Shown in pieces: positions 1 to 49,270 of a stretch of DNA of 49,270 bases. The stretch's first letter is position 1. Every line of letters starts with the position of its first letter. The notes under the pieces are model-generated. The model did no database searches and was not told the DNA's origin. It saw only the letters and a program-made list of their open reading frames with translations. The position numbers were made by a program, and so were the translations under genes. Source of the stretch: an uncultured Mycoplasmatota bacterium. GTDB lineage: Bacteria > Bacillota_I > Bacilli_A > RF39 > UBA660. Location of the stretch: NCBI GenBank assembly GCA_947643405.1, contig CANRVY010000008.1:1-49270 (forward strand), in the 5' to 3' direction.

Positions 1-16
1 CCAGATTTATTTGCAT

Positions 17-73
17 ATGAAAAGACTGTTGAACATATTTGTCAACAGTCTGAACTGAAAGTAAACTTCAGTT
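17..73 (-). terminator. Hairpin terminator after the pilus locus
   Basis: Two hairpins follow the last gene of the minus-strand pilus locus. The first pairs 23-32 with 42-51 (AGACTGTTGA/TCAACAGTCT) and, read on the minus strand, is followed by a short T run. A second smaller inverted repeat pairs 53-59 with 67-73 (AACTGAA/TTCAGTT). The T run is short, so termination may be partial. Confidence 0.55.
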
Positions 74-109
74 TGTATTATCTTTTTTTCAATTTAATGA
101 TTAACTTAT

Positions 110-457
110 TTAGCTTGCTAGGATCGCATCAATACATCCAGCAATTCCAGCTCCATCGTCTCCTGCAACTAAACCGACTACTAATTTCACAATTACCACT
201 ACAAAGAATACAATAGCTGCTGCTACAATACGTTTAATAAATGTTTGTTGTCCCTTTTTAATTTCGTCATCTTTTTGAGCCATAACTGCTTTTCCTAAAT
301 CTAACATACCCCAAATAATTAATAAAATTGGAACAACGATTTGGATTAAAGTTACAGCTAGTCCAATAATGTGAGCAATTTGATCTGGTATTCCTGTTGT
401 TCCTCCCATTAAATCTTCACAAACATCTAATACATTCACTAAATTCATAAAATTCAT
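110..457 (-). CDS. Small VirB2/TrbC-like membrane protein, possible pilus subunit
   Basis: This 115-residue protein has a short N-terminal region with one Cys, a long hydrophobic segment around residues 27-50, a charged loop (AQKDDEIKKGQQ) and a second hydrophobic segment around 72-95, then a Gly/Asp tail with a second Cys. Two helices joined by a charged loop is the layout of VirB2/TrbC-type pilins. The start at 457 is chosen because GAGGAGGT lies just upstream and because the promoter at 483-511 would overlap the longer reading frame. It is the last gene of the Tad-like locus but has its own promoter. No homologue is identified with certainty, so the family is inferred from topology. Confidence 0.6.
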   Translation of the reverse strand: MNFMNLVNVLDVCEDLMGGTTGIPDQIAHIIGLAVTLIQIVVPILLIIWGMLDLGKAVMAQKDDEIKKGQQTFIKRIVAAAIVFFVVVIVKLVVGLVAGDDGAGIAGCIDAILAS

Positions 458-482
458 ACTATACCTCCTCGTGTATATCATT

Positions 483-511
483 ACTATACTTGAATTTATA
501 ATATTTGTCAA
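483..511 (-). promoter_or_regulatory. Sigma-A promoter of the VirB2-like gene
   Basis: On the minus strand TTGACA (506-511) is separated by 17 bases from TATAGT (483-488), a near-consensus vegetative promoter. It lies between the TadZ-like gene and the small membrane protein gene at 457, so that protein can be made at a higher level than the rest of the locus. Confidence 0.8.
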
Positions 512-514
512 CAA

Positions 515-1510
515 TTACAAGTTAAATAGTCCTAAAATACTACGCTTTTTTTCTTCTTCTTCACCAATTTGTTGTCTATCAAAACCCAATCTCACTAAGA
601 AACGATTTAATGCCATAATTTCTTTTTCTCTCTCATCAAGTGGTGGCATATTATAGAAAATCTTTAACTTAGATTCATATTCAAAATCTAATACATCTTT
701 CGAACTAAGTAAGCTCTGATTCAAAATAACTTTTTTACCTTCTAAATTCTTTAACACTTTTGGTCCCAACATCATCATACGATTCAATTTAATAATAGAA
801 GGTTCAATTAAATAAACAACAGTATGTACCAAAGACTCAGCAACAGCACTTTCATTAACATCTACTAAAATAATATCAGAACTACTATATTTAGCAAGTA
901 ATCCACCAACTTCACTGCTCGTTGAACTAATCAAGTCTTTATCTCTAAAATACATAAAATCTCTTTTATCTACTTCTATTGCTTTCACATCATAATTTTT
1001 TTCTAATTGCTTCTTCATCATATAGACTAAAGTGGTTGCTCCTGACTGTTTGGTCACATTTTTAATTCCAATAATTCGAACACCTTGATTTGGAACAAAA
1101 CGTTCTAACACATTTGGCTCTGTATTCGAATCTAATTGGTGAATATGAGCAACGTCACGATAATTATTCGGATGCTCATATAAATACATGATTCCTTCTA
1201 CATTTCGTGTAAAATTATAAATTCCCATCGAAATTAATTTTGATAAATACTCGGATGAGGTTCCCTCTGGAGAATCATCCAATAACAAAATTACTTTATC
1301 CATGTCTAAAGAAATTGATAATTTTTGTAAATTTTTAATATCCTTATAATTTTTAATTGCTGTTATATCAAGAATCATTCTTTGAAAGAAAAAATTTTCA
1401 AATTGAGCAATTAAATCATCAACTTCAAATTCTCCATTTAATCTTTTTATAACATCAATATTTAAATCTTGGAGCATTGTTTCATATTTATTCGCTACAA
1501 TAACGTTCAT
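515..1510 (-). CDS. tadZ: TadZ/CpaE-like pilus-localising ATPase
   Basis: This is a 331-residue protein with an N-terminal receiver-like half (residues 1-125) and a C-terminal MinD/ParA-type half. The nucleotide site is atypical: NVTKQSGATTL at about 151-161 replaces the usual KGGxGKT, and a switch-like stretch IILVDVNES lies further on. CpaE/TadZ proteins often carry such degenerate Walker A motifs and place the Tad pilus machine in the cell. Its position beside CpaF, TadB and TadC supports the call. Start GTTATTGTAGCG-coded MNVIVA has AAAGGTGATAAT upstream. Catalytic activity cannot be judged from sequence alone. Confidence 0.75.
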   Translation of the reverse strand: MNVIVANKYETMLQDLNIDVIKRLNGEFEVDDLIAQFENFFFQRMILDITAIKNYKDIKNLQKLSISLDMDKVILLLDDSPEGTSSEYLSKLISMGIYNFTRNVEGIMYLYEHPNNYRDVAHIHQLDSNTEPNVLERFVPNQGVRIIGIKNVTKQSGATTLVYMMKKQLEKNYDVKAIEVDKRDFMYFRDKDLISSTSSEVGGLLAKYSSSDIILVDVNESAVAESLVHTVVYLIEPSIIKLNRMMMLGPKVLKNLEGKKVILNQSLLSSKDVLDFEYESKLKIFYNMPPLDEREKEIMALNRFLVRLGFDRQQIGEEEEKKRSILGLFNL

Positions 1511-1524
1511 ATTATCACCTTTCT

Positions 1525-1962
1525 TTATACATCCAAATTATATATTGTCCTAGTATCTCCTTTTACAGGGAACTCTAATAATCCACTTAAAAGTGGTACT
1601 TCAAATCGCATGTAAATAATGACAGAATAATAAATACCTCGTTCTGTTATGTTTTCATAAACACAATAAGGATAATTAACACTTTCTTCTAATAATACTT
1701 TTGAACTTTCCTCTTTTGGCGCAGGACATGTATTATGCCTGAAAATCACTCTTTTTCGATAACCACTATCTCTTAACGCAGTATCTATTTCCTCTATTGT
1801 TTCTACATCATATTCCCTATGTTTTTCTATAATTGAAACGATCTCATTTTTAGCTTTAAATGCTTTTGAATAACTTAAAGAGCCAACCAACACAAAAGCG
1901 ATAATAAATACAAATAAAATAACAATATTGTATAAAAATGTATGTCCTATTGCATCTCTCAT
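1525..1962 (-). CDS. Pseudopilin-like membrane protein (MRDAIG type)
   Basis: This 145-residue protein has one N-terminal membrane helix directly after MRDAIGHTF (about residues 11-33), followed by SYSKAFKAKNEIV and an exported domain with two Cys. The same layout occurs in the neighbouring protein at 1974-2429 (SYFKAFKVNSQVV), so the two are paralogues. TadE/TadF minor pilins have a similar single-helix design, and that role is inferred from gene order. The gap to the upstream gene is 11 bases, consistent with one transcript. Confidence 0.65.
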   Translation of the reverse strand: MRDAIGHTFLYNIVILFVFIIAFVLVGSLSYSKAFKAKNEIVSIIEKHREYDVETIEEIDTALRDSGYRKRVIFRHNTCPAPKEESSKVLLEESVNYPYCVYENITERGIYYSVIIYMRFEVPLLSGLLEFPVKGDTRTIYNLDV

Positions 1963-1973
1963 GTCATCAACTC

Positions 1974-2429
1974 CTATTCAAATAAATCAAATGAGCATGT
2001 ATCTCCACCCATAATATGAATACTATGAGTTTCTGAATAAACAGGAAGTTTCAAAAAAGTACTAATAATAGGAAAATCAATTTGAATATAAGTTGTTACA
2101 CCCAAATAATATTTATATGGATCTTGCCTATCGCACATCACATAAACACAATAAGGAAAAGATGGATCCTGTGGATACATAATACTTCCTTCTTTTGACT
2201 TGCATTTTAATCCTTCAATACGATTATATCCAATTGTTGACAATGTTCTTCTAATTTCTGAAAGGGACAATTCATTATAGCCTTCATACTTTTCTAAAAT
2301 CCCAACAACCTGACTATTTACCTTGAAAGCTTTAAAATAGCTCATGGTACCAGCAAGTATTGCAAATACCATTACAATAAAGATCGCAATAATCCCATAC
2401 ATGAATGATGATCCAATACTTTCTCTCAT
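1974..2429 (-). CDS. Pseudopilin-like membrane protein (MRESIG type)
   Basis: This 151-residue protein begins MRESIGSSF and has a single N-terminal membrane helix at about residues 12-32. An exported domain follows, with several Cys (KCKS, YCVYVMC, DTCSF). It is a paralogue of the protein at 1525-1962: both have a Y-F/S-KAFK stretch after the helix, a helix ending in a GY(N/R) motif, an FPYCVY or YPYCVY motif and a C-terminal YIQIDFPI/YMRFEVPL strand. A minor-pilin (TadE/F-like) role is inferred from context. The start has AAGGAAGTG upstream. Confidence 0.65.
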   Translation of the reverse strand: MRESIGSSFMYGIIAIFIVMVFAILAGTMSYFKAFKVNSQVVGILEKYEGYNELSLSEIRRTLSTIGYNRIEGLKCKSKEGSIMYPQDPSFPYCVYVMCDRQDPYKYYLGVTTYIQIDFPIISTFLKLPVYSETHSIHIMGGDTCSFDLFE

Positions 2430-2453
2430 GAGCTATTCACTTCCTTCAATTTA

Positions 2454-2693
2454 TTATTCACCTTTTCCAGCTTTTCTACATTCTTCATATCCTGCTGAAT
2501 CGAATTCATTTCCTACAATGCCCGGATCTTGACATCCTCCACTTTTCCATTGTCCACCATATTGTTGACAACATGACTTATCAGCAGTACCTTTCATCAT
2601 ATTACTAATAAGTGGAGTAGCTACTGCTGCTACAATTGCAATAAGTACAATAGCGATTACTGTTAAGTTTGCTTCACCTGCAGCTTCCTTCAT
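2454..2693 (-). CDS. Small pilin-like protein, candidate major pilin
   Basis: This 79-residue protein has a short N-terminus MKEAAGEANLT, one hydrophobic segment (residues 11-33) and a Gly-rich exported tail with four Cys (SCCQQYGGQW, GGCQD, EECRK). The Gly-Glu pair just before the hydrophobic helix resembles a type IV/Flp prepilin processing site, but the motif is not canonical. The gene has its own promoter (2726-2755), unlike the larger genes around it, as expected for a major subunit. No prepilin peptidase is visible in the window. Confidence 0.65.
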   Translation of the reverse strand: MKEAAGEANLTVIAIVLIAIVAAVATPLISNMMKGTADKSCCQQYGGQWKSGGCQDPGIVGNEFDSAGYEECRKAGKGE

Positions 2694-2725
2694 TCAAACA
2701 TCACCACCTTTACCATCTCATTTTT

Positions 2726-2755
2726 ATTATATCACATTTTTTCTTTTGTAATCAA
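2726..2755 (-). promoter_or_regulatory. Promoter of the small pilin gene
   Basis: On the minus strand TTGATT (2750-2755) and TATAAT (2726-2731) are 18 bases apart, with TGA directly before the -10 box giving an extended -10. It lies in the 66-base gap between TadC and the 79-residue pilin-like gene, one of the few large gaps inside the locus. Confidence 0.75.
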
Positions 2756-2759
2756 GTAG

Positions 2760-3542
2760 TTAAATATTCATCATCATCATTAAAGATGCTAATAATAGGA
2801 ATAAAATTCCTCCTCCTGTACAAAATAACATAACCATAGTTTTGTTTTCCATTCTCTCAAGACGCTCTTTATATTTTTGCTCTCTTGACTTATTTTGAAG
2901 TGAGGAAACAGTTCTTGAAAACATCATAAGTTGTTCCTGTTTATTTTCTTGAGATCCTAATCCTAAACGATACAATAAACGCATCATACGCATTGAATCT
3001 CTTACTGGATACTCTTTGGCAAAATCCATATATGGATCTACTGTCATATCTCCAGCCTCAATTTTAGCTACCATTTTCCTTAAACCTGGACGGAAAATCT
3101 CTGGGGCTGTTTCAATTGATCTTGCTAAAGCAACTGGAACAGTATAATGTTGAATTAAGATTTCCAAACTCTTTAAATAATATGGTAACATTAAGTTTAT
3201 TCGGTGCAAATTAGCTTTATAATATGACTTTAATTGCCTATAAGGCATTTTAAAAGCTAAATATCCACCAATAAAACAAATTAATATTTTTACAAAATCC
3301 ATATCAGATAGAAAGAAGAAGAATAAAACTGCGATCATCAAAATTCCATCTCTAACTCGTCTTGTAAAACATTTTTCTAAATCATAATTATCGCCATATT
3401 TAATACTTAATAAAAACTTATAATCGTCTTCCATCAAGAATCTCAAATATGGTTCTGTATCTTCAATAAATTTTTTGGTATCTAATTTTTGGTTTACTTG
3501 GAATATTACAAAGAATATTAGGGCAATTATTATAAACATCAT
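2760..3542 (-). CDS. tadC: TadC-like inner-membrane platform protein (T2SSF)
   Basis: This is a polytopic protein of about 260 residues with an N-terminal membrane helix, two helices around residues 65-105, a cytoplasmic region rich in charged helices and a C-terminal pair of hydrophobic stretches (MVMLFCTGGGILFLLLASL). This fits the T2SSF-domain platform proteins that sit on the CpaF ATPase. The upstream gene is TadB and the two overlap closely. A GTG at 3554 is possible, but AGGTG lies about nine bases before the ATG at 3542, which is preferred. Confidence 0.75.
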   Translation of the reverse strand: MMFIIIALIFFVIFQVNQKLDTKKFIEDTEPYLRFLMEDDYKFLLSIKYGDNYDLEKCFTRRVRDGILMIAVLFFFFLSDMDFVKILICFIGGYLAFKMPYRQLKSYYKANLHRINLMLPYYLKSLEILIQHYTVPVALARSIETAPEIFRPGLRKMVAKIEAGDMTVDPYMDFAKEYPVRDSMRMMRLLYRLGLGSQENKQEQLMMFSRTVSSLQNKSREQKYKERLERMENKTMVMLFCTGGGILFLLLASLMMMMNI

Positions 3543-3543
3543 A

Positions 3544-4446
3544 TTATTCAGCACCTACATCTTCATTATAATATTTTTCACCGCTTAGCAAGAAGTATGT
3601 ATTTAAAACAATAATTCCATGTAATAATAGTACAACCCACCATGTGCCCAACATCGCTACGTAAGTTTCTATTCCAAGCAATACTTGAATTAACATAACC
3701 ATCAAATATAAAATGATACCAAATTGTAAGAATTTTTTATGAAAAGTCGCACGATCTATTCTATCACGATACACATTTTCAACAAGCATATCAATATCGA
3801 GTGACATATTTTCTAAGGATGCTCCTGCATCTTTAGAACCTTCATTTGTAATTTGTAAAAACAATTGATGCATATTTTTTACAATGTAAAAATCATATTT
3901 ACTATTCATATACTCAAGAGATTGATTAATAGTCCCATTCGCATATGCTAAATCAATCATCATTTTTACATCGCTTAAAACTGGTTCTTCTAGTACTCCC
4001 GATTCATAAACTCCCTCAAGAGCTTTTACAAAAGATTGAGTCGTAGCAAATTCCATAATTGTATTGGTTGTATATACTTGTATTTGTTCAAATATAAATT
4101 CACTATACAATCTTTTGCATCTTAAATAAGTTAAGTAAGGAATAATCATAACTGCACATATTGCGTAAAAGATTGAAATTACTAAATTGTAAAAATAAAG
4201 ATAAGAGATAACAGATGCACCTACCGCAAAAAGCGCAATTTGAAGAGCATATTGTTTTGGTGTATATTCTTGTCCTAAATCTTTTACTTTATCCCTTACT
4301 ACTTTAAAGGAAAAAGGAGCATATTGATCATACAAATTTGTTGCATTTTTTATAATATATTTATAGACGCTTTCTCCTGTATTTTTACGATAAACCATAA
4401 CAAATACAAGAATGACAGTAATTGCAACAAAAATCATAAATGTCAT
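3544..4446 (-). CDS. tadB: TadB-like inner-membrane platform protein (T2SSF)
   Basis: This 300-residue membrane protein has an N-terminal helix (residues 2-19), a central hydrophobic pair (about 70-110), a cytoplasmic T2SSF-type helical region (EFATTQSFVKALEGVYESG) and two C-terminal helices. TadB and TadC form the membrane platform of type IVc pili. It lies directly after the CpaF ATPase gene and before TadC, the usual Tad order. The start at 4446 has AAGGAGGAAT upstream. Confidence 0.78.
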   Translation of the reverse strand: MTFMIFVAITVILVFVMVYRKNTGESVYKYIIKNATNLYDQYAPFSFKVVRDKVKDLGQEYTPKQYALQIALFAVGASVISYLYFYNLVISIFYAICAVMIIPYLTYLRCKRLYSEFIFEQIQVYTTNTIMEFATTQSFVKALEGVYESGVLEEPVLSDVKMMIDLAYANGTINQSLEYMNSKYDFYIVKNMHQLFLQITNEGSKDAGASLENMSLDIDMLVENVYRDRIDRATFHKKFLQFGIILYLMVMLIQVLLGIETYVAMLGTWWVVLLLHGIIVLNTYFLLSGEKYYNEDVGAE

Positions 4447-4460
4447 AATTATTCCTCCTT

Positions 4461-5678
4461 CTATTCAAATAAAATTTCAGCTTGTGTAGAAGCTACTGGA
4501 GTTACTCCTACGTTAGATCCTACATTTGGGGTAGGAATATTTACAGGTGTTACAACCGGAGTTACTGGAATATTTTGATTTATAGATGGCACTGGATTTT
4601 CAACCTCATTTTTTTCATTTTCTTCCACCTTAATAATATCTTTTGGTAATGTCACTCCCTGTGCATCCAAATAATCAACCAAATAATCGCTAGGTTCTTT
4701 TCTATATACTTTTCCAGTTGTTGTTTTTCTGTAGATTGTGTTATATACAGCATTATTGTCTTTATCTACATAGAATTCTGTTACTTCTCCAATTTCACGT
4801 ACAAAACGCTTTGTTACTTTATCTTGATATCCTCTTATATATACTCCTAATTGAATATACCTGTAAATAGATTTCAAGAACTGTTCAATATCTTGATTAG
4901 TTTCTAACAAACTGTACATACGGTTTGGAATAGAAGCTGCTTTATCTGCATGAATCGTTGATAAAATGTAGTGCCCTGATGAGATAGAGTTACGTACTGC
5001 TAAAACAGCTTCAGCACTACGAACTTCCGATAGCAAAATCCATTTTGGATTCTGTCTCATACAAGTAACAAGTACATCTGAATAAGATGCAATATTATTT
5101 GTTTTCATTGCAACTATATCTCTATGTGGAAAAATTCGGTCCAAGTGCAATTCTAGTGTATCTTCTATTGTAATTAGCTTCTCGTTTTCAATCGTTTTAG
5201 AAGCTAAATATTTTACAAATTCCGTTTTTCCTGAACCAGTTTCACCACAAACAATAATATTACAATGTCCAATGACACATTTTTCTAAAAAATCGTGAAT
5301 ATCCAAAGTAATATATTTTTCAGCTAAGATTTTTTCTTTTTCCAAACGTATTTTAGCTGGAGTTTTACGAATAACAACTGCAATTCCATTTCTTGCAATA
5401 GAATCATGTACAAAGTTCAAACGTAATTCAGCGCTTTCTGCATCCAAGAAAGGATGCGCCATATTAAAAGTTTTTCCCATTGTATTAGAACATTGGAATG
5501 CAAGTTTTTCCATGAATGCGTTATTAATTGCTGGATTTTCTTCTCTATAAATACCTTTTGATAAAGTCTTAATCCAAATTTGTCCACCATTACTATAAGA
5601 TATATCGGTAATGTCATCTCGCTCTAGATATGGTTTTAATGGTCCAAAGTCTATCTGCTCAAAAATATTGTCATTCAT
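4461..5678 (-). CDS. cpaF: CpaF/TadA-type secretion ATPase
   Basis: This 405-residue VirB11-superfamily ATPase has Walker A GETGSGKT at 145-152, an Asp-box region TIEDTLEL at 170-177, a Walker B-like WILLSEVRSAEA at 213-224 (the usual Gly before Glu is Ser here) and a His box LSTIHAD at 239-245. It should power pilus assembly at the TadB/TadC platform. The last 50-60 residues form an unusual Pro/Val/Asn/Thr-rich low-complexity tail (PVTPVVTPVNIPTPNVG), absent from typical CpaF. The gene starts two bases after the CpaB-like gene ends. Confidence 0.88.
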   Translation of the reverse strand: MNDNIFEQIDFGPLKPYLERDDITDISYSNGGQIWIKTLSKGIYREENPAINNAFMEKLAFQCSNTMGKTFNMAHPFLDAESAELRLNFVHDSIARNGIAVVIRKTPAKIRLEKEKILAEKYITLDIHDFLEKCVIGHCNIIVCGETGSGKTEFVKYLASKTIENEKLITIEDTLELHLDRIFPHRDIVAMKTNNIASYSDVLVTCMRQNPKWILLSEVRSAEAVLAVRNSISSGHYILSTIHADKAASIPNRMYSLLETNQDIEQFLKSIYRYIQLGVYIRGYQDKVTKRFVREIGEVTEFYVDKDNNAVYNTIYRKTTTGKVYRKEPSDYLVDYLDAQGVTLPKDIIKVEENEKNEVENPVPSINQNIPVTPVVTPVNIPTPNVGSNVGVTPVASTQAEILFE

Positions 5679-5680
5679 AA

Positions 5681-6499
5681 CTATTCACCTTCTGGATTAT
5701 TTTCTTCTTCCCCTGTTCCAGTATCAGGTTCATCAATAACTACAGTATGTGAATTAATAAAATCTTTTAAATATTGTGTACTAACTTGAGTTTCTCCATT
5801 ATTTTCAATTGTTGCTCCATGTGGAACTGGAAATAAAACAACTCCATAATTTGACATATAACTTGCTTTTCTAAGCAAAATATGAATATCTTCTTTGACT
5901 CCAAAAATAAGATAAGCTGGTGTTCTATTTTCAGAAGTGTTTTCAAATACATTTCTTCCTTGACTGTCTTTCACAGCTAGTATCTCTACATTTTCTAATA
6001 GTTTTCCTACCATGATCTTTTTGTCATCATCTGTTGCTTTCATGTATATATCTATTTTTGTATTTGGCATCATGGAATTTCCATAAGTTGTTTCCATGTT
6101 TACTGGGAAGTTATAAACAACTTCTCCTTTTTTTATTTCCACAAAAGCCGAATCTGGAAGCTGCTCTTTTGTCATCAATACATTTTGATAAAACATACTT
6201 CCTTCTGGAATTACAGTATTAATTGCAGCATACTTTCCGATAATTAATCCTGTACTTCTAATTACATTCTTTTTTACTGCTATAGATGGTATTTTTATTG
6301 TTTCAATATCATCTTTTGTAATTAATTCTCTAGGCTGAATTGTTTTTTTAGCAATTGGAATTGAAATTTCTTTGGTTGCTTCTCTAATTTGTCTTGTATA
6401 TCCCCAGTATAGTATTCCAATAATTAATACGACACCAAGAATAGTTACTGTATTTTTGTTTTTTAAAAAACGTTTTACAGAAATAATAATATTATTCAT
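5681..6499 (-). CDS. cpaB: CpaB/RcpC-like pilus assembly protein (SAF domain)
   Basis: This 272-residue protein has one N-terminal membrane helix (about residues 18-34) followed by a SAF-type segment: IPIAKKTIQPRELITKDDIETIKIP, then VIPEGSMFYQNVL. A beta-rich region with VEILAVKDSQGR follows, and the tail is acidic (DTGTGEEENNPEGE). CpaB/RcpC proteins have this SAF plus C-terminal domain plan and belong to Tad loci. In this secretin-less setting it presumably works at the peptidoglycan or outer face of the membrane. The start is preceded by AAAGGAGAGGG. Confidence 0.8.
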   Translation of the reverse strand: MNNIIISVKRFLKNKNTVTILGVVLIIGILYWGYTRQIREATKEISIPIAKKTIQPRELITKDDIETIKIPSIAVKKNVIRSTGLIIGKYAAINTVIPEGSMFYQNVLMTKEQLPDSAFVEIKKGEVVYNFPVNMETTYGNSMMPNTKIDIYMKATDDDKKIMVGKLLENVEILAVKDSQGRNVFENTSENRTPAYLIFGVKEDIHILLRKASYMSNYGVVLFPVPHGATIENNGETQVSTQYLKDFINSHTVVIDEPDTGTGEEENNPEGE

Positions 6500-6520
6500 T
6501 CTTTTCCCTCTCCTTTTCTT

Positions 6521-6919
6521 TTAATATGGTGTTTCTAATATTGCGTCTATTCTATTTACAATATCAAAACTCATAACATCTGTCACACTTGCTGCTTCTA
6601 AGCTTGATACTTGTAAGCTAACTTTAGGTGGTTCCTCATTTACATCATAAATTTTAATTTCATAAGTACGTGCTAATGAAGCATTTTCTGCAAATCTTCT
6701 TACAAAATTCTCTACAAACTTTTCTCTATCAATTCTAATACTACGATCTTTTCTATACATCGCTAGATCAAACGCATCATACATTGCTGCTTCTGTTGTT
6801 TCTTTCAACAGATGATAATTATGTTCATCCGTATTCGTCATAGCTTGGAAAAAGTAAACGAAAACTATCGATACTAATCCAATACCAATGATGAATACTG
6901 CCCATACTGATTCTCTCAT
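6521..6919 (-). CDS. Pseudopilin-like membrane protein (MRESVW type)
   Basis: This 132-residue protein starts MRESVWAVF with a membrane helix at about residues 7-28, then a charged exported domain with no Cys. The MRES start and early helix match the two pseudopilin-like proteins at 1525-2429, though the rest differs. Its ribosome site AGGAGGTAA is formed by the last codons and stop of the 1263-residue upstream gene, so the two are probably translationally coupled. The exact family is not recognised. Confidence 0.6.
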   Translation of the reverse strand: MRESVWAVFIIGIGLVSIVFVYFFQAMTNTDEHNYHLLKETTEAAMYDAFDLAMYRKDRSIRIDREKFVENFVRRFAENASLARTYEIKIYDVNEEPPKVSLQVSSLEAASVTDVMSFDIVNRIDAILETPY

Positions 6920-6924
6920 TTACT

Positions 6925-9900
6925 TTACCTCCTCGTTATTCCATCTTGATCATCACAATCATTCCAATTTCCAATTCCACAACAATTAGTTTTACCTCTG
7001 TTTCCAGAAATACTACAAGTTTTGAATTGATTTGAAAAGTCATAAGAGCTATCTTCTGGATTTCCTCTTATAAAATAGCTTTTACATTCTTTCCCTTCTG
7101 CTGTACAATCCATATTAAAATCATTATAAGTTGTAGATTCATTATATTTTCTAATTTGTTGAATTAAAGCTGGTGTAAGCGTAATTTGATACATAGGTGC
7201 TTTTTGATAAATCGCATTCCCATTCACTCCTCGATTTTTTGTAATAAAGTTTTCAATTAAACTTGTATCATTCCAGTTACTTCCTGGACTTCTTCCTTCT
7301 CCATTAATTCCTGGGAAAGGCTCACCTAATGAAATTGGTCGATAAATAAGGTTTAATCCCTTTAATCCAGCAGGATCACAATTATCTGTTTTGCAAGGAA
7401 AACAGTTATCTCCTTCACAATTTGGATCATCATTTTCAATAATTTCATTATGAACTGTATAAGTACAATCATATTCATAACTATCATCTACCAATTTATC
7501 AAAATTATGTTCAAATCCTCCACCAGATACATTGCCACCTGGAGTAAACCCTGGATAAGTAAGTCCAATATCATATCTTCCTGAAGGAGTCATAAAATGA
7601 ACATGCAATGCGCTATAACCAAGATCAATATAAATTTGACTAGAACTACTACCATATTCACTTCCATTAGCAGCCGTTCCTTGTGGCTTTAAAATTGTAC
7701 TAAATACACCATCCTGTAATGTATATTTTATTTCTTTATAATAAGTTGAATGTGCTTCCTTTTGAGGTGAATAATTAAACACTACAATTTTTTGACAAGT
7801 CATATGACCTGGAGCTACGGTTGGAGGACATTTGTATTTAATTGTAAAACTTTTCCCTGTTGTTGAAAAGTTATTATCACTTGTAGTAGGAATTTCATCT
7901 TTTTTCAATAAATCATTATAATCATACTCATCATGTGTAAACTCATCATAATCAATGGTAAGATCTGGGTTAAATTCTTTATAATCTACAAAATCTTTAT
8001 ATAGTGAATATTTAGAATATCTATCTGCTTTTACATCTGTATGACTAAAACTTGCATATCTATAACTATCAAACTCATTCCAAGATGTACATGCATGAAT
8101 ATCGGTTTCTATTGTTTCCATATCCTCTTTCGCTTTTTTGTGTGTTTGAGCTTTTGCTGCACTTCCTGGATCAGGATGACCTAAAGTACTACACCAAGTT
8201 CCTGGTGTTACATTCTGATTACCAGATTCAAATGGAGCATAGTATACTGTAGCAGGATACATTGTATACCCAAATGGTTTTTTTTGCTTACAACATGTGT
8301 AATAACCTGTTTTTGAATTGCCACAAGTTCCCCATCGAACACATCTATAATCACAATCAAGTTTAGGACTTTGTTTAGAATTTGCGTATGACCAATCTTG
8401 TTGTTGTGCTATTTTCCAACTATCCCAAGTAGAAATAACTCTGTCATTTGCTTTTTCCCAGTCTTCTTCAAACTGTTCCGTATTAATTTCTTCTGATTCT
8501 TCATCTCTTGTAGAACCATTCGTTTTACATTCTCTTGTACTCGAAAATTGAACACTTTTCCACTCTGGAGCATGGCCTGTATCTCCTACAGTAAAATGAT
8601 TTCCCGCTTTTACTATCATACTTCCATCTGGAAAATCATATTTCACATCTTCTCTACAGTAAACTGCACAATATGGATTATTATATTTTACATAATAATC
8701 TTTAAAAACTTCCTCTTTTGTCCCTGGTGTTATATTATCACTATCAAAAATACATTCCCAATTTTCAGTATCATTAGCTTCCAATTTTGTACTAGATCCA
8801 ACAGAGCAATCTGCGTTCATCATTTCCTTTAGATGCTCAATCAATTCATCAGCATAATCTCGCCATGTACATTTATCGTTATCTTCTGGCTTACATCCTT
8901 TTCCAATCCAAAATTCATCTGAATACTCTGGGTAAGCTTCCATGAGTTCATCACAGCATTCTTCTGTCAATGTTGTATCATTAATATCACAAGACTTCAT
9001 CAAACAATTTTGTCTAAATTCTTTTCCTGGTTCAAAAAACCAATCATTTATTTTTTTATCAATTTCTGCTTGACTAAGCCCTTGTTGACTATATTCCATT
9101 TTCATTTTTTCTTCAAAATAAATACAACAGGTCATATCAGGATCTTTATCTCCTGGCTTTGGAAAATGATTTGGGTTATCCTCGTCACAGATTGGTGTAA
9201 TTGTACAATCATGAGTAGGAATCCTTTTTTCCCATTCCTCTAAATCACATAACAAGTGATTTTCTTTATAAGTCATTAATGCAGATTTATAATTAATTTC
9301 ACAAACTGTATCTTTGCACTGAATAACACTCATCATCCATTCAATCGTATCCATACTTTGAACGCAAGATACATAAGTTTCTTCTATTTGAATCAATGGT
9401 TGAAATTCACATCCAACTGAACTACAGGCTGGATATTTTTCATCAAATTCTAATAATTCTTGTTTTTTCTGTTCCCACAATCGTTCTTGTTCAGCATTTC
9501 CTCTAAAATATACAGCCATACAATTAATAAAAGAAGGAACAGAATCTGATACTAACATACATTGTTCTGGAGTTTGCCCCATTTCTTTATATTTATCTTC
9601 GATTTCTTGTAATTTTTCTTCACAACATTCCTTCTCTTGGTCAGTTAGTTCGTCACCTCTATTTTTATCTTTTGGAAATCCCTCTCCCGTTTCGTAATCA
9701 CACTTTTTTATAATATGTTTACTAATGTCAATAATATTTAGCGCATGACCTAATCTTCTTGTTCCCGGAAATTGAACATCTGCCGCCAAGCATCTGTTTC
9801 CGCCACTCCATCCAGTACACGGAGTAGTAGCATAAATACCAATATCATCAAAATCTGTATGCAAACGTTCTGTTGAAGACAAATAAAAGTTTACTTGCAT

Positions 9901-10716
9901 TGCACCTGTATAATTTCCTGTATTCCATACAAGAGAAGCATACTCAGTCGGAGTCATAACATAATATTTTCCATCAAGTTTTGAAGTAGCTTGACTATTC
10001 CCTGTCTGCCCAGCCCATATATAAAGAGGTTCTATTAAAATACGATAACCAATTTTGGAAACGTCTCCTTTTGGATCTGCTTCTTGTGTTTCTCTATCCC
10101 AAGCTTCCTTATTAGATAAAGAGGCATTGGAATCTTCCCTTGCCATTTTTATTAATTGATTTCCTAAACTTTCCTCAATAATATTTCCTGAAGCATCTAC
10201 TGTATCTTTTAAAAACAATTTTTCCCAAAATGCTGATTCACCTGAACCATTTGTTGGCATTCCAGAAATAGTGGCATATTTATAATTTCCATCTACTGGA
10301 ATAAAATTATCAGTACTAAACATACTTGGATCTTTAGTAGTAATAAATTCATTCCCATAACTTGGTCCTAACGCTACACTGCTTGATAAAGCTACTTTGC
10401 TATTCACTTTTTGATTATAATAACGCGTCCCAGCATAAAGTGTACTTGTAGATGGGAAAATATCTATAGAGCGTCCTAAAACCTCATATGATGAGCCATC
10501 ATAATAAATAACAGTAATTCGAGTTCCTCTTCTTCCGCTATAACGACAAAATCCATTTCTCCAAGCATCAGAACAAGAACCATATCCAGCACCAGATGGA
10601 GTATCTGAACCATTGTAAATATTTAATGTTACCGCTTTGACATCAATATTAAAACAAAACATGATTCCAGCACTCAAAAGAAATGTTACGATCAAATATT
10701 TAAATTTTTGTTTCAT
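6925..10716 (-). CDS. Giant cysteine-rich secreted protein of the pilus locus
   Basis: This 1263-residue protein has a clear signal peptide (hydrophobic residues 7-22, likely cleavage after VKA28) and no C-terminal membrane helix or sortase motif. About 50 Cys are spread over the mature chain, many as CC pairs. Three helical modules share a CC start: KECCEEKLQEIEDKYKEMG, then MTCCIYFEEKMKMEY, then EECCDELMEAYPEY. The C-terminal third is rich in aromatic, Gly and Ser residues. No known domain is recognised. By position between pseudopilin and anchored-protein genes it may be a pilus-tip or surface adhesin, held together by disulfides. It is the largest gene in the locus. Confidence 0.7.
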   Translation of the reverse strand: MKQKFKYLIVTFLLSAGIMFCFNIDVKAVTLNIYNGSDTPSGAGYGSCSDAWRNGFCRYSGRRGTRITVIYYDGSSYEVLGRSIDIFPSTSTLYAGTRYYNQKVNSKVALSSSVALGPSYGNEFITTKDPSMFSTDNFIPVDGNYKYATISGMPTNGSGESAFWEKLFLKDTVDASGNIIEESLGNQLIKMAREDSNASLSNKEAWDRETQEADPKGDVSKIGYRILIEPLYIWAGQTGNSQATSKLDGKYYVMTPTEYASLVWNTGNYTGAMQVNFYLSSTERLHTDFDDIGIYATTPCTGWSGGNRCLAADVQFPGTRRLGHALNIIDISKHIIKKCDYETGEGFPKDKNRGDELTDQEKECCEEKLQEIEDKYKEMGQTPEQCMLVSDSVPSFINCMAVYFRGNAEQERLWEQKKQELLEFDEKYPACSSVGCEFQPLIQIEETYVSCVQSMDTIEWMMSVIQCKDTVCEINYKSALMTYKENHLLCDLEEWEKRIPTHDCTITPICDEDNPNHFPKPGDKDPDMTCCIYFEEKMKMEYSQQGLSQAEIDKKINDWFFEPGKEFRQNCLMKSCDINDTTLTEECCDELMEAYPEYSDEFWIGKGCKPEDNDKCTWRDYADELIEHLKEMMNADCSVGSSTKLEANDTENWECIFDSDNITPGTKEEVFKDYYVKYNNPYCAVYCREDVKYDFPDGSMIVKAGNHFTVGDTGHAPEWKSVQFSSTRECKTNGSTRDEESEEINTEQFEEDWEKANDRVISTWDSWKIAQQQDWSYANSKQSPKLDCDYRCVRWGTCGNSKTGYYTCCKQKKPFGYTMYPATVYYAPFESGNQNVTPGTWCSTLGHPDPGSAAKAQTHKKAKEDMETIETDIHACTSWNEFDSYRYASFSHTDVKADRYSKYSLYKDFVDYKEFNPDLTIDYDEFTHDEYDYNDLLKKDEIPTTSDNNFSTTGKSFTIKYKCPPTVAPGHMTCQKIVVFNYSPQKEAHSTYYKEIKYTLQDGVFSTILKPQGTAANGSEYGSSSSQIYIDLGYSALHVHFMTPSGRYDIGLTYPGFTPGGNVSGGGFEHNFDKLVDDSYEYDCTYTVHNEIIENDDPNCEGDNCFPCKTDNCDPAGLKGLNLIYRPISLGEPFPGINGEGRSPGSNWNDTSLIENFITKNRGVNGNAIYQKAPMYQITLTPALIQQIRKYNESTTYNDFNMDCTAEGKECKSYFIRGNPEDSSYDFSNQFKTCSISGNRGKTNCCGIGNWNDCDDQDGITRR

Positions 10717-10731
10717 TCACTTCACCTCACA

Positions 10732-11373
10732 TTATAGGTCGGATTTTCTATCATGCAGATACAAAACAATTCCCCCACCAACAATTATTGTCAATAATAT
10801 ATATATATAATAATTTGCCCAGAACTCAATAATTGCATCCCAATTAAATTCTTCTTCGATTTCTATTGGCTCTGGCTTTATTTCTGCTTTGTTTAAAAAT
10901 TTAGTAACTCCCTCATAAAATTCTTTATAGGTCATACTATGTTTTAACCATTTCTGACATAATTCAAAATCTTCTATTCCCTTACAAATATCACTACTAT
11001 AATAAGGGTTATATGTTGGAAGAGTTACATAATTAGTAAATAATTTTTCGCTTGTACAGTTTGTATCTCTTGCATAAAAGTCAAATTGAATCGTTTCTCC
11101 TGGTTGGTAATTTTCTAATTTGAAATCTTGATTATTAGAATAATGATATTTTCCTGTAGAACGATCTATCATATAAATTTCATTTGTTAAATTCGATACT
11201 GTAATTTCAAAAATAACACTATATTTAGTTTCGTTATAACGATATCCAAAACTTACATTTCCTGCTAACTTTTGGAGCCTTACTTTATCATTATAACCAC
11301 AAGCGGCTTTTGCATGAAAAGGAATGGCAAATAATACAACTAAAAATACTATTCTAAGATAATACTTTTTCAT
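10732..11373 (-). CDS. Exported protein with C-terminal membrane anchor
   Basis: This 213-residue protein has a signal peptide (KKYYLRIVFLVVLFAIPFHAKA, cleavage after AKA), an extracellular beta-rich region with several Cys (ACGYND, DTNCTS, SSDICKG, FELCQKW), a membrane helix near the end (YYIYILLTIIVGGGIVLYL) and a short charged cytoplasmic tail HDRKSDL. The ATG at 11373 is chosen because GGAGGT lies eight bases before it. It is 15 bases upstream of the giant Cys-rich gene and is probably its partner at the cell surface. The family is not recognised. Confidence 0.6.
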   Translation of the reverse strand: MKKYYLRIVFLVVLFAIPFHAKAACGYNDKVRLQKLAGNVSFGYRYNETKYSVIFEITVSNLTNEIYMIDRSTGKYHYSNNQDFKLENYQPGETIQFDFYARDTNCTSEKLFTNYVTLPTYNPYYSSDICKGIEDFELCQKWLKHSMTYKEFYEGVTKFLNKAEIKPEPIEIEEEFNWDAIIEFWANYYIYILLTIIVGGGIVLYLHDRKSDL

Positions 11374-11393
11374 ATTATCTACCTCCATTCTTA

Positions 11394-11402
11394 ATTATAA
11401 CA
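11394..11402 (-). promoter_or_regulatory. Possible extended -10 promoter
   Basis: On the minus strand TGTTATAAT is an extended -10 sequence in the 83-base gap upstream of the anchored-protein gene. There is no clear -35 box, and the predicted transcript start would lie very close to the ribosome site, so this is tentative. Confidence 0.35.
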
Positions 11403-11456
11403 TAGTGCTTATTCTAAAACTAGTTTTTGCAGATTCATTTTACTATATAGTTGACA

Positions 11457-13067
11457 TTATTTAATTTGATATAAATAATTTTTATTTCTAACATGCATTT
11501 CAATCCAAACTTTTTCAGCATCAATTACATCTGCTGAAACTTCAATATAATAAGTATTTTCTGGAGTAAATTTAGATGGCTTTACTCGATTCATGGTAAC
11601 TTTTTCATTCAATACTTTACCATTTTTTTCATATTTTAAAGTTCCAAAATAATAAATGAAATTATAAAGATTGTAAATTCTATCTAAAACGATATTATTA
11701 TCTAGCTCTAATGTTCCTTTTACCTTTAAAATCGCTTTTTCATCATTGCTATTATAATTTGGATGAATAAATTCTGCGGAAGGATAGCATTCTTTATCAG
11801 TAATACAAAAATTATAAGTTTCTCTAAACTCTTTACTTATTTCTACACTCAATAAATTCATTTTTGTTTCTTTAAAAATACTTCCTTTAAAATTTAATTC
11901 CTCTTTTATATTCCCCTTTTGATTTTCATCATTTTCATCCAGTCTAAATGGCTTTAATTTTACACGAATATATTTGGAATTGATTCCATTATTAAGATAA
12001 TCAATATGATCAGTATATGTAAACGTCATACTTTTCGTCTGATATTCTTTTGGAATTTTAAACACCAATAATTGCTTTTCAAATGAACTTGATACAATAT
12101 TGGCATTCTGGTAAGTGTGTCCAAGATCCATTAAATCATCTTTATGATTCATGGTATGATAAAACTTTTTCCCACCAACTTCTAAGTTAACCATTGCGAT
12201 TTCTAAAGGTTTCGCCTTCCCCTTACTTTTAATAGTTAGTTCTAAAACTACCAATATTTCATTTTCTGTTACAACATTTCCTCTATAATCTTTCGTTGTA
12301 ATATAACTATTTGTAACCCCTAAATTAAAACTAGTTGTTGAAAACATTGTATTTTGATTCACATCACGATCATATATTCCGATATTCATATAAACCATAA
12401 AACAAATTGTAGAAATTCCAACTAATATTCCAATATCGATTAAAAACTTATTTTCATAATAAATATATTTAGCAAATCTCCAGAAACGATTTACTTTTCT
12501 TTGTACTTCATTTGTTTCTACTTCAATGTTAACTTCAAATTCTTCATTGTCAGTTTCTTCTATTTCTAATTCTGCTAAATCTTCTCCAAAATGAAATTTT
12601 TTGATATCGAATCCTGTTGCTCTTATTAAAACTGTAATCAGTGATACGCATTGAAATCCTTCTAATATCGTAATAAGATCACGAAATAGCCTTACACTCC
12701 TAACCTCTAATAAAATAGCTTCCATCTCTGTAAACATAGAATAAGATAAATTATAAAATACTAAAATAGCAACAGCTAAAATAATATTAAAGACATATAG
12801 AAATATTGGTTTCTTTTTTACATACATCAAACTTATAATAATCAAAGATAATATAATAACGAAAAACGGAAAAACAAACATCCAAATATTAAACATTGTG
12901 TTCGTCAAATTATCAATTGGAGATGTTTGATTAGAAGCTATATACTGATTTAAAAAATTTAAAATTGTATTTGTTTTATATACTAAAAAGGCAATAACCA
13001 AAGTCAATAATATATGAATTAACTTAAAATGTTTTACTAAAAACGCATATGGTTTTCTTAGTATCAC
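11457..13067 (-). CDS. Polytopic membrane protein with large exported domain
   Basis: This 536-residue protein has hydrophobic segments at about residues 16-36, 60-82, 88-108 and 135-150, an acidic cytoplasmic stretch (LEIEETDNEEFEVNIEVE, about 167-187), another helix at about 208-230 and a beta-rich exported domain to the end. It starts with GTG at 13067, preceded by AGGAGGGTGATAAA. It is the first gene on the pilus side after a terminator at 13117-13142, so it may begin the pilus transcription unit. No family is recognised, and a pilus role is inferred only from position. Confidence 0.55.
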   Translation of the reverse strand: MILRKPYAFLVKHFKLIHILLTLVIAFLVYKTNTILNFLNQYIASNQTSPIDNLTNTMFNIWMFVFPFFVIILSLIIISLMYVKKKPIFLYVFNIILAVAILVFYNLSYSMFTEMEAILLEVRSVRLFRDLITILEGFQCVSLITVLIRATGFDIKKFHFGEDLAELEIEETDNEEFEVNIEVETNEVQRKVNRFWRFAKYIYYENKFLIDIGILVGISTICFMVYMNIGIYDRDVNQNTMFSTTSFNLGVTNSYITTKDYRGNVVTENEILVVLELTIKSKGKAKPLEIAMVNLEVGGKKFYHTMNHKDDLMDLGHTYQNANIVSSSFEKQLLVFKIPKEYQTKSMTFTYTDHIDYLNNGINSKYIRVKLKPFRLDENDENQKGNIKEELNFKGSIFKETKMNLLSVEISKEFRETYNFCITDKECYPSAEFIHPNYNSNDEKAILKVKGTLELDNNIVLDRIYNLYNFIYYFGTLKYEKNGKVLNEKVTMNRVKPSKFTPENTYYIEVSADVIDAEKVWIEMHVRNKNYLYQIK

Positions 13068-13116
13068 TTTATCACCCTCCTATTATATTAAATACATTAT
13101 AACTTATATTTTAATA

Positions 13117-13142
13117 AAAAAAAAGAGATTTAACACTCTTTT
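13117..13142 (-). terminator. Terminator after the S66 peptidase gene
   Basis: AAAAGAG (13121-13127) pairs with CTCTTTT (13136-13142). On the minus strand the stem runs into a long T tract. It separates the S51/S66 operon from the pilus locus. Confidence 0.75.
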
Positions 13143-13206
13143 TACGATTTTAATTCCTTTATCTAACTTTCAAGAAAACTATAATTGCCTTTTTCATTTT
13201 AAAAGA

Positions 13207-14175
13207 TCATATCATTTTTTCAATTTTTATTGTTATATCCACTTCATTATTCTTTATATTTAATTTGCAATATGAACCTATAGGAAGGGTAAACATTGGA
13301 TTGGTATGTCCAAAATCCGCTCCACATAAAATTGGAATATTTCTCAATTTCTCCTTATTTTTTATTACTGCTTTCAGTTTATCAATAGTCATATTGCTAC
13401 ATAATTGAAATCTGCCAAAAACAATTCCTTTTATATTACAATTGAGCAGTTGCAATAATGATTCTAAATTCCTATCAAATTCTAACAAAAACACATCATT
13501 TCCAAAATCATCAGCATCATCTTCTATAAACAAAATACAATTATCTAAACTTGGCATATATTCTGTTCCTTGCAATAAATTTATTGTACATAAATTCCCA
13601 CCAATAATTTGACCTTCTGCTGTACCACTTTGAATTGGTATCATGCCTTCATTTTTTAAAATCATTTTTTCTATTTTTCCATTTTCTTTTTGATAGTCAT
13701 ATATTTCTTCCGATGAAGTAATTACAAAATTCTTATTTTCTAATATTTTTTCAAAGTATTGTAGAGTATATTCATTTTCAGAACTAAATCCGCTTAACAT
13801 TGGTCCATAGTATGTAACCAAACCTGTTTTCTTCTTTATTGCAATTAATAATGCAGTAATATCAGAATAACCAATAATCATTTTAGGATTTTTCCTAATT
13901 ACATCATAATCTAAATAAGGAAGTATTTGATTAACATTATATCCTCCTTCTGCACATACAATGATTTCAACATTTTTATCTAAAAATGCATCCATTAAAT
14001 CTGCGACTCGATTTTTTATACTAGCACATTCAAAATAAGCTTCTTTTTCAAAAAGATGTTTTCCTAATGTCAATTCGTAACCCAATTTTTTAAAATATTC
14101 TTCCGCTTTTGATATTTTAATTTCTTCTTTTTCTGATAAGCTCATCGAGGGAGCAATCAATCTAACTTCTTTCAT
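13207..14175 (-). CDS. S66 family LD-carboxypeptidase / MccF-like peptidase
   Basis: This 322-residue protein matches the S66 plan: Ser nucleophile in GYSDITAL (Ser104), an acidic pair in LFIEDDADD (about 215) and His in CGADFGHTNP near the end, with LPIG after it. S66 enzymes either trim the D-Ala of murein tetrapeptides (LdcA) or hydrolyse microcin C-like peptide nucleotides (MccF); the sequence alone does not decide. The start overlaps the upstream S51-like gene by 14 bases, with AGAAAGGAA before it, so the two are co-translated and under the same attenuator. Confidence 0.85.
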   Translation of the reverse strand: MKEVRLIAPSMSLSEKEEIKISKAEEYFKKLGYELTLGKHLFEKEAYFECASIKNRVADLMDAFLDKNVEIIVCAEGGYNVNQILPYLDYDVIRKNPKMIIGYSDITALLIAIKKKTGLVTYYGPMLSGFSSENEYTLQYFEKILENKNFVITSSEEIYDYQKENGKIEKMILKNEGMIPIQSGTAEGQIIGGNLCTINLLQGTEYMPSLDNCILFIEDDADDFGNDVFLLEFDRNLESLLQLLNCNIKGIVFGRFQLCSNMTIDKLKAVIKNKEKLRNIPILCGADFGHTNPMFTLPIGSYCKLNIKNNEVDITIKIEKMI

Positions 14176-15634
14176 GTTTCATTTCCTTTCTAAAAAGTTT
14201 TTTTTGTTTTTCTGTAGAATCAATTATCTGTTGTGGTCTTCTCGTGTTTTCTACTTTTATAGCATTTAATACTTGTTTTAATTCTCTATTAGAAAATAAA
14301 CTTCCACATGTATCTACCACATAATAAACAAGTCTATCATTCAGTGATATATAACTACAAAGTAAGTCATATAAATCTTTTTTAAAATCAGAATAATAAC
14401 CTTGATATTCGATATAAGATTTTTTAATAAAACTAACTAAAGTCATTTTTAAGTACAATTCTTCTAAGTAATCTGTAGATCTATCAACATGATATTCCTC
14501 TACAATATCTTCATTTAAGTTTTTAAATCTTCCTTGTAATTCTAAATCTGCTCTAAAATTAACTAAATTTTCTTCACCAAACAAATAATCTAATTTTAAC
14601 TTTAGTGCCTGTCTCCATTCATTCACCTGTAATTGATTTCTTACATCTTTTGCTTTTTCTTTTTGTGCATATTCATAAGCTATATTTTTTTCTGATGATG
14701 TTACGGTTTCCATTGAAGTTCTCACCAATGACTGAGCAATACGCTTAATAATCGCTAATAGTCCGCTATCAAATACATTTCTTTTATTTTTTATTTGATT
14801 ATACTGATTTACAAGTGCGACTAGTTCAGTTACATCTGACGTTTGAAATTCACTTGTAATTGGCAAAATTTCTCCATCAATAAATAAATACATTTCACCA
14901 TAAGAATACACTCTCTCTTCTCCAATTAAAAATAGACTATTGGGTTTACAAGCAAAGAAGACACATCTATTGCTATCTGGCTTTAAATAAGTTTCAACAA
15001 ATGTTATATTCCTTTCAGTTGTAGCATCATTTGGGAAAAAATCAGTTTCCATAGTAACTGGATTAATACCTAATGATTGAATACGAAACGGGTATTCATA
15101 TGGTTCTTGTCCATAATAATAATGATCATATAACCCACCATATATTCTTTCTGCTGACATTACACTTCCTGAGCAAATTGACGAAACCAATATATTCTGA
15201 TTTCTGATTAATTCATTCAGTTTTATTCCTCTTTTTTCTAAAGCAAAAAGAGTACTAGCAAATTTACTATCAGCCCCTATTCCTAAAAATAGCAAATCAC
15301 ACTGTTCTATATTTTCTAATGTTTCTTCTACATTATCCACATCAACTACTGTTAAATTATTTTTATTAAGTTGTCCATATCCTAAGTCATTCAAATAATA
15401 ATTATAAGCACTAATATATAATTTGGCTCTACTTACATTATCTTCTTTTGAATATCCTCCAATATAAGTAATTTTAATATCATTTAAATTTCCTTTTACT
15501 TTTAATAGTTCTCCAAATAAAGATACATATTTTCTTAAAAAGGGATTATCGATCAAGGATTTATTTACTCTTGGATTTCCTCCACTTGTGATAATGGTTG
15601 GATAACTTCCCGCTATCATAATATTTCTTTCCAT
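14162..15634 (-). CDS. S51 (peptidase E/cyanophycinase-like) protein with extra C-terminal domain
   Basis: This protein has about 490 residues. Residues 1-260 resemble the class-I glutaminase-like S51 fold: an N-terminal MIAGSYP, LFLGIGADSKF, and a nucleophile elbow ISSICSGSVMSAERI, followed by PVTMETDFFPN where S51 proteins have the His loop. The remaining ~230 residues are a helical, charged region not seen in ordinary peptidase E (about 230 residues in total), so this is a fusion or extended form. The start at 15634 has AAAGAGAG upstream; an ATG at 15658 is possible. It lies directly behind the attenuator terminator. Confidence 0.65.
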   Translation of the reverse strand: MERNIMIAGSYPTIITSGGNPRVNKSLIDNPFLRKYVSLFGELLKVKGNLNDIKITYIGGYSKEDNVSRAKLYISAYNYYLNDLGYGQLNKNNLTVVDVDNVEETLENIEQCDLLFLGIGADSKFASTLFALEKRGIKLNELIRNQNILVSSICSGSVMSAERIYGGLYDHYYYGQEPYEYPFRIQSLGINPVTMETDFFPNDATTERNITFVETYLKPDSNRCVFFACKPNSLFLIGEERVYSYGEMYLFIDGEILPITSEFQTSDVTELVALVNQYNQIKNKRNVFDSGLLAIIKRIAQSLVRTSMETVTSSEKNIAYEYAQKEKAKDVRNQLQVNEWRQALKLKLDYLFGEENLVNFRADLELQGRFKNLNEDIVEEYHVDRSTDYLEELYLKMTLVSFIKKSYIEYQGYYSDFKKDLYDLLCSYISLNDRLVYYVVDTCGSLFSNRELKQVLNAIKVENTRRPQQIIDSTEKQKKLFRKEMKHERS

Positions 15635-15670
15635 AATTAACATCTCTCTTTCTGTCATTCTTTAATACTA

Positions 15671-15710
15671 ATTAAATAAAATAAAAACTATACAGTCATA
15701 CCTGTATAGT
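15671..15710 (-). terminator. Attenuator terminator before the S51/S66 operon
   Basis: ACTATACAG (15702-15710 read on the minus strand) pairs with CTGTATAGT (15687-15695) around a six-base loop, followed by a T-rich tract to 15671. It lies between the leader peptide and the first structural gene rather than after a gene, which is the position of an attenuator. Confidence 0.8.
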
Positions 15711-15789
15711 CTTATACTTTCACACAGGCAACAAGCACCACAAATAGCACTTGTTACCTACAACAATAATTGTCGTATTTTACAAGTGC
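15687..15789 (-). promoter_or_regulatory. Candidate ribosome-mediated attenuator
   Basis: Minus-strand segments can pair in alternative ways. GCACTTGT at the end of the leader ORF (15782-15789) can pair with ACAAGTGC (15747-15754). The longer AGGTAACAAGTGC (15747-15759) can instead pair over 13 bp with GTGCTTGTTGCCT (15726-15738). TGCCTGTGTG (15721-15730) can pair over 10 bp, with wobbles, with TATACAGGTA (15699-15708), which would break the terminator. A ribosome stalled on the His codons leaves the first segment free, which favours the antiterminator; a ribosome reaching the stop codon favours the 13-bp hairpin and termination. Confidence 0.7.
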
Positions 15790-15830
15790 AGATTATTATG
15801 ATGATGTTGTCTATTCATTTGCTTTAACAT
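15780..15830 (-). CDS. Leader peptide with His-codon run
   Basis: This 16-codon ORF encodes MLKQMNRQHHHNNLHL and ends in TAA. AAGGAGAG lies six bases before its ATG, and a consensus promoter is 25 bases upstream. Codons 9-11 are all CAT (His) and codon 15 is CAC. Size, promoter, ribosome site and the following hairpins match amino-acid leader peptides that act by being translated rather than as proteins. Histidine (or charged tRNA-His) is the likely signal, by inference. Confidence 0.75.
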   Translation of the reverse strand: MLKQMNRQHHHNNLHL

Positions 15831-15854
15831 AACAATCTCTCCTTCATGTTTAAG

Positions 15855-15883
15855 ATTATAATGGATAAATTTTCATTTGTCAA
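15855..15883 (-). promoter_or_regulatory. Consensus sigma-A promoter of the leader/S51/S66 operon
   Basis: On the minus strand TTGACA (15878-15883) and TATAAT (15855-15860) are exactly 17 bases apart, a perfect vegetative consensus. The -35 box overlaps the stop codon of the upstream transglutaminase-like gene. Such a strong promoter fits control downstream by attenuation. Confidence 0.88.
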
Positions 15884-18734
15884 ATTTTTTCTGAAATACC
15901 TTTTGTATTTCACTTGAATGTTCTCTCATAAATGGAATTTGATCCACCAGCTTTAAAGCAGTTTTTAATTCCTCACTACTTAGTCTACTTTGCTTCAATT
16001 GCTTTCTGAGATTTTTTAAATCCTCTTTTGTAAAGCCACTAAACTCTGCATTTACAATATTCAAAGTTTCAAGCAAACTTCTTTCTATTGGAACATGAAT
16101 TCCATTATACATTGTTTCTTTTAATTTTGCGTAATTTGTTTTAAAATCTTCTTCCATAAATGTTTTCTCAAGCTTTCTTGTTTCAACATGAAATTTTATT
16201 TTTTTCCCAAACAATTTATAATTTAAATAAACAATTAAAGCCATAATAATTATCTGTGGAAGATGATTTCCTTGTCCCCAGCTTAAAACATTTTTTATAA
16301 AATCTTTTTCTCCTGATAAAGTTGTATTACTTACTTGTCTTTCTTCTGTTGTAATAAATGATTGTTCAGAATCGTCCTTTTTTTCTGCACTCAAAATTTT
16401 TTCAAAAAAATTCTTTTCTTTTTCATGTGCTGGAGTTACATCAATAATTTGACCTTCTTGGGTCATTGCCCAAGCATGGGCTTCACTCTCTGTTATTATC
16501 ATATCTTCTGAATTATAAAACCCCACTGTATAAATAAGTTCCTCATCTACGCCTACTGCTAAAGTAGCTGCCAAGTTACAAATAAGAGAATCTATCGAAG
16601 CAATTGTTTCATAAAATTCTTTCTCTTCTAATTGTTCAATTTGTTTAGATAATCCAGCATCTTCAATTGGAGTAAGAGAATATAATCGACTCTTTATAGC
16701 ACTAAAAATCTCATAATCAGACACTGAAGTTTCCAAACCCAATCCTGAAATAATAGCCGTTCTAATTTCTTCAGAAGGATACTCCGTATAGGAAGAAGTT
16801 TTTTCTAAATCTTCTACAAAACTATTTGGGAAACGCTTTGAAATTCCATAAGTACAACATATTTGAGGCTTTTCTATAGAATATAATGCCTCAATCGATG
16901 ATGAATAAATGCTAGGGTATGATAATAATACTTTTCCATCTTCAGAATATACTCTAATTTCTTTTCCTTGAGCATCAAGGTCTATGATCGTAATACTTGT
17001 AATTACATAGTTATCCCCAACTGGATAATATAGTTTTTTTAGCAATAATTGATTATTAACAATAGCATTCTCCAAGCTACTTTTAGAAATTCTATATTCT
17101 ACGCTAAATAAATCTTCTACTTCTTCCATCTCAGAAAAATTAATGTAATCATTTTCAATATTATATTTTACTTGACCACTTGCATAAGCCGCTGAAGTAG
17201 CATATTTAGTAGCAAAATAAATTGGTAGTGGTTCTTCTGTAAAAGAAGTTATTTTTGCTACTATTCTATCACTAGTTGCATTATCCTTTGAATCACCTGT
17301 CATACTATCTGAAATATCAAAATCAAAATCTAGATCACGCATTTTACGAAACAAATCTTTTAAGTGATTATATTCAAATTCAAATGAACGCAAATGAGGA
17401 GTTAATATCCATTCAATTACATTTTTACTAACAGATGAATCTTTATTACCCAAACAATATTGTTGAAACAAATCATAAGAAAGTCCAGTGATATATATCG
17501 TTACAAGAAACCCAAACGTGATACATATTCCTATATAAAAATTCGAAAATTGTTTTACATACTTATCAACAGTTGTATATAACCCTGGAACAGTTTTAAT
17601 CCTATGAGCTTTCTTTTCCTGATACATTTTATAAATATAATCATAAAAACTATGATTATTATCCTTTTTTAAAAAAACATTGTTTTTATCTTGACACAAA
17701 TAAAGATAAAATGCACTAATTCGTAATATTTCCTGATTGTCATTTTTAAAATTTGCTTGGTGTAAAAGCATTTGGTAATTTAATACCCCTAAGAAATCAT
17801 ATAAATCAGTAACAGCATTTCCAATAACTTCCCCTTTTGTATTTGTAGAAACAACATTCACAAATTTTCCTTTAATCGTTACATTTTGAAAGATTTTCCC
17901 ATGACTTCTATCTTTATAAGAACTATCGCTATTAATGATATACATTAATCTTTGATTCACAATCAACTTTAACAATTTTAAATTTCCATTTAATAAAAAT
18001 TGATCAACTGCGCTCTTAATTACTTGATCTGTTATATTTTCTGAAAGTAACATTATTTTTTTCTTATCTATTTTAAAAGCTTCTAATCGATGAATCAAAT
18101 TTCTTAAATCATCTGGATTTAGTACCAATAATGAGGTTCCAATTTCTGCTTTTATATCATAAGAATCTGTCTCTACATCTTCCATAACTTGGTTCTTCCC
18201 ACGGTCTAATAAATCAGCCATATTAACAGATAAAAAACAATCAAGATTGGCTTCTGGAAACAAATCTGCTACATCATTTTTCCTTAATAATATTTCCTGT
18301 ATATTATGAAGATCACATAATCGCGAAATTCTTTTTAATTTTTCTACATAGTCTTCTATCCCAATACTCCCATTTTCTTCATAGAAAATAGCAAGTCTTG
18401 TATCCTTAGAATGTTCGATTGGAAAACACTTTTTTTCTATAGCAGAAAGAGCTATTTTTTGCTTTATAATGTCTACATTAACCCCTAAAACTTCACGAAT
18501 TTGTTCTTGAGCTTCTTTTACTTTTTCAATCGGAGAAAATAAAGATCTGATTTTTTCATATATGATTACTCCACCATATAAGATTCTAGAAAACAGTAAA
18601 ATATTGGTTTTTATCAATTTTCGTTTCAAAGAAGTATCCGCTAAAACGCCTTCTCTTAATGCAATTGTATCAAATAAATCTCCATTTTGCTCTATTACTT
18701 CTAGACAGTTTTTTACTTTTTCATAATCATTCAT
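15873..18734 (-). CDS. Large membrane protein with transglutaminase-like domain
   Basis: This 953-residue protein has an N-terminal charged helical part, a membrane helix at about residues 400-425, an exported central region and a second membrane helix near residue 855 (PQIIIMALIVYLNYKLFG), then a cytoplasmic tail. In the exported part, SLICNLAATLAVG, EAHAWA and IIDVTP supply Cys, His and Asp in transglutaminase-like order (about 719, 753, 766). It follows a MoxR ATPase gene by 11 bases; MoxR plus membrane transglutaminase is a known pairing, usually with a DUF58/vWA protein that is absent here. The substrate is unknown. Confidence 0.65.
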   Translation of the reverse strand: MNDYEKVKNCLEVIEQNGDLFDTIALREGVLADTSLKRKLIKTNILLFSRILYGGVIIYEKIRSLFSPIEKVKEAQEQIREVLGVNVDIIKQKIALSAIEKKCFPIEHSKDTRLAIFYEENGSIGIEDYVEKLKRISRLCDLHNIQEILLRKNDVADLFPEANLDCFLSVNMADLLDRGKNQVMEDVETDSYDIKAEIGTSLLVLNPDDLRNLIHRLEAFKIDKKKIMLLSENITDQVIKSAVDQFLLNGNLKLLKLIVNQRLMYIINSDSSYKDRSHGKIFQNVTIKGKFVNVVSTNTKGEVIGNAVTDLYDFLGVLNYQMLLHQANFKNDNQEILRISAFYLYLCQDKNNVFLKKDNNHSFYDYIYKMYQEKKAHRIKTVPGLYTTVDKYVKQFSNFYIGICITFGFLVTIYITGLSYDLFQQYCLGNKDSSVSKNVIEWILTPHLRSFEFEYNHLKDLFRKMRDLDFDFDISDSMTGDSKDNATSDRIVAKITSFTEEPLPIYFATKYATSAAYASGQVKYNIENDYINFSEMEEVEDLFSVEYRISKSSLENAIVNNQLLLKKLYYPVGDNYVITSITIIDLDAQGKEIRVYSEDGKVLLSYPSIYSSSIEALYSIEKPQICCTYGISKRFPNSFVEDLEKTSSYTEYPSEEIRTAIISGLGLETSVSDYEIFSAIKSRLYSLTPIEDAGLSKQIEQLEEKEFYETIASIDSLICNLAATLAVGVDEELIYTVGFYNSEDMIITESEAHAWAMTQEGQIIDVTPAHEKEKNFFEKILSAEKKDDSEQSFITTEERQVSNTTLSGEKDFIKNVLSWGQGNHLPQIIIMALIVYLNYKLFGKKIKFHVETRKLEKTFMEEDFKTNYAKLKETMYNGIHVPIERSLLETLNIVNAEFSGFTKEDLKNLRKQLKQSRLSSEELKTALKLVDQIPFMREHSSEIQKVFQKKFDK

Positions 18735-18745
18735 ATTTATTTCCT

Positions 18746-19663
18746 CTAACGTCTTTTCATAAATAGTATTTTATTTTTCACTTCATCAAATTTATCTAAT
18801 ACTTGTTTTTCACCAATACAAGCAATATTCTGATCAATTCTATGCATATAAACATAATTTACAAAATCTACTATATCAGAAGGGAAAATCTGACTTCTTC
18901 CATTCCGAAGCGCTGTAAGCTTCGCTAATTTAAGAGCAAATTTATGTGCCCTGATGTTAGAACCTCCAAACAATCTTTGACCATCTAAAGTCATAGAATC
19001 AATAAAACGGAATATTTGCATCATAATATCTTCATCTTGTTTCTCTGTCATAAAGGTAGAAACTGCATATGCTGCTTCTACTAATTCGTCTAACTTCAAA
19101 TGACTTTCTGTTTTAGATTCAAATCCACTAAAAAATAGTTTTCTTTTTTCGTCTTCTGTTAATTCATCAAAGTATATATTAATATCAAAACGATCATAAA
19201 CTGCTTGTGGAACATTAAAAACACCCGCTATATCTGCACTATTTTGAGTTGCAAGTACATAAAAATCATGAAATTTATACTTTTCTCCCCCTATACTCAT
19301 CTGTTTTTCAGCAAATAACTCTATAAAAGTTGATTGCACTTTTCCACTAGCTCTATTAAATTCATCAACTTGTAGTAATTGCATATCTTGCCTATTTTTC
19401 AGTTGTTCTTGAACATCACTTGGAATCATATCAGATGTAACAGAAATTCGTTCAGAATTAAAACTTGTTGCCAAAAAATTAGATATTGTTGTTTTTCCTA
19501 CTCCTGTATTTCCAGTCATCAAAATTTTACTACTCGTATCACAAAGTATGGAAGAAGCAATTGCATTCTTTGCCTTTGACTGACCTATCAAAACTTGATC
19601 TAACGCAGTAAGTGTAGAATGATAGATTTCGAGTACACTTTCTATTGCTTTTCTTGTTATCAT
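18746..19663 (-). CDS. MoxR family AAA+ ATPase
   Basis: This 305-residue AAA+ protein has Walker A GNTGVGKT (51-58), Walker B LLQVDEFNRA (about 96-105) and the MoxR-type sensor stretch FYVLATQNSADIAGVFNVP followed by an Arg finger region VYDRFDI. MoxR ATPases act as chaperones for partner membrane or vWA proteins; here the partner is the transglutaminase-like protein directly downstream. The start at 19663 has GGGGGATTATA before it. The longer frame to 19693 would begin upstream of the predicted transcript start and is rejected. Confidence 0.85.
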   Translation of the reverse strand: MITRKAIESVLEIYHSTLTALDQVLIGQSKAKNAIASSILCDTSSKILMTGNTGVGKTTISNFLATSFNSERISVTSDMIPSDVQEQLKNRQDMQLLQVDEFNRASGKVQSTFIELFAEKQMSIGGEKYKFHDFYVLATQNSADIAGVFNVPQAVYDRFDINIYFDELTEDEKRKLFFSGFESKTESHLKLDELVEAAYAVSTFMTEKQDEDIMMQIFRFIDSMTLDGQRLFGGSNIRAHKFALKLAKLTALRNGRSQIFPSDIVDFVNYVYMHRIDQNIACIGEKQVLDKFDEVKNKILFMKRR

Positions 19664-19688
19664 TATAATCCCCCTTTTTTGCCACGCT

Positions 19689-19717
19689 ATCATAGCATAT
19701 CACCAATAAATTGTCAA
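19689..19717 (-). promoter_or_regulatory. Promoter of the moxR/transglutaminase operon
   Basis: On the minus strand TTGACA (19712-19717), a 17-base spacer ending in TGC, and TATGAT (19689-19694) form a strong promoter with an extended -10. The predicted start of transcription is about 20 bases before the MoxR start codon at 19663. Confidence 0.85.
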
Positions 19718-19846
19718 TAATTGTTCCTAACAAAAAAATTGTAACAACTGTACAATTTTTCTATGTAATCCTAAAATGTAATTGAAAAGATTCCTTTCTC
19801 CTATTACCATTATCAACAAACTCTGAAACATGACATTCGAATTCTT

Positions 19847-21058
19847 CTATTCTAAATAAGACTTATGTATGATCAATGTAATGACACAATGTTCTAAAAA
19901 AGAATTCGTCATAATTAATTTGCCTTGAAACTTTCCATGTTTCCCAAAGCTATTATCTACCTTCAATTGAATGATTTTTCCATCTTTTACCAAAACACCA
20001 GTAATACACATTGCATGATCATAATTAACAGTATCCAACAATAATCTTTTATTTTTATGAATATTTCTAATATGTAATAAATGAGAAATATTATATAGTT
20101 GATCATCTAATATATTAATATCATAATCCAAGGTTGTTGATTCTTCTGAAGAAAACCAAACACTAACGTTATTTCTTAATTGTTTTATAATTGCTTCTTT
20201 TATTTTAGCTAATGGCAAATGCAATATTTTTTCATTATCATTTAAATAGATATTTGGTAAAAAAGAATAACTTTCAAGGAACACCTCTTTTTGATATGGA
20301 GTTACAGTTACAAATTCGTCTAAACAATCCTTTAAATATTGATTTTTAAATTCTAATGGTGTATAAGTTCTTCCATCATATTCAAAGTCTATTGGAGGAA
20401 CACCATAAACTTTTGATAAAAATTGAAATACTTCATACATGAATTCCTCTTTTTTGGCCATTTTTTCTGACTTGGAATCTATTTTTATCAATCCTATTGC
20501 ATCTTCTTTCATCTTACGTCTTAAAAGCTCAATTGTTAATGAATCATTATAATTAGAATCTAATTCCTTCATATCTGTTACTGGAACAATACCATATTTA
20601 TTTACAATTTCCCTACAAGAATGAAATGTTCCGAAACTTCCTATATAAAAGTTTGCTTTATTTATAATTATATCTATAGATAAATTATCGCAGCTTATTA
20701 ATTCATTATATAATGAATTTGCTTTCTCTAACTTATCATAAAAATTAATATAATTTGAGGACAAATCTAAATGTTCTATATCCAATTCTGTGTTCTTTCT
20801 CAATATATCTTTTACAACTCTAAGAAACGCAAAAATATTACACTGATAACTACCTAATTGATTATATATTTTGCACTCTGAAACTTCTATATTAAATGCA
20901 AACTCAAAATTATTCATTCTTTCATTATCAATACTTGCTTTTAAAATTCCTTGTGTTCTTATTTTAGATTCTATTTCTATATTTTTCTGATTTTGACAAT
21001 ATTGATTATGAAATTGCAAGACTTCATCCCTTGTTATTTCTGTTTTCACATCATTCAC
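19847..21058 (-). CDS. PepC/bleomycin-hydrolase-like cysteine peptidase (C1B)
   Basis: This is a 403-residue protein related to aminopeptidase C. The catalytic set is visible: Cys73 in NQLGSYQCNIFAF (the family motif is NQxxSGRCWxFA), His348 in DHAMCITGV and Asn369 in VDNSFGKHGKFQG. The flanking Arg and Trp of the family motif are changed, and the protein is somewhat shorter than typical PepC, so it is a divergent member, probably a cytoplasmic aminopeptidase. The start is GTG, overlapping the TGA of the upstream TudS-like gene (GTGA), implying coupled translation. Confidence 0.75.
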   Translation of the reverse strand: MNDVKTEITRDEVLQFHNQYCQNQKNIEIESKIRTQGILKASIDNERMNNFEFAFNIEVSECKIYNQLGSYQCNIFAFLRVVKDILRKNTELDIEHLDLSSNYINFYDKLEKANSLYNELISCDNLSIDIIINKANFYIGSFGTFHSCREIVNKYGIVPVTDMKELDSNYNDSLTIELLRRKMKEDAIGLIKIDSKSEKMAKKEEFMYEVFQFLSKVYGVPPIDFEYDGRTYTPLEFKNQYLKDCLDEFVTVTPYQKEVFLESYSFLPNIYLNDNEKILHLPLAKIKEAIIKQLRNNVSVWFSSEESTTLDYDINILDDQLYNISHLLHIRNIHKNKRLLLDTVNYDHAMCITGVLVKDGKIIQLKVDNSFGKHGKFQGKLIMTNSFLEHCVITLIIHKSYLE

Positions 21059-21591
21059 CTCTTATTTTTCTCTCCTATTTTATGAATCTCTGCTTCTAAT
21101 TGTTTGAAAGACTTATGAATATATTTTCTATTAATTCCAATAATTGGCACATCATATTTTTTAATTTTGGAATATAATTTTTCCATAAAAATTCCTTTTC
21201 GATTTACATTACCATGATTTGTATATATGTAATTGACAGAGCAAGAAGGTGACTGTTCAATTCCTAGAATTGCGACTATTTTGTAATTTGATTTTATAAT
21301 CTCTTTTATTTGATTTGCTACGTTTTCAGCTAGCTTTTCACAATGAATATTAAATTCCTCTATATCATATTTTTTTAATCCCATTGGTTCTCGAATTAAT
21401 TGATTATGAAAACTACTCTCTGCACAAGGCATTTGAATCATATTAATATCATTTTCTATAATAAGTTCTACAAAAGGTTTTATAGAACTTTTCCATTCAT
21501 ATTTTACAAGCCCTTGTGCTTGATAAGCTTGCGCTAATAGACAAAACGGTACAAACACAAAATATTTACTTCTATTATCCACCATAAACAT
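21055..21591 (-). CDS. TudS/DUF523-related putative desulfidase
   Basis: This protein of about 178 residues has three conserved-looking Cys in the spacing of the TudS/DUF523 group: VPFCLLAQ near the N-terminus, IQMPCAESSF in the middle and GIEQSPSCSVNY further on, followed by GIFMEKLYSKI. In TudS three Cys hold a 4Fe-4S cluster used to remove sulfur from thiouracil. The substrate here is unknown. It is co-transcribed with the PepC-like gene by a four-base overlap. The start could be 21591 or the ATG at 21585; GGAG lies just upstream of both. Confidence 0.6.
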   Translation of the reverse strand: MFMVDNRSKYFVFVPFCLLAQAYQAQGLVKYEWKSSIKPFVELIIENDINMIQMPCAESSFHNQLIREPMGLKKYDIEEFNIHCEKLAENVANQIKEIIKSNYKIVAILGIEQSPSCSVNYIYTNHGNVNRKGIFMEKLYSKIKKYDVPIIGINRKYIHKSFKQLEAEIHKIGEKNKR

Positions 21592-21665
21592 ATTTCTCCA
21601 ATTTTTTTCTTGTCAATCAATAATGCTTTCCTTTCAAAAACAATATCAAACAAATAATTTTTCTT

Positions 21666-23342
21666 TTACCTTTTTGTAAACCACTTTATAGAAAAGAAAG
21701 CATTTTCTTTCTTACTTAAATTTCTAATCAACAAAGTTGTTCTATGATTTTTATTTGGATTATCTGGAGATTCACAAATATATAACTTTTTATCATCTAA
21801 ATTTATATGACTAAATATTTTTTCCCCACTTAAATCCCATTCTAATACAATGTTATTTTGATTTGTTTGGACTTCCTGTATATTTTTAAGATATGGATAC
21901 CCTTTTAATTCTGAAAAAGACATATTTTTTATTTTTGTAACTAAACTAGCATCACAATGAAAAAAATAATCTATGATGTTATCTTTAGAAGATGTTACCA
22001 TTATCTCATCATTTAACTCATTAGATAAAAGTTGAACTTTTCTTAACATTTCTATTTCTTCATATACATCTTCGACTTTTACGCAAATCATATCACTATT
22101 ATAATCGGTTACAAAGCTCTTACATGTCAAGTTTTGGTCAACGCCATTTACCACAATTGTATTATGAGCATAAGTTCTTTTATAAAACTCTTTTGAGATA
22201 GAACTTCCATATCCAGAGCTAGATAAATCATGTGTTAAAAAATGAGAACCATATTTTATTTCAATATTCAATTTATCTGGATGGGCATGATTTATATCGT
22301 TGTCTTGATATTTAATAAAAACATTCCAATATTTATTTTTCAAGATAGAAAATCCTGTATCTACCAAATGAATGGTATTTGATAAGTTTTTCTTTTCATC
22401 AATGGAATTTAGTACTTCCACAAACTCATTTTCAAATAATCGATTTCCCAATTTAAACACTTCTAGATAATTAGATAAATGAAGATTTGGCCATCCATCA
22501 TTTGGACTTGGTAAGGAACAATCTGCAAAGCTACATTGATAAACTTGAGACAGCATCTTTTTTGCGATATCATAATATTTTTCAGGAATGATATAATGAT
22601 ATTCTTTCGCTATTATGAATAATTCTAAAATTGGTTTTAAAATAAACAAATGATAGTGAAAGGAACCCTCAAACCAAAAATAATCTTTTGTAATTCCATG
22701 ATCTAACTGATTATAGAAAGAAAATGGAGAGTGAAACGCATAATTTAGCAGTTCTTCATTTCTAGAAACAATTCCCATCATTCCAATTGCACATATTTCA
22801 TAGCAATCTATATTATGAATTCTATTAACTTGCGATTTTAATAAATGATATATATCTGGAAATAAAAAATCATAAATCTTTTTCTTGATTTCTTTATTTA
22901 AATAATGGTTTATATGATGTATACAATTTACGATTTTAATTGCAATCATAGCCTCATTTAATCCCTGTGCTGTTATCCTTCCACAACGATTAGAAGAGCC
23001 CAGATTAGAATCAAATATTTTTCCCTCTTTATTATGAATTTTAAAATATCGATAATTAGAAGAATAGTATTCTAAAGCCTCTTCTATATATTTTAAATAT
23101 TCTTCTTTTTTCTCTAATAAGTACTGCTTAGAATATTCTTCTAAATGACCAAAAATATGATACCTATATTTTGTGACCCATGCTCTCCTTCTTTTATCAT
23201 CGTGGTATCTATAATGGCAAATAGGACATTCAAAATCGTCACTATTATTTCGATCAAAATTTAATTCTGCTCCATCCTTATCACAATAATAATCATGTAT
23301 CCAACCACTCATCCATTTATAGTCATCTTTAAACGTTATCAT
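21666..23342 (-). CDS. Heparinase II/III-like family protein
   Basis: This protein of about 558 residues begins with a small Cys-containing segment (YYCDKDGAELNF, FECPICHYRY: a CxxC pair that may bind zinc), then a helical alpha-toroid region. The C-terminal beta-sandwich contains NHAHPDKLNIEIKYG and a YAHNTIVVNGVDQ motif typical of the heparinase II/III fold. Such enzymes are polysaccharide lyases, but no signal peptide is seen, so an intracellular or unusual role is likely. The ATG at 23342 follows GGTGGTG; the longer frame to 23420 lacks a ribosome site. Confidence 0.75.
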   Translation of the reverse strand: MITFKDDYKWMSGWIHDYYCDKDGAELNFDRNNSDDFECPICHYRYHDDKRRRAWVTKYRYHIFGHLEEYSKQYLLEKKEEYLKYIEEALEYYSSNYRYFKIHNKEGKIFDSNLGSSNRCGRITAQGLNEAMIAIKIVNCIHHINHYLNKEIKKKIYDFLFPDIYHLLKSQVNRIHNIDCYEICAIGMMGIVSRNEELLNYAFHSPFSFYNQLDHGITKDYFWFEGSFHYHLFILKPILELFIIAKEYHYIIPEKYYDIAKKMLSQVYQCSFADCSLPSPNDGWPNLHLSNYLEVFKLGNRLFENEFVEVLNSIDEKKNLSNTIHLVDTGFSILKNKYWNVFIKYQDNDINHAHPDKLNIEIKYGSHFLTHDLSSSGYGSSISKEFYKRTYAHNTIVVNGVDQNLTCKSFVTDYNSDMICVKVEDVYEEIEMLRKVQLLSNELNDEIMVTSSKDNIIDYFFHCDASLVTKIKNMSFSELKGYPYLKNIQEVQTNQNNIVLEWDLSGEKIFSHINLDDKKLYICESPDNPNKNHRTTLLIRNLSKKENAFFSIKWFTKR

Positions 23343-23482
23343 AAGCACCACCATTATTTTAAAAATTCTATTTTCTACATTATACCGCAATTTAAAGCAA
23401 AATAAAATCAACTTTTCCATGAAAAGATGATCCTATTTTCTATTACCATGCACTTTAAATATTATTTATAAAATACAAAACT

Positions 23483-24286
23483 TTAAATTTCTATTTCTAG
23501 TCCAACTCCCACTTCTTGGATAGGAAGTTCTTTTGCCATTTCAATTTTTGCTTTTAAAGATACGCAATGACATGGATATAACAATTTTATATCATTATCT
23601 TTTAAATATTGAATTGTTTTTTCCAACCTTTCATCTATATCAAATAAATGAAATCCCCCAATAACACCATAAATTCTAGTTTCATTGCAAACCTTCTTGG
23701 CATATTCAATAATATTACAAATCCCACTATGAGAACAGCCTGTTATAATAAATAATCCTTGGTCGCCTTTATATACAATCGCAGAATCATCTTTTATGAT
23801 ATCATCAACTTTTTCTCCATCAATGATACTTTTTCCAATAGAATACCTTGGTTCAAAGTTATTTAGACATGGGATTTCTCCTAAAAAAACAATATGATCA
23901 TTTATTACAATTGGCTTATTGGATAATTTTAAATTACAAAGATTAGAAAGTTCTTTTTTTGACAAAGGACTTCCTATATATAATCCTGTTGCATCCTCTT
24001 TGTATTCAAAACATTCAGGATGCGCTATTATTTCAATGTCTTTTTTTTCTTTCAGAAAATATTTTAATCCTCTTGTATGATCATCATGTCCATGAGATAT
24101 TATCAATTTATGGACTCCGCTTAAATCAATATTCATTTTTTCTGCATTCTTTATGAAAGCATCAGAATAACCAGTATCAAATAATATTTTTTCTTGATCA
24201 TCTTCAATATAATAACTTACTGCTGGTTCTCCCAAATAATACATATCTATAAAAGTATTATTATCTTCTAAAACCTTTAATTTCAT
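23483..24286 (-). CDS. Metallo-beta-lactamase-fold hydrolase
   Basis: This protein of about 267 residues carries the zinc-binding motif HGHDDH (residues 65-70), then HPECFEY, ITGCSHSGICNI and a GVIGGFHLFD/CHC region. This pattern is typical of the MBL-fold group annotated as dihydropteridine-related or general hydrolases. The substrate cannot be told. ATG at 24292 or 24286 are both possible behind GGGAG; the second gives the better spacing. It stands alone between the heparinase-like and the putative ART-fold genes. Confidence 0.75.
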   Translation of the reverse strand: MKLKVLEDNNTFIDMYYLGEPAVSYYIEDDQEKILFDTGYSDAFIKNAEKMNIDLSGVHKLIISHGHDDHTRGLKYFLKEKKDIEIIAHPECFEYKEDATGLYIGSPLSKKELSNLCNLKLSNKPIVINDHIVFLGEIPCLNNFEPRYSIGKSIIDGEKVDDIIKDDSAIVYKGDQGLFIITGCSHSGICNIIEYAKKVCNETRIYGVIGGFHLFDIDERLEKTIQYLKDNDIKLLYPCHCVSLKAKIEMAKELPIQEVGVGLEIEI

Positions 24287-24317
24287 AACCATTCATCTCC
24301 CAATCCAATATATTTTT

Positions 24318-25046
24318 TTAACATAAACTTTTCTTTTCCAAATCATAAAGATAATATTCATACAAAAATTCACAATTTGTTTTTACATATTCTATATTTT
24401 TTTCTATTATTCCAATCAATATTTCATTTGCATTATCTATATTACCCTCTTTTAATAATTCAATTTTTTTAGGGTCTATTACTTTATTTGTATAAGTATG
24501 CATATTCCAATATTCCATTTTATAATCTTTTAAATTACTACTCTTAGGATATAATAATTTAAGAAAAGACTCATAGTAAGTTTTTTTCACTTCATCTATA
24601 TCATTATAATCAAAATCTACTTTTTCTTCCAAATCTAAAATTAGAAAAATGCTTTCTTCTAAAATTTTCCTCATCTTAGAATACGCCATTAAACGTTTCT
24701 TCTTAGAAGCTAACGATTTTTTTACCATACTATTTGGAATTGCTTTAATACAAAATGGCATTCTCATATAAATTACTGTTCCAAACCAATACTTAAAGTT
24801 GCCTGTACTAATTTTAGCTGTTAACCACCTTAACCATACATCCATAATGGTTATGATTCCTTTTTCTCCTTGCGCAAAAAATACTTTCGAAGTCCTTTCC
24901 ACATATAAAGCATTTTCTCCAATCCTTGGTTCCAAGCCATTTTTTAAAATAGTACCTAGATTATCTTTACATGTGTAATGAAAAAAAGTATGTTTTAAAT
25001 CTATTTCTGAAATATCTTTAGTAACTATATTCTTTTCCATACTCAT
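24318..25046 (-). CDS. Uncharacterised protein with possible ADP-ribosyltransferase-like fold
   Basis: This protein of about 242 residues has an N-terminal FFHYTCKDNLGTILKNGLEPRIG, then VERTSKVFFAQG. A His-Tyr-Thr motif followed by a helix and xxGLxPxxG occurs in several ADP-ribosyltransferase-like and RNA 2'-phosphotransferase-like folds, so this is a fold-level guess only. The rest is charged and helical with no membrane segment. The start at 25046 follows GAGGAGTAGT. No partner gene is apparent, so a toxin role cannot be claimed. Confidence 0.45.
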   Translation of the reverse strand: MSMEKNIVTKDISEIDLKHTFFHYTCKDNLGTILKNGLEPRIGENALYVERTSKVFFAQGEKGIITIMDVWLRWLTAKISTGNFKYWFGTVIYMRMPFCIKAIPNSMVKKSLASKKKRLMAYSKMRKILEESIFLILDLEEKVDFDYNDIDEVKKTYYESFLKLLYPKSSNLKDYKMEYWNMHTYTNKVIDPKKIELLKEGNIDNANEILIGIIEKNIEYVKTNCEFLYEYYLYDLEKKSLC

Positions 25047-25117
25047 ACTACTCCTCACAAATTGTTATTTTCTCTTTTCATTACATAATCTGATATCAAA
25101 CTGGCGTGGTTAAAATT

Positions 25118-25146
25118 ACAATAAAGGAAATTTGCACTAAGGTCAA
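25118..25146 (-). promoter_or_regulatory. Possible promoter of the putative ART-fold gene
   Basis: On the minus strand TTGACC (25141-25146) and TATTGT (25118-25123) are 17 bases apart, leaving an untranslated leader of roughly 65 bases before the start at 25046. Confidence 0.5.
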
Positions 25147-25216
25147 TTCTTAAATCAATTATAACATCATTTTATAGTTTTGTGCATAATAATCCAATCT
25201 TTGAAATAAATTTGGA

Positions 25217-25732
25217 TTATTTATCTCGTTTTATAAAATATATACCTAATACTGAAGTAATCACTATCATGATTATTGGTGCGACTTTAAAGAATATCCA
25301 CTCAAATGAATGCCATAATGTTCCAATAATAGACCATTCAGGATCGCTATAATCCCATGATTGATATGGGCTTCCTAATACAACCAATAATATAAAAAGT
25401 AATATAACACTAGCATCTAGAATTATTAAAAAATGAATTATTCTTTTTATTTTTCGTTTTTGTTTTATAGACAGTTGTTCATTAATAACTTCTAATTTTT
25501 CTGATATTACTTTTATATCATTTCTTTCTTTTTCTTCGATGTTTTCACCTAATATTGTACTAATTGGGGTTTCAAAAATTTCAGATATAGATATAAGCAT
25601 TTCAGCATCTGGAACAGATAATCCTTGTTCCCATTTTGAGATTGTTTGTCTAACAACATTCAACTTAATACTTAATTCTTCCTGTGAAAGACCTTTATTT
25701 TTTCTTAAAGTTTTTAAATTATCTTTTAGCAT
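25217..25732 (-). CDS. XRE-family regulator with C-terminal membrane helices
   Basis: This 171-residue protein has an N-terminal helix-turn-helix (residues 4-58: LKTLRKNKGLSQEELSIKLN, VRQTISKWEQG) followed by a linker and two hydrophobic segments (about 97-120 and 148-166). Membrane-anchored XRE proteins of this type are common in Bacillota and usually regulate small adjacent membrane or stress genes. A palindrome overlapping its own -35 region suggests autoregulation. AAAGGAGAAAG precedes the start. Confidence 0.8.
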   Translation of the reverse strand: MLKDNLKTLRKNKGLSQEELSIKLNVVRQTISKWEQGLSVPDAEMLISISEIFETPISTILGENIEEKERNDIKVISEKLEVINEQLSIKQKRKIKRIIHFLIILDASVILLFILLVVLGSPYQSWDYSDPEWSIIGTLWHSFEWIFFKVAPIIMIVITSVLGIYFIKRDK

Positions 25733-25763
25733 TTTATCTTTCTCCTTTCAACAAATTAAGTTT

Positions 25764-25791
25764 ATTATAAATAATTCGTTGCTGCAAGCAA
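25764..25791 (-). promoter_or_regulatory. Promoter and candidate operator of the XRE gene
   Basis: On the minus strand TATAAT lies at 25764-25769, with TTGCTT at the -35 position. The palindrome TTGCT-TGC-AGCAA (25779-25791) overlaps the -35 side. A short perfect inverted repeat at this spot is the usual layout of a self-repression site. Confidence 0.5.
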
Positions 25792-25929
25792 TGCATATTA
25801 ACTTTCAATTCTTTATAAAAATATTCCTATATAGCTATAAACTATAACCTTAAAAGATGATTTGATTAGTTATATTCTTTCAAATTAAATTTGTTTTAAT
25901 CATTTATGTAATTAATCGTGCTTCTTTCA

Positions 25930-25965
25930 AAACAAACAAAAAAAGATTAACCAAAATGAATCTTT
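25930..25965 (-). terminator. Terminator after the CitG-like gene
   Basis: AAAGATT (25942-25948) pairs with AATCTTT (25959-25965), and the minus-strand transcript continues into a T-rich tract. It closes the CitG-like gene at 26033. The stretch 25848-25930 shows nothing else. Confidence 0.7.
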
Positions 25966-26032
25966 GTTTATAGAAAATCGATTAGTCTAGCTAATTTCTC
26001 TATGGGGTCAGAAAGAGATATATAACAACTTT

Positions 26033-26773
26033 TTATATTATTATAACATCTGGATGATTTATCAAATAAAAATAGATTGCAACACAAATATAATCTGCTG
26101 CTAATCCACTATAACCATTACAATCTTCTAAAATTGAATTATAAGCAACTATAGAAGCATTGAGTAAATTACCAACTTGATATTCCATTTCTAAAATTGA
26201 ATATGCTTGTTTAATTCTTCTAAATTTTGTTATATATTCTTTATGTACATTATTTTCTAATTCATTTTTACTTAATTCATAATATTGATACAAATTAGTT
26301 GTATCATAAACAGTAGTACTTGGAAAATACTTAGATACATTTCTTGCAATTCTTCTAAATTTGCTGTGGAATTCTACATCTTCTTTCGTTGTATTTTTTA
26401 AAACTTCTTCAACCTTATCTAAAATATTAATATCGTTTCTTCGTTCGATAATCTGCGTAGTAATAATAGGTATCATTAGTTCTATAATACCAAAATTTAT
26501 TTTACCACCCTTACGATTTTTTAAACTTTCCTTTTGCGCTTTATAAGCCAAATCATATATCAAGTCAGGTTGTTTGAAATTATTATTTTTTATTCTCTCA
26601 ACCAATTCATAAAATACTCGTCCAATATTTACTCCAGATATAAGAAAATATTCGAGTTTTGATTTATCTTGCCAATCATTTTTTCTAGTGGTACAACCTT
26701 TCTTTTCTGGAATTGGTTCAAGAACACTTGCTAAAATAAGATAATGCATAATATCTAAAGAATTATAATCCAT
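26033..26773 (-). CDS. CitG/MdcB-like (triphosphoribosyl-dephospho-CoA synthase-like) protein
   Basis: This 246-residue all-helical protein has an early RKNDW..SKLEYFLISG stretch, KGGKINFGIIELMIPII where CitG proteins have their substrate-binding glycine-rich helix (typical: NTNKGA.FgL..l), and SGLAADYICVAIYFYLINHPD at the end. CitG makes the citrate or malonate lyase prosthetic-group precursor, but no lyase genes are near and the match is distant. The start at 26773 has AAGGAGG five bases upstream; the longer frame lacks one. Confidence 0.45.
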   Translation of the reverse strand: MDYNSLDIMHYLILASVLEPIPEKKGCTTRKNDWQDKSKLEYFLISGVNIGRVFYELVERIKNNNFKQPDLIYDLAYKAQKESLKNRKGGKINFGIIELMIPIITTQIIERRNDINILDKVEEVLKNTTKEDVEFHSKFRRIARNVSKYFPSTTVYDTTNLYQYYELSKNELENNVHKEYITKFRRIKQAYSILEMEYQVGNLLNASIVAYNSILEDCNGYSGLAADYICVAIYFYLINHPDVIII

Positions 26774-26792
26774 AAAGACCTCCTTATACATA

Positions 26793-26844
26793 GCATATTG
26801 GTACAATATGCAAATTTTATTAAATTGACAAAATCAATTTAATA
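26793..26844 (-). promoter_or_regulatory. Promoter covered by two palindromes, upstream of the CitG-like gene
   Basis: TTGTCA (26826-26831) and TATTGT (26803-26808), 17 bases apart on the minus strand, look like a promoter. A perfect palindrome GCATATTG-GTA-CAATATGC (26793-26811) covers the -10 box. A second perfect repeat TATTAAATTGA-N5-TCAATTTAATA (26818-26844) covers the -35 box. This arrangement suggests binding of one or two repressors. Confidence 0.6.
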
Positions 26845-26876
26845 TCTATAAATATTCTAACACAAATTTAATCATT

Positions 26877-26904
26877 TAAAAACTCAAACAAAGTAAGTTT
26901 GAGT
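26877..26904 (-). terminator. Terminator after tRNA-Arg
   Basis: ACTCAAAC (26882-26889) pairs with GTTTGAGT (26897-26904) around a seven-base loop and is followed on the minus strand by a T run. It ends the tRNA cluster. Confidence 0.85.
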
Positions 26905-26916
26905 ATCAATCAAATC

Positions 26917-26993
26917 TGGCGTCCATAATGAGATTCGAACTCATGACCTTTTCCTTCGGAGGGAAACACTCTATCCAGCTGAGCTATATGGAC
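26917..26993 (-). tRNA. tRNA-Arg (CCG)
   Basis: The cloverleaf is complete: acceptor GTCCATA/TATGGAC, anticodon arm TTTCC-CTCCGAA-GGAAA with anticodon CCG (reads CGG), T arm ATGAG-TTCGAAT-CTCAT, and an encoded CCA. A terminator lies between it and tRNA-Ala, so it may be less transcribed than, or separate from, the other six. Confidence 0.95.
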
Positions 26994-27010
26994 ATAATGT
27001 CATTTTATCA

Positions 27011-27049
27011 TAAAAATACAAAAAATAAAACCGCTACTAAGTAACGGTT
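27011..27049 (-). terminator. Terminator inside the tRNA cluster
   Basis: AACCGTTAC pairs with GTAGCGGTT (27029-27049) with a three-base loop, followed on the minus strand by a T-rich tract. It sits between tRNA-Ala and tRNA-Arg. Confidence 0.75.
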
Positions 27050-27060
27050 ATTTAACAATC

Positions 27061-27137
27061 TGGTGGAGAATAAGGGATTCGAACCCTTGACCCCCTGCGT
27101 GCAGGGCAGGTGCTCTAGCCAGCTGAGCTAATTCCCC
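27061..27137 (-). tRNA. tRNA-Ala (TGC) with unusual C33
   Basis: The acceptor GGGGAAT/ATTCTCC, D arm, T arm AAGGG-TTCGAAT-CCCTT and encoded CCA are normal. The anticodon arm is CCTGC-CCTGCAC-GCAGG, giving anticodon TGC (reads GCN). Position 33 is C, where nearly all elongator tRNAs have U. Confidence 0.93.
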
Positions 27138-27142
27138 AGAAA

Positions 27143-27218
27143 TGGTGTCTCGTACGTGATTCGAACACGTGACCCTTTGATTAAAAGTCAAATGCTCTAC
27201 CTGCTGAGCTAACGAGAC
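27143..27218 (-). tRNA. tRNA-Lys (TTT)
   Basis: Acceptor GTCTCGT/ACGAGAC, anticodon arm TTTGA-CTTTTAA-TCAAA (anticodon TTT), T arm CACGT-GTTCGAATC-like and an encoded CCA make a standard lysine tRNA. Confidence 0.95.
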
Positions 27219-27234
27219 ATATCATATAAATAAA

Positions 27235-27310
27235 TGGCTGCCTCGGCTAGATTCGAACTAGCGCAATGCCACAGTCAAAGTGTGGTGCCTTACCGCTTGG
27301 CTACGAGGCA
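27235..27310 (-). tRNA. tRNA-Gln (TTG)
   Basis: Acceptor TGCCTCG/CGAGGCA, anticodon arm CCACA-CTTTGAC-TGTGG (anticodon TTG, reads CAA/CAG), T arm GCTAG-TTCGAAT-CTAGC and an encoded CCA are present. Confidence 0.95.
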
Positions 27311-27329
27311 AAATCCTGTATAAATAAAG

Positions 27330-27413
27330 TGGTGGAGGGAGATGGAGTCGAACCATCGAACCCGAAGGAACAGATTTACAGTCTGCCGCGTTTGACCACT
27401 TCGCTATCCCTCC
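27330..27413 (-). tRNA. tRNA-Tyr (GTA)
   Basis: This 84-base class II tRNA has acceptor GGAGGGA/TCCCTCC, anticodon arm CAGA-CTGTAAA-TCTG (anticodon GTA), a long variable arm and an encoded CCA. Confidence 0.95.
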
Positions 27414-27421
27414 ATAATAAA

Positions 27422-27497
<76 letters not shown>

Positions 27498-27506
27498 AAC
27501 AAAAAA

Positions 27507-27583
27507 TGGTGGGCGATGTAGGACTCGAACCTACGACCCCCTGCTTGTAAGGCAGGTGCTCTAACCAACTGAGCTAATCGCCC
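27507..27583 (-). tRNA. tRNA-Val (TAC)
   Basis: Acceptor GGGCGAT/ATCGCCC, anticodon arm CCTGC-CTTACAA-GCAGG (anticodon TAC), T arm GTAGG-TTCGAGT-CCTAC and an encoded CCA are present. It is the first tRNA of the cluster, just behind the promoter. Confidence 0.95.
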
Positions 27584-27602
27584 AGACACTTGGACGTATT
27601 TA

Positions 27603-27631
27603 ACTATACCAGTTAAACAAGCGTTTGTCAA
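27603..27631 (-). promoter_or_regulatory. Promoter of the tRNA cluster
   Basis: On the minus strand TTGACA (27626-27631) and TATAGT (27603-27608) are 17 bases apart, and the transcript would begin shortly before tRNA-Val. The boxes match those of the VirB2-like gene promoter at 483-511. Confidence 0.88.
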
Positions 27632-27640
27632 CATAAAAAA

Positions 27641-28009
27641 CTAAATTTTTTCATTATTTTGAAATTTTTTTAGGCTTTGATTAATCCATCCAGGCAATTT
27701 ATATGCCAAAGTATGAAAACCATGTTTCGTTTCAACAATCTTTTTTTTGTTATTTTTCGTTTTTATTTTATATACAATATTCTTGATACTTAATTTCAAA
27801 TGACAAGATTCTTCGTCCACGTCAAGGATTTCTACATAAATAGTTTCTCCTATTTTTACAAAATTATTAATATCTTTTACAAAACCATGTGAAATTTCAG
27901 AAATGTGAATCAAACCACTATAGTATTCATCAAATGATATAAAAATGCCATAATTTTCAATACCTGTAACTGTTCCACGGACAACCTTCCCTTTTTTGTA
28001 CTTTGTCAT
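27641..28009 (-). CDS. S1-domain RNA-binding protein, GSP13/CvfD-like
   Basis: This 122-residue protein consists of one S1 RNA-binding domain (residues 5-75: KGKVVRGTVTGIENYGIFIS, GLIHISEISHGFV, EILDVDEESCHLKLSIK) and a basic tail. This length and layout is that of YugI/GSP13/CvfD, a ribosome-associated general stress protein. It lies between the tRNA promoter and a divergent promoter region. Confidence 0.85.
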   Translation of the reverse strand: MTKYKKGKVVRGTVTGIENYGIFISFDEYYSGLIHISEISHGFVKDINNFVKIGETIYVEILDVDEESCHLKLSIKNIVYKIKTKNNKKKIVETKHGFHTLAYKLPGWINQSLKKFQNNEKI

Positions 28010-28026
28010 AGAAACACCTCAGACGT

Positions 28027-28088
28027 ATTATAACATATTTTTTTTACATTAAAAACCCTTTACTATTAGATAACTTTATTATATAATA
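28027..28088. promoter_or_regulatory. Divergent promoters between the S1-domain and nfu genes
   Basis: On the minus strand TGTTATAAT (28027-28035) is an extended -10 box for the S1-domain gene. On the plus strand TTTACT (28059-28064) and TATAAT (28083-28088), 18 bases apart, are placed to drive the Nfu-type gene. Confidence 0.6.
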
Positions 28089-28104
28089 CCCTTGGTGAGA
28101 AAAA

Positions 28105-28374
28105 ATGAAAGAAAATGAAGCAAAAATCATTGAAATTATTAATCGTTTACGACCATTTTTGGTAAACGATGGAGGAAATATTGAATTCATAAAATACGAA
28201 AATAATATTGTTTATATAAAGATGATGGGAGCATGCTCCAATTGCCATATGCTCGATTTAACTTTAAAAGACGGAATCGAAGCAGCAATAAAAGAAGAAG
28301 TTCCTGAAGTTATAGAAGTCATAAATGTAAAAGATGGAATAACAGATCTAGAAAATATCAATAATGAAGCATAG
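28105..28374 (+). CDS. NifU-like C-terminal (Nfu) Fe-S scaffold protein
   Basis: This 89-residue protein matches the Nfu domain: RLRPFLVNDGGNIEFI, then MMGACSNCHMLDLTLKDGIE with the Cys44-x-x-Cys47 pair that binds a 4Fe-4S cluster between two subunits, then VPEVIEV. It passes clusters to target proteins. It is followed at once by a terminator that overlaps its stop codon. Confidence 0.92.
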   Translation: MKENEAKIIEIINRLRPFLVNDGGNIEFIKYENNIVYIKMMGACSNCHMLDLTLKDGIEAAIKEEVPEVIEVINVKDGITDLENINNEA

Positions 28375-28394
28375 GAAATTATCCTATGTTTTTT
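28370..28394 (+). terminator. Terminator after nfu
   Basis: CATAGGA (28370-28376) pairs with TCCTATG (28382-28388), followed by TTTTTT. It overlaps the nfu stop codon and the end of the convergent YutH-like gene. Confidence 0.85.
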
Positions 28395-29290
28395 GTAAGC
28401 CACAAATCTGGTAGCGGATGAATAAAACGCACTTTTTCATAAATCAATTTTAAAAAACTTTCATACTTTGCAACACTTTTTATAATTGCTTCTAAGAGTG
28501 CTTCCTTTTCATGTTTCTCAATAATGTCCTCATAACTATCAAAATAAAAAGTTGGATAAAATGCTCGTGCTAATAACAAAATCCATTCTGAATCTGTTAA
28601 TTTTAATGTATTTAAAAACTGGGAAAAATTTTCTAAAGTAAATGTATCAGCTAAAACTTCTACTTTCCAAAACTCTATAATATCCCGCTCCTTATAATCC
28701 AATATGAAGTTAAGAGGATTATATAAATCAAACATTGTATCTGTACTACAAATTCTTCTATGACTAATGACTAATGGTTCCTCTATTTTTGTTTCATTCA
28801 AAAGGGCAATACCAATTTCAGAAAGACCTATAAAATAACTAAAACTATTTCTTATTTTTGGAAAACTTTTTCCAAATTGACTTACTTGATATTCCAAGTA
28901 GTCGTTTTTTCTACTCCACAATTTTTTCCATTCATTTCTTGTAAGCGTACTTTTTTCAGTATTTTCTACAACAAGTTTGGAAAAAAATAAAATATCATAA
29001 ATTGTAACTTGCTCTTTAGATGTAATAAAGAGCTTTAATAAAATATAAGGTACTTGATTAATCACTGTTATAATCTTTCCCATCATATTTGGCATCATTT
29101 GATGACAATATATACCTCTTTCAATCAGCTGATTACTAATTCTATAAATCTCTTCTAGCTCTTCAAAAGAACGATGAAAAGGTTCTAAAACATAATGAGT
29201 TCCTTTTTCTTTAAATTCATATAGTCCACTTGAAGTTTGGTGGATATCTATTGGATATAATCCATAATAATATTGAATTGCATTCTTCAT
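28379..29290 (-). CDS. YutH-like spore coat kinase-fold protein
   Basis: This protein of about 303 residues begins with IQYYYGLYPIDI and has HYVLEPFHRSFEELEEIYRISNQL and VPYILLKLF. Further on are YNPLNFILDYKERDIIEFWK and LLLARAFYPTFYFDSYEDII. These stretches resemble YutH/CotS-family coat proteins, degenerate relatives of aminoglycoside-type kinases, found in spore formers. The ATG at 29290 follows AGGTGGAG; the frame to 29353 starts inside a terminator. Function in this organism is inferred. Confidence 0.65.
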   Translation of the reverse strand: MKNAIQYYYGLYPIDIHQTSSGLYEFKEKGTHYVLEPFHRSFEELEEIYRISNQLIERGIYCHQMMPNMMGKIITVINQVPYILLKLFITSKEQVTIYDILFFSKLVVENTEKSTLTRNEWKKLWSRKNDYLEYQVSQFGKSFPKIRNSFSYFIGLSEIGIALLNETKIEEPLVISHRRICSTDTMFDLYNPLNFILDYKERDIIEFWKVEVLADTFTLENFSQFLNTLKLTDSEWILLLARAFYPTFYFDSYEDIIEKHEKEALLEAIIKSVAKYESFLKLIYEKVRFIHPLPDLWLTKNIG

Positions 29291-29324
29291 ATACTCCACC
29301 TCTCTATAGTTTATGTAGAAAATG

Positions 29325-29347
29325 AAAAAAATAGACTTATGTCTATT
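29325..29347 (-). terminator. Terminator after the DUF1292-like gene
   Basis: AATAGAC (29330-29336) pairs with GTCTATT (29341-29347) around four bases, followed on the minus strand by seven T. It overlaps the stop of the DUF1292-like gene and separates it from the YutH-like gene. Confidence 0.85.
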
Positions 29348-29987
29348 CTCCATTTATAATTGCTTTTAAACTATCAAGTTTTGTTTTTAATTTGGAATTT
29401 TCTTCTAACAATTCCTGATATCGATCAAATAAATCCTTATAAAGTTTTTGATACTCAGAAGATGAATCAGTAGTTGAAGACTCCATATCTGATGAAGTTT
29501 CTGCTTTTCTTTCTAATTCAGGAGACACTGTTCCAACTGTACTAGTTGCTTCATTAGAAATCTGTTCTTCTTTTGGAGCTAGTGGGAGCATATCTTCTGC
29601 ATCATCTGCTTTCGCACTAATATTGCTTCCTAATAATTCAATTAAATTACTAATCAATTTAAATACTTGTTGACCATTTATTTTAATATTATTAAGCCTT
29701 TCCAAAGATAAATCTTCAACTTCTAAAGTCCCCCCCTCTCGGTTCGCTTTGATAATTTTTTTGACTAAATCTTTCACACTAGCCCACTCAGTTTCATCTA
29801 TAATATCATAAGCAGCTAATGTTCCATTTAAGCCAAGTATCTTTGAAACATATACCTTTATATATCCTTGTTCATCTTTTTCTTCTAAAGTAAAAATTAA
29901 ATATTTTTTATCATTTACCTTAAAATAACGAATGATTTCTATTTCTAATGGTTGATTATTTTGATTAAATGCAGACATTTTTTGCAT
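29343..29987 (-). CDS. DUF1292-like protein with coiled-coil tail
   Basis: This is a 214-residue protein. Residues 10-60 resemble DUF1292 (IIRYFKVNDKKYLIFTLEE, GYIKVYVSKI), a small acidic domain common in Bacillota. A middle part (about 62-120) with predicted helices follows, then a Ser/Thr/Glu-rich linker and a C-terminal coiled coil (LYKDLFDRYQELLEENSKLK). The usual DUF1292 protein is under 110 residues, so the extension is notable. The role is unknown. AGGAGG precedes the start. Confidence 0.65.
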   Translation of the reverse strand: MQKMSAFNQNNQPLEIEIIRYFKVNDKKYLIFTLEEKDEQGYIKVYVSKILGLNGTLAAYDIIDETEWASVKDLVKKIIKANREGGTLEVEDLSLERLNNIKINGQQVFKLISNLIELLGSNISAKADDAEDMLPLAPKEEQISNEATSTVGTVSPELERKAETSSDMESSTTDSSSEYQKLYKDLFDRYQELLEENSKLKTKLDSLKAIINGE

Positions 29988-30111
29988 ACTAAAACATCCT
30001 CCTTTTTATTCTCACATAATATTATACTGAAACTTCTATTTTTTTTCAAGATAATTTCAGCAAAAATGCAAAAAATACGGGCTTTTTATTCACACCCTTT
30101 TAAAACAACAA

Positions 30112-30120
30112 CATAAATTA
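30112..30120 (+). promoter_or_regulatory. Possible sporulation-type -10 box before the CotZ-like gene
   Basis: CATAAATTA fits the CATANNNTA form of mother-cell sigma-K promoters (sigma-E is similar). It lies 33 bases before the coat gene. No convincing -35 box is seen, and an overlapping TATAAT (30119-30124) could instead be vegetative. Confidence 0.35.
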
Positions 30121-30153
30121 TAATGAAATCAAAATGAAAGGGTGGATTAAAAT

Positions 30154-30597
30154 ATGTGCAATAACAAAAAAGAAGAAAACTGCAACTGCATCGCTGAAAT
30201 CTTAACTGTCATTAATATCTTACAACAAAATGCTGAATGTTCAGAAAATTGTTTAGATACTTGTGACAGAGGATTCTTAGGATGCGGAGCTAGTTCCCTT
30301 GTTTGTAACACAAGACCAGTTATGCTATATACTTGTTGTGGTAACGGAACACCATGGAGAATGCCTACTACAAAAGAAAATATAGACTGCAATGATGTTG
30401 GTACTAATTGTTCTAGTGTTTTCCGTGTTGAAAAATTAGATGGTAACTGTGCTACATTCCGTGTTCTAGCACCTAACACTGACCCAGTAACAGCAGCAAC
30501 TGTTCCATATGTTGCAACAAATTCTTTCTTCACAATGGATCTAAATTGTCTTTGCGTTATTCGTTGCTTACAAGATACTGCTGTTGAATGTGTCTAA
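30154..30597 (+). CDS. CotZ/CotY-like spore coat protein
   Basis: This 147-residue Cys-rich protein has 18 or so Cys, with NCNCIAEILTVINILQQ, ENCLDTCDRGFLGCG, RPVMLYTCCGNGTPW and CSSVFRVEKLDGNCATFRVL. This matches the CotY/CotZ family, whose crosslinked subunits form the outer coat or crust of Bacillus spores. GAAAGGGTGG lies upstream and a strong terminator downstream, so it is a single-gene unit. It is the best evidence in the window that the organism makes spores. Confidence 0.8.
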   Translation: MCNNKKEENCNCIAEILTVINILQQNAECSENCLDTCDRGFLGCGASSLVCNTRPVMLYTCCGNGTPWRMPTTKENIDCNDVGTNCSSVFRVEKLDGNCATFRVLAPNTDPVTAATVPYVATNSFFTMDLNCLCVIRCLQDTAVECV

Positions 30598-30620
30598 AAA
30601 GAGAGTTCTTCTCTTTTTTT
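30598..30620 (+). terminator. Terminator after the CotZ-like gene
   Basis: AAGAGA (30599-30604) pairs with TCTCTT (30610-30615), followed by a T run directly after the coat gene. Confidence 0.8.
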
Positions 30621-30633
30621 CTTCTTTAAAATA

Positions 30634-30662
30634 TTGAACAAAATAACTTTCTATGCTATAGT
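30634..30662 (+). promoter_or_regulatory. Promoter of the Trp/Tyr-repeat membrane protein gene
   Basis: TTGAAC (30634-30639), a 17-base spacer ending in TGC, and TATAGT (30657-30662) form a good vegetative promoter with an extended -10 box. Confidence 0.8.
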
Positions 30663-30684
30663 TAGATAAGAAAGTTGTGATAAC

Positions 30685-32004
30685 ATGAAATTAGGAAAGT
30701 TGAAAATTCAGCCAAAAGGGAATTCTTATGATGGATCTACTGAATATGTTGAAAAAAAGAATCATACATTAATTATCATTGCTATTTTTATAATTCTAAT
30801 CATTGTAATCAGCTTAATTGTTTACAACGTTTCTAGATCAAGCAAATGCAATAATATAGAAAAAATGATTCTTGAACAAAGTATGTTATATGCAGAAAAT
30901 AACGATTTACTTCCTACTGTTGAAGGAGAATCAATTACACTAAATATTGATGATGTTTTTCTAGAAGAAACATTAAAGCCAACTTTAGAAGAAAAAATAT
31001 GCAGTGGAACTGTTAAAATCACCAAATATAAAGAGGAATATATTAAAACATATGATATTACAAATTGTAATTATTGTACTACAGACAAACGTTATAAAAA
31101 ATGGTCTAAAGAAGTAAGCAAAAAGCCTTCCAATCGATATGTAATCGATGTCATTCCTTATTATAACTATTATGAAATTGCTTACTATCATTCCGCGTGG
31201 TCTAATTGGATTCCAGAAGAAGAAATTGGTGAGGTCGATGAAAAATATCAAGTTGCTTTACCAATAAAAGAAGGGGTTCTGCCTAAAATTTCAAGTGAAG
31301 CTAACATCATTGAATATGAAAAAGATGATGCTACCTGGTATAGTTATCGTGATAAAAAGTGGAGATATTATAGAGATAATGGAGGAAGCTATAGCGAATT
31401 ATCTTCAGAACAGCCAGCTGGTTTTGCAAACAAAGACACATCTACTCAAATGCTTACAGCATGGACAGAATGGTCTTTAGATTACCCAGAAAAAAAAGAT
31501 TATAGAACAATAAATTCTAAAAACGGATATCGCTGGTATTATTTAGATGGTAATGAAAAAGTATATTGGAATAGTGGAGCCTATTATCCAACTCAGCCAA
31601 GTGAAAAATTCAACAAAAAAGAAAAAGAATATGTAAAAATGTATCGTTATCAAGATAAAATGTGGAAATGGTATAATGGAAAAAAACGCTCTTATTCAGG
31701 GTTTATGTCTTCTCCAACCAATTCCTATAAACTTCGTGACAATGATATTTTTGAATATTCAAACTGGTCAAAATATAGTGCTGAAAACAAAATAGATAGT
31801 AGTAATTCTTCTTATCGTGAGCAACAAACGAAAACATATTCTAGATATCGTATTTCTTATTCTATGAAATCATTCTTAAAATTAGATAGTTATGTGGGAA
31901 AAACAGAATTTGAAAGAATACTGCAAGGAACTGTTCCTGAACTCATCACTAGAACGGATATTACGGTTGATATTGACTATAAATTTATTTATCGAAAAAA
32001 ATAA
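30685..32004 (+). CDS. Membrane-anchored protein with Trp/Tyr-rich tandem repeats
   Basis: This 439-residue protein has a basic N-terminus, one membrane helix (about residues 29-47), a Cys-containing region and then at least three related aromatic repeats at about 218-263, 281-316 and 319-365. Each repeat has a WxYYxD/WKWYNG-like core, a G-x-Y turn, a Pro/Ser segment and, in two repeats, an ending like AWTEWS or YSNWSKYS; an earlier SAWSNW at about residue 172 may mark a further unit. No known domain is recognised. Type II topology would place the repeats outside the cell, so carbohydrate or envelope binding is possible but unproven. Confidence 0.6.
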   Translation: MKLGKLKIQPKGNSYDGSTEYVEKKNHTLIIIAIFIILIIVISLIVYNVSRSSKCNNIEKMILEQSMLYAENNDLLPTVEGESITLNIDDVFLEETLKPTLEEKICSGTVKITKYKEEYIKTYDITNCNYCTTDKRYKKWSKEVSKKPSNRYVIDVIPYYNYYEIAYYHSAWSNWIPEEEIGEVDEKYQVALPIKEGVLPKISSEANIIEYEKDDATWYSYRDKKWRYYRDNGGSYSELSSEQPAGFANKDTSTQMLTAWTEWSLDYPEKKDYRTINSKNGYRWYYLDGNEKVYWNSGAYYPTQPSEKFNKKEKEYVKMYRYQDKMWKWYNGKKRSYSGFMSSPTNSYKLRDNDIFEYSNWSKYSAENKIDSSNSSYREQQTKTYSRYRISYSMKSFLKLDSYVGKTEFERILQGTVPELITRTDITVDIDYKFIYRKK

Positions 32005-32023
32005 CTCCTATCTAGGAGTTTTT
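32003..32023. terminator. Bidirectional terminator between convergent genes
   Basis: AACTCCTA (32003-32010) and TAGGAGTT (32013-32020) form a hairpin with a T run on the plus side, and A-rich sequence on the other side gives T in the minus direction. It serves both the repeat-protein gene and the convergent small gene. Confidence 0.8.
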
Positions 32024-32331
32024 AATTGAATATCTATAATAGTATCAATTGGAATCAATTCATTATCCATTGTAATCAATTGATTCCCACTTTTTCCAAT
32101 AATCTTTTTGGTAATAATCTCATTATTAGTTTTAATATCAACCTCAGCTTTATAAATATAATTTTTGGAATTTAGAATCGCTTTTATCTTTTGATTGATA
32201 TTCATTCCTTGTAATTGAATAGTAGGATCTTGTTTTTCTACAACATCTTTAGAAGCAACATAAACTCTATCATTATTTTGAATTTCTTTTTCTATTCTAT
32301 TTGCAAAAACTTTTGGAAGTTTTTTATTCAT
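32008..32331 (-). CDS. Small hypothetical protein
   Basis: This 107-residue cytoplasmic-looking protein has a basic N-terminal helical half and a beta-rich C-terminal half (YIYKAEVDIKTNNEIITKKII, GNQLITMDNELIPIDTIIDI). The second half looks like a small beta-barrel or SH3/Sm-like fold, but no family is recognised. The start at 32331 has GAGGTG upstream; longer frames begin with GTG without a site. Confidence 0.6.
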   Translation of the reverse strand: MNKKLPKVFANRIEKEIQNNDRVYVASKDVVEKQDPTIQLQGMNINQKIKAILNSKNYIYKAEVDIKTNNEIITKKIIGKSGNQLITMDNELIPIDTIIDIQLKTPR

Positions 32332-32371
32332 TTCCAACACCTCTAATATAGTATATAAAAAAGGAATCTTT

Positions 32372-33106
32372 TTATGACTCTTTTTCTAACATTCCTACTG
32401 AGTAAAAAAAACGTCCTTCTAATTCATCTGTATAAGTAGAGCGATAATGAGAGAAATAATTTAAATTACTTCCAGTATCAATATCAGAAACATGAATTTG
32501 TTTTACCTTTTGCCCTTTAAAAAAATCAATTACATAACCTCTTAAATCAATGGAATAAAGATCTTCTCTTACAAGATTAACATAAGACTTCCAAGCCAAT
32601 TCATCTTTCTGGCATGGATTTTCTAGCAGATAACTCTCTTTTTTGATACATGGTCCAATATGAATTATCAAATCCTCCGCATTAGAATGATATACTTCTA
32701 TAAAAAGTTGAAATAATTTTTGATGAAGATTTAAATAAGTGCTTCTCCAGCCAAGATGAGCAAATGCAAAAATATTTTGTTTTTGATCGTAAATCGTAAA
32801 TGGAATACAGTCTGCAAAACTAAGATAAATAAATACATTCGGATATTTTGAAACAATGGCATCGGCTTCTATCAATTTATAATACAGATTTTCTTCAGTT
32901 AAAACATCTTCTTTTAATTCTACAATAACATCGCTGTTATTGGGCTGCATAAATAAAAAACGTTCAATATTTAATCCCACTTTTGCTATAAAACGTCTAC
33001 GATTTATATCTGCATCCTCTCCAAACTTTTTAGCCATATTTCCATCTTCTTTGTTAGAATGAAGTATTAACAACTCTCCATACCTTTCTTTCACTTTAAT
33101 CACCAT
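32372..33106 (-). CDS. pgeF: Peptidoglycan editing factor PgeF (laccase-domain)
   Basis: This protein of about 244 residues has the signature His/Cys sites of the PgeF/YfiH group: ADCIPF, FAHLGWRSTY, HIGPCIKKESYLL and NLNYFSHYRSTY near the end. PgeF removes wrongly incorporated residues (Ser for Ala) from murein precursors. An alternative GTG start at 33094 has GGTGAT before it, while 33106 has no clear ribosome site. It sits beside a DUF368 transporter, also an envelope-precursor gene. Confidence 0.85.
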   Translation of the reverse strand: MVIKVKERYGELLILHSNKEDGNMAKKFGEDADINRRRFIAKVGLNIERFLFMQPNNSDVIVELKEDVLTEENLYYKLIEADAIVSKYPNVFIYLSFADCIPFTIYDQKQNIFAFAHLGWRSTYLNLHQKLFQLFIEVYHSNAEDLIIHIGPCIKKESYLLENPCQKDELAWKSYVNLVREDLYSIDLRGYVIDFFKGQKVKQIHVSDIDTGSNLNYFSHYRSTYTDELEGRFFYSVGMLEKES

Positions 33107-33125
33107 TTATAGTATAACATAAATC

Positions 33126-33956
33126 TTATAAATTATAATGAGAATCAAAAATTTTAGAAACAAAATAACCAAGTACTAAAAATATAAAACTAGCAATAAC
33201 AGTTCCAATAGAATAATTATTTTTAAAAGTCTGTAATAATAAAAGAAAAATTGATGATGTAAAAAAAGAAATAATCACATAATGAAAAGAAATAGAATGT
33301 TTCTCTAATAAATAAGAAACTATTTTAATGGTAACTAAAACTCCTACTAATATCCCTAATCCAAACGGTATCATAATTTGTAATGTGTCTGAAATATAAT
33401 ATGGATCTAATAAATTACTAAAAGTTTCTAATAAAAGCGGATAAAATCCTAGTAGCATTAATATCGCAGTCCCACTAATACCAGGAACTACCATTGTTAT
33501 GGCATCAATAATTCCAAATAGAAAAATCAAAAAGAAACTATAGTTGCTATTTACTAAAAAAGTCTCTTTTTGAAATAGCTGAATCAACATCATAAATAAA
33601 AATGGAATTGTCAATTGCAATACATAATCTTTACAATTTGTTCCTTCTATTTCTCTTTTTAAAGATTTACTTCCACCAAGCATTAATCCGATAAAAAGTA
33701 ACATTGTTGGAAGATAATAGTTTTCTAAAGAAAACTCAATTATATTACTCATGAAAGTTATAGCCAATAAAACACCTATTCCAAGTGTCCCTAAAAAGAA
33801 AATATTTTTTCTAAAATCCTTAAAAAAATGAGCAATTGCTTGTACACTATCTTCGTACACACCTAGTACAATAGCAAGCATGCCTCCGCTTACTCCAGGT
33901 ATTATTTTTCCTAGTCCAACAATAAAACCCTTCAATACCAATTTTAAATAGTTCAT
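33126..33956 (-). CDS. popT: DUF368 (PopT-like) polyprenyl-phosphate transporter
   Basis: This 276-residue polytopic membrane protein has two DUF368 signatures: GFIVGLGKIIPGVSGGMLAI at the N-terminus and AITMVVPGISGTAILMLLGFY in the middle, an inverted repeat within the protein. DUF368 proteins return undecaprenyl phosphate across the membrane to support wall synthesis. GAGGG lies upstream of the ATG, and a short ORF overlaps this start codon. Confidence 0.85.
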   Translation of the reverse strand: MNYLKLVLKGFIVGLGKIIPGVSGGMLAIVLGVYEDSVQAIAHFFKDFRKNIFFLGTLGIGVLLAITFMSNIIEFSLENYYLPTMLLFIGLMLGGSKSLKREIEGTNCKDYVLQLTIPFLFMMLIQLFQKETFLVNSNYSFFLIFLFGIIDAITMVVPGISGTAILMLLGFYPLLLETFSNLLDPYYISDTLQIMIPFGLGILVGVLVTIKIVSYLLEKHSISFHYVIISFFTSSIFLLLLQTFKNNYSIGTVIASFIFLVLGYFVSKIFDSHYNL

Positions 33957-34039
33957 ATATATCCCTCATTATAGTTTATAAAAGATTTTAAAATATATTC
34001 TGAATTTTTTATAGAACTATGTAAAGAATTTAAAATCAT
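33953..34039 (-). CDS. Possible 28-codon upstream ORF of the DUF368 gene
   Basis: An ORF encoding MILNSLHSSIKNSEYILKSF plus eight residues starts at ATG 34039, 11 bases after AGGAG. Its TGA overlaps the popT ATG in an ATGA arrangement, the usual sign of coupled translation. Whether the peptide matters or only its translation is unclear; it could also be chance. Confidence 0.35.
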   Translation of the reverse strand: MILNSLHSSIKNSEYILKSFINYNEGYI

Positions 34040-34100
34040 AAGCAAGATTACTCCTACTGCAAATACTGCAACTACAGGGTATAGATTTTAGAAAGGCTTG

Positions 34101-34271
34101 TTATAAATTGCTCCATTTTTGTTTTTTATCACTTTCCTGTCCAATTAGTTCTAAGATTACAGGTGCATAATTGATATTCTTAATTTCATACAACTCATCA
34201 AAACCTTTTAAAGTTGTATTATATTCAACAACTAATTCCTCTACATTCTGATTCATCAAAATACATTTCAT
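34101..34271 (-). pseudogene. Short ORF, possible HipA-like N-terminal remnant
   Basis: This 56-codon ORF begins MKCILMNQNVEELVVEYNTT and continues GFDELYEIKNINYAPVIL. This resembles the first 40 residues of a group of HipA-like toxin-kinase proteins from Bacillota (as recalled, not checked), but the ORF ends before any kinase domain. It has only a weak ribosome site. It may be a remnant of a lost gene or an unrelated small protein. The rest of 33957-34315 holds only the short upstream ORF at 33953-34039. Confidence 0.35.
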
Positions 34272-34315
34272 AGCAACACTTTCTTGCTATCTCTATTGTA
34301 CCATAATCCATACAA

Positions 34316-35740
34316 CTATCCGATCTCTTTCAAAAAGATAGAAGGACTATTCTTAGGATACAAAATAAATACATGGTTCTTAGTTCTTGTGAGAGCTACA
34401 TAGAATAATCTTCTTTCTTCGGCATAAGGATAAGAAGCATCAATAGTTTCAACATTCTTTAAAATTGGATCTATTTTTTTCTTAGTAGGAAATCCATATA
34501 CATCGTTGCTACAGTTTAACAAAATCACTTCGTCTGCTCCTAATCCTTTGGCACTATGAACAGTTAAAAATTCAATACTTAGATTTGGATATAAAGGAGT
34601 TATTATTTTATGATTTTCATATTTTAAAAAAGGATATTCTTTTATGTTAAAATCATGATGATAACGTCCTAATATTAAAATTGTGGAAAAGTCGCGATAT
34701 TTTGAAATTCTCTCTAAAACTTTTTTTATTTTTCCACTAGAATTTTGTTTATAAGGAACTAATACAATTGGTTTTTCTAAATGCTTAGCTGACCTTAATT
34801 GTTTTTTTATTTGTAATTTATTTTTCATCACAAAGTTTCCTGCTATATCAATTAATTCCTGACTGTTTCGATAAGTATTTGTAATTTTTAATATTTTAGA
34901 ATGTGGAAAAAAAGATTTAAAATTTGTAAAAAGAATTATTTCAGAGCCAGAAAAACCAAATATAGATTGCCAGTCATCTCCTACTACAATAATGTTAGAA
35001 TGATACTGTTTTTTAATTGCATAAAGTAGAAAAAATCGATCTCTTGAAATATCTTGATATTCATCCACAATAACATATTGATAGGGAAAATCTACTTTTC
35101 CATTCTGGATTAACTTTGTTGCTTCTAAAATCATATCTTCAAAATCTGTCCAACCATTTTCTTTCATATGACAATTATATTCATTTATTAAATTTATAAA
35201 AAAATGTTTCCAAAATTTTGACAATTTCATTTTATAAATAGATGGTTTTCCTTTTAATTTATAATTTTTAATAAAATTAAGACTCAATAGAATTAATTTT
35301 GATAAGTCTTTTTTCTTTCTATATTTTTTTGTACAAATTAAAAATCTAATTTTTCTTTTCTTTCCAAATTTTCGAATAATTTCCTCAACAATATCATTAA
35401 AACTAGTTTTAATATCTACACTTCTTGTTTGGTGCAGTAGTTGAAGTCCTAATTTATGGAATGTTAAAATAGAAATAGGCAAACCAAAATCTTTTCGAAT
35501 TCTAGATTTTAATTCCTCCGTTGCCTTATTTGTAAAGGAAATAAGTAATATTTTGCTAGGATTAACATTCTTAATGTCAACCAAATATTTTACTTTTGCA
35601 ACCATGGTTGTGGTTTTCCCACTTCCTGCTCCTGCAATAACCTCTATATCTCCATCTGTTATAACAACTTCTTTTTGCTCTTCATCTAATTTTATGTTAG
35701 AATCTATTTCATCAAATATATGTTCTAAATAAGTATCCAT
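34316..35740 (-). CDS. Short UvrD/Rep-type SF1 DNA helicase
   Basis: This 474-residue SF1A helicase has motif I VIAGAGSGKTTTMVAK, motif II YVIVDEYQDISRDR, motif III GDDWQSIFGFSGSE, motif IV YRNSQELIDIAGNFV, motif V LTVHSAKGLGADEVILLN and motif VI RRLFYVALTRTKN. It is much shorter than UvrD/PcrA (over 700 residues) because the 1B and 2B insertions are reduced; HelD/helicase IV-like short forms are known. It probably acts in DNA repair or restart. Confidence 0.85.
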   Translation of the reverse strand: MDTYLEHIFDEIDSNIKLDEEQKEVVITDGDIEVIAGAGSGKTTTMVAKVKYLVDIKNVNPSKILLISFTNKATEELKSRIRKDFGLPISILTFHKLGLQLLHQTRSVDIKTSFNDIVEEIIRKFGKKRKIRFLICTKKYRKKKDLSKLILLSLNFIKNYKLKGKPSIYKMKLSKFWKHFFINLINEYNCHMKENGWTDFEDMILEATKLIQNGKVDFPYQYVIVDEYQDISRDRFFLLYAIKKQYHSNIIVVGDDWQSIFGFSGSEIILFTNFKSFFPHSKILKITNTYRNSQELIDIAGNFVMKNKLQIKKQLRSAKHLEKPIVLVPYKQNSSGKIKKVLERISKYRDFSTILILGRYHHDFNIKEYPFLKYENHKIITPLYPNLSIEFLTVHSAKGLGADEVILLNCSNDVYGFPTKKKIDPILKNVETIDASYPYAEERRLFYVALTRTKNHVFILYPKNSPSIFLKEIG

Positions 35741-35824
35741 AATTATCCCTCAATAAATGATATAATGTCTGAAATAAAAAATCCTAAAGTTCGACAAAAC
35801 TTTATTCTTTTTTCCACAATAAAA

Positions 35825-35845
35825 GAGGAAAACTTATATTTCCTC
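35825..35845 (-). terminator. Terminator after trpS
   Basis: GAGGAAA (35825-35831) pairs with TTTCCTC (35839-35845), and the minus-strand transcript goes on into TTTTATT. It overlaps the trpS stop codon. Confidence 0.8.
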
Positions 35846-36853
35846 CTCAAAATAATCAATTTGCATACTCTTACGGACCTTCTTCATTGTTACTTTTGCT
35901 TTTTCTCTTGCATACTTACTTCCTTTTATTAAAATGTCATCAACAACTTCTGGATGTTCTTCATAATAATGACGCTTTTTTTGAATTGGTTCTAAGAAAT
36001 TCATCATAACTTCAATTAGTTCTTTTTTACAACTTACACATCCTCGACAACCTTTTTTACACTCGTCACAAACCGTTTTTAAATTCGGATTACCAAGTAA
36101 CTTATGATAATAATAAACCATGCAGATATCTGGATTGGCAGGATCATCTTTTCTTATTTTGTTAGTATCTGTCACTGCCCCCATTATTTTCTTCTCGATT
36201 TCTTCTTTTGAATCTGCCAAATAAATCGCATTTCCTAAACTTTTTCCCATTTTTTCATTACCATCTAAACCTTTTATTCGTTTATTTTCGCTTAAAACTG
36301 GCTCTGGAACTACTAAAGTTTCTCCATAAATAGAATTAAATTTATGAACAATTTCTCTTGTCTGTTCAACTAATGGAAGCTGATCTTCCCCTACTGGAAC
36401 ACAAGCTCCCTCAAATGCAGTTATATCTGCAGCTTGACTAACTGGATATCCAACAAATCCATAAGTTACACTTTCTCCAGTATTTCCAAATAAAGCTTTC
36501 TTTTGCTTGATTTCTGTTTTCACGGTCGGATTTCTATAAAGTCTTGCCATGGTAACAAGATTAGAATAATATACTGTCAATTCTGCTATTTCTGGAATAG
36601 TTGATTGTACAAAAATAGTCGATTTTTTAGGATCAATTCCAAGTGATAATAAATCAATTGTAACTTCCCTTACATTTGTTCTTACTTTTTCAGGATTATT
36701 AAAATTATCAGTAAGAGCTTGAACATCGGCAATTTCAAAAAAAGAGTGATAATCTTCTTGTAATTTTACCCAATTACAAACAGCCCCAAAATAATGACCT
36801 AAATGGAGTTTTCCTGTTGGTCTTATTCCTGTTAAAATGTTCTTTTTATTCAT
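35834..36853 (-). CDS. trpS: Tryptophanyl-tRNA synthetase
   Basis: This 339-residue class I synthetase has TGIRPTGKLHLGHYFGA (HIGH motif as HLGH) and EKMGKSLGN (KMSKS as KMGKS). A CDECKKGCRGCVSCKKE stretch carries five Cys, suggesting a metal or Fe-S site as in some TrpRS. The gene is nine bases behind the histidine-kinase-like gene and no T-box leader is visible. Confidence 0.95.
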   Translation of the reverse strand: MNKKNILTGIRPTGKLHLGHYFGAVCNWVKLQEDYHSFFEIADVQALTDNFNNPEKVRTNVREVTIDLLSLGIDPKKSTIFVQSTIPEIAELTVYYSNLVTMARLYRNPTVKTEIKQKKALFGNTGESVTYGFVGYPVSQAADITAFEGACVPVGEDQLPLVEQTREIVHKFNSIYGETLVVPEPVLSENKRIKGLDGNEKMGKSLGNAIYLADSKEEIEKKIMGAVTDTNKIRKDDPANPDICMVYYYHKLLGNPNLKTVCDECKKGCRGCVSCKKELIEVMMNFLEPIQKKRHYYEEHPEVVDDILIKGSKYAREKAKVTMKKVRKSMQIDYFEEEI

Positions 36854-36862
36854 ATATATCCC

Positions 36863-38680
36863 TCACTTTTTTATTACATAACTATCTATTTCTTTGATAA
36901 AGTCTTTTGTTATTGGAAGTGCATAAACTGCTGTAAATCCTTGTTTTATATAGTTTTCTTTTTCTATTATCCCTACTTTATGAGTGAGCAAAATTACTGG
37001 AATCTGAATACCTTCAAGTTGTTTCAATTTGACTAAGGTAGCCTCACTAGATAATTTTTTTAACTCGTCTTCTATAATAATTAAATTAAATACTTCTTTA
37101 TTTCTTATCTTTTCTAAACAAGCTTGCCCACCAAACACTGTTATAATCTCCATTGAATAGCGCTTTGACAATCGTTTAAATTTATTTTCTAAACTTGGAT
37201 TATCAATCACTAGTAAAATCTTAACTTTTTTTTCGTGTAAATCATCAAATTTTTTCGCTAATTGTGCTGTTTTATTTTCCTTATGACCTACTATTCTCTG
37301 ATCCAAAACAAGTGTAAATTTAGTTCCATGGTTCTTTTCACTTTTTGTAATAATTGTTCCGCCTATTAAATCTAGTAATGTTTTTACTGACTTTAAATTT
37401 AAATTTTTTTCTTCGATATTCGTAATTTCATTTTCTTTTTTATCAAATAGATGCTCTATTTGTGCTTGCACCATACCAATCCCAGAATCTTCTACTGTAA
37501 TAATTAATCTACAAATATCAAACTTCACTACAAAATTAACACTTAATTCAATGAAACCTTCTTTGGTATACTTAATAGCATTATCTATTAATGTCATAAT
37601 AATTTGCTTAAGGCGTAATACATCCCCATATAATTCTTTTGGAGTACTATCATCATATTGGAACCGAAAATCTATAGTACTTTTTTTTAACTTCACTTTT
37701 GTTTGTGCACTAATTTCTGTGAATAACTTTTCAACACTATACTCACTTTCTCTTATCATTACTTTTCTTGTTTCTAGACTATTAATGTCTAAAACTTTAT
37801 TTACTAATTCTAGCAAATTACTAGATGAATATTTAATTTCACTAATATCTTGTTTTAGTATGGTAATATCATTTTCCATCATCATCCGTTTTGTTACTCT
37901 ATTGATAGTTCTTATTGGTTCTTTGATTTCATTTGTCATTTGAAATAAAAATTCTGACTTTTGATTATTCAAATCATCTGCATATTTTTTCGCACTTCGA
38001 AATTCATTCAGCATTTGTAAATCAGGATTTTCAATTGTAAAATACATTGTATAACAAAGTAAAATCAATACAATATCATATATAATAAGTCCTGGTAAAA
38101 CAATCGTTACTAAATATAAAATTCCTAATAAAACAATAATAAAGAAAATAGGGAAATATCTTTTATCCATTTTTTTGATATTTTTTAAAGCTACAATTAA
38201 AGACACCACTAGCATAATAGCAACCATCATATATCCAAAAGTCGTAGTAGTTCCTTTTACATTTGTTACACTTCCTACTTCAATAAGTGTAATCTTTGTA
38301 AAAATTAAAATAATAAAAGATAAAAAGAAAACTATGTTTAATCCTATTACCACTTTTTTTGGATTTTCTCTAACTTTATCATAACTGATAATCAACGTAT
38401 AACATAATAAAGAAGAAAAGATAACAATAAATAAAAGTACCAAAATTTTATTTAAAATGTTAAATAAGGAATAATAATTAGAAACAATGACACTAAAATC
38501 ATTGAGGGCACAAATAAAATGAATATAAGTATCAATTAAAATTTCTAAAGCTGATGCAATTAAAATTACCTCAAAACATTTATTTTCTTTTAACCCAATT
38601 GTAGGTTTAGAAAAATAAGTAAAAATTAAAAGAATACTAAAAATTAATGAGAATAAAGGTAATTCAAATTCTAATGTCAT
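36863..38680 (-). CDS. Degenerate hybrid histidine-kinase-like membrane protein
   Basis: This 605-residue protein has about seven N-terminal membrane helices (residues 8-215), a dimerisation region, an HATPase domain and a C-terminal receiver-like domain (about 477-600). In the H box, FLFQMTNEIKEPI, the phospho-acceptor His is Asn (residue 250). The ATP site looks intact: IMTLIDNAIKYT (N box), VEDSGIGM (G1), GGTIITKSEKNHGTKFTL. In the receiver, the Asp position appears to be Glu537 (LIIIEDEL) and the conserved Lys is missing (YALPI). This suggests signalling without ordinary phosphotransfer. trpS follows directly. Confidence 0.75.
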   Translation of the reverse strand: MTLEFELPLFSLIFSILLIFTYFSKPTIGLKENKCFEVILIASALEILIDTYIHFICALNDFSVIVSNYYSLFNILNKILVLLFIVIFSSLLCYTLIISYDKVRENPKKVVIGLNIVFFLSFIILIFTKITLIEVGSVTNVKGTTTTFGYMMVAIMLVVSLIVALKNIKKMDKRYFPIFFIIVLLGILYLVTIVLPGLIIYDIVLILLCYTMYFTIENPDLQMLNEFRSAKKYADDLNNQKSEFLFQMTNEIKEPIRTINRVTKRMMMENDITILKQDISEIKYSSSNLLELVNKVLDINSLETRKVMIRESEYSVEKLFTEISAQTKVKLKKSTIDFRFQYDDSTPKELYGDVLRLKQIIMTLIDNAIKYTKEGFIELSVNFVVKFDICRLIITVEDSGIGMVQAQIEHLFDKKENEITNIEEKNLNLKSVKTLLDLIGGTIITKSEKNHGTKFTLVLDQRIVGHKENKTAQLAKKFDDLHEKKVKILLVIDNPSLENKFKRLSKRYSMEIITVFGGQACLEKIRNKEVFNLIIIEDELKKLSSEATLVKLKQLEGIQIPVILLTHKVGIIEKENYIKQGFTAVYALPITKDFIKEIDSYVIKK

Positions 38681-38732
38681 AAAAGCCCTCCCTTATTATA
38701 CATAATCATATCATAAAACATCAAAAAATAAA

Positions 38733-39677
38733 TTACCGTTTTGTATTTTTCTTCATATAAATTTTAAAATTATATCTTTCATCCTCTAATCGTCTCTCGA
38801 TTATAGGTGCCATAATATATGCATTATGTCTTGTTATTACAACTTTATCAAAACTTTCTCGAATCTTAATTGGCAACGGTTGGTCTTTATCATGATAAAA
38901 TGCTAATTCTTCATCCCAAACATCTCGAGTCCACTTTACTCTCATATATTCTCTTCTACGCATTTCCATAAATTCTAAGTGTTGATTTTCTCCTAATTCG
39001 CTTCTTACAATTGGAGTTGAATGAAGTTCTATATGTTCAAACATCATAGTTGCTAAACTATCTCGCAATTCTCTTAAGGCTTCTTTTTTCTCTTTCATTG
39101 TAAAATCCATTGGTTCTCCAACTTTAATGAAAATATCATTTGAATTAGGTTCATTAAAAGAAGCGATTGGAACTACTTTCACTTTGGTTTTTTGAGCCAA
39201 AATATAAGGTCCTGCGAATAATGGCTGACATAATAAGTTTTCTGTATTATTCCAACCCCCTTCTGGAAACAATAAAACACTAGTGCCACTATTTAATATA
39301 CGTTCCATTTTCTTTACAGATTCTCTCCTACTATTTTCATCCAATCGATCTACATAAATCATTCCATTTAGCCATGCTGCATACATTTGAGGATTGTGAT
39401 CAATTTGATCTGTTGTTCCAAGTAATACGTAAGCATTTCGATCTATTACTGATAGTGCTGCTATAATGTCTTCATCAAATGAATGAGTAGACGCAAAAAT
39501 ATAAGGCGTATTTGGATCCAACTTTGGATATGATTCTAAATATACAGTTCTTTTTGTTGCTAATTTTAAAACTTTCCGAACAGCTGGGCTTATATATCTT
39601 CTGATTTTAATTCCACTTTCTGTTGTAAAATTTTCTACAGTTGATGTTTTTACATATCCTAATCCTAAATTTTTCAT
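38733..39677 (-). CDS. PlsC-like lysophospholipid acyltransferase
   Basis: This 314-residue protein has the acyltransferase motifs HSFDED (HX4D), GMIYVDRLDENSRRESV (block II) and VLLFPEGGWNN (FPEG block), with VVPIASF after them. It most likely acylates lysophosphatidate or a similar lipid at the membrane. A C-terminal basic region (EMRRREYMRVKWTRD) is longer than usual. AGGAGG precedes the start. A patatin-like lipase gene lies close by on the same strand. Confidence 0.8.
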   Translation of the reverse strand: MKNLGLGYVKTSTVENFTTESGIKIRRYISPAVRKVLKLATKRTVYLESYPKLDPNTPYIFASTHSFDEDIIAALSVIDRNAYVLLGTTDQIDHNPQMYAAWLNGMIYVDRLDENSRRESVKKMERILNSGTSVLLFPEGGWNNTENLLCQPLFAGPYILAQKTKVKVVPIASFNEPNSNDIFIKVGEPMDFTMKEKKEALRELRDSLATMMFEHIELHSTPIVRSELGENQHLEFMEMRRREYMRVKWTRDVWDEELAFYHDKDQPLPIKIRESFDKVVITRHNAYIMAPIIERRLEDERYNFKIYMKKNTKR

Positions 39678-39698
39678 AATATTTCCTCCTATTATAAC

Positions 39699-40565
39699 TT
39701 ATTGTCCAACAATCGGTTCATATTGTATCATTTTTTTCCGATATTGAACAGACATTTTTTCTTCATTTGTAAGAGCTCTTTCTAATTCTTCATCTAAAGT
39801 GATTAATTTATCTAAAACAGTAACTTGAAGCTTTATAAATGAGATTGGAAGTTTTTCCCCAATCCACTCTTCTATTTGCACCTGCAATATCCTAGCATCC
39901 TCATATAAAGTTTCTAATGTAAAATATTTTGTACACAACCAAGGATGGTTTTGAATTGATAAAAATAAACTCCTTTTTAAACTTATATAAGAATGCCAGT
40001 CTCCACTTGCATACAAAGCTTGTAATTTATAGACTATTTCTTTTACATAAGTTTCTGTTTCAATTAAAATATTCGGATATAATTGGCTCACTAATACTAA
40101 ATTTTGATAAGCAAAAGAAGACATATCTAAACAATGATCTAAGAATGTTTTATAAATTTCAGTTATTTGAGTACAACGCAACAACAAGTTTTTAATCTTA
40201 AAATTTTGGAGTAAAGGAAGCCATCTTTTTAAATCTTCTATTGTAATGTCATCCGCCCATATGAATTTTCTATATGACGGCAAAATCGTTCCGATATGTA
40301 AATGAAGAAAACAAAGCTTTTCTTTTACCTTTTCATCTCTTAAGCTGCTTCCTAAAAGCGCTATATCGCTATATCGAATATAACTTGCTAAAAAAGAGAT
40401 TTCATAAGCATCTAAGCAAGTTGAAAGCACTTTTTCTGGAACTAATTCTGTATAAGGGTATTGTGGATATTTAGCCATGAAAAAAACAATAAGATCATCT
40501 AAACCTTTTTGATGAAATTCTAAAATTATTTGTTCTTTCAATATTTGATTAAACTGTTTTTCCAT
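39699..40565 (-). CDS. Hypothetical helical protein
   Basis: This 288-residue protein is predicted mostly helical, with many aromatic and Leu residues, several unpaired Cys and no membrane helix, signal peptide or recognisable motif. It lies 7 bases after the patatin-like gene and 21 bases before the acyltransferase gene, so it is probably co-transcribed with these lipid genes. Function is unknown. Confidence 0.55.
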   Translation of the reverse strand: MEKQFNQILKEQIILEFHQKGLDDLIVFFMAKYPQYPYTELVPEKVLSTCLDAYEISFLASYIRYSDIALLGSSLRDEKVKEKLCFLHLHIGTILPSYRKFIWADDITIEDLKRWLPLLQNFKIKNLLLRCTQITEIYKTFLDHCLDMSSFAYQNLVLVSQLYPNILIETETYVKEIVYKLQALYASGDWHSYISLKRSLFLSIQNHPWLCTKYFTLETLYEDARILQVQIEEWIGEKLPISFIKLQVTVLDKLITLDEELERALTNEEKMSVQYRKKMIQYEPIVGQ

Positions 40566-40572
40566 TTTTCAC

Positions 40573-41853
40573 CTAAATAATTTGATATTCCAGATTGATA
40601 ACGTACAAATAAGTTGCTGCAATAAATTCTTTAGGAAATAATAAGGCATATCTGCTATATTCTAACTTTCTATTTCTAGAATTCTTTTCTACTTTATCAT
40701 ATAGAAATCTTAGAATTGTTGAAGTTCCAAATAAAGAATGAAGTTTTCCTTCCATTATTTTTACTTCTATTGTTTTTAAATCAATATGATCAACTATTGA
40801 TAATTTATATAAAGCTTCTTTTGAAAAATCTTTCATTTTGTAGATTTTTGAATCGTCTAATTTCAGATTTTTTCCAATTAATTCTACAATTTCATAAAAT
40901 AGTTTTTCTCTTTTTATACCTGTTTCATCTTCTAATAATTTATGAAAAATAGAAAGTTTTAATAATTTTTCTTCTACAAATTGCTTTCTATTCATCAGCC
41001 TTTTTTCTAATGCATTTTTTATAGGGACCTCAAACTTTTGATATTGTTTTTTTAGCTCCCCTAATCGAAATGTATACATATTCCCTTCTAGTTTATGAAA
41101 AGCTTTCATAGTATCATTATATCCATAGCAAATTGCTTTTCTAGAAGATTGTTTTTCGAAAACTAAAAAAGAAACAATTTGATTTCTAGGCTCTATCATA
41201 GTAATCTTGACATCTGTATTTTTTACTTTTTTCTTTTTACCTACTGCATGCAAATCAACTGCCACAATTTCTGTTGCCCCTAAACGAATCGCCAAATTGA
41301 TGGGCATATTATCACTGTAACCTCCATCAATATATTGATTTCCATCTATTTTTTTCATTGGGAATGCTGGAAAGCAAGACGCAGAGCCGATAATATAAAG
41401 CGGAGCCGATTTTTCAGTCATCTCAGCTTTCGCAATTTCTAAAGGCTTCCTTGTTGTAAAATTATAAACAACTAGTCCAAAATCAATTGAAGAATGAAAA
41501 AAGCGAAAGGAACTAAACATTTTATATACCATTTGTTCAAAGCGACTTGTATTAATTCCACCATTTTTTAAAAAACTAGAAGCATACCTTTTATAAATCC
41601 CAGCTTTTCCACTAATTCCGTCTATTTTATCCGGAAAGCGATCTACAAAAATTTTTTCAAAGTTCATATTTTCCCACATTTTCATGCATTTATAATAATC
41701 TCTTTGAACCATCAAAGCCCCATTTAAAGCTCCTACAGAAGTTCCTGTAACAATCTTATAATGATAGTGCAATTTTCTTAGAGCTTTCCATACGCCAGCC
41801 TGATATGCGCCTTTTGCTCCTCCTCCTGATAAAACAACTGCCTTTTTTTCCAT
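40573..41853 (-). CDS. Patatin-like phospholipase
   Basis: This protein of about 426 residues has the oxyanion motif LSGGGAKGAYQAGV at the N-terminus, the nucleophile elbow GTSVGALNGAL and the Asp motif IDGGYSDNMP, the complete patatin Ser-Asp dyad set. It hydrolyses phospholipids or related acyl esters. The C-terminal 180 residues are a charged helical extension. The start codon is uncertain: 41853 (MEKKAVVLSGG) is the usual family start, 41865 is also possible. Confidence 0.88.
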   Translation of the reverse strand: MEKKAVVLSGGGAKGAYQAGVWKALRKLHYHYKIVTGTSVGALNGALMVQRDYYKCMKMWENMNFEKIFVDRFPDKIDGISGKAGIYKRYASSFLKNGGINTSRFEQMVYKMFSSFRFFHSSIDFGLVVYNFTTRKPLEIAKAEMTEKSAPLYIIGSASCFPAFPMKKIDGNQYIDGGYSDNMPINLAIRLGATEIVAVDLHAVGKKKKVKNTDVKITMIEPRNQIVSFLVFEKQSSRKAICYGYNDTMKAFHKLEGNMYTFRLGELKKQYQKFEVPIKNALEKRLMNRKQFVEEKLLKLSIFHKLLEDETGIKREKLFYEIVELIGKNLKLDDSKIYKMKDFSKEALYKLSIVDHIDLKTIEVKIMEGKLHSLFGTSTILRFLYDKVEKNSRNRKLEYSRYALLFPKEFIAATYLYVINLEYQII

Positions 41854-41944
41854 GCTTCCACACATCCAATCAAAAATATTATACCAAAAATAGTACGTTT
41901 TCTCAACTATACAATATCACGATTTTCAAATCATTACTCCATAA

Positions 41945-41999
41945 TATTAGAAGTAAATTCATATATAGAATTCACTTCTAATAAGAGACATGATATAAT
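41945..41999 (+). promoter_or_regulatory. P-ATPase promoter with operator-like inverted repeat
   Basis: TTCACT (41971-41976) and TATAAT (41994-41999) are 17 bases apart. A 16-bp inverted repeat with one mismatch (arms 41945-41960 and 41968-41983, sequence TATTAGAAGTAAATTC / GAATTCACTTCTAATA, seven-base spacer) overlaps the -35 box, a layout expected of a repressor operator. Confidence 0.75.
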
Positions 42000-42020
42000 A
42001 GATATCATAAGGAGGCTGCT

Positions 42021-44663
42021 ATGAAACATTGGTCTTTAAAAACAATCTCTGAAGTAGAAACAGAATTACACACAACCAAAGCTGGTTTGTCAGAAGAAGA
42101 AGTTTTTTCTAGACTAGAAAAGTACGGAAAAAATGAGTTACCAAAAGCAAAACAAAAAAATATTATGACTATATTTTTTAGTCAATTATTAAATCCCCTT
42201 GTTTTTATTTTAATTATAACTGGAATAATCTCCGTTTTCGCACAGGAATATATGGATGCTATATTTATCTTATTTGTTATTTTAACTGATGCCATTTTAG
42301 GAACCGTTGAAGAATGGAAAGCAGAAAAAAGTGCTTCCGCATTACAAAGTATGATCAAAATAGAATCTAAAGTCATCAGAAATAATCAAATTATATCGAT
42401 TCCTTCTGAAGAACTTGTGATTGGAGATATTGTTCACTTAGAATCAGGGGATAAAATCGGGGCTGATATCAGATTTACACATACAGCAAATTTAATGATT
42501 GATGAAGCTTTTTTAACTGGAGAATCAATTGCTACAACAAAATATTCGGAAGCGCTCCAAAACAATGTTCCAATTACAGAGCAAAACAATATGGGATTTG
42601 CTGGTTCTACTGTTTTAAGTGGAAGAGGAACTGGTATTGTTATTGCAACTGGTAAAAACACAGAACTAGGAAAAATTGCTCATCATGTAAATAATAGTGA
42701 TTCATCTAAATCCCCTTTAATCATTAGAATGGAAAAGTTTACGAAACAAATTAGTATTTTAATTATGATAATTGCTATTATGATTACTTTTATTTTATAC
42801 ATGAAAGGTATGGCCCCAAGAGAAATCTTTTTTACAGTAGTAGCTCTTTCTATTTCGGCTATTCCAGAGGGTCTACCTGTATCTCTTACAATCGCTCTTT
42901 CTGTTGCTTCTAGTCGTATGGCCAAAAAAAATGTAATTGTTCGAAAATTAAATGCAGTAGAAGGTTTAGGAAGTTGTACAGTTATTGCAACAGACAAGAC
43001 AGGAACGCTTACATTAAATGAACAAACTGCAAAAATGATTATCTTTCCAAGCAGTAAAACACATACAATTTCTGGAATTGGATACAATGGAAACGGTTCT
43101 ATTGTAGATAATAATGATGAAGTGAAGAATATTGTTACAATGGGCATTTTAAATAATGAAGCCAGTCTTTATCTAGAACAACATGAGTGGAAATTTCGTG
43201 GAGATTCTATCGATGTGGCCCTTCTATCATTAGGATATAAAGCGGGAATCGAACCTAAAATTAAAGAACAATTATCAATTGTTGGAGAAATTCCTTACGA
43301 ATCTGAAAAAAAATATTCTGCTGTATTTTATAACGATCAGAATAAAATTCATATTACAACAAAAGGTTCTTTAGAAACTATCTTATCTTTTTGTAAAAAC
43401 ATGATAGTAAATGGGAAAATAGAAAAATTGGATTCTAAAATGATTATGAAACAAAATGATGCTTTAGCTTCTTCTGGATACCGAGTGATTGCTTTTGCAA
43501 ACGGCATTAAAAGTAATTTTGAGGATAAAGAAATCTATGACGAAAATGACATTCCAGAACTTACTTTTTTAGGATTAATTGGTTTTATTGATCCAATCCG
43601 TTCAGAAGTCCCTAATGCAATCAAAGCTTGTAAAAAAGCTGGCGTTAAAGTAATCATGGTTACAGGGGATCATCCTTTAACTGCTGCTGCTATTGGAAAA
43701 GAACTTGGACTTGATTCTTCCATTACAACAGGTGAAGAATTACAAAAATATTTAAATCAAGGCGAAGCTAGCAGTGATCAATATATACAAAATATTAGTA
43801 TTTTTTCTAGAGTTACTCCAGATCAGAAATTAGCAATCGTAAAGTCTTTAAAAAGAAATGGTGAATTTGTTGCTGTTACTGGAGATGGCGTCAATGACGC
43901 GCCAGCTATGAAAGCTGCCAACATTGGAATTGCTATGGGAAGTGGAACAGATGTTGCCAAGGAAACTGGTTCTTTAATCATTACGGATGACAATTTCAAT
44001 TCTATTGTATCTGGAATAGAAGAAGGAAGATATGCTTATGACAATATTAGAAAAGTAATTTATATGCTATTATCCTGTGGAATTTCTGAAGTTATATTTT
44101 TTATTTGTTCTTTAATATTAGGGCTTCCAATTCCATTACTTGCAATTCAATTACTATGGTTAAATTTAGTCACTGATGGAATCCAAGATGTCGCTTTGGC
44201 TTTTGAAAAGGGAGATAAAAAAGTCATGACAAAAAAACCTAGAAAAACATCTGAATCAATTTTTAATAAACTTATGATTGAAGAAATTCTATTATCTGGT
44301 ATCATTATAGGTGGAATTGTATTTGGATTCTGGTATTATTTAATCAATGTTGCTCATATGAATGTTACAAGTGCTAGAAGCTATATTTTGTTAATTATGG
44401 TATTTATGCAAAATATTCATGTATTTAATTGTAGATCTGAACTAACATCTGCATTCAAACTTTCCATTAAAAATAATCCACTGATTGTATTGGGAATAAT
44501 TGCAACCCTAATCTTGCAATTAATTGTAACTGAAACCCCATTTTTGAGTACCATTCTAAATATAAAACCACTAGATATGAATCATATTATTTTCGCATTT
44601 TTATTAACGATTCCACTTTTAATTATTATGGAATTATTTAAATTTATAAAAAGTAAGGAGTAA
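42021..44663 (+). CDS. P-type (Ca2+-type) cation-transporting ATPase
   Basis: This 880-residue P2-type ATPase has an N-terminal cation-ATPase domain, TGES (about residue 174), ISAIPEGLPVSL in membrane helix 4, phosphorylation motif DKTGTLT (Asp325), MVTGDHPLTA, and GDGVNDAPAMKAANIG. PEGL in helix 4 and NLVTDGIQD in helix 6 point to a calcium-type pump, but the exact ion is not certain. AAGGAGG lies just upstream. The PF06541 gene follows by three bases. An operator-like inverted repeat suggests regulation. Confidence 0.92.
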   Translation: MKHWSLKTISEVETELHTTKAGLSEEEVFSRLEKYGKNELPKAKQKNIMTIFFSQLLNPLVFILIITGIISVFAQEYMDAIFILFVILTDAILGTVEEWKAEKSASALQSMIKIESKVIRNNQIISIPSEELVIGDIVHLESGDKIGADIRFTHTANLMIDEAFLTGESIATTKYSEALQNNVPITEQNNMGFAGSTVLSGRGTGIVIATGKNTELGKIAHHVNNSDSSKSPLIIRMEKFTKQISILIMIIAIMITFILYMKGMAPREIFFTVVALSISAIPEGLPVSLTIALSVASSRMAKKNVIVRKLNAVEGLGSCTVIATDKTGTLTLNEQTAKMIIFPSSKTHTISGIGYNGNGSIVDNNDEVKNIVTMGILNNEASLYLEQHEWKFRGDSIDVALLSLGYKAGIEPKIKEQLSIVGEIPYESEKKYSAVFYNDQNKIHITTKGSLETILSFCKNMIVNGKIEKLDSKMIMKQNDALASSGYRVIAFANGIKSNFEDKEIYDENDIPELTFLGLIGFIDPIRSEVPNAIKACKKAGVKVIMVTGDHPLTAAAIGKELGLDSSITTGEELQKYLNQGEASSDQYIQNISIFSRVTPDQKLAIVKSLKRNGEFVAVTGDGVNDAPAMKAANIGIAMGSGTDVAKETGSLIITDDNFNSIVSGIEEGRYAYDNIRKVIYMLLSCGISEVIFFICSLILGLPIPLLAIQLLWLNLVTDGIQDVALAFEKGDKKVMTKKPRKTSESIFNKLMIEEILLSGIIIGGIVFGFWYYLINVAHMNVTSARSYILLIMVFMQNIHVFNCRSELTSAFKLSIKNNPLIVLGIIATLILQLIVTETPFLSTILNIKPLDMNHIIFAFLLTIPLLIIMELFKFIKSKE

Positions 44664-44666
44664 AAC

Positions 44667-45449
44667 ATGTACTATTTTATCTATTATTTTGCCCTATTCA
44701 TGATCTATTCATTTTGTGGCTGGATTATTGAAATGATTTATGTTGGTTTTTCCGAGAAAAAGATTATTAACAGAGGATTTCTATTGGGCCCATATTTACC
44801 AATTTATGGAGTAGCTGGAACATTAATGACATTTATTTTAAATTTTTATATTGATTACCCATTATTTCTATTTTTAAATGCAATTGTTATTGGCTCTATT
44901 GTAGAATATTTTACAGGTTATGCAATGGAGAAAATATTTAAAGCAAAATGGTGGGATTATTCAGATATACCACTCAATTTAAATGGAAGAATTTGCTTAC
45001 AGAATTCTATTCTTTTTGGAATTTTAGGGACAATTTTAGTTTATTATATCAATCCATTTTTGCACTTCTGCTTAAATCAAATTCCAAATCCTATCTTATA
45101 TTTTATTTCTGGATTATTGCTTTCTTTATTTATAATTGATATTATTGTTTCTTGTAATATTATTAAACAATTAAAATTAACTGCTAGCGCTTTAAAAAAG
45201 GATTATACAGATGAAATGTCTCATAAAGTAAGAGAAGCTTTAGCAAGTAAAAATTGGTCATTTAAACGAATCTTAAATGCTTTTCCTGATTTAACTTTTT
45301 TAAACATGAAACAATTAAAAAAAATGATTAAAAAACAAGCAAGATTATTAAAAGAGAAAACAAAGAAATTAGCTCGACTTCAAAGACAAGAACAAAAGTT
45401 AAAATGTAAACAAAAAGAAATAGAAAATAAAATCCAAAAAATAAAGTAA
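44667..45449 (+). CDS. PF06541-family membrane protein
   Basis: This 260-residue protein has five or so membrane helices in its first 170 residues, with FCGWIIEMIYVG and GFLLGPYLPIYG, both typical of the PF06541 family (called putative ABC-transporter type IV or CmpB, function unproven). A charged coiled-coil C-terminus (EKTKKLARLQRQEQKLKCKQ) follows. It begins three bases after the P-ATPase stop, so it shares its transcript. Confidence 0.78.
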   Translation: MYYFIYYFALFMIYSFCGWIIEMIYVGFSEKKIINRGFLLGPYLPIYGVAGTLMTFILNFYIDYPLFLFLNAIVIGSIVEYFTGYAMEKIFKAKWWDYSDIPLNLNGRICLQNSILFGILGTILVYYINPFLHFCLNQIPNPILYFISGLLLSLFIIDIIVSCNIIKQLKLTASALKKDYTDEMSHKVREALASKNWSFKRILNAFPDLTFLNMKQLKKMIKKQARLLKEKTKKLARLQRQEQKLKCKQKEIENKIQKIK

Positions 45450-45457
45450 TTTTAGGA

Positions 45458-45481
45458 CTTTTGGAATTATTTTTCCAAAAG
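45458..45481. terminator. Hairpin after the P-ATPase operon
   Basis: CTTTTGGAA (45458-45466) pairs with TTCCAAAAG (45473-45481). No T run follows, so it may be a weak terminator or an mRNA 3' end element. Confidence 0.45.
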
Positions 45482-45525
45482 TTGACTATAATAATACATT
45501 GTATAATTATGTAGAGGTGAAATCT

Positions 45526-46713
45526 ATGATAGAACGTAAAGAATATTTAACTACTTTAAAAAATTTTAAAGACAAAGATTTAATCAAAGTAGTAACAGGA
45601 ATTAGAAGATGTGGCAAATCTACTTTATTTGAACTGTTCATTCAAGAACTTAAAAAAGAAAATATTTCTGATCCACAAATTATTATGATTAACTTAGAAA
45701 ATCCATCTTATCAGTTTGAAAGTTATATGGATTTATATAATTTTATTATAAAAAAAATAAAAAATAAAAAAAAATACTATGTTTTTTTAGATGAAGTTCA
45801 AAATGTTCCACAATTTGAAAAAGCTGTTGATGGATTATATATTCAAAAAAATATTGATTTATATATCATAGGTTCAAATGCATATTTACTTTCTGGAGAA
45901 TTAGCTACTTTATTATCTGGACGTTATATAGAGATAAAAATGCTACCATTATCTTTTAAAGAATACATGTTAGCTATGGAGGGTGATTCTAATTTATTAG
46001 ATTATATGAAATATGGTGGATTACCTGGAAACATTCCGATTCTAAAAACTGTACCTAATGAAATTGATACTTATTTTGATGGAATTTTTTCTACTATTGT
46101 TTATAAAGACATTATTTCAAGAAATAATATCAATAATAAGTTATTATTAGAAAGTATTTTAAAATTTATTTTCGATAGTATTGGTAGTAATATTTCTACA
46201 AAAAAAATTAGTGATACTTTAACTAGCAAAGGATTATCTATTAGTAATCACACTGTAGAAAATTACATTGAAGCATTTTTAGAAAGCTATTTAATCTATA
46301 AAGCTGAAAGATTTGATGTAAAAGGAAAAAATTTATTAGCCCGTGATTATAAATATTATATTGTTGACACTGGTCTTAGAAGTTTCTTTTTAGGGAAAAA
46401 AGCTGATAGTGATATGGGACATATTTTAGAGAATATTGTTTATTTAGAATTATTAAGAAGAGGTTATAAAGTATACGTAGGAAAAGTGGATGATTTAGAA
46501 ATTGATTTTGTAGCAATGAATAGAGATGGAATAAAATACTATCAAGTTGCTTTATCAGTTAGGGATGAAAAAGTTTTAGCTAGAGAACTTCGTTCTTTAG
46601 AAAAAACAGGAGATCACTATCCAAAATATTTGATTACAATGGATATAGATTTACAAGCAGATTATAATGGAATTACAAAATTAAGTATTGTTGATTTCTT
46701 ATTAGACAAATAG
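45526..46713 (+). CDS. AAA_14/DUF4143-type ATPase
   Basis: This protein of about 395 residues has Walker A TGIRRCGKST near the N-terminus, Walker B YYVFLDEVQNV, a sensor region IIGSNAYLLSGELATLLSGRY and a C-terminal DUF4143 nuclease-like part with LENIVYLELLRRGYKVYVGK and EIDFVA. Proteins of this kind are widespread, mostly uncharacterised and sometimes linked to defence or mobile DNA. The start at 45526 follows AGAGGTG. It is a single gene between hairpins. Confidence 0.82.
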   Translation: MIERKEYLTTLKNFKDKDLIKVVTGIRRCGKSTLFELFIQELKKENISDPQIIMINLENPSYQFESYMDLYNFIIKKIKNKKKYYVFLDEVQNVPQFEKAVDGLYIQKNIDLYIIGSNAYLLSGELATLLSGRYIEIKMLPLSFKEYMLAMEGDSNLLDYMKYGGLPGNIPILKTVPNEIDTYFDGIFSTIVYKDIISRNNINNKLLLESILKFIFDSIGSNISTKKISDTLTSKGLSISNHTVENYIEAFLESYLIYKAERFDVKGKNLLARDYKYYIVDTGLRSFFLGKKADSDMGHILENIVYLELLRRGYKVYVGKVDDLEIDFVAMNRDGIKYYQVALSVRDEKVLARELRSLEKTGDHYPKYLITMDIDLQADYNGITKLSIVDFLLDK

Positions 46714-46721
46714 TTTACGCA

Positions 46722-46791
46722 AAAAGTAATATCGCATTAAAATATTACTTTTCTTTTTCATATCTAAAAGGTAACATTTTTATATGTTACC
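46722..46791. terminator. Back-to-back terminators between convergent genes
   Basis: A plus-strand terminator pairs AAAAGTAATAT (46722-46732) with ATATTACTTTT (46742-46752) and is followed by CTTTTT. A minus-strand terminator pairs GGTAACAT (46770-46777) with ATGTTACC (46784-46791), followed on that strand by TTTT. They serve the DUF4143-type gene and the exported-protein gene. Confidence 0.85.
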
Positions 46792-48077
46792 TATTTTGTT
46801 GAATAATAAATATAGTAATGTAAAGAATTGTTAAATTCAAATTCTTTATCATATGCAATTGTTCTAATACCTGTCATATCTTGATAATATTTTAAATAAT
46901 TTCCTTCTTTATAATAGACATAATCTCTTAAATAGCTAATTTCATTGATGTTTGTTGTCGTAAATAAATAAGTTTTTATATCTTGATCTTTCATTGTAGA
47001 ACGATATACTTGATACTCATTTCCATTCTTTTTATAATAGTAATAGTATCCAGATAAATCATTACCTACTTTATCAACTCTTTCATAATCTTCTGATTCA
47101 ACACTATATAAATTAAAATATAAAGGAGTATTAACAGCATCTACTGCTTTTCTGTGTTCCCATTTTCCAAAATTATAATATTTAATACCAGTTTGTTCAT
47201 TCCCAATTTCTACTACTGTTCCTGCTTTTGGATCTATTTTATACTGTTTTTTAGAATTTTTATCAAATAAATATATAGATCCATCTACACTCCCTTGAAT
47301 ATAAGAGTTAAAAGAAATAGTAGAATGATATTTGATTGTTTTTTGATCATTATAAACTAAATCTACAACATGAAACGTGTTAAAATCATAAGTGCTATTA
47401 TAATCAGCTGTTACATAATATCTAGAAGCTCTACTTTCTATTATTTTTTCATAACAATCATTTGAAAATACTTTAATATTATATAATGGTTTACTTTCTA
47501 AATAATTATTAATCAAATAAATACCAGCATAATTATCAATTCCTACGTAATGATTTTTAGCAATATTTTTAGGATATATCACAATTTGTCCATCTTCATC
47601 AGCAATTTCTTTTCCTGTGTCATCTACAAAATGAGTAAAATCATATCCATATTTTTCCATATCTTTTGCAAATTTCTGTAATTCACCAGATTTATTTTGT
47701 AAATCATGATAATTATATAAGATACCATTATAGTAACATAATATATCACTTACTTGTTCTTCTTTTTTAAATATTGGATAAATACATTCATAGTTATCAT
47801 TTTTAAAATATTCTACATTTTTAACAACTCTATCATTTCTACCAAATGTTTGATAAGTTAAAAATGGAAAAGTTTTATTATTTACTTTAAAAGTAAAATA
47901 ATAACTATCATATTCTCCTTTTGTCTTAAATGTTGCTTTTTCATTTACTTCTACTAAATAATTATTACCTTTAATTTCATAATTAACAGTATGACCAGAT
48001 CCTAAATATCTAAAACCCACTTGAATTATGAAATAAAACATACATAATATTACTAACATACCAAGTATTCTTTTCAT
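46791..48077 (-). CDS. Exported membrane-anchored protein of unknown function
   Basis: This 428-residue protein has an N-terminal hydrophobic segment (about residues 4-22) without a lipobox, followed by a long exported domain very rich in Tyr and beta-strand patterns. Recurrent stretches of the form YDFNTFHVVDL, GSIYLFDKNSKKQYKID and YYYYYKKNGNEYQVYR suggest a beta-propeller or WG-like repeat, but no motif is clear enough to name. It is transcribed alone. A two-hairpin repeat lies upstream. Confidence 0.55.
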   Translation of the reverse strand: MKRILGMLVILCMFYFIIQVGFRYLGSGHTVNYEIKGNNYLVEVNEKATFKTKGEYDSYYFTFKVNNKTFPFLTYQTFGRNDRVVKNVEYFKNDNYECIYPIFKKEEQVSDILCYYNGILYNYHDLQNKSGELQKFAKDMEKYGYDFTHFVDDTGKEIADEDGQIVIYPKNIAKNHYVGIDNYAGIYLINNYLESKPLYNIKVFSNDCYEKIIESRASRYYVTADYNSTYDFNTFHVVDLVYNDQKTIKYHSTISFNSYIQGSVDGSIYLFDKNSKKQYKIDPKAGTVVEIGNEQTGIKYYNFGKWEHRKAVDAVNTPLYFNLYSVESEDYERVDKVGNDLSGYYYYYKKNGNEYQVYRSTMKDQDIKTYLFTTTNINEISYLRDYVYYKEGNYLKYYQDMTGIRTIAYDKEFEFNNSLHYYIYYSTK

Positions 48078-48136
48078 TTTACCACCTTATCCTATATATA
48101 AATTATATAGAATTATTACTATTTTTTCAAGTATGA

Positions 48137-48336
48137 TTTTTTGCAACTATTTAGTTACAAAAAATATAAATAAGTAGGGCAATACCTGCAGTGGAAGAAA
48201 AATAGTATTGCCCTGACTTGATATTATATATATATTTATTTAATTCGATATGTTTTGTAACTGTTTGGTTATTCAAAATATTCAATCTAATTAACTATTT
48301 TAGTTGGGCAGCATCACAGTGAGATAAATACTGCCC
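48137..48336. repeat. Imperfect duplication of a two-hairpin unit
   Basis: Unit 1 (48137-48214) has TTTTGCAACTATTTAGTTACAA and then a 10-bp hairpin AGGGCAATAC...GTATTGCCCT. Unit 2 (48253-48336) has TTTTGTAACTGTTTGGTTA and then GGGCAG...CTGCCC. The loops share CAGTG and a following A-rich stretch. Unit 2 is followed by TATTTTTTC on the plus strand, like a terminator. The rest of the 294-base gap 48078-48371 holds AT-rich sequence with no ORF. Confidence 0.6.
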
Positions 48337-48371
48337 TATTTTTTCTGTTTTTTATTTTCAACTACTATTTT

Positions 48372-49270
48372 TTACTTAGTTAATATATATGGATTGCTTT
48401 CAGTTCCTGTTCCTCCTGTTATTTTTACGCTGGAGTCTAGATATACGACTGGGCGAACACCAGATCTGAGCTTCGCTGCATTTGCATTAGCGAAAGCACC
48501 AGTTTCACCTAAACCCAATAGCCAAACAAAATATGTATTGCTAGATTTAGGAGTGATTGACCACTGGTAGTTCGAATATCCTATCCAATTATTACTCATA
48601 CACACATTCCCTATACTATTCATATTGGTCGATAATGTACATCCACTTCCAGCATATCCAAAGTCTACCATACTCATTAATCCTATATATCCTGTTGTAA
48701 TATTACTTCTCTCTCCATTTACAAATGCTTGCAATGTATATGTTTCCGTTGGGCTATTACCACCTATATACCATGTCGCATTTATCATAAATCCTCTATG
48801 GGTCGCATCTATATATGTATTATTACTATAGAACGATGATCCATTTAATTCTGTTTTTAAATCCGCTGGTCTTCCCCAGTTGTTACTTCCATATGTTCCT
48901 CCTGTTGTATCCCATGCTTTTCCAGTACTATAATAATAATTTGTCATAATCTTCATACTTCCATTTGTATCTACTCCTATTATTCTCCATTTATGATTTG
49001 CGTCACAACTTCCTGGACTCGTTATACTCGATTTTCCAAAGCATACCCAGTTATTTGGATTTTCTCCTCTATATCGATACATATCTGCTAATAATGGTAA
49101 ATTATCTTTATCTGCTAAATCACTTCCACTGATTGCTGCTGATTTCACAGTTACTTTAGGCTTCACACTTGCTGTCTTTCCATTCTTCCCTGTTGCTGTA
49201 CATGTTAATGTATGAGTTCCTACTGCTAATGTATTTAGATTTGTTACAGTCGTAGTTCCATTCTTACAAA
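48372..49270 (-). CDS. Large surface protein, C-terminal part (gene runs off the window)
   Basis: The reading frame stays open to the right edge, so the gene is truncated at its 5' end; a GTG at 49166 is internal. From the edge, an Ig-like domain (GTTTVTNLNTLAVGTHTLTC, ending VTVKS) is followed by a DUF6273-like region: WRIIGVDTNGSMKI, NNWGRPADL, MVDFGYAGSGCTLSTN, then SGVRPVVYLDSSVKITGG and NPYILTK. This C-terminal pattern occurs in large exported, sometimes pilin-like, proteins of gut Bacillota. No sortase motif or anchor helix is seen at the C-terminus. It may bind host or biofilm surfaces. Confidence 0.65.
   Translation of the reverse strand, partial: CKNGTTTVTNLNTLAVGTHTLTCTATGKNGKTASVKPKVTVKSAAISGSDLADKDNLPLLADMYRYRGENPNNWVCFGKSSITSPGSCDANHKWRIIGVDTNGSMKIMTNYYYSTGKAWDTTGGTYGSNNWGRPADLKTELNGSSFYSNNTYIDATHRGFMINATWYIGGNSPTETYTLQAFVNGERSNITTGYIGLMSMVDFGYAGSGCTLSTNMNSIGNVCMSNNWIGYSNYQWSITPKSSNTYFVWLLGLGETGAFANANAAKLRSGVRPVVYLDSSVKITGGTGTESNPYILTK

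Follow-up and report, generated by a model that had tools for sequence, protein, structure and literature searches.

In Firmicutes, short leaders with His codons are recorded before hisS paralogues and hisZ (Naville and Gautheret 2010, PMC2965389), and in Erysipelotrichales and others they precede his operons (Ashniev et al. 2022, PMC9413887). S66 (MccF) and S51 (MccG) enzymes are known to inactivate aminoacyl-nucleotide antibiotics (PMC9239234). The window analysed here, a stretch of 49,270 nucleotides from the genome of an uncultured Mycoplasmatota bacterium, contains a leader that precedes a pair of genes with relationships to these two hydrolase families. This leader is very probably a leader-peptide transcription attenuator that senses the charging of tRNA-His, and judged from sequence comparison this is by far the best fit among the readings considered. 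It appears to belong to a regulon that would unite HisRS (type PRK12420) with accessory genes that can be exchanged, and the gut bacteria concerned are apparently auxotrophic for His.

The leader has the parts expected of such a device (Table 1). The promoter TTGACA-17-TATAAT, which a preliminary description of this DNA had called perfect, scores 12/12 at 15883-15855 on the minus strand and is the sole perfect promoter within the scanned region; its -35 element overlaps the final codons of the gene upstream. The 16-codon open reading frame with His-His-His claimed in that description is likewise present, reading MLKQMNRQHHHNNLHL at 15830-15780 (minus strand) and preceded by the SD sequence AAGGAGAG. 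A single instance of GCACTTGT-N-ACAAGTGC-N-GTGCTTGT is present in the window, and 0 of 100 shuffles contain this pattern, and the leader fold lies 5.9 standard deviations below dinucleotide shuffles. The terminator (15713-15684) combines a 12-bp stem with a U tract, against an expectation of 0.4 in shuffles, and an intrinsic terminator stands between the leader and the first gene in nearly all related leaders. Upstream of the leader is the gene for a 953-aa membrane protein with no Pfam match (15873-18734), which is also found in G001 and G005, and adjoining it is a gene for a MoxR-like AAA ATPase (18746-19693).

Table 1. Features of the predicted attenuator and of the genes behind it, in positions of the window.
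Feature	Position	Strand	Basis or remark
Whole attenuator leader	15883-15674	minus	precedes S51-like/S66 gene pair
Sigma-70 promoter TTGACA-17-TATAAT	15855..15883	minus	12/12 match
SD AAGGAGAG	immediately 5' of leader ORF	minus	sequence
Leader ORF MLKQMNRQHHHNNLHL, stop included	15780..15830	minus	sequence and homologous leader peptides; ATG at 15830, TAA at 15780
Three His codons CAT CAT CAT, predicted sensing codons	15798..15806	minus	sequence; His run in 45/53 distinct leaders
Segment 1 GCACUUGU, ORF end	15782..15789	minus	pairs with segment 3; invariant in nine founding leaders
Small hairpin within 1:3 stem	15760..15776	minus	folding
Segment 3, core ACAAGUGC at 15754-15747	15747..15760	minus	partner is segment 1 or segment 4
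Segment 4 GUGCUUGUUGCCUG	15725..15738	minus	builds 14-bp 3:4 hairpin; covariation
Antiterminator 5' arm UGCCUGUGUG	15721..15730	minus	overlaps segment 4; register-specific pairing
Antiterminator 3' arm UAUACAGGUA	15699..15708	minus	overlaps terminator 5' arm
Intrinsic terminator hairpin and U tract	15674..15713 (hairpin 15713-15684)	minus	12 bp
S51-fold protein, 498 aa, Cys162 in nucleophile elbow	14162..15658	minus	AlphaFold model, fold match, alignment
S66 peptidase (LD-carboxypeptidase/MccF superfamily), 322 aa	13207..14175	minus	Pfam PF02016/PF17676, PDB relatives

From this arrangement we infer ribosome stalling, read-through and an order of folding. With His-tRNA plentiful, the ribosome would get to the stop codon and mask segment 1; segments 3 and 4 would then pair, the antiterminator would be broken and transcription would terminate. 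With His-tRNA scarce, the ribosome would halt at CAT CAT CAT and leave segment 1 free to capture segment 3 first, segment 4 would be available for the antiterminator, and the S51-like and S66 genes would be transcribed. The alternative structures, which the preliminary description had proposed to compare by free energy, have computed values in the window leader of -16.5 kcal/mol for 1:3 plus its inner hairpin, -18.4 kcal/mol for the 3:4 hairpin, -10.7 kcal/mol for the antiterminator and -14.3 kcal/mol for the terminator. The antiterminator has the 10 bp first attributed to it; the alternative hairpin exists as claimed, with a length of 14 bp and not 13. Formation of 3:4 removes six of the ten antiterminator pairs, and the remaining four, at +2.7 kcal/mol, are unfavourable.

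The pairings are retained among relatives. Across 23 leader sequences, 95.7% of cells in the 3:4 hairpin are paired and four pairs are changed on both sides, a covariation that exceeds all 500 shuffles and far exceeds slid registers. The antiterminator of window-type leaders has 98% of its cells paired in the given register and at most 55% when slid, and its changes are mostly one-sided, with one double change; in 48 of 48 leaders tested it beats a shuffled partner sequence (mean z -1.6). A mutually exclusive antiterminator that is kept by pairing is thus a property of window-type leaders. No clean equilibrium switch was found in hisS-type leaders, in which 3:4 fails to exclude the antiterminator as defined here.

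Folding with a simulated ribosome on the window leader gives a graded picture. A ribosome placed at the stop codon lets 3:4 appear as soon as segment 4 emerges; when its A site holds the first His codon, 1:3 is the earliest to form. At equilibrium the antiterminator has a probability of about 0.30 if the ribosome is stalled at His codon one or two and of 0.08 if it is at the stop codon, and a ribosome with the third His codon in its A site leaves 3:4 to prevail. In these models the direction of the switch is right, its size is modest, and it is not clean at equilibrium. Since 3:4 is favoured at the third His codon and the antiterminator reaches only about 0.30, read-through would need a putative kinetic trapping of 1:3.

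A covariance model built from nine leader copies was used to search 386 genomes of the family, and matches were found in 46 of these genomes and 33 of 150 genera. For 54 matches, 53 of them distinct, the leader peptide and the gene that follows were determined by eye. A His run is present in 45 of the 53 distinct leaders, 37 of which have at least three His codons consecutively; five of the remainder have an Arg run, two a Cys run, and one has neither. A promoter of at least 10/12 accompanies 47 of the 54 leader matches, though it lies outside the covariance model. The preliminary description had looked to relatives for conserved His codons and compensatory changes, and held that loss of the His run or of the pairing segments would speak against it; the relatives show the 45 His runs and the four double-changed 3:4 pairs, and far from being lost, both elements persist in dozens of leaders. 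Comparison at the sequence level establishes the anatomy, its conservation and covariation, and the sharing with hisS. Model matches on the reverse strand overlap forward ones and were taken as palindrome artefacts, and one viral contig with the core pattern lacks the scaffold and was taken as a chance occurrence. Weak matches before hisZ-hisG operons within the class are of the same kind as the published His leaders of his operons.

The genes behind the His leaders are varied. hisS occurs in about 21 cases, and the other cargo comprises S51(-S66), PRTase/LOG, M20 with GNAT, HisG-like genes and DapF-like relatives of histidine racemase. hisD is absent in 16 of 16 genomes checked, so these bacteria seem to be auxotrophic for His, and their HisG-like genes do not belong to a full biosynthetic route. 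In L078 and L082, whose genomes lack hisD, the first open reading frame past the His leader encodes a standalone HisG-like ATP phosphoribosyltransferase. A DapF-like protein is encoded behind the His leader in L083, where it adjoins hisS, and in L092, where it adjoins a GNAT gene; the best solved relative of the L092 protein is the Fusobacterium histidine racemase, and both catalytic Cys motifs are present.

Leaders with other codon runs also have recognizable neighbours. The Arg run MKLFLQNNRRRYR on the same scaffold precedes M20 peptidase and GNAT-like genes in L084 (870-1022; G000 C18:6369-6521, plus strand), which is the third scaffold copy in the window's own genome (G000), and further Arg-run leaders are L085, L086, L100 and L102. 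Cys-run leaders, with runs CCCC and CC, lie before cysS in L101 (3062-3209) and L097 (3013-3151, minus strand). The scaffold in L099 (707-862), with no His, Arg or Cys run, stands before an ABC-F gene, and perhaps responds to a ribosome drug.

The regulated genes are linked to His in that the leader stands before hisS and, in one case, is in one operon with it. The window genome's own hisS, on another contig, is directly preceded by the same His leader, and the same is seen in two further species of the genus (three genomes in total). In G029 (L005) the operon order is leader-S51-S66-hisS, and this is the sole full hisS found in that genome. A decayed hisS fragment with two stops follows S51-S66 in G098 (L012; G098:C6:33785-34045), which has an intact hisS elsewhere; the fragment suggests that a second hisS was lost from that operon. 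The S51-S66 pair is rare, being present in 2 of 98 relatives and also in three MAGs labelled as uncultured Tenericutes or Erysipelotrichaceae, and the leader accompanies it in every occurrence. The same two further species of the genus (L046 and L047) have PRTase-like and LOG-like genes at the site that S51-S66 occupies in the window (13207-18734), behind a near-identical leader and after the same large membrane-protein gene. With S51/S66 and PRTase/LOG at the same site behind the same leader, the switch is constant and only its cargo differs.

The S66 assignment of the second gene, which overlaps the S51-like gene by 14 nt, is secure: its product has S66 domains above the curated Pfam cut-off, and its nearest PDB relatives are Lmo1638 and BA_5613, then MccF. 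The S51-like protein has no Pfam, NCBIfam or PDB sequence match, and its AlphaFold model (mean pLDDT 69) matches dipeptidase E/cyanophycinase with a best E of 1.8e-7. The nucleophile elbow reads S-I-C162-S-G, with Cys replacing the catalytic Ser, and an alignment of five homologues contains no invariant His; the protein has the PepE/cyanophycinase fold, but neither the Ser nucleophile nor an invariant candidate for the catalytic His. Of the S51/S66 peptidase operon proposed earlier, the S66 member stands by Pfam and the S51 fold by the model, but 'S51 peptidase' has no sequence match and a Cys for the Ser; the term is right for the fold and putative for the activity. PADLOC gave no defence match for the S51, S66 or PRTase proteins, and the S51-like protein was not found in the plasmids or viral contigs searched.

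Tentatively, we suggest by analogy with the action of MccF and MccG on microcin C that the two proteins may together confer resistance to an agent that blocks the charging of tRNA-His, for example by breaking down a peptide- or aminoacyl-nucleotide inhibitor of HisRS. The S66 protein is closest to the MccF-like group, the S51 family confers McC resistance as MccG (PMC9239234), and the pair shares an operon with hisS in G029 and is followed by the decayed hisS in G098. The GNAT proteins of sister operons recall MccE, and the distribution of the pair is sporadic. Against this, the S51-like nucleophile is a Cys, and the closest PDB relatives of the S66 protein include some annotated only as LD-carboxypeptidases. 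We know of no natural His compound of the McC type, and no natural aminoacyl-nucleotide targeting HisRS was found in the literature searched. Resistance had been offered as a speculation in the preliminary description; it gains from the hisS linkage and the MccG/MccF precedents, and loses from the Cys at the nucleophile.

A somewhat less probable role is His scavenging, in which the S51-like and S66 proteins would release His from unusual or isomeric peptides, a part that M20 peptidases and a histidine-racemase-like enzyme would play in sister operons. It fits the lack of hisD in all 16 genomes and the presence of His leaders before M20 peptidases and the DapF-like protein related to histidine racemase, but leaves the PRTase/LOG pair, the standalone HisG genes and the GNATs behind the same leader unexplained, and enzymes of the S66 and S51 families are not known to act as general exopeptidases. 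We slightly favour resistance because MccF (S66) and MccG (S51) inactivate aminoacyl-nucleotide antibiotics and hisS lies in the same operon; scavenging remains strong given the apparent His auxotrophy and the racemase-like and M20 genes under the same leader.

The His codons themselves could have a role other than codon sensing, with HHH acting as a regulatory nascent peptide or being conserved merely for RNA pairing of the CAT codons with AUUUGUGGUG. CAT is strongly preferred to CAC in the leaders and the ribosome-free fold pairs the His codons with segment 4, but several leaders have CAC instead, Arg or Cys runs occupy the same scaffold with the Cys ones before cysS, and the hisS association also argues against it. 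The frame is moreover shifted directly after HHH in L048 and L074, with RNA segment 1 GCACUUGU (GCACTTGT) intact, so that in these two sequences conservation falls on the His codons and on the RNA segment; we regard this explanation as improbable. That the leader is a T-box or other tRNA-binding riboswitch is more improbable still: T-boxes are frequent in the same genomes (12 in G000) and one precedes hisS of G099, but none lies near the G000 hisS or the window leader, which is unmatched by Rfam covariance models (proteobacterial His_leader, T-box) even at a relaxed threshold, miRNA noise apart.

Sensing of tRNA-His charging may extend to translation in the PRTase-like gene, which behind the His leader is broken at CCC CAT in eight loci of six genera (L061, L066, L069, L070, L079, L080, L090 and L132), out of ten full loci. 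The eighth such locus, in G775, was found later, and both the leader and the CCC-CAT site are present there. In the zero frame a stop follows 6 codons past CCC CAT (12 in L080), and the +1 frame continues the conserved protein; in L046 and L047 the gene is in-frame, with CCA ATT at the site. The A-site codon at the slip site is His (CAU). Upstream of the site are G-rich SD-like stretches, which in L061, L069 and L070 lie exactly 3 nt from CCC, and the SD-like element in the RF2 layout has this same distance to the slip codon. A split gene or sequencing error was rejected as the main reading, given CCC-CAT in eight loci and six genera and no consistent second start.

The PRTase might then be made only via a programmed +1 frameshift at CCC-CAU and be doubly gated by lack of His-tRNA, in transcription via the attenuator and in translation via a hungry-codon frameshift; together with the recodable scaffold this would be a starvation-sensing cassette system, a proposal about which we are in some doubt. 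As a caution, CCC-C before a conserved Ile codon forces CAT, and the PRTase loci share descent, so the His link of the frameshift codon could be a coincidence, as a rough guess an improbable one. The structure predicted for the PRTase (pLDDT 61) is similar to purine phosphoribosyltransferases, and the protein was not found in the phages searched. According to a 2016 review, no starvation-specific trans-frame product from hungry-codon frameshifting was known (PMC5009743), and the PRTase site is a testable candidate for programmed frameshifting of this type, a matter that the recoding field has yet to settle.

In uncultured gut bacteria whose genomes otherwise depend on T-boxes, these leaders would constitute a regulon for His-tRNA stress, with one RNA scaffold reused with different codon runs and moved among unrelated genes. 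A gene behind such a leader likely matters when tRNA-His cannot be charged, and the leader may therefore help to locate genes for resistance or scavenging. It also hints that an as yet undiscovered natural inhibitor of HisRS may exist. Within incomplete coverage of the literature, we found no description of peptidase cargo, of cargo exchange behind a fixed switch, or of His, Arg and Cys runs on one scaffold.

Several described systems share parts of this design. The Bacillus hisS*/hisZ leaders (PMC2965389) have in common with it a short His-run open reading frame, transcription attenuation, a hisS paralogue and their occurrence in Firmicutes, a likeness at the level of description; here the cargo extends to S51/S66, PRTase/LOG, M20 and racemase-like genes, and the scaffold is common to Arg and Cys leaders. 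Leaders of Erysipelotrichales his operons (PMC9413887) come from a related lineage and have 3-5 His codons with a terminator and antiterminator, but control His biosynthesis, whereas the 16 genomes checked here lack hisD. Microcin C immunity by MccF (S66) and MccG (S51) involves the same two hydrolase families, which are paired here; their known targets are AspRS inhibitors, whereas the link here is to HisRS, and the S51-like protein has a Cys and an extra C-terminal helical region. The PRTase site resembles the RF2 (prfB) +1 frameshift in its G-rich SD-like stretch, slippery P-site codon and slow A-site codon, although in RF2 the A-site codon is UGA and here it is His CAU, with an SD-like element that is strong in some loci only. 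The E. coli pheST and his/trp leaders share the stalled-ribosome logic, with pheST controlling a synthetase; in contrast to these, the 3:4 hairpin here would be an anti-antiterminator that lies upstream of a separate terminator.
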